Part shown: positions 1 through 32,724 of the stretch, one piece after another
Numbering within the stretch: position 1 is the stretch's first letter
Layout: every line of letters starts with the position of its first letter
Origin: Frankia tisae
Lineage (GTDB): Bacteria; Actinomycetota; Actinomycetes; Frankiales; Frankiaceae
DNA: 32,724 bases
NCBI RefSeq assembly: GCF_025403405.1
Contig: NZ_JANEZT010000023.1
Location: forward strand, 1-32,724
Reading direction: 5' to 3'
Made by a program: the position numbers and the translations under genes
The notes under the pieces: generated by a model
What the model was told of the DNA's origin: nothing
Databases searched by the model: none
What the model saw: the letters and a program-made list of their open reading frames with translations, nothing else

Positions 1-104
1 GCCTGGAACCGTCCACCCACCCCGGAGTCGCAGACCCGCTCCAGCTGAGCGTCTCGTCCGGTTCGGGTGCGTGCTGGAGCCGGCCGCGGTCGTACGGTGA
101 GCCG

Positions 105-1586
105 GTGAGCCTGTTCGATACCGCGGACCTGTTCGGCGAGGACGCCGCACCGCCGGCGGGGGACGTGCACAGCGCCGAGGTCGCCGGCCTGGCCCCACTC
201 GCGGCGCGGCTGCGGCCACGGCATCTGGACGAGGTTGTCGGCCAGCGCCACCTGCTCGGCGCGGGCAGCCCCCTGCGCCGGCTGGTCGAGGGTGGCGGGA
301 CGACCTCGGTGATCCTCTGGGGGCCGCCCGGAACGGGGAAGACCACTCTGGCCCACATCGTCTCCCGCGCCACCGGCCGGCGGTTCCGGGAGTTGTCCGC
401 GGTGACGGCAGGGGTGAAGGACGTTCGCGCCGTCATCGACGAGGCCCGTGCCGCCCGCTCGACCGCCGGCGCGCGGACCGTGCTGTTCATCGACGAGGTC
501 CACCGCTTCACCCGCACCCAGCAGGACGCCCTGCTTCCTTCGGTGGAGCTCGGCTGGGTCACCCTGGTCGCGGCCACCACCGAGAACCCGTTCTTCTCCG
601 TCGTCAGCCCGTTGCTGTCCCGATCACTGCTGCTCACCCTCGAACCGCTCACCGACGACGACATCCGCGGCGTGCTCGACCGGGCCCTGCGCGACCCGCG
701 CGGGTACGCCGGCCGGTTGGCACTGACCGACGAGGCCCGTGCGCACGTGGTCCGCTTCGCTGGCGGGGACGCCCGCCGCGCGTTGACCGTCCTGGAAGCA
801 GGTGCCGAGGCCCTCCTCGCCGACCTCACGGCGACCGGGGAGGCGGACGGGAGCGGGCATGGTCGGGCGGTGGCGCGGCTCGACGTGGACGTGCTCGAGC
901 AGGCCGTCAACCGAGCGGCCGTGCGCTACGACCGGTCCGGTGACCAGCACTACGACGTGATCAGCGCGTTCATCAAGTCGATGCGCGGCGGCGACGCCGA
1001 CGCCGCGCTGCACTACCTTGCCCGGATGCTGGAGGCCGGCGAGGACCCTCGGTTCATCGCCCGTCGCATGATCATTCTGGCCAGTGAGGACGTGGGCATG
1101 GCCGATCCCGGGGCGCTGGGCGTCGCGGTCGCCGCCGGGCAGGCGCTCGACCTGGTCGGGCTGCCGGAGGCGCGGCTGGCGCTCGCCCAGGCGGTCATCC
1201 ACCTCGCCCTGGCGCCGAAGTCGAACGCGGTGATCCGGGCGATCGAGGCCGCCACCGCCGATGTGCGTGCCGGCCGGGCCGGCCCAGTGCCGGCGCACCT
1301 GCGCGACGCCCACTATCAGGGGGCCACCCGGGCCGGCAGCGGGGTCGGGTACCGCTACCCGCATGACGCCCCAGGTGGCGTCGTCCGTCAGCAGTACCCG
1401 CCCGACGGGCTGACCGGCACGGACTACTACCTGCCCGGCGGCAACGGCTTCGAGCGCCGGGCCACCGAACGCCTGCGCGAGCTGCGAGCCGTCGTCCGTG
1501 GCACGCCCAGCACCGGGCCCGAGACCGGGGCCCACGGCGAGTCCGACATGACACCTGGCACGGCGCCGCCGGGACCGGTCGGCTGA
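105..1586 (+). CDS. rarA: Replication-associated recombination protein A (RarA/MgsA AAA+ ATPase)
   Basis: Encodes a 493-residue clamp-loader-like AAA+ ATPase of the RarA/MgsA/WRNIP1 family, which acts at stalled or gapped replication forks. Walker [10 protein letters not shown] lies at residues 73-81 and Walker B LFIDEVHR at about 127-134. The arginine-finger region ([13 protein letters not shown]) follows. The C-terminal half has the family's tetramerisation and MgsA segment, including [25 protein letters not shown] and the late YLPGGNGFE motif. Length fits the family, with a short non-conserved C-terminal tail after about residue 465. The GTG at 105 gives the usual short N-terminus before the DLFG segment. 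In many actinobacteria rarA lies upstream of alaS as here, so the context supports the call. The mechanism is known for family members and not shown here. Confidence 0.95.
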
Positions 1587-1908
1587 GCGCCGGCCTCGCA
1601 ACCACCGTTGTGCCGCCCGAGATACGTCCTGGCCAGGGGGCTGTGCCCCAGGCCGGGCGACGGGGGTTACCCGTGGCCCCTGCGGCTGCCTCGGTAAGGT
1701 CACACGAGGGCGTCACCGAGGTGGCGCCCGCGGCGTCCACGGTCACCGCGGTTGCGGTCGGCGGGTTTCGCGGCCACCGGCGGTGGTGTCCCGCGCAGGT
1801 CGCGAGCCCTCGGGGACCGAGGGTCTCGTGGCGGATCGCGGCGTGGCACGGCGTGCCGGATCGGGTGGGGTGGGACCGGCCCAATCGACGATGGAGGCAG
1901 GAGCACAT
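1587..1908. other. Intergenic region rarA to DUF948 gene
   Basis: This is 322 bases without a convincing gene. It starts with a terminator-like hairpin at 1631-1654. A TAAGGT hexamer at 1695-1700 resembles an actinobacterial -10 element, but no good -35 is seen 16-19 bases upstream, so a promoter is only possible. Open frames crossing the region on both strands are low-complexity Arg/Pro/Gly translations typical of GC-rich noncoding DNA. Confidence 0.5.
1631..1654 (+). terminator. Terminator-like hairpin after rarA
   Basis: GGCC (1631-1634) pairs with GGCC (1651-1654), and GGGGC (1637-1641) pairs with GCCCC (1645-1649) around a 3-base loop, with a small internal asymmetry. There is no U-tract, as is common in high-GC actinomycetes. 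It lies 45 bases after the rarA stop. Its role as a terminator is inferred from position. Confidence 0.4.
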
Positions 1909-2430
1909 ATGTCCGGTGGAGCGGTCGCGGGCCTGATCGCGTCGGGCGCGTTCGCAGTGCTCGCCCTCTTCGGCTGTTTCGTCCTGCTCAAACTCGGCAA
2001 GATCTTCGACGAGGCGGCGGCGCGCGTGCGCCAGACCGGTGCCGCCATCGACGAGGGAACCGCCCGGGTCAGGCAGGCCGGAGCGACGGTCGACGAGGTC
2101 AACGTGGCACTCGCCCATGTGAACAAGGAGCTGGACCGGGTCGACGCGATCACGGCGAACGTGCAGTCGATCACGACGAATGTCTCCTCGCTGACGTCGC
2201 TGTTCGCCGCGACGCTCGGCGGTCCGATGGTGCGGGTGGCCGCCCTCAGCTATGGCGTGCGCCAGGCCGCGGCCAAGCGCACCCGGTCCGAGGTCGAGTC
2301 GCGAGTGAAGTCGCAGATCAAGGCGGACAAGGCGGGTAAGGCGGGTAAGGCGCCCCGGCGCACGGGCGCCGACGATGCCGGCCTGCCCTCGGTCGCCGGG
2401 GCGACCGAGGGTCGCCGGGGAGGCCACTAG
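1909..2430 (+). CDS. DUF948 family membrane-anchored protein
   Basis: A 173-residue protein of unknown function resembling the DUF948 family. Residues about 4-29 form one hydrophobic membrane segment starting just after the N-terminus (GLIASGAFAVLALFGCFVLL). A long amphipathic helix follows, with repeated heptad-like stretches (VRQTGAAIDEGTARVRQAGATVDEV), then a basic, Lys-rich C-terminal tail (KADKAGKAGKAPRR). The predicted form is an inner-membrane anchor with a cytoplasmic coiled coil. The start was placed at ATG 1909 because GGAGG (1893-1897) and AGGAG (1899-1903) lie 11 and 5 bases upstream; earlier in-frame starts have no such site. The stop TAG abuts the ATG of the next gene with no gap, so the two are probably co-translated. 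The pair commonly sits between rarA and alaS in actinobacteria. Confidence 0.8.
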   Translation: MSGGAVAGLIASGAFAVLALFGCFVLLKLGKIFDEAAARVRQTGAAIDEGTARVRQAGATVDEVNVALAHVNKELDRVDAITANVQSITTNVSSLTSLFAATLGGPMVRVAALSYGVRQAAAKRTRSEVESRVKSQIKADKAGKAGKAPRRTGADDAGLPSVAGATEGRRGGH

Positions 2431-2763
2431 ATGTCCAGGATCTTCTATCTGGCCTTTGGTGCCGCGGCCGGCGTCGTCGTGGTGCGTCGGGCGGCGAAGG
2501 CCGCGGCGGCGCTTACTCCGACGAGCCTGGCCGGATCTCTCGTACAGTCGGTACAGGAGTTCCTCGCGGACGTGCGTGAGGCGGCGGCGGAGCGGGAGGA
2601 GGAGATCCGTGTTGCTCTCGGCCTCGACCGCGACCCGGACGATGATCCTTCCGAGCCCGCCGGCGCCGCTGGGCCGGGTGCGGCCGGTGCGGCCGGCTAT
2701 CCGGACAACCTCGACGACGCCGAGCGCACCATGCGGTTGGTTCCGGGTGCCCGCCGGCCCTGA
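2431..2763 (+). CDS. DUF6167-like small hypothetical protein
   Basis: A 110-residue protein that I match only to the small uncharacterised family (DUF6167-like) found between the DUF948 gene and alaS in actinomycetes. The N-terminus ([20 protein letters not shown]) is a short hydrophobic segment ending in two arginines, possibly a membrane anchor. An Ala-rich helix and the acidic stretch [13 protein letters not shown] follow, then an Asp/Pro/Gly/Ala-rich tail that is probably disordered. Its ATG follows the previous stop codon directly. It may act with the DUF948 protein at the membrane, but that rests on pairing and shared architecture only. Confidence 0.7.
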
Positions 2764-2855
2764 CGGCGCGGCGGCCGCACGGGCGGTGGCAGCAGCAGCG
2801 CCGCCCACCCCAGGATGACGCCCCTCCTCCCATGAGTCTGGACGATGTGAACCCG

Positions 2856-5501
2856 ATGGACACGGCCGAGATCCGCAGCCGCTTTCTCAACCATTTCGCC
2901 CAGCGTGGGCACACCGTCGTTCCGAGCGCCTCGCTGGTTGCTCAGGACCCGACGCTGCTGCTGGTCAACGCCGGGATGGTGCCGTTCAAGCCCTACTTCC
3001 TCGGGGATCTGGCGACGCCGTGGCCGCGGGCCACCAGCGTGCAGAAGTGCGTGCGCACCGTCGACATCGAAAACGTCGGCCGCACCGCCCGGCACGCGTC
3101 GTTCTTCCAGATGTGCGGCAACTTCTCCTTCGGAGACTATTTCAAGGCCGAGGCGATCCCGTTCGCCTTCGAGCTGCTCGTCGACGGGTTCGGGTTCAAG
3201 CCGGACGACCTGTGGGCCACGGTCTACCTCGACGACGACGAGGCCGAGCGGATCTGGCTGGACCTGCTGCCCGCCGAGCGCATCCAGCGCCGCGACAAGG
3301 AGGACAACTTCTGGTCGATGGGCGTGCCCGGTCCGTGCGGGCCGTGCAGCGAGATCTACTTCGACCGGGGCTCGGCGTACGGGCGCGAGGGCGGCCCGAT
3401 AGCCGACGAGGAGCGTTACCTCGAGGTGTGGAACCTCGTGTTCATGCAGTTCGAGCGGGGCGAGGGCGCCGGGTACGACTACCCGATCCTGCGCGAGCTG
3501 CCCGCCCGCAACATCGACACGGGCATGGGCCTGGAGCGGATGGCGACGATCCTGCAGGGCGTCGACAACCTCTATGAGATCGACATCTCCCGCCCGGTGC
3601 TCGACGCCGCCGGCCGGCTCACCGGCCGCCGCTACGGCGCCGACCCGGCCGATGACGTGCGGCTTCGCGTCGTGGCCGACCACACCCGCACCGCGGCGAT
3701 GCTCATCGCCGACGGCGTCGTGCCCTCCAATGAGGGCCGCGGCTACGTGTTGCGCCGCCTGCTGCGCCGCGCGGTGCGCGATGCCCGGCTGCTCGGCGCC
3801 CGCGAGCCGGTCATGGCCGAGCTGTTCGGCGTCGTCGGCGTCGCGATGGGCCCGATCTACCCGGAGCTCGTCGACAACGCCGAGACGATCACCGGGGTGG
3901 CCGTCGCGGAGGAGGCGTCGTTCGCCGAGACGCTGCGCACCGGCACCACGATCTTTGACACCGCGGTGCGGCAGGTCCGCTCGGCCGGTTCGGCGACCCT
4001 CGGCGGCGACGAGGCGTTCAAGCTGCACGACACCTACGGCTTCCCGATCGACCTGACGCTGGAGATGGCCGCCGAGGCGGGCCTGTCGGTCGACGAGGCC
4101 GGGTTCCGCCGGCTGATGGAGCGCCAGCGCCAGACCGCGAAGGCGGACCGGGCCTCGCGGCGCATCGGCAACGTCGACCTGTCCGCGTTCCGCCCGATCC
4201 TGGCCCGCTCCGGCCCGACGACGTTCACCGGCTACGAGGAGCTGACCCGGGAGTCCGGTGTCGTCGGTCTCGTCGGTATCGCCGACGGCGCCGGCCTCGA
4301 GGTCATCGGGGAGGGCGACGAGGTCGGAGTCGTCCTCGACACGACCCCCTTCTACGCGGAGAGCGGTGGCCAGGAGCCCGATTTCGGCCTGTTGCGCTTC
4401 GATGGCGGCGTGGTCGAGGTCCTCGACGTGCAGCGGCCCGTGCCGGAGCTGGTCCTGCACCGGGTGCGGGTGCGCTCCGGGGAGCTGCGCCTGGGCGACC
4501 GGGTGCAGGCCGAGGTCGACGAGGGTCGCCGCCGGGCGGTCTCCCGTTCACACACCGCCACCCATCTCGTGCATGCCGCGTTCCGCCGGGCGCTGGGGGA
4601 GGGGGCGACCCAGGCCGGGTCGCTGAACTCCCCGGGCCGGCTGCGCTTCGACTTCCACGCCCTCGGCGCCGTCGCGCCGTCGGTCCTCGCCGACGTCGAG
4701 GACGAGATCAACGAGGTCGCCCTGCGGGACCTGCCGGTCCGCGCGTTCGTCACGACGCAGGAGGAGGCCCGCCGGCTCGGCGCGATGGCGCTGTTCGGGG
4801 AGAAGTACGGCGACGCCGTGCGCGTCGTCGACGTCGGCGACTACGCCCGCGAGCTGTGCGGTGGTACGCACGTCGCCAGCTCCGCCCAGCTCGGCGCGGT
4901 CAAGCTGCTGTCGGAGTCGTCGATCTCCGCCGGGACCCGCCGGGTGGAGGGGCTCGTCGGCATCGACGCGTTCCGCTACCTCGCCCGGGAGCACCTGTTG
5001 GTCTCCCAGTTGTCCACCGCGCTCAAGGCCCGCCCTGACGAGCTGGCCGACCGCGTCACCGACATCGTCGGCCGGCTGCGCGACGCCGAGCGGGAGCTGG
5101 ACCGGCTGCGGGCCGCCGCGGTGCTCGCCGGCGCCGGGGCGCTCGCCGACGGCGCCGAGGACGTCGGCGGCGTCGCCGTCGTCACCGCGGAGGTGCCCGC
5201 CGGCACCGCGCCCGACGGCGTGCGGCTGCTGGCGATGGACGTGCGCGGGCGCCTCGCCGGGCGGCCGGCGGTCGTCGCCGTGGTCACCGCGGACGGCTCG
5301 TCGATCGTCGTGGTGACCGACCCCGGCGCTCGGTCGGCGGGGCTGCGCGCCGGCGAGCTGGTCCGCAGTTCCTGGGCGAGCCTGGGCGGCAAGGGCGGCG
5401 GCAAGCCCGACATCGCCCAGGGCGGCGGCGGGAACCCCGAGATGGTCCCGGCCGTCTTCGCGAAGCTGCGTGGGCTGGTGGCCGACCTCGCTGCCCGGTG
5501 A
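2856..5501 (+). CDS. alaS: Alanine--tRNA ligase
   Basis: Charges tRNA-Ala with alanine in the cytoplasm and edits Ser/Gly mischarging. Class II motifs are clear near the N-terminus ([21 protein letters not shown]), as is the anticodon-independent tRNA-recognition region. The editing domain carries the zinc-type HTATH (H566, H570) and CGGTH (C668, H672) motifs. The C-terminal DHHA1 region ends with the Gly-rich [15 protein letters not shown] segment. ATG 2856 gives [14 protein letters not shown], the conserved family start, and 881 residues. An in-frame ATG at 2832 would add eight residues; neither start has a good Shine-Dalgarno sequence. The protein is complete. ruvX follows within 20 bases, suggesting one transcript. 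Confidence 0.97.
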
Positions 5502-5517
5502 ACGGCCGGCGGACCCG

Positions 5518-6054
5518 GTGAGCGGTCCGGTGGGTGGCCCGGTGGGTGGTTCCGGGCAGGAGCCGGACGTCCGGCCGGGGGTGCGCATCGGAGTCGATGT
5601 CGGCTCCGTGCGGGTCGGGGTCGCGGCCAGCGACCCCGGCGGCGTCCTCGCGGTGCCCGTCACGACCCTCGCCAGGGACAAGCGCCATAATGCGGACATC
5701 GAGCAGCTTGTCCAGATCGCCCGTGACAGGCAGGCTGTAGAGGTCGTGGTGGGCCTGCCCAGGCAAATGTCCGGGCAGGAGGGCCAGGCGGTCCGGGTGG
5801 TCCGGCGGTACGTCGAGGTACTCGCCGAGCGGATCGCCCCTGTCCCCGTGCGGTTCGTGGACGAGCGGCTCACCACGGTTGCGGCTCATCGCAGAATGGC
5901 CGAGCGTGGCGTTCGTTCCCGCGCCCGCCGCAGTCTCGTGGATCAGGAGGCAGCCGTGCAGATCCTGCAGCACGACCTGGACAGCCGCCGTCGGCGTGGC
6001 GACGTGCCCGGCGTGCCCGGGTCCACGGAGGCCTTTCCCCAGGACTCGAGGTGA
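5518..6054 (+). CDS. ruvX: Putative Holliday junction resolvase / pre-16S rRNA nuclease YqgF
   Basis: A RuvX/YqgF-family RNase H-fold nuclease. In E. coli, YqgF is linked to 16S rRNA 5'-end maturation; the older name is Holliday junction resolvase. Visible motifs are RIGVDVGSVRVGVA with acidic residue D27, the central VVGLPRQMSG, VRFVDERLTT, and the late VDQEAAVQIL containing the last acidic position. GTG 5518 was chosen because it starts 16 bases after the alaS stop and gives 178 residues, near the family length plus a Gly-rich N-terminal lead. An upstream in-frame GTG at 5470 would lie inside alaS. The stop overlaps the mltG start (GTGA), so coupling is likely. Confidence 0.9.
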   Translation: MSGPVGGPVGGSGQEPDVRPGVRIGVDVGSVRVGVAASDPGGVLAVPVTTLARDKRHNADIEQLVQIARDRQAVEVVVGLPRQMSGQEGQAVRVVRRYVEVLAERIAPVPVRFVDERLTTVAAHRRMAERGVRSRARRSLVDQEAAVQILQHDLDSRRRRGDVPGVPGSTEAFPQDSR

Positions 6055-7457
6055 CGGGCGGCAACCTCGACGAGATGCTCGACGAGGATCCCTATCGTCG
6101 TGGCCGCCGCTCCTCCGGACACGCCGACCGCCGAGCCGCCGACCGCCGTCAGGCCGATCAGGGCCCCGACGGCCGGTATCCCGACGGATATCCCGAGGAC
6201 GGATATCCCGAGGACGGATATGCCGCCGACGACTACGCCGACGACCCGCACGCCCGCGACCCCGGGGTCGACTCCCGCGGTGACCGGCGCGGCGGCGACC
6301 GTCGGCGGGCCCGCCGCGGCGCTGGCGGCCACGAGCCGCAGGACGACGCCGAGGACTGGGGCGGCGGCTGGGACGACGACGGCGACGAGGAGCGCCGCAG
6401 CCGGGCGCTGCCGAAGCTGATCGCCGTCCTCCTTGTCGTCGCCGTCCTGGTCGGCGTCGGCATCTTCGGGATCGGCAAGGTCATCGGCCGGGTCTCCGGC
6501 GGCGGTTCCACCAGCGCCGACTACACCGGCATGGGCGAGGGCATCGCCGTGGTCCAGGTCCCCGACGGCGCCACCGCCCGCCAGATTGGCGTGGAGCTGC
6601 AGGACGCGGACGTGACCGCGTCCGTCTCGGCGTTCGTCAAGGCCGCGTCCGCCAACCCCAAGTCGCTGGGCATCCAGCCGGGCACCTACCGGCTGCGCAG
6701 CCGGATGAGCGCCGAGGCGGCCCTCGCCGCATTGCTCGATCCGGCGTCCTCCGCGCCGTTCAAGTTCGTCATCAAGGAGGGCATGACCGTCCGCCAGGTG
6801 CTCAAGGGCCTGCACGAGCGGCTCGGCACGCCGTTGAGCGAGCTGGAGGCGATCGCCCGTTCTCCTGCCCAGCTTGGCGTGCCGTCCTATGCGCCGACCC
6901 TGGAGGGCTACCTTTTCCCGTCGACCTACGACCTGGACCCCGGGTCCACCCCGGTCCAGCTGTTGACCTCCTTCGTCACCCGCTTCAAGAAGGAAGCGGC
7001 GTCGATCGGCCTGGAGACCAAGGCCGCCGCGATCGGGGTCAAGCCGGCCGAGATCGTGACCATCGCCTCGATCGTCGAGAAGGAGGTCGCGAACGCCAGC
7101 GAGGGGCCGCAGGTCGCCCAGGTGATCTACAACCGGCTGCACGACACCACCGGGCGCTTCCGCCGCCTCGACATGGACTCCACCACCCGCTACGCCGACG
7201 ACGAGTACGAAGGTCCGCTGACAAAGGACCAGCTCAACAAGGCCAACCCGTACAACACGCGGGCGGTGGCCGGTCTGCCGCCGGGTGCGATCTCCAACCC
7301 GGGGATCTGGGCGCTGAAATCCGCTCTGGAACCTGCCGACGGGTCATGGTTGTATTTCGTGTCCATGCCCCAGAGCAAGGTGACACGCTTCGCCGCGACC
7401 GACGAGGAGTGGGCGGCACTGCGGGCGCAGTACCTCGCCGAGGGCGGCAAGGAGTAG
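6051..7457 (+). CDS. mltG: Endolytic peptidoglycan transglycosylase MltG
   Basis: A YceG/MltG-family lytic transglycosylase, 468 residues, thought to cleave nascent glycan strands at the cell membrane and so set strand length. The first 120 residues are a charged, probably disordered cytoplasmic region rich in Asp, Arg and Gly-Tyr-Pro repeats. One membrane segment follows (about 121-146, LPKLIAVLLVVAVLVGVGIF), then a LysM-like subdomain and the catalytic domain. The catalytic glutamate lies in ASIVEKE, probably E343, followed by the conserved VIYNRL. LDMDSTTRYA and NPYNTR..AGLPPGAISNPG are also conserved. The GTG start overlaps the ruvX stop by four bases. In many bacteria, as here, mltG lies near aroE. 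Confidence 0.95.
   Translation: MTGGNLDEMLDEDPYRRGRRSSGHADRRAADRRQADQGPDGRYPDGYPEDGYPEDGYAADDYADDPHARDPGVDSRGDRRGGDRRRARRGAGGHEPQDDAEDWGGGWDDDGDEERRSRALPKLIAVLLVVAVLVGVGIFGIGKVIGRVSGGGSTSADYTGMGEGIAVVQVPDGATARQIGVELQDADVTASVSAFVKAASANPKSLGIQPGTYRLRSRMSAEAALAALLDPASSAPFKFVIKEGMTVRQVLKGLHERLGTPLSELEAIARSPAQLGVPSYAPTLEGYLFPSTYDLDPGSTPVQLLTSFVTRFKKEAASIGLETKAAAIGVKPAEIVTIASIVEKEVANASEGPQVAQVIYNRLHDTTGRFRRLDMDSTTRYADDEYEGPLTKDQLNKANPYNTRAVAGLPPGAISNPGIWALKSALEPADGSWLYFVSMPQSKVTRFAATDEEWAALRAQYLAEGGKE
6186..6221 (+). repeat. 15-bp in-frame tandem repeat in mltG
   Basis: The unit GGATATCCCGAGGAC occurs at 6186-6200 and 6201-6215, followed by a partial copy (GGATAT). It encodes GYPED repeats in the disordered cytoplasmic part of MltG. 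A degenerate copy lies just upstream. Copy number may vary between strains, but that is inference. Confidence 0.7.
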
Positions 7458-7602
7458 ACGGCAGCCCCGGGCGGGCGGTGTGTACGACATGGCGACAGGT
7501 GTGGACGACGAGAGGCGGCGTCGGACCGGCACGGCGGCCGGTAGGCGATCCGGCGCGTTCGGCCGTACCTGGACGCCCCTGGACCAGGCGGGAGGCCACG
7601 TG

Positions 7603-8574
7603 GTGCGGGAGACCCAACTGGGCGGCGTGGGTGCGCGGCCGGAGCCGCAGCGGCCAGCGACCGTCGCCGCCGCGGCGACGGTCGCGCACCCGGCCCGCGC
7701 CGCGGTGCTCGGCGCTCCGGTGGACCATTCGCTCTCCCCCGTGCTGCACGCGGCCGCATACGCGGAGCTCGGCCTCGCCGTCACCTACACGGCCATCCAC
7801 TGCGACGCGCCCGACCTGCCGGCGACGCTGGACCGGGTCCGGTCCGACCCGAGCTGGGTCGGCCTGTCCCTGACCATGCCGCTCAAGACGGTCGCCCTGG
7901 ACCTGCTCGACGAGGTCGACCCGACGGCCGCGGCGATCGGGGCGGTCAACACCGTCGTCGTCGGCGAGGCCGGGCGGCTGCACGGCTACAACACCGACAT
8001 GGTGGGCATCGGCGTCGCCCTGCGCCGGGTCATGCGCGGTGCGGTACCCGGCCAGCCGCTCATCCTCGGCGCCGGCGGCACCGCCCGGGCCGCCGTCGCC
8101 GCCGTCGCCGCCGCCGGCTGCCCGCACGTCGCCGTGGTCGCCCGCCGTCCCGAGGCGGTCGCGGAGGTGGCCCGGATCGGCGCCCGTCTCGGCATCGAAG
8201 TGACGGCGCTGCCCTGGGAACTGCTTGCCACCGGTCTGCCCCCCGGGCCCGACCTCGTCATCGCCACCACCCCGGCCGGCGCGACCGATCCTCTCGCGAC
8301 CCGCCGCTGGCCGGGGTCCAGCCAGCTCGTCGAGCTGCTCTACCACCCGTGGCCGACCGCGCTCGCCGCCGCCGCCTACCGGGCCGGCGCTCGTGTCGTC
8401 AGTGGCCTGGAGATCCTCGCCGCGCAGGCCGTCGGGCAGGTCGAGCATTTCACCGGCCGTCGTGTTCCCGCCGGGGTCCTCCTGGCCGCCGGCCAGGCCG
8501 CCCTCGATGAACGCACGAGTGCGCATGTCGCCGTCGGCTCCGATACCAACCGTGTCGGCCTGACCGGCGGGTGA
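7603..8574 (+). CDS. aroE: Shikimate dehydrogenase
   Basis: Reduces 3-dehydroshikimate to shikimate with NADPH in the chorismate pathway. The substrate-binding motif SLSP begins at S43. The catalytic lysine is K95 (SLTMPLK), with N116 in the VNTVV motif and D132 in GYNTDMVG. The Rossmann glycine loop GAGGTARA is at 156-163. GTG 7603 was preferred because GGAGG (7591-7595) lies seven bases upstream. It gives 323 residues, already longer than the usual 270-290 because of an Ala-rich N-terminus. An in-frame GTG at 7480 would add 41 residues of non-conserved Arg-rich sequence. A prepilin-peptidase gene follows 22 bases later, and the other aro genes are downstream. Confidence 0.9.
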   Translation: MRETQLGGVGARPEPQRPATVAAAATVAHPARAAVLGAPVDHSLSPVLHAAAYAELGLAVTYTAIHCDAPDLPATLDRVRSDPSWVGLSLTMPLKTVALDLLDEVDPTAAAIGAVNTVVVGEAGRLHGYNTDMVGIGVALRRVMRGAVPGQPLILGAGGTARAAVAAVAAAGCPHVAVVARRPEAVAEVARIGARLGIEVTALPWELLATGLPPGPDLVIATTPAGATDPLATRRWPGSSQLVELLYHPWPTALAAAAYRAGARVVSGLEILAAQAVGQVEHFTGRRVPAGVLLAAGQAALDERTSAHVAVGSDTNRVGLTGG

Positions 8575-8596
8575 TGTTCGGAAGACAGGCCTAGCG

Positions 8597-9253
8597 GTGG
8601 GCGAGATCGGGCTCAGTGTGCTGATCGCGCTGGTGGCGCTCGTGATCGGGGTGCCGGTCGGGCACCGGGTCGTGGCCGGGGTGCCCCCGCCCGACGGCGG
8701 CGAGCCGCGCCGCGCCGCCCCCGGGGCGGCGGCCCTGGGGATCGGGACGGCGGTGGTGGTGGCCGCGGTGACCATCATCCTGCACCGCCATCCTGGCTGG
8801 TTACCGGCTTATTTATACCTCAGTGTGGTTGGAGTGTGGCTGGCTGCGATCGACGTGCGGGTGCACCGGCTGCCCGACCATCTGGTGCTGCCGGCCTACC
8901 CGGTGCTGGTCGCGTTGTTCGGGGCTGCCGCGCTGGTCGACGACGCGCCGGTCCGCCTGCTGCGGGCTGTGCTCGCCGGCACCGCCTGCTGGTTGGTCTT
9001 CCTGGCGCTGCACCGGCTGCCGGGCTCCGGCCTCGGCCGGGGTGACGTCAAGCTCGTCGGTCTGCTCGGCGGGGCGCTGGGCTGGCTGAGCTGGCCGAGT
9101 GTGGTGTTCGGGATGTTCGCCGGAATGGTCCTCGGCGGGGTGGGGGCGCTCGTGTTGCTCGCCGCCCGCCGTGTCGGCTGGCACGACCACCTCGCATATG
9201 GGCCGTTCCTGCTGGCCGGAGCCCTGCTCGCCGTCCTGGCCGGGGGCGGGTGA
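8597..9253 (+). CDS. Prepilin peptidase, short A24 type without N-terminal methylase domain
   Basis: A 218-residue multi-pass membrane protein of the type IV prepilin peptidase (A24 aspartyl protease) family. The two catalytic aspartates are visible as D86 in AAIDVRVHRLPD and D150 in GRGDVKL. About six or seven hydrophobic segments are present. The protein lacks the N-terminal CXXC-bearing methyltransferase domain of PilD, as is common for short actinobacterial members. The usual substrates in the family are type IV pilin-like or Tad/Flp prepilins, but none is encoded in this window. GTG 8597 lies 22 bases after aroE, with only a weak purine-rich stretch (GGAAGACAGG) upstream. The place between aroE and aroC recurs in actinomycetes as far as I recall. 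Confidence 0.85.
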   Translation: MGEIGLSVLIALVALVIGVPVGHRVVAGVPPPDGGEPRRAAPGAAALGIGTAVVVAAVTIILHRHPGWLPAYLYLSVVGVWLAAIDVRVHRLPDHLVLPAYPVLVALFGAAALVDDAPVRLLRAVLAGTACWLVFLALHRLPGSGLGRGDVKLVGLLGGALGWLSWPSVVFGMFAGMVLGGVGALVLLAARRVGWHDHLAYGPFLLAGALLAVLAGGG

Positions 9254-9325
9254 TCGGCGGCGACGGACGTGACCATGCTCCCGGTGCGAGGTGCAACATC
9301 GGGTGCTCGTGAAAGACTAGATGGC

Positions 9326-12245
<2,920 letters not shown>

Positions 12246-12256
12246 CCGCACCGCCG

Positions 12257-12281
12257 GCCCGCGGCCCGGGACGGCGCGGGC
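12257..12281 (+). terminator. Hairpin between aroB and efp
   Basis: GCCCGCG (12257-12263) pairs perfectly with CGCGGGC (12275-12281) around an 11-base loop, 12 bases after the aroB stop. There is no U-tract. A role in ending the aro transcript is inferred from position. The remaining gap up to efp contains TAGACT (12293-12298) and TAGGCT (12402-12407), which could be -10 elements, but neither has a convincing -35. Confidence 0.4.
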
Positions 12282-12462
12282 GCCGGGCTCGGTAGACTTG
12301 TCCGCGGCCTGGCTGATCGCCGCCGCACAGGGACCGGCACCGGTCCCGGGCGAGCGGTCAGGGCCGGCAGGGTCGCCGCGGCACGTGCGACCCGATGACT
12401 CTAGGCTTGCGCACGACGATGATCCGCCGTGCAGGCACGTAACCGAACGGAGAAGGCGCGCA

Positions 12463-13026
12463 GTGGCGACCAGCAACGACCTGAAGAACGGCATGACGCT
12501 CGACATCGACGGGGTGTTGTGGAACGTCGTCGGCTTCCAGCACGTCAAGCCGGGTAAGGGCGGGGCGTTCGTCCGCACGACCCTGAAGAACGTGCTCACC
12601 GGGAAGGTCGTCGACCGCACCTTCAACGCCGGCATCAAGGTCGAGGTCGCGACCGTGGACCGGCGCGAGATGACCTACCTCTACCGGGACGGCGCCGAGT
12701 TCGTCTTCATGGACAGCGAGTCCTACGACCAGATCCCGATCCCGCCGGACGTCGTCGGCACGACCGCCGACTACATGCTGGAGAACACCGTCGCCACCGT
12801 CGCGCTGCACGACGGCGCCCCGCTCTACGTGGAGCTGCCCGCCAGCGTCGAGCTCACCATCGCCCAGACCGACCCGGGTGTGCAGGGCGACCGCTCGACC
12901 GGCGGCACGAAGCCCGCGACCCTGGAAACGGGCGCGACGATCAACGTGCCGCTGTTCATCACAACCGGCGAGAAGGTCAAGGTCGACACCCGCGACGGCC
13001 GTTATCTTGGCCGGGTGACGAGCTGA
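12463..13026 (+). CDS. efp: Elongation factor P
   Basis: Binds ribosomes stalled at polyproline stretches and promotes peptide bond formation. The 187-residue length and the three beta-barrel domains fit the family. The domain I loop reads KPGKGGAF with K32 at its tip, the position modified in E. coli. No EpmA or EarP modifying-enzyme gene is present in the window. The C-terminal domain contains [17 protein letters not shown] and ends [13 protein letters not shown], both typical of EF-P. GTG 12463 follows GGAGAAGG (12449-12456) with six bases of spacing. Its stop overlaps the proposed CTG start of nusB. Confidence 0.97.
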
Positions 13027-13523
13027 GCGCCAGGTCCAAGGCCCGCAAGCGCGCGCTGGACATCCTGTTCGAGGCGGATGTCCGCGGCGTCGGCGTCCTG
13101 GAGATCCTCACCGCCCGGCGCGCCCAGGCCGACCCGCCCGTCTCGGAGTACGCCGAGGGGCTGGTCAGGGGCGTCGTCGAACATTGGCGGGAGATCAACG
13201 ACTGGATCGGCCGGCACGCCGAGGGCTGGACGATGGAGCGCATGCCCCCGGTCGATCGCAACATCCTGCGGATCGCGGTGCTGGAGCTGCTGTGGCGGCC
13301 GGACGTGCCGCCGCGGGTCGTCATCGACGAGGCGGTGGAACTGGCGAAGAACCTCTCCACCGACCGGTCGCCGTCGTTCGTCAACGGCCTGCTCGGCAGT
13401 CTGGTCGACGTCGGGGCGGCGTCGGCGACGGCCGAACCGGCGGTCCCGGCTGTGGAGGAGGTCTCGGCGGCAGGTCGGCCGGCCCCGCCGGGTCCGGATG
13501 CGGGGCCGGGCCAGGAGTCCTGA
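13023..13523 (+). CDS. nusB: Transcription antitermination factor NusB (probable CTG start)
   Basis: NusB binds boxA RNA with NusE and promotes rRNA antitermination. The frame opens with [18 protein letters not shown], the conserved Arg-rich RNA-binding helix, then [10 protein letters not shown], and ends with the core motifs [44 protein letters not shown] and a Pro/Ala-rich tail. No ATG, GTG or TTG lies in frame between the efp stop region and ATG 13233, which would remove the first 70 residues. CTG 13023 overlaps the efp stop as CTGA, the same geometry as the GTGA and ATGA overlaps elsewhere in the window. It gives 166 residues. The CTG start is inferred; the coding frame itself is clear. 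Confidence 0.88.
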
Positions 13524-13569
13524 CTGACCGGGTCGCGGCTGGGCCGCGCTGCCTGCCGCGATCGGCGTG

Positions 13570-13600
13570 CCCGGTACGTCGCCCCAAGCGACGTACCGGG
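13570..13600. terminator. 13-bp perfect hairpin between convergent nusB and bldD
   Basis: CCCGGTACGTCGC (13570-13582) and GCGACGTACCGGG (13588-13600) are perfect inverse complements around a CCCAA loop. The hairpin lies 46 bases after the nusB stop and between converging genes, so it probably serves as a terminator, perhaps for both strands. There is no U-tract. Confidence 0.65.
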
Positions 13601-13765
13601 GTACCCCCGGCTGCCTTGTGTGCCACGCGCGTTCGGCCGGCCGAAGACCCCGAATGCCGACCCGCGATTACCTCGAGATGAAGCTGCTAGTGCCACGGAC
13701 GAGACTGCTGATGGTGCTGCAACGCTGGACTTGCGGGTCTGGCGGATGGTGCTGGTGGATGCGCT

Positions 13766-13782
13766 GCCGGTGAAGCACCGGC
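13766..13782 (-). terminator. Short hairpin downstream of bldD
   Basis: GCCGGTG (13766-13772) pairs with CACCGGC (13776-13782) around a 3-base loop, 19 bases past the bldD stop on the minus strand. It is a plausible terminator for bldD. The rest of 13601-13765 shows no coding signal. Confidence 0.45.
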
Positions 13783-13801
13783 GTCGCGGTCAGACTCGAC
13801 T

Positions 13802-14299
13802 TCAGACGTCGGAGGCGGTTGCGTCCGCGCCCTGCTCGGGGGACAGCACGCCCCACGAGACGAGCTGCTCGGTGAGCTTGCTGGGAGAGGTGTCGTAGAT
13901 CACCGCGAGGGAACGCAGGTCCTCGTAGCGGATGGAGAGAACCCGGCCGTTGTAGTCGCCGCGCTGGCTCTGGATGGTTGCCGCGTATCGCGCGAGCGGT
14001 CCGCCCTGCTCCTTGGGCACCTGGGAAAGGCGCTCGAGGTCGAGGACGATCCGCGGAGACTGCTCCAGCGGCGCGACGGTGGAACCCTCGGGAAGAAGCT
14101 CCCCGACCGGAACGCCGTAGAACTCCGCGAGCTCCGAGAGACGCTGTACGGTGACGGCGCGGTCCCCACGTTCGTAGGAACCGACGACGACGGCTTTCCA
14201 CCGACCGTGCGACTTCTCTTCGACGCCATGAAGCGAGAGCCCCTGCTGGGTGCGTATCGCGCGCAGCCGAGCACCGAGCGCCTTCGCATAGTCGGACAT
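13802..14299 (-). CDS. bldD: Developmental regulator BldD (c-di-GMP-binding transcription factor)
   Basis: A 165-residue homologue of Streptomyces BldD, which represses sporulation-related genes when dimerised by tetrameric c-di-GMP. The N-terminal XRE-type helix-turn-helix domain (residues about 5-70) includes RAIRTQQGLSLHGVEEKS and AVVVGSYERGDRAVTV, nearly identical to Streptomyces by memory. The C-terminal domain keeps the c-di-GMP signature RGD-X8-RXXD as R113-G-D115 and R124-Y-E-D127, so ligand binding is likely conserved. ATG at 14299 gives the family start MSDYAK. A GTG four codons upstream overlaps the AGGAG site, which lies 11 bases from the chosen ATG. It is the only minus-strand gene here and diverges from the pyr operon. 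Confidence 0.96.
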   Translation of the reverse strand: MSDYAKALGARLRAIRTQQGLSLHGVEEKSHGRWKAVVVGSYERGDRAVTVQRLSELAEFYGVPVGELLPEGSTVAPLEQSPRIVLDLERLSQVPKEQGGPLARYAATIQSQRGDYNGRVLSIRYEDLRSLAVIYDTSPSKLTEQLVSWGVLSPEQGADATASDV

Positions 14300-14358
14300 C
14301 GGAGTGCCCACTCCTGTCGTGGTCGATCAGTTGGAACCGGGGCTCGTGCCTCCGGCGG

Positions 14359-14371
14359 TTACCGATAGTAG
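14359..14371 (-). promoter_or_regulatory. Putative bldD promoter -10 with overlapping BldD-like box
   Basis: On the minus strand, TACTAT (14365-14370) is a good -10 element, with TCGAGC as a poor -35 after a 17-base spacer. Transcription would start about 58 bases upstream of the bldD ATG. The same bases, read on the minus strand as CTACTATCGGTAA, match six of nine fixed positions of the published BldD consensus TnACnC(A/T)GnGTnA. Streptomyces BldD is known to regulate its own gene. Both assignments are by eye. Confidence 0.4.
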
Positions 14372-14517
14372 TGCCCACCGGGTTGAGGCTCGACACCCGG
14401 GGGGTCGTGTCGCTTCTTTCTTTGTACCACTTTCTGTAGCCCTTCGGTTGCGCCGTCTGCCTGCCCGGAGGGAACTTCCGCCGATCGTCGTACCGGCGCA
14501 GGCGCACGTGATCCCGG

Positions 14518-14530
14518 TGACGTGCAGTCA
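14518..14530. promoter_or_regulatory. BldD-like palindromic box
   Basis: TGACGTGCAGTCA forms the inverted repeat GTGAC-N5-GTCAC (14517-14531). It has both outer half-sites (TnAC and GTnA) of the BldD consensus, but not the central C(A/T)G. It sits 218 bases upstream of bldD and 197 upstream of pyrR. It could be a BldD site or the site of another dimeric regulator. Confidence 0.35.
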
Positions 14531-14665
14531 CGGCTTCGCGATGATAGTTGGCACGGCAACAATGCGCACGGGTCCGCGAACCGGCGGGCGCGGACGGAGT
14601 CGGGCTGCCGCGCGGGTGCCGGCGGGCGGTCCCCGCGGGACCCTCACTCGTCCGGAGTGCCCTGG

Positions 14666-14671
14666 TAACGT
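14666..14671 (+). promoter_or_regulatory. Possible pyrR operon -10 element
   Basis: TAACGT (14666-14671) fits an actinobacterial -10 (TAnnnT). No recognisable -35 lies 16-19 bases upstream. If used, transcription would begin near 14678, giving a leader of about 50 bases that starts just before the anti-Shine-Dalgarno CTCCTT. Confidence 0.3.
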
Positions 14672-14682
14672 CGCTGAGACCG

Positions 14683-14720
14683 CTCCTTTAAGGACCGTCC
14701 CGTGAGGCGGGGAAGGAGGG
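14683..14720 (+). promoter_or_regulatory. PyrR-binding RNA leader with anti-Shine-Dalgarno
   Basis: The RNA segment UCCCGUGAGGC (14698-14708) matches the core of the known PyrR-binding loop consensus (UCCnGnGAGGY). It can fold as a stem of 14695-14700 with 14706-14710, with U14698 bulged. It lies directly in front of the pyrR Shine-Dalgarno AAGGAGGG (14713-14720). CTCCTT (14683-14688) is complementary to AAGGAG of that site. In mycobacteria PyrR acts by blocking translation at such a site, and the same is inferred here for the UMP-responsive operon. No intrinsic attenuator is visible. Confidence 0.7.
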
Positions 14721-14727
14721 ATGCCGC

Positions 14728-15348
14728 GTGGCCTCTGCCGCCGCGAGCGACCCCGCATCGCGCCGTCCCGGCATTGCCCGGACAGTACTGTCCGCCGACG
14801 ACATCACTCGGATCGTCAGCCGGATGGCGCACCAGATCCTGGAAAAGACCTCCGGTGGTGCCAGTGTGGTGCTGCTCGGGGTACCCACCCGAGGGGTACC
14901 CCTCGCACATCGTCTGGCACAGCGAGTACATGCCGTGGAGGGAGTGGATCTTCCCGTCGGCTCGCTCGACCCCACGATGTATCGCGACGATCTGCGACTG
15001 CGCGGAGTTCGGCCACTGGAGGTGACCGAGATTCCCGACGGCGGCGTCGACGGCCGGGTGGTGATCCTCGTCGACGACGTCCTCTACTCGGGGCGCACGG
15101 TGCGCGCCGCGCTCGACGCGCTGGCCGCCTACGGCCGCCCCCGCACGGTCCAGTTGGCCGTCCTGGTCGATCGGGGTCACCGCGAGCTGCCAATCCGCGC
15201 CGACTACGTCGGGAAGAACATGCCGACCTCGCGCCGCGAGTCGGTGGCCGTCCGGCTGCGGGAGATCGACGGCGCCGACGGCGTGCTCATCGTGTCGCCC
15301 GAAGCCGGCCTGACCGGCGCCGCGGCGGATCCGGGAGAGCTGCCGTGA
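14728..15348 (+). CDS. pyrR: Bifunctional pyr operon regulator / uracil phosphoribosyltransferase PyrR
   Basis: A 206-residue PyrR. It binds pyr mRNA in response to UMP/UTP and can also act as a uracil phosphoribosyltransferase. The PRPP-binding motif [13 protein letters not shown] is intact. [23 protein letters not shown] and [24 protein letters not shown] are also typical. GTG 14728 follows AAGGAGGG (14713-14720) with a seven-base spacing. The out-of-frame ATG at 14721 is nearer that site but opens no conserved protein. The N-terminal 15 residues (Ala/Ser-rich) are non-conserved. As first gene of the operon it lies next to its own RNA target. The stop overlaps a possible 20-codon ORF (GTGA). 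Confidence 0.96.
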
Positions 15349-15407
15349 GCCGGCGAACAGACGCCGAGCAGGAGCGCGTACGGGCGGCGAAGGGAGTCGG
15401 GGCGTGA
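15345..15407 (+). CDS. Possible 20-codon ORF linking pyrR and pyrB
   Basis: GTG 15345 overlaps the pyrR stop as GTGA, and the frame runs 20 codons ([20 protein letters not shown]) to a TGA that overlaps the pyrB GTG, again as GTGA. It fills the gap exactly. The peptide is basic and helical-looking and matches nothing I know. It may be a coupling device that carries ribosomes from pyrR to pyrB, or chance: the purine-rich GCGAAGGGAG near its end could be a pyrB ribosome binding site. Confidence 0.35.
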
Positions 15408-16327
15408 AGGGGCACCTGCTTTCGACCGAGGATCTCAGCCGGGACGACGCGCTGGTGGTGCTGGACACCGCGGAACGGATGGCGCGGGTTGCCGAGGCGT
15501 CGGTCCGCAAGCTGCCGACCCTGCGGGGCCGCACTGTGGTCAACCTTTTCTTCGAGGATTCCACCCGCACCCGCACGTCCTTCGAGGTAGCCGCCAAGAG
15601 ACTGTCGGCAGATGTGATCAATTTTTCGGCGCGCGGGTCAAGCGTGTCGAAGGGCGAGAGCCTGAAGGACACCGCGCAGACCCTCGAGGCGATGGGCGCC
15701 GACGCGGTGGTCTGCCGGCATCCCGCCAGCGGCGCGCCGCACCGGCTGGCGACCTGGGTGCGCGGCAGCGTGGTCAACGCCGGCGACGGCACCCACGAGC
15801 ATCCGACCCAGGCGCTGCTCGACGCCTTCACAATGCGCCGCCGGCTCGGTCGGGTCGACGGGCTCGCCGTCACCATCGTCGGCGACGTGCTGCACTCCCG
15901 CGTGGCGCGGTCCAACGTGTGGCTACTCACCACGCTCGGAGCCAGTGTGACGGTGGTGGCCCCGCCGACGCTGTTGCCTCTTGGTGTCTCCTCGTGGCCG
16001 GTCGAGGTGTCGTACGACCTCGATGCGGTGCTACCCAAGAGCGATGTGGTGATGATGCTGCGGGTCCAGCGCGAACGGATGTCGGCGGCGTTCTTCCCCA
16101 CCGAGCGGGAGTACAGCCGCCGCTACGGGCTGGACGTCGACCGGGCGGCGACCCTGCCCGAGCACGCGCTGGTGATGCATCCGGGGCCGATGGTGCGCGG
16201 GATGGAGATTGCCTCTGCGGTCGCCGATTCAGCCAGGTCGACCGTGGTGGAGCAGGTCGCGAACGGGGTGAGCGTGCGGATGGCCGTGTTGTATCTGCTG
16301 CTGGGCGGTTCCGGGGAGGTCTCATGA
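15404..16327 (+). CDS. pyrB: Aspartate carbamoyltransferase catalytic subunit
   Basis: Joins carbamoyl phosphate and aspartate into N-carbamoyl-aspartate, the committed step of pyrimidine synthesis. The carbamoyl-phosphate motif [13 protein letters not shown] lies at residues 49-61, with S53-T54-R55-T56 as the binding core. [14 protein letters not shown] and the late [12 protein letters not shown] are conserved. The 307-residue length is typical. No pyrI regulatory-subunit gene follows, so this is probably an unregulated trimer type or one that associates with PyrC, as some bacterial ATCases do. The stop overlaps pyrC by four bases (ATGA). Confidence 0.97.
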
Positions 16328-17664
16328 CGGCGAATGGTTCGCAACAGTCCTGGGTGCTGCGCCAGGTCCGCCCGCTCGGCGGGGACGCCGTCGACGTGCT
16401 GCTCGCAGACGGGGTCGTGGCGGCCTGGCGGCCCCCGGGCTCGACCAGCCCGGACTCCGAGGGCCTGCCCCCCGGGACGACCATCCTGGACGCCGCCGGC
16501 CTGATCATGCTCCCGGGCCTGGTCGACCTGCACACTCATCTGCGCGAGCCCGGCCGGGAGGATGCCGAGACGGTCGAGTCGGGCACCCGGGCCGCGGCGC
16601 TCGGCGGCTACACCACCGTGTTCGCGATGGCGAACACCAACCCGGTCGCCGACACCGCGGGCGTCGTGGAGCAGGTCTGGCGGCTCGGGCTCGACGCCGG
16701 CCACTGCGACGTGCGGCCGGTCGGCGCCGTCACGGTGGGGCTGGCGGGGGAGCGCCTCGCCGAACTCGGCGCGATGGCGACCTCGGCGGCTGAGGTGCGG
16801 GTGTTCTCCGACGACGGGCACTGCGTGTCCGACGCGCTGCTCATGCGTCGGGCACTGGAGTACGTCAAGGCGTTCGGCGGGGTGATCGCCCAGCACGCGG
16901 AGGAGCCCAGGCTGACCGCCGGCGCCCAGATGAACGAGGGGGTCATGGCCGCCCGGCTGGGCCTGCCCGGCTGGCCCGCGGTCGCCGAGGAGGCGATCAT
17001 CGCCCGGGATGCGCTGCTGGCCGGGCACGTCGGGTCCCGGCTGCACGTCTGCCATGTCTCCACCGCGGGCTCGGTGGAGCTCATCCGCTGGGCAAAGGCG
17101 AAGGGCTGGCAGGTCACCGCCGAGGTCACCCCGCACCACCTGCTGCTCACCGATGATCTGATCAGCTCGTTCGACCCGGTCTACAAGGTCAACCCGCCGC
17201 TGCGCACCGCCGCCGACGTCGCCGCACTGCGTGCCGGCCTCGCCGATGGGACGATCGACTGCGTGGCGACCGACCACGCCCCGCACGCGCTGGAGGACAA
17301 GGAGACAGAGTGGGCCGCAGCCCGGCCCGGCATGCTGGGCCTGCAGACCGCGCTGTCGGTGGTGATGGAGACGATGGTCATCCCCGGGCACCTCGACTGG
17401 GCCGGCGTCGCGGACCGGATGGCCCTGGCTCCGGCCCGCATCGGTGGCCTGCCGCGACCGGCCGCCGAGGGGTGGAGTTCCATAGCGGTGGGTGCGCCCG
17501 CGACCGTGACGCTGCTCGACCCGTCACCGTGGCGGGTCGTCGAGGCGGACACTCTCGCCAGCCGCAGCCGCAACACCCCCTATGCGGGGCGGTCTCTGCC
17601 GGGAGCGATCCGCGCCACGTTCCTGCGAGGCCGACCCACCGTGCTCGACGGGAAGGTCGTATGA
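16324..17664 (+). CDS. pyrC: Dihydroorotase (class I type)
   Basis: Cyclises N-carbamoyl-aspartate to dihydroorotate in the amidohydrolase fold. The metal ligands H70 and H72 lie in [11 protein letters not shown] third conserved segment is [13 protein letters not shown], and D317 in ATDHAPH is the expected catalytic aspartate. [13 protein letters not shown] identifies the long, class I dihydroorotase form (446 residues) rather than the E. coli short form. The C-terminus re-enters the small beta domain ([11 protein letters not shown]). ATG 16324 overlaps the pyrB stop and has a purine-rich GGGGAGG just upstream. Confidence 0.96.
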
Positions 17665-18686
17665 CTGCCTCGCCATCCGCCGCCTCGCCGTTCGCCGCCG
17701 GACCGGTCGTCTTCGCCGCCGACCGGGGGCCGGACCGCCTGGGCCTGCATCTGCTGCTCGTGGTGGGCCTGCTGTTGCTGTTCGTCGCGGTGGTCGGGAC
17801 GATGCTGCGGGCTCGGCGCAACAAGGCCGACCGGCAGGAGGAGGACCTTCCCGAGCTGCCCGGCCCACCGGCCGAGCCCGGCACGGTGCTCGCCGCCCCG
17901 CTGCGCGGGATGTATCTCGGGACCGTCGACGCCGGCCACTGGCTGGAACGGATCGCCGCGCACGGCCTGGGCGGCCGCGTCGGTGGCTACGTCAGCGTGT
18001 ACGAGACCGGCGTGCGGGTGGACCGGGGCAGCGACGCGTTCTGGATCCCCCGGGACGCCGTCCGCGGCGCCCGCCTGGAGCGGGCCCACGCCGGCAAGGT
18101 CTCCGCGCCGGGACGCCTGGTCGTGATCGCCTGGTCGTACGGCGGGCACGAGCTGGAAACCGGCTTTCGCGGCGAGGACCGGGCGCGCCAGCCAAAGGTG
18201 GTCCGGGCCGTGCACGACCTCATCGGCCCGCCGCCGGCCCACCTGGCCTCCGGCGACGTCACCTCGCCGCATGCGGTGCCGCGGATGCGGCCCCGGCTGC
18301 GCCCGCGGGCCGCGGTCCCGGGGCCGGGCGGCGGCCCGCCGCTCCGGCCGAACTCCGGCCAGCCCACCGAGGAGATGCCGGCGATCCGCACGGCCCCCCG
18401 GCTGCGCCGCGGTGAGCGCGGCGCGGCCCGCGGGGACCGGCCCGGCGCCGCCGACCGGTCCGACTACCCGCAGCGCCGCCGCGACCCCCGTCATCCGGAC
18501 GCCTACCAGCCGGACCCCCGCCGTGGCGGTCCGCGCCCGACCGACCCGCACCAGTCCGATCCCCACCCGGCGGACCCGCGCTCCGGCGACCGGGGCCGCC
18601 CCGAGCAGTCCGACACCGGCCGGTCACCGGTCGACCCGTTGACCTCGCCACTGGGTGAGGTCCGCAGGCTGAAGGAGGATCGGTGA
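17661..18686 (+). CDS. PH-like domain membrane protein of the pyr operon
   Basis: A 341-residue protein without known function. Residues about 26-47 form a single membrane segment ([19 protein letters not shown]) followed by a basic stop-transfer stretch (RARRNK). A beta-rich domain at about 75-190 ([49 protein letters not shown]) resembles the PH-like domain of the small membrane protein found between pyrC and carA in many actinomycetes. The last 150 residues are Pro/Arg/Asp-rich with repeated DPH and DPR motifs, and are probably disordered. ATG 17661 overlaps the pyrC stop (ATGA), and its own stop overlaps the carA start (GTGA). A link to pyrimidine synthesis is suggested only by that location. 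Confidence 0.8.
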
Positions 18687-19923
18687 GCACCCTCACCACG
18701 ACACCCGGCTCCGCCGCCGGCGACCAGCCGGCCGACCGGGCGAACCCGACCCGCGCGGTGCTGATGCTGGAGGACGGGCGCAGCTTCGTCGGCGAGGCGT
18801 ACGGCGCGATCGGCGAGACCTTCGGCGAGGCCGTGTTCTGCACCGGAATGACTGGTTACCAGGAGACGCTGAGCGACCCGTCGTTCCACGGCCAGATCGT
18901 CATCATGACCGCGCCGCACATCGGCAACACCGGCGTCAACGACGCCGACTACGAGTCCGACCGCATCCAGGTCGCCGGCTTCGTCGTGCGCGACCCGGCG
19001 CGGCGTCCGTCGAGCTGGCGGTCGCGCGGCAGCCTCGACGACGAGCTGGTCGCCGCCGGGGTGGTCGGCATCAGCGGCCTCGACACCCGGGCGCTGACTC
19101 GTCACCTGCGCGAACGCGGGGCGATGCGGTGCGGGATCAGCAGCGTGCTCGCCGGCGGGGCGCCGGCCGACGCCGAGGGGGAGCGCGCGGCGCTGGCCGC
19201 TCTGCTCGACCGGGTGCGCAGCTCGCCGGAGATGGCCGGCGCCGACCTGGCCCCGCTGGTCTCCACGCCGCAGCCCTACGTGGTGCCGGCCGCGAGCGGC
19301 ACGGCACAGTTCAAGGTCGCCGCGCTGGACCTCGGCATCAAGCGGGCCACCCCCGCGGCCATGGCGGCGCTCGGGTGCGAGGTGCACGTGCTGCCAGCCA
19401 GGACCACCGGCGAGGAACTGCTCGCCCTCGAACCCGACGGGGTGTTCCTGTCCAACGGTCCCGGCGACCCGTCGACCGCCGACTACGCCGTCGAGGCCCT
19501 GCGCACCGTGCTGCGCGCCGACGTGCCGGTGTTCGGGATCTGCTTCGGTCACCAGCTGCTCGCCCGGGCCCTGGGATTCGAGACGTACAAGCTGACCTAC
19601 GGCCATCGCGGGGTGAACCAACCCGTCGGCGACGTGGCCACCGGCCGCATCGCGGTCACCAGCCAGAACCACGGCTTCGCCGTGAACGCCCCGCTGACCG
19701 GCGTGACGGACACGCCGTTCGGTCGGGTCGTGGCCAGCCACATCGGCCTCAATGACGAGGTCGTCGAGGGATTGGAGTGCCTGGACGTGCCGGCCTTCAG
19801 CGTGCAGTTCCATCCGGAGGCCGCGCCGGGGCCCCACGACGCGGCCGGCCTGTTCGTGCGGTTCCGCGACCTGATGGCCGCCGCCCGCCAGGCCCGCGCG
19901 GCAGCCGCCGGAGGGGAGGTCTG

Positions 19924-19924
<1 letters not shown>
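18683..19924 (+). CDS. carA: Carbamoyl-phosphate synthase small subunit (glutaminase)
   Basis: Hydrolyses glutamine and passes ammonia to CarB. The N-terminal domain has [13 protein letters not shown] and [12 protein letters not shown], and the class I amidotransferase domain follows with nucleophile C287 in [11 protein letters not shown] and H377/E379 in [15 protein letters not shown] marks the oxyanion region. The length of 413 is slightly above the common 380 because of a Thr/Ala-rich N-terminus and a C-terminal tail. GTG 18683 overlaps the preceding stop. The stop TGA shares its last A with the carB ATG (TGATG), the tightest coupling in the operon. Confidence 0.97.
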
Positions 19925-23627
<3,703 letters not shown>

Positions 23628-23631
<4 letters not shown>

Positions 23632-24410
23632 GCGCCCCGTCCCGGTTCACCCCGCGAGCCGGGCAGGCGCCGCTGGCGGTCGCGCTCGACGCCCCGGACG
23701 GTGCGACCGCGCTGCGGTGGGCCGAGGCGGTCGCGCCGCACGCCGCCGTGCTCAAGATCGGGCTGGAGCTGTTCTACCGGGAGGGGCCGGCGGTCGTGGC
23801 GGCCCTGCGCGCGGCCGGTCTGCTCGCCGAACCCGCCGAGGGTGCTGCGGGCGGGGTGGGCGGCGCGCCCGAGCTTTTCCTTGATCTCAAGCTGCACGAT
23901 ATTCCGGCAACGGTCGCCGGTGGAATGCGGTCGGTTGCCACGTTGCAGCCTCGATTCGTCACCGTGCATGCGGCTGGGGGGCCGGCGATGATACGTGCGG
24001 CGGTGGCTGCAGCCCCTGCGGTGGAGGTAGCCGTTGTGACCGTCCTCACCTCGCTCGATGCCGCCGCGCTGGCCGCCGTCGGGCTTGCCGGGCCGCCGGA
24101 GGACGCCGTCCGCCGCCTCGCCGTGCTCGCCGTCGAGGCCGGGGCGCGCACCCTTGTGTGCAGCCCACAGGAGGTCCGAATGGTCCGTTCGGAGCTCGGT
24201 GACAACGTGACTCTCATCACGCCCGGGGTGCGTCCGGAGGGGTCCGAGGTGGCCGATCAGGCCCGGATCGCGACCCCGCGGGAGGCGTTGAAAGCGGGTG
24301 CTGACCTGGTCGTGGTGGGTCGTCCCATCACCCGAGCCACCGATCTGGGCATGGCAGCAAAAACGGTCGCAGACAGTATTTCCGCAGGTCAGAGGCCTGC
24401 GGGCCGCTGA
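23628..24410 (+). CDS. pyrF: Orotidine 5'-phosphate decarboxylase
   Basis: Decarboxylates OMP to UMP, the last step of the pathway. The active-site motif DLKLHDIP (D86, K88, D91) is the form of the type 1 subfamily, unlike the KRGDI form of the mycobacterial type 2 enzyme. LDAPDG and LKIGLELFY near the N-terminus, the TPGVRPEG phosphate loop and [11 protein letters not shown] complete the barrel. At 260 residues it includes a short Gly/Ala/Glu insertion before the active-site strand ([13 protein letters not shown]). GTG 23628 overlaps the carB stop. No pyrD (dihydroorotate dehydrogenase) precedes it and no pyrE is seen, so those steps are encoded elsewhere. Confidence 0.95.
24382..24402 (+). 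terminator. Hairpin across the end of pyrF
   Basis: CCGCAGG (24382-24388) and CCTGCGG (24396-24402) pair perfectly around a 7-base loop. A second small stem GGCCG/CGGCC (24402-24415) overlaps the pyrF stop codon. The position at the operon end suggests a termination or 3'-stability role, but coding constraint could also explain the first stem. Confidence 0.3.
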
Positions 24411-24641
24411 CGGCCGTGGTCAGGGCGGGGTGTGTTCGTCCTGGTGCGGTACGAAGCGGTACGGTGGGGCCGTCGTAGACCGAAAGGGTGCGGCACGAGC
24501 GGGCCACCCCTTTCGTCCCGTCAAAGCCTTCTCTTGTGCGAACAATATGTCCGCATCAGAGTGTTGTGGCCAAGGCTGGACCGAGGAGCCACTTCCTCGC
24601 TAGTTTGCGCGGCGCGATCACCGAATTGAGGAGGCGTACCC

Positions 24642-24959
24642 GTGCCCCTGCCGCCCCTAACGCCCGAGCAGAGGGCCGCCGCCCTCGAGAAAGCCGCGCT
24701 GGCTCGTAAGCAGCGCGCGGAACTCAAGGAGCGGTTGAAGAAGGCGGAGACCACTCTGGCCGCCGTCTTGCAACAGGCCGAGGCCGATGAGGTCGTTGGC
24801 AAGATGAAGGTTTCGGCTGTTCTGGAGTCGCTTCCCGGAGTTGGGCGCGTGCGCGCCCAGAAGATCCGAGAACGGCTCGGGATCAGTCCGACCCGCCGGC
24901 TGAGAGGGCTCGGCGCGAAGCAGCGCGCCGCGCTCCTCGAGGAGTTCGGAACGGCCTGA
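24642..24959 (+). CDS. mihF: Actinobacterial integration host factor (mIHF)
   Basis: A 105-residue nucleoid-associated protein of the mIHF/sIHF family, unrelated to the E. coli IHF/HU fold. The N-terminal half is a long charged helix (ALARKQRAELKERLKKAE). The C-terminal half holds the helix-two-turn-helix with LPGVGRVRAQKI, the DNA-binding element, then the basic RLRGLGAKQRAALLEEFG. In Streptomyces and mycobacteria the protein affects nucleoid compaction, supercoiling and development, and in mycobacteria it supports L5 integration. GTG 24642 has a strong GAGGAGG (24628-24634) seven bases upstream. The 231-base gap before it has a direct repeat GCGGTACG (24446-24453, 24456-24463) and a possible -10 TAGTTT (24601-24606). 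gmk follows downstream. Confidence 0.95.
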   Translation: MPLPPLTPEQRAAALEKAALARKQRAELKERLKKAETTLAAVLQQAEADEVVGKMKVSAVLESLPGVGRVRAQKIRERLGISPTRRLRGLGAKQRAALLEEFGTA

Positions 24960-24964
24960 TCCGG

Positions 24965-24985
24965 CGGAGTGGGAAATCCACTCCG
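24965..24985 (+). terminator. Hairpin after mihF
   Basis: CGGAGTGG (24965-24972) pairs with CCACTCCG (24978-24985) around a GAAAT loop, five bases past the mihF stop. It is terminator-like without a U-tract. CGGAGT recurs at 24991-24996 and could form an alternative pairing. Confidence 0.55.
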
Positions 24986-25025
24986 GCAACCGGAGTAGGG
25001 CCTTGGCGGGACGCGGCATCACCGG

Positions 25026-25161
25026 GTGAGTGGTCTCACTCACGTACTTCTGGTGAAGCCGCGGGACCTTCCGAGCGGATCGGGGGTCGGTATTCTTTAC
25101 CGGCCCTCGATCCGTAAGTCCATGGGAAACAAGTCCCATCCTGGGGTCGTCCGCAGGCGGA
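25026..25161 (+). other. Hairpin series in the gmk upstream region
   Basis: Three perfect small stems follow the mihF terminator: GTGAGTG/CACTCAC (25026-25043, 4-base loop), ATGGGA/TCCCAT (25122-25139, 6-base loop) and TCCGC/GCGGA (25150-25161, 2-base loop, probably too tight unless end pairs open). TATTCT at 25091-25096 could be a -10 for gmk. A structured leader is possible, but no known riboswitch is recognised. Confidence 0.35.
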
Positions 25162-25200
25162 TGACCGCTGTGCGGCAGCCGTCCCGGAGGCCCTAGGGTT

Positions 25201-25752
25201 GTGACCGTGGGACTCACTGTGCTGTCCGGGCCATCCGGAGTCGGGAAGGGGACGGTCGTTGCGGCCGTCCGCGAGCGTCATCCCGAGGTCTGGGTCTCGG
25301 TCAGTGCCACCACCCGGGCTCCCCGGCCCGGGGAGACCGACGGTGTCGAGTACCACTTCGTCGACGCCGAGGAGTTCGCCCGGATGGTCAAGTCCGGTGA
25401 GTTCGTCGAGCATGCGATGTTCGCCGGGCACGCCTACGGCACCCCGCGGGGTCCACTGCAGGAACGGCTCGCCGACGGCGTCCCGTGCCTGCTGGAGATC
25501 GAACTGCTCGGGGCCCGCCAGGTGCGTTCGGCGATGCCGGCCGCCCGGTTCGTCTTTCTCGCTCCACCCACGTTCGAGGAGCTGGTGCGGCGGCTGACCG
25601 GCCGGGGGACCGAGTCACCCGAGGTCATCGCCCGCCGGCTGGACCGGGCTCGCATCGAGCTCGCGGCCGAGACGGAGTTCGACCACGTGGTCGTCAACGA
25701 CGATGTTCGGGCCGCGGCCGCGCGGTTGGTAGCATTGATGATCGGCTCTTAG
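25201..25752 (+). CDS. gmk: Guanylate kinase
   Basis: Phosphorylates GMP to GDP with ATP. The P-loop GPSGVGKGT is at residues 10-18. The GMP-binding segment ([22 protein letters not shown]) and the lid region ([21 protein letters not shown]) are intact. Length is 183 residues, normal for the family. GTG 25201 is preferred, with GGAGG at 25186-25190 ten bases upstream; GTG 25207 is an alternative two codons later. rpoZ follows after a strong hairpin. gmk next to rpoZ is a common bacterial pairing. Confidence 0.97.
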
Positions 25753-25801
25753 GTGCCGGTCCGCTCGGACCGCGCCGCGAAGCCGCACTTCATGCGCTTG
25801 A

Positions 25802-25837
25802 ACCCGGGCACAGGAGTCTCGACGCCTGTGCCCGGGT
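25802..25837 (+). terminator. 13-bp perfect hairpin between gmk and rpoZ
   Basis: ACCCGGGCACAGG (25802-25814) and CCTGTGCCCGGGT (25825-25837) are exact inverse complements around a 10-base loop. A smaller stem CGGTCCG/CGGACCG (25757-25772) precedes it. The hairpin ends 52 bases before the rpoZ start, so it may end the gmk message or be a leader structure on a gmk-rpoZ transcript. There is no U-tract. Confidence 0.55.
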
Positions 25838-25889
25838 GCACAGTCCGGACGGCTGCTGCCGCTCCGGACATCCACCCCGGAAGGACATC

Positions 25890-26174
25890 GTGGCCGGAAC
25901 CGTAGCCCACCCCGAAGGCATCACCAACCCGCCGATCGACGAGCTGCTTGAGGCCACCGACTCGAAGTACAGCCTGGTCATCTACGCGGCCAAGCGGGCC
26001 CGCCAGATCAACGCCTACTACTCGCAGCTCGGCGAGGGCCTGCTGGAGTATGTCGGGCCGCTGGTCGAGACGACCAACGCCCAGGAGAAGCCGCTGTCGA
26101 TCGCGCTGCGCGAGATCAACGCCGGCCTGCTCACCCATGAGACGGTCTCCGACAGCCTCCCGCCGGTCGCCTGA
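25890..26174 (+). CDS. rpoZ: DNA-directed RNA polymerase omega subunit
   Basis: A 94-residue omega subunit, which helps assemble and stabilise RNA polymerase by clamping the beta-prime C-terminus. The conserved core is [20 protein letters not shown] followed by [14 protein letters not shown]. The C-terminal part ([12 protein letters not shown]) is the actinobacterial form. GTG 25890 has AAGGA at 25881-25885 with a four-base spacing, and it gives the standard N-terminus. An upstream extension of the same frame overlaps gmk and is not conserved. coaBC starts seven bases after the stop. Confidence 0.95.
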
Positions 26175-26181
26175 CCCGGCC

Positions 26182-27489
26182 GTGACCGACGAGCCCACCG
26201 GCGCCGCGGGCGCCTCCGCCCGGCGGCCCCGGGTCGTGCTCGGGGTGGCCGGGGGCATCGCCGCCTACAAGGCGGTCGAGGTGTTGCGTCGGTTCACCGA
26301 GTCCGGGCATGAGGTGCGGGTCGTGCCCACGCCGTCCGCGCTGCGTTTCGTCGGGGAGACGACCTGGGCGGCATTGTCCGGCAACCCGGTCACGACCGAT
26401 GTGTGGAGCGACGCCGACGAGGTGGCCCACGTCCGCATCGGGCGAGAGGCCGACCTCGTCCTCGTCGTCCCGGCGACCGCGGACCTGATGGCCCGCGCGG
26501 CCGCCGGGCGGGCCGACGATCTTCTCACCGGGACCCTGCTCACGGCGACCTGCCCGGTGGTCTTCGCGCCGGCGATGCACACCGAGATGTGGCAGCATCC
26601 GGCCACCCGGGCGAACGTCGCCACCCTGCGAGCCCGGGGCGCGGTGGTGCTCGACCCGGCTGTCGGCCGGCTGACCGGCGCTGATTCCGGGGCCGGTCGG
26701 CTGCCCGAACCGGCGGAGATCGCCGCGCTCGGCATGGCGGTGCTCGCCCGCGGGGCCGACGGCGTCCGCCCGGACCTCGCCGGCCGGCACGTGCTGGTCA
26801 CCGCCGGGGGCACCCGGGAGTACCTCGACCCGGTTCGTTTTCTCGGCAACGCCTCCAGCGGGCGCCAGGGCTACGCGGTGGCGCGGGCGGCACTGGCCCG
26901 CGGCGCCTCGGTGACGGTGGTCGCGGCCAACGTCGCCCTGCCCGAGGTCGCCGGGGCGCGCACGATCGCGGTCACCTCCGCCGCCGAGTTGCGGGAACGG
27001 GTGCACGAGGTGGCGCCGTCGGCGGATGTCGTCGTGATGGCCGCCGCAGTCGCCGATTTCCGGCCGCAGGCAACCCAGGCGTACAAGATTAAGAAAGAAT
27101 CCGCGGCGCCCGACTCCATTGCTCTGGTGCGAAACCCTGACGTGTTGTCCGAGTTGGTGGCGAACCGTCACCCCGGGCAGCTCCTGGTCGGATTCGCCGC
27201 CGAGACGGGCGGCCCCGACGGCGGGGTTCTCGACCACGCGCGGGCGAAACTCGCCCGCAAGCCCGTCGATCTCCTCGTCGTCAACCAGGTCGGCGCCGGG
27301 CTCGGGTTCGAGGTGGCAGACAACGCCGCGGTGGTCCTGGCCGGCGACGGTAGCCAGACGACCATCGAGCGGGCGAGCAAGGACCTGGTCGCGCACCGGA
27401 TCCTCGACCTCGTGGTGGCGTTCCCGATCGGTCACGGCGATGCAACGGCCGGCGAGGCAGTGCGGGTACCTGTGCGGGCCACTCGGTAA
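26182..27489 (+). CDS. coaBC: Bifunctional phosphopantothenoylcysteine decarboxylase / phosphopantothenate--cysteine ligase
   Basis: A CoA-pathway fusion that joins cysteine to 4'-phosphopantothenate (CoaB) and then decarboxylates the product with FMN (CoaC). The CoaC half starts [20 protein letters not shown], has the catalytic histidine H83 ([12 protein letters not shown]) and the PAMHTEMW motif. The usual PAMN asparagine is histidine here, and the flap reads [11 protein letters not shown] without the E. coli-type cysteine; as I recall, both are the actinobacterial form. The CoaB half begins [20 protein letters not shown] and includes [14 protein letters not shown] and KIKKE. GTG 26182 gives 435 residues, seven bases after rpoZ. 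No Shine-Dalgarno is evident, so it is probably translated by coupling. Confidence 0.95.
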
Positions 27490-27530
27490 GCTTCGTCGAA
27501 ATCAACCGGATCTCCCAGGGGGTTAGACCA

Positions 27531-28727
27531 GTGGCGACGCGCCTGTTCACGTCCGAGTCCGTCACCGAGGGGCATCCGGACAAGATCGCTGACCAGATCA
27601 GTGACTCGATCCTCGATGCAATGATCAAGGACGACCCGAAGAGCCGGGTCGCGGTGGAAACGCTCATCACGACGGGCCAGGTGCACGTCGCCGGTGAGGT
27701 CACCACCAAGACCTACGTCGACATCGCCGCGGTCGTCCGCGAGCGCATCCTGGAGATCGGCTACGACTCGTCGAAGAAGGGGTTCGACGGCGCCTCCTGC
27801 GGCGTCAGCGTCTCCATCGGCGCGCAGTCCGCGGACATCGCCCAGGGCGTCGACACCGCCCACGAGTCCCGCGTCGAGGGCTCCGTCGAGGACGAGCTTG
27901 ACCGTCAGGGCGCCGGGGACCAGGGCCTGATGTTCGGCTTCGCCTGCGACCAGACCCCCGAGCTCATGCCGCTGCCGATCGCGCTGGCGCACCGCCTCGC
28001 GCGGCGGCTGTCCGCGGTCCGCAAGGACGGCCAGGTCGGCTACCTGCGCCCGGACGGCAAGACCCAGGTGACCATCGAGTACGCCGACGGCAAGCCCGTC
28101 CGCCTCGACACGGTCGTCGTCTCCACCCAGCACGCCGCCGACATCGACCTCGACACGCTGCTCGCGCCCGACATCGCCGAGTACGTCGTCGAGCCGGAGC
28201 TGGCACTGCTCGACATCTCCACCGAGGGCCGCCGCCTGCTGGTCAACCCCACCGGCCGCTTCGAGATCGGCGGCCCGATGGGCGACGCCGGCCTGACCGG
28301 TCGCAAGATCATCGTTGACACCTACGGCGGGTACGCCCGCCACGGCGGTGGCGCCTTCTCCGGCAAGGACCCGTCCAAGGTCGACCGCTCGGCCGCCTAC
28401 GCCATGCGCTGGGTGGCCAAGAACGTGGTCGCCGCCGGCCTCGCCAGCGCCTGCGAGGTGCAGATCGCCTACGCCATCGGCAAGGCGCACCCGGTCGGCC
28501 TGTTCGTCGAGACCTTCGGCACCGGCACGGTTCCCGAGGAGCAGATCCAGGATGCCGTGACCCAGGTTTTCGACCTGCGCCCGGCGGCCATCATCCGTGA
28601 CCTGGACCTGCTGCGCCCGCTCTACGCCCAGACCGCCGCCTACGGGCACTTCGGCCGCCCCGAGCTCGATTTCACCTGGGAGTCCACCTCGCGCGCCGAG
28701 GCGCTCCAGCGCGCGGTCAAGGGCTGA
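27531..28727 (+). CDS. metK: S-adenosylmethionine synthase
   Basis: Forms S-adenosylmethionine from methionine and ATP, the methyl donor for the cell. Near the N-terminus [20 protein letters not shown] carries the ATP-binding histidine. The flexible loop region has [24 protein letters not shown] is the first signature and [16 protein letters not shown] the second. At 398 residues it is complete. GTG 27531 has AGGGGG (27517-27522) eight bases upstream. The gap to coaBC is only 41 bases, too short for a SAM riboswitch. A metK-priA order is widespread in actinobacteria. Confidence 0.98.
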
Positions 28728-28737
28728 CGCCTCGGCC

Positions 28738-28772
28738 GGCGCCTCGGCCGGCGCAGCCGCAGCCGAGGCGCC
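28738..28772 (+). terminator. 11-bp perfect hairpin after metK
   Basis: GGCGCCTCGGC (28738-28748) pairs with GCCGAGGCGCC (28762-28772) around a 13-base loop, 10 bases after the metK stop. A 12-base direct repeat GCCTCGGCCGGC lies at 28729-28740 and 28741-28752, so the right arm could pair with either copy. Terminator role is inferred; there is no U-tract. Confidence 0.55.
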
Positions 28773-28836
28773 TGTGTGACCAGGCGGGGCCGCGGGCCGG
28801 CCGATCCTGTCGGCGGGACCTGGTACTAATGCCCAC

Positions 28837-31113
28837 ATGACCGAGCGGCCCGACACGATCCCCGGCCTTGGCCCGGGGCCGGCCGGGCCGCCGCGGCCCG
28901 GCCGGGGCTCGGGCTCGGGTGCGCGAGGTGGCTCGAGGCGGGCCCGCGGTCCTGGCGCGCCGGCCCCGCCGGCCGCAGAGTTGCCCGTGGCCAGGGTCGC
29001 GGTCGACACCCCGCTGACCCACCTCGACCGTCCCTTCGACTACCTCGTCCCGGCCGATCTCGCCGCGGCGGCGGTGCCCGGCTCCCGGGTCCGGGTCCGC
29101 TTCGCCGGCCGGCAGGTCGACGGATTCGTCCTGGAGCGGCTGGCGGCCTCGGAGCACCCCGGCCGGCTCGCCCCGCTGGAGCGGTCGGTCTCGCCGGAGC
29201 CGGTGCTGTCCGAGTCGATCGCCCGGCTCGCCCGCACCGTGGCGGACCGCTACGCCGGAACACTGGCCGACGTCCTTCGCCTCGCCGTCCCACCCCGCCA
29301 CGGCCGTACCGAGACCGCCCCCGTGCCGCCGCGAACCGCCCCCGTGCCGCCGCGAACCGCCATCATGCCGCCGCGAACCGCCACCGCGATGCCCGAGGCC
29401 GCTCCCGGCGAACCGGCGGCCGCTCCTTCCCAGCCGAAGACTTCTCCGCCGGAGACCACCTCCGCCGAGCCGGGGGATTGGGTGCGCTATCCCGCCGGAC
29501 CGTCGATGCTCGCGGCGCTGGCCGCCGGCCGGTCACCGCGTGCCGTGTGGTGGGCGCCACCCGGCCCCGCCTGGCCGGCGATGATCGCCGCCGCGGTCGG
29601 CGCCGCGGTGCGGTCGGGCCGCGGTGCGGTCGTCGTCGTTCCCGACCACCGTGACGTCGATCGGGCGGAGGCCGCGCTGGTAGAGGTGGTCGGGCGTGAG
29701 ATCACCGTCGCCCTGCGGGCCGACCTCGGCCCGTCCCGCCGCTACGGCGCCTTCCTCTCGGCTGCCCGTGGGCAGGCCCGGGTCGTGGTGGGCACCCGGG
29801 CCGCGGTCTTCGCCCCCGTGACCGACCTCGGCCTGCTGGTCGTGTGGGACGACGGGGATGAGCTGCACGCCGAGCCGCTGGCCCCCTACCCGCACACCCG
29901 CGACGTCGCCGTACTGCGCGCCCGCCAGGACGGCTGCGCACTGCTGATCGGTGGCTTCTGCCCGACAACGGAGGCCGAGGCGCTCGTCCGCGGCGGCTGG
30001 GCCCACCCGCTGGCGCTGCCGTTGCTCGAGGTCCGGGCGCTCGCCCCCCGCGTCGAGGCGACCGGTTCGGACCACGAGTACGCCCGCGATCCCGCCGCCC
30101 GCGCGGCGCGGCTGCCCTCCCTCGCGGTCCGCACGGCCCGCCAGGCGCTGGCCGCCGGAGCCCCGGTGCTGGTCCAGGTGCCCCGGCGCGGTTACCAACC
30201 CTCACTGGCGTGCGCGGACTGCCGGCGTCCCGCCCGCTGCCGGCACTGCCAGGGCCCGCTGGGCCGGTCTTCCGGCGCCGGCGTGCTGACCTGCCAGTGG
30301 TGCGGCCGTCCCGTGCCCGCCGCCCCGGGTGGGGCGGTCGAGGCGGTCGGGGCGGCGGTCTGGCGGTGCCCGTCGTGTTCGAGCGAGCGGCTGCGGGCCT
30401 CGGTGACGGGGGACCGGCGCACCGCCGAGGAGCTGGGCCGGGCCTTCCCCGGCGTCCCGGTGCGGACCTCGGGCCGCGACGGCGTGCTCGCCACCGTCCC
30501 CGCGGAGCCGGCGCTCGTCGTCTCCACCCCCGGCGCCGAGCCGGTCGCCGCCGACGGGTACGGCGCGGTGCTGCTCCTCGACGGCTGGGCCCTGCTAGGC
30601 CGTCCCGACCTGCGGGCCGCCGAGACCACCCTGCGGCGCTGGGCGGCGGCGGCGGCGCTGGCCCGCCCGGCGCCACGCGGCGGCCGGGTCATCGTGTCCG
30701 CCGACGCGGGGCTCCCGGTCGTACAGGCCCTGATCCGCTGGGATCCCGCGACCTTCGCCGCCCGGGAGGCCGACGAACGCGCCGAACTCGGGTTCCCGCC
30801 GGCAACCCGGATGGCCACCGTGGAAGGCAGCGCCGCAGCCGTCGCCGAGCTGCTCGCCGCCACCCACCTGCCCGAGGGCGCGGACCTGCTGGGCCCCGTG
30901 CCGCTGCCGCCCGCGGCCGGGCCCGTGCTGGGCGGCAGCCCGCGAGCCGGCGGGCCGGGCGAGGTGAACGAGATTGAACGCCTGCTCATCCGGGTGCCCC
31001 GCGAGCACGGCGCGGCCCTCGCCGCCGCCCTGCACGCAGCCCGCGGCGTCCTCGGCACCCGCCGGAGCACCGCCGGCCTGCGCGTCCAACTCGATCCGCT
31101 CGTCATCGGCTGA
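28837..31113 (+). CDS. priA: Probable replication restart protein PriA (helicase motifs degenerate)
   Basis: A 758-residue PriA homologue. The N-terminal 3'-DNA-binding domain is recognisable (VAVDTPLTHLDRPFDYLVP, GSRVRVRFAGRQVDGFVLE). A Pro/Ala/Thr-rich linker with 21-bp repeats follows. The helicase core is altered: where E. coli has the Walker A GSGKT, this protein reads WWAPPGPAWPAM, and the DEEH box reads WDDGDELH. The cysteine-rich zinc region (about 455-520) has eight cysteines in CADC, CRHC, CQWC and CPSC. Actinobacterial PriA proteins generally lack helicase motifs, so it is probably a DNA-binding replication-restart factor without unwinding activity. ATG 28837 has no clear Shine-Dalgarno sequence. 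Confidence 0.92.
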   Translation: MTERPDTIPGLGPGPAGPPRPGRGSGSGARGGSRRARGPGAPAPPAAELPVARVAVDTPLTHLDRPFDYLVPADLAAAAVPGSRVRVRFAGRQVDGFVLERLAASEHPGRLAPLERSVSPEPVLSESIARLARTVADRYAGTLADVLRLAVPPRHGRTETAPVPPRTAPVPPRTAIMPPRTATAMPEAAPGEPAAAPSQPKTSPPETTSAEPGDWVRYPAGPSMLAALAAGRSPRAVWWAPPGPAWPAMIAAAVGAAVRSGRGAVVVVPDHRDVDRAEAALVEVVGREITVALRADLGPSRRYGAFLSAARGQARVVVGTRAAVFAPVTDLGLLVVWDDGDELHAEPLAPYPHTRDVAVLRARQDGCALLIGGFCPTTEAEALVRGGWAHPLALPLLEVRALAPRVEATGSDHEYARDPAARAARLPSLAVRTARQALAAGAPVLVQVPRRGYQPSLACADCRRPARCRHCQGPLGRSSGAGVLTCQWCGRPVPAAPGGAVEAVGAAVWRCPSCSSERLRASVTGDRRTAEELGRAFPGVPVRTSGRDGVLATVPAEPALVVSTPGAEPVAADGYGAVLLLDGWALLGRPDLRAAETTLRRWAAAAALARPAPRGGRVIVSADAGLPVVQALIRWDPATFAAREADERAELGFPPATRMATVEGSAAAVAELLAATHLPEGADLLGPVPLPPAAGPVLGGSPRAGGPGEVNEIERLLIRVPREHGAALAAALHAARGVLGTRRSTAGLRVQLDPLVIG
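29314..29376 (+). repeat. 21-bp tandem repeat in the priA linker
   Basis: Three consecutive 21-bp units start at 29314, 29335 and 29356. The first two are identical (ACCGCCCCCGTGCCGCCGCG plus A) and the third differs at three bases. They encode TAPVPPR repeats at residues about 160-180, within the flexible linker after the DNA-binding domain. Confidence 0.85.
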
Positions 31114-31673
31114 CGGCGAGCCCGTCACCGCCGAGTGCGGCCCGCCACGGCCCGGGCCCACTGCCGCCCGCTTCCCCGCCAGACTGCTTCCCCGCCCGAC
31201 TGCGGCCAGATCATGCCGAGGGTTAGCCACGGTTTCAGTGCCGAAAACCGCGGCTAACCCTCGGCACGGCTCCGTGCGTGACTGGTCACAGAAGGATGCG
31301 CGAGGGGTGGCGCCCGATGGGCGCGCCGAACGTGGGGCGGCCCCGACCCCGCGGGCATCGCCGGCCGAGCTGGGGGCATCACAGTGTCGGCCCCGCAGAG
31401 GTGAGGAACGGGCCAGCGACAGCGTAGCGACACGAGTAGGACCGCCAGCTCGTCGAGTCCTCGAGACAACCCCGTCCGCCGCCGAGGCCGACCGTCCGTC
31501 ACAGCGGTGGCCGCCCGCGATACGGTCGGGCAGCGGCAGGCCCGAGGACGCCGCCCGTGTCCCCGCCCGCGGGCGACGGCGGACGGTCCCGGGCCAGGCC
31601 GAACAGCTCGGATCATGCCCCCCGTAGACGGCCGCGGCGTTCGTAGGGCGTCGCGGCGGATCGGTGCTCGCGT
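31114..31673. other. 560-base noncoding region between priA and fmt
   Basis: The region has a long hairpin at 31214-31266 but no convincing gene. Open frames on both strands are low-complexity Arg/Pro/Gly/Ala translations without a known motif. Peptide deformylase (def), which often lies between priA and fmt, is absent, and no fragment with its GVGLAAPQ or HEXDH motifs is seen. No clear fmt promoter or ribosome binding site was found. Confidence 0.6.
31214..31266. repeat. 22-bp near-perfect hairpin after priA
   Basis: TGCCGAGGGTTAGCC (31214-31228) pairs with GGCTAACCCTCGGCA (31252-31266). After one A-C mismatch, CGGTTT (31230-31235) pairs with AAACCG (31245-31250) around a 9-base loop. It lies about 100 bases past the priA stop. 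It may be a bidirectional terminator or a copy of a dispersed palindromic element; its composition is less GC-rich than the flanks. Confidence 0.8.
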
Positions 31674-32651
31674 ATGCGTCTAGTTTTTGCCGGCACACCG
31701 GCGGTCGCCCTGCCCAGCCTGCGGGTGTTGATCGACAGCCCGCGCCACGACGTGGTCGCGGTCGTCACCCGCCCCGACCGGCCCGCCGGCCGGGGCCGGA
31801 AGATCAAACCGCCGCCCGTGCACCTGCTCGCCGACGAGGCCGGCATCCCGGTGCTCAGCCCGGAGCGACCGCGTGACCCGGACTTCCTCGCGGCGCTCAC
31901 CGAGCTGGCGCCCGACTGCTGCCCGGTCGTCGCCTACGGCGCCCTGCTGCCCCGGGAGGCCCTGGCGATTCCCCACCAAGGGTGGGTGAACCTGCACTTC
32001 TCGCTGCTGCCGGCCCACCGCGGCGCGGCCCCGGTGCAGCGGACCGTGCTGGCCGGCGACGACCTCACCGGCGCCAGCGTGTTCCAGATCGAACCGGCGA
32101 TGGACTCCGGCCCGGTGTTCGGCGTCGTCACCGAGCGGGTCCGCCCCACCGACACCTCCGGCGACCTGCTCGACCGGCTCGCGGAGTCCGGTGCGCACCT
32201 GCTCGCCGCGGTCATGGACGGCATCGACGACGGAACCCTGCAGGCCGTGCCCCAGCCCGCCGAGGGAATATCGTTCGCGCCGAAGCTGACCGCCCAGGAT
32301 GTGCTGATCGACTGGACCCTGCCGGCGGTCGCCGTGGACCGGCTGACCCGGGCGGCAACGCCCGCACCCGGCGCCTGGACGATGTTCCGGGACCGGCGGC
32401 TCAAGATAGGTCCGGTGCGCGTCGGGGCGCAGAACGCTCCGGACGAACTGGCGCCGGGTCGGTTGGCGGCGCTCGCCGACGGCACGGTCGCCGTGGGCAC
32501 CGGGACAGGCCCGGTGCTGCTCGGCGAGGTGCGGCCCGAGGGCCGAGGGCCGATGAAGGCCGCCGACTGGGCCCGAGGGGCGCGCCTGACCGGCGAGGAC
32601 GTCCTGCTTGCGCCGGCTGGGGCACCCGCCGGCAGTGGGGGAGCCGCATGA
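31674..32651 (+). CDS. fmt: Methionyl-tRNA formyltransferase
   Basis: Transfers a formyl group from 10-formyl-THF to initiator Met-tRNA. The catalytic residues N106, H108 and D144 fall at the same numbers as in E. coli, within [17 protein letters not shown] and EPAMDSGPV. The N-terminal Rossmann domain starts [16 protein letters not shown], and the basic loop [14 protein letters not shown] is present. The C-terminal OB-like domain includes [11 protein letters not shown]. At 325 residues with a Gly/Ala tail the length fits the family. ATG 31674 gives the standard N-terminus, though no Shine-Dalgarno sequence is visible. The stop overlaps the next start (ATGA). Confidence 0.97.
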
Positions 32652-32724
32652 GCCCGGCCGGATCCCCTGGCACCCGCGGGGCCCGCCCGCCCGCCGCCGT
32701 CGACCGGCCCCGCGGGTGCCAGGG
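32648..32724 (+). CDS. Partial ORF after fmt (start of next gene, possibly rsmB)
   Basis: ATG 32648 overlaps the fmt stop as ATGA, and the frame stays open to the window edge (25 complete codons, [20 protein letters not shown] then PRGCQ). The piece is Pro/Arg/Gly-rich and too short to identify. By synteny it may be the N-terminus of the 16S rRNA m5C methyltransferase RsmB, whose actinobacterial forms often have a disordered lead. A 19-bp inverted repeat occupies these first codons, so the ATG could also be incidental. Confidence 0.4.
32665..32724. repeat. 19-bp perfect inverted repeat at the window edge
   Basis: CCCTGGCACCCGCGGGGCC (32665-32683) and GGCCCCGCGGGTGCCAGGG (32706-32724) are exact inverse complements with a 22-base loop. 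The right arm ends at the last base of the window, so the repeat may be longer. It begins 14 bases after the fmt stop. Confidence 0.9.

Follow-up and report, generated by a model that had tools for sequence, protein, structure and literature searches.

A Frankia-specific family of dispersed palindromic repeats with a copy between priA and fmt

The hairpin downstream of priA

Frankia fix nitrogen in partnership with alder and other trees. In the window, the whole analysed stretch of 32,724 nucleotides from Frankia tisae, 560 bases separate the genes for primosomal protein N′ (priA) and methionyl-tRNA formyltransferase (fmt) (Table 1). The relatives of the fmt product are Frankia proteins, with best-segment amino acid identities of 96% in F. 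gtarii, 94% in F. torreyi CpI1 and 94% in strain QA3. The priA stop codon (31113) is followed, 100 bp on, by a hairpin. It was first in a list of 13 inverted pairs between positions 30500 and 32000. The outer 15 bp of its arms are perfect (TGCCGAGGGTTAGCC/GGCTAACCCTCGGCA), followed inward by an A/C mismatch and the AT-richer CGGTTT/AAACCG. The GC content is 62% within the hairpin and 79% and 75% in the flanks. Folding of the 81 nt around the hairpin yielded −47.5 kcal/mol (z −6.84) for the plus-strand RNA and −54.8 kcal/mol (z −7.15) for the minus-strand RNA, a stability matched by none of 200 dinucleotide shuffles on either strand. A sequence-only reading had reported the gap length, the 22-bp hairpin, its perfect outer arms and its AT-richer inner arms; gene coordinates, the inverted-repeat list and folding against shuffles bear it out on all of these.

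Table 1. Features of the priA–fmt region in the window and examples of family B hairpins in the same genome
Feature	Position	Strand	Remarks
priA (primosomal protein N′)	28837..31113	+	upstream gene; start may be 28987; PriA domain confirmed
Long form	31148..31461		74% identical to contig 777 of the same genome, 20742-21063
11-mer CCGCCAGACTG, 5′ repeat copy 1 of 3	31176..31186	+	degenerate; sequence compared with family consensus
Element A core, ~97 bp	31187..31283	+	common to most copies, model positions ~9-105
11-mer CCGCCCGACTG, 5′ repeat copy 2 of 3	31192..31202	+	degenerate; sequence compared with family consensus
11-mer CGGCCAGATCA, 5′ repeat copy 3 of 3	31203..31213	+	abuts hairpin; strongly conserved in family
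Hairpin, centre of element A	31214-31235 / 31245-31266		22-nt arms, 95% complementary, 1 mismatch, 9-nt loop
Element A 3′ tail (CGGCTCCGTGCGTGACTGGTCACAGAAGGATGCG...)	31267..31310	+	
fmt (methionyl-tRNA formyltransferase)	31674..32651	+	downstream gene; Fmt domain confirmed
Family B hairpins, same genome	contig 391:4046; contig 577:10173; contig 222:22938		examples

The hairpin resembles an intrinsic terminator in its stability on both strands and in closely following a stop codon. A T-run does not follow the stem, and a terminator scan of 30900-31800 did not flag the hairpin. T-runs are missing at many actinobacterial transcript ends. The sole match of the scan was located at 31663-31680, overlapping the fmt start. 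A known structured RNA family was rejected: the window and nine loci of the repeat families described below had no match above the gathering score in Rfam 15, and the matches below threshold were limited to two microRNA-hairpin models.

The gap was also read for a peptide deformylase gene (def), which other actinobacteria had been said often to carry at this place. In line with that claim, Parafrankia EUN1f has def immediately before fmt (L031:3255-3812). In the window (31113-31674) and in five Frankia relatives (L027-L030, L034), the gap looks too short or lacks def on reading. The leader before fmt (~31620-31680, GTAGACGGCCGCG..GTCGCGGCGGATCGGTGCTCG) looks conserved by eye across the Frankia relatives. 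It could form a hairpin, and a 5′ regulatory structure is possible.

Anatomy and distribution of the repeat families

An 18-base arm pattern with up to three mismatches matched 17 times in the 7.07-Mb draft genome of F. tisae versus 7 times for a reversed control. Several matches folded into the same hairpin type and had the same flanks. The pattern was perfect at the window only, for both arms, and the exact 15-mer occurred only at the window place among all fetched loci. The search for the exact 15-mer arm, proposed in the sequence-only reading as a check, would probably have missed the family and wrongly refuted a dispersed repeat, because the arms differ among copies.

Covariance models were built from six places in the F. 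tisae genome (R1) and from 65 copies (R3); their E-values are rough owing to short calibration. Of 68 sources searched at E <= 1e-15, 65 gave a match and entered the alignment, whereas L199, L215 and L216 did not; L198, with a single BLAST partner in an all-versus-all comparison, was left out of the search. The repeat, named element A, is about 100 bp long and has three parts: direct repeats of 11 bp (such as CGGCCAGATNG), a hairpin whose ~26-nt arms are modelled with 24 pairs, and a conserved tail. The consensus of the 65 copies reads CGGCCAGAtnGCGGCCAGATCgTGCCGAGGctTaggCACGGTT, a short loop, AAAcCGtgnCtAnnCCTCGGCAcGAtTCtGTgC and then a weaker tail; at the stem foot it has CCAGATCgTGCC on the 5′ side and GGCAcGAtTCtG on the 3′ side. 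The outer and inner parts of the stem are nearly invariant, the middle is variable, and the number of 11-bp units 5′ of the hairpin differs between copies. The window copy matched at 31179-31310 with 131.7 bits (R1) and 118.9 bits (R3).

Many copies share a common core of about 100 bp that is larger than the hairpin. In a BLAST all-versus-all comparison of 61 copies, most alignments began near model position 10 and ended at 90-115, and those of a long form reached about 200. The long form has ~200-320 bp and also occurs in QA3. R1 detected 10 places in the F. tisae genome at E <= 4.1e-16. Since this core, with flanks beyond the stem, occurs at ten places in one genome and at dozens in others, an ordinary single terminator of priA, long by chance, is refuted as the sole explanation and is highly improbable altogether, even though the other copies, too, favour gene 3′ ends.

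R1 matched at least 10 of the 13 Frankia genomes at E <= 1e-3. A search at the level of the order yielded genomes of a single family; there, R3 matched at least 11 of 35 genomes at E <= 1e-4, among them at least 10 of the 13 within the genus. For the 22 genomes from six other genera of the family, 21 had no match and one had a marginal match (best E 5e-5), among the matches listed; a relation outside the genus was rejected on this basis. Many strong copies were present in five genomes (G000, G001, G004, G005 and G011), among the matches listed. QA3 (G005) has at least 48 distinct places at E <= 1.4e-10, the weakest few being possibly B-like. The safest statement is that the palindromic repeat family is Frankia-specific.

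A second family, B, is defined by TGGAGGTTGATNACGGTT arms, with 34 + 34 pattern matches versus 0 + 4 for the control. Hairpins with TTGCTGGAGGTTGATGACGGTT arms amounted to 22 distinct ones among 30 loci (L095-L124) in the F. tisae genome, compared with 10 strong A copies; counts of B from its model, R2, are upper limits among the matches listed, because R2 also matches A copies, and weak R1 matches include B. Seven of the 22 B hairpins were in convergent gaps, three in tandem gaps, one inside a predicted gene and 11 at an edge. B lies ~60-200 bp from A in several cases (contigs 245, 264 and 878 of the F. tisae genome), and QA3 has A/B neighbours at 1655308/1655454 and 3229988/3229854. Both families are probably related, since the B model weakly recognises A copies.

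Further hairpin types were noticed in gap E2, one of the orthologous gaps compared below. A third type (CTGTTCCTTCTGGGGG..CCCCCAGAAGGAACA), seen at L255 and L256 (G011, G004), has a similar flank of its own, which is also present, by eye, at L018 of the F. tisae genome. It is perhaps another dispersed family. A fourth type (GGTCGCCGTGGGGGCG..CGCCCCCATGGCGACC) was seen at L261 and L262 (G009, G012). Hairpin sets may differ between lineages.

Placement, presence and conservation of element A

Element A is intergenic and far commoner in convergent than in divergent gaps. None of 61 copies overlapped a predicted gene; convergent gaps accounted for 26, tandem gaps for 24 and divergent gaps for 3, and 8 were at stretch edges. 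Copies were tallied from the best score downwards (40 of at least 48 from G005, 17 of at least ~20 from G001, 3 of at least ~19 from G011, and the window), with genes called by a home-made codon model. The bias was significant against length shares of 25/50/25% for convergent, tandem and divergent gaps (chi-square p = 4e-5), a small background of 132 kb from the window and five 20-kb QA3 stretches chosen around copies. Convergent versus divergent gaps alone (26 vs 3) gave p = 1.5e-5. Copies in tandem gaps had no orientation preference, with 11 in the same and 13 in the opposite orientation. Nine further copies in the F. tisae genome were in four convergent, one tandem and one divergent gap, and three at an edge.

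This placement and the indifference to orientation are expected of a portable, bidirectional transcript-end element, a family kept mainly for ending converging or tandem transcripts with mobility as a secondary trait. The same position bias is also expected from any insertion that avoids promoters. Comparison of orthologous gaps bears on both readings. Element A is present at some of these gaps and absent from them in other genomes.

In the priA–fmt gap, the window has A, F. gtarii a decayed A (R3, E 1e-4) and QA3 a B (R2, E 3e-8). F. torreyi CpI1, AgB32 and F. canadensis had no model match in this gap, which also speaks against an ordinary single terminator of priA. In a hairpin scan of the gap, the window copy alone exceeded its shuffles.

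At gap E1, G005, G001 and G011 carry A, G000 carries B and G010 a weak B. Other hairpins occur there in G002, G007, G008 and G009, and a weak A-like hairpin in G003; a hairpin was not found in G004. The scan detected a hairpin in 5 of 8 gaps, all 5 above shuffles, and two others had weaker A- or B-like hairpins. At gap E2, G005 carries A and G003 a palindromic repeat; the hairpins of G004, G011, G009 and G012 are unrelated. Of 10 genomes scanned, 6 gave a hairpin, which outscored all 30 shuffles in 5 cases. G001, G007, G008 and G002 gave none; in G002, the stop codons are 3 bp apart. The bulge-broken A of QA3 at E2 scored 10 versus a shuffle maximum of 13. Gap limits in the scan were rough, and the E2 gap of QA3 was taken as the whole 650 bases. 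A hairpin at every orthologous gap is not general, given the E2 scan and the lack of one in G004 at E1.

At gap E3, A is present in G005 and G001 and absent in G011, G000, G010 and G004. An ordinary hairpin, by eye clear in 5 of 6 sequences, already adjoins the A site, so A is not needed as a terminator there. Gap E4 has an A+B pair in G005 and G011 and neither in G001 and G010, in an alignment of these four genomes that left out L282 of the F. tisae genome and L283-L287. The sharing patterns at E3 (G005 with G001) and E4 (G005 with G011) conflict, so that a copy must have been lost, gained in parallel or exchanged at least once. The alignments of E3, E4 and the copy ends revealed no clean target-site duplication.

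The occurrence of A, B or unrelated strong hairpins at one junction in different lineages, as at E1 and E2, is what a portable transcript-end element would produce, and unrelated hairpins in the same gap would also suit single terminators. Against a family kept mainly for termination are the gaps lacking a hairpin at E2 and, in G004, at E1, the redundancy at E3, and conservation that differs from a prediction for pure termination: 11-mers outside the main stem are conserved, and compensatory changes are few. Retention mainly for ending transcripts is a serious possibility, to which we give somewhat less than even credence. A transcript-end role as such fits the position of A and its lack of orientation preference, and judging from E3 it would not always be needed.

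Conservation was assessed with eight A copies, among those fetched, that occupy the same place in two genomes. Within one alignment each, with gaps counted as mismatches, the core was 75-90% identical, nearby intergenic DNA 31-61% and coding DNA 65-95%. In this biased sample, the core is conserved and its intergenic neighbours are not. Both partners had to match the model, so that decayed partners, such as the A of F. gtarii at priA–fmt, were missed and the constraint on the core is overstated by some amount. Seven of the eight pairs entered the following comparisons (L216 was under the alignment threshold). Their core identity was 0.79-0.91, versus a mean of 0.75 and a maximum of 0.92 among non-matching G005-G001 copies. 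The true partner ranked first in 4 of 6 testable comparisons, and second and fourth in the others. The similarity of shared copies could partly reflect gene conversion. The old copies may have been kept in these eight cases or homogenised by exchange.

For 168 stem pairs in the seven shared copies, 132 were unchanged and paired and 12 were unpaired in both. Seven single changes kept pairing, one was a compensatory double change and 16 lost or gained pairing. Most stem changes fail to keep pairing, so the sequence itself seems constrained. Across 35 modelled pairs and 65 copies, 86.3% of the cells were paired. The covariation score, in an alignment fitted to the model, was 0.148 versus 0.124 in shuffles; it was reached by 0 of 500 shuffles and exceeded all six slides. 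Two of five covariation measures were less clear, being reached by 18 and 8 of 500 shuffles.

Mode of spread and comparison with known systems

The hairpin downstream of priA is probably a copy of a Frankia-specific, apparently non-coding, dispersed palindromic family that was spread in trans and kept at gene 3′ ends. Most likely, element A is a palindromic repeat that moves or once moved; the safest statement is that it is mobile on an evolutionary scale and REP-like. Copies would be made by a transposition-like process with an enzyme acting in trans, presumably not a RAYT, that may recognise the hairpin plus the 11-mers. Insertions would survive chiefly between converging genes or past stop codons. 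There, the strong hairpin in either orientation could add a protein-binding site, a transcript end (through termination or through protection of the 3′ end), or both. Such an added role would account for old copies keeping their sequence. A search for RAYT and Y1 proteins in the 13 genomes did not find a mobilising enzyme for A.

Miniature inverted-repeat elements (MITEs), derived from a DDE transposon by internal deletion, would explain the long form of A and its presence or absence at orthologous gaps. The palindrome is central and not terminal, however, and terminal inverted repeats or target duplications were not seen by eye, with copy ends resolved less finely than to the base. The closest A pair in G005 is 4754 bp apart, among the at least 48 places listed, so that no gene of normal IS length is bracketed by two listed A copies there. 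A MITE is unlikely. Element A as the ends of a larger transposon was rejected, since close A pairs did not occur in G005 among the matches listed.

Mobilisation by a RAYT, as for REPs and REPINs, is suggested by palindromic, dispersed and extragenic copies with a 3′-end bias and by A+B clusters. The only Y1 match in the F. tisae genome, a PF01797 relic (L126:4700-5350, contig 290), is ~550 bp from an A copy, and a Y1 fragment at L251 is accompanied by a partial B match (E 3e-4) that is truncated where the locus ends. Yet the relic has an internal TGA and is by eye an IS605-type TnpA beside a TnpB-like piece. None of 13 genomes, several of them drafts 85-99% complete, encodes a RAYT over the NF047646 cut-off, a cut-off exceeded by 1 of 14 members of the control set. 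Y1 proteins were detected in 8 of 13 genomes, two representatives being IS200/IS605 TnpA (NCBIfam), and G001 and G010, which bear A or B, had no Y1 match. Among 30 Y1 loci, one had A on one side and one the partial B; a transposase gene flanked by the repeat was not found there, the neighbour of A being a broken gene. The link to RAYTs, prompted by the relic, was dropped, and a GTAG or CGTC tag is not conserved at the stem foot in the 65-copy consensus. RAYT mobilisation is hardly credible for this family. With neither a RAYT over the cut-off in the 13 genomes nor a conserved tag, A is REP-like but outside the described REP classes. The suggestion of a mobile or REP-like palindrome in the sequence-only reading therefore stands for dispersed intergenic copies with presence and absence, and fails for the described RAYT-associated GTAG or CGTC kind.

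A more far-reaching proposal, tentative and rather doubtful as a whole, regards A as a new palindromic class. The 11-mers and the hairpin would form a module for a putative single-strand nuclease or chromosomal protein. Element A would spread through Frankia, land at gene 3′ ends and persist there as a portable structure that ends transcripts or organises DNA in either orientation; at one and the same gene junction, one hairpin family would take the place of another.

If the family is what it appears to be, Frankia genomes hold an unannotated, lineage-specific repeat layer that may alter gene ends. The repeats could then be strain markers, would point to a putative mobilising activity, and offer an experimental handle on whether mobile hairpins turn into working transcript ends. 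Rolling-circle replication origins have direct repeats beside a hairpin. The ~11-bp direct repeats that abut the hairpin of A resemble them in layout only; by analogy, they suggest recognition by a protein. Among titles and abstract openings of the mainly freely accessible literature, no earlier description of such Frankia repeats was found, and the accessible parts of two Frankia papers (PMC2770080, PMC3188489) do not describe them.

The REP super-families GTAG and CGTC (Di Nocera et al. 2013, PMC3733652) are likewise dispersed extragenic palindromes that form dimers and lie mostly downstream of genes, and A matches the definition of REPs as dispersed, many-copy, extragenic palindromes. CGTC REPs, as described there, also lack a dedicated transposase. 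REP units are 20-40 bp long with stems of 5-13 bp, whereas A has a core of ~97 bp and arms of 22 bp in the window; it lacks the tag and adds 11-bp direct repeats and a tail. The main text of that paper has no occurrence of Frankia or Actinobacteria, and the phyla it names for REPs exclude Actinobacteria. REPINs and BIMEs with RAYT/TnpA-REP, going by the accessible text of PMC2817692 and PMC6006769, share clustered hairpins with A, and single-strand DNA may be a substrate for A as well; the difference lies in the 13 Frankia genomes without a RAYT over the cut-off and in the proximity of only 2 of 30 Y1 loci to A or B. The Ype, Efa and Bor stem-loop families of Yersinia, Enterococcus and Bordetella share with A the preference for the 3′ side of genes and for convergent gaps (PMC1590033). 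RNA 3′-end roles were suggested for them; a direct-repeat module, which A has, is not mentioned in the accessible text of that paper.
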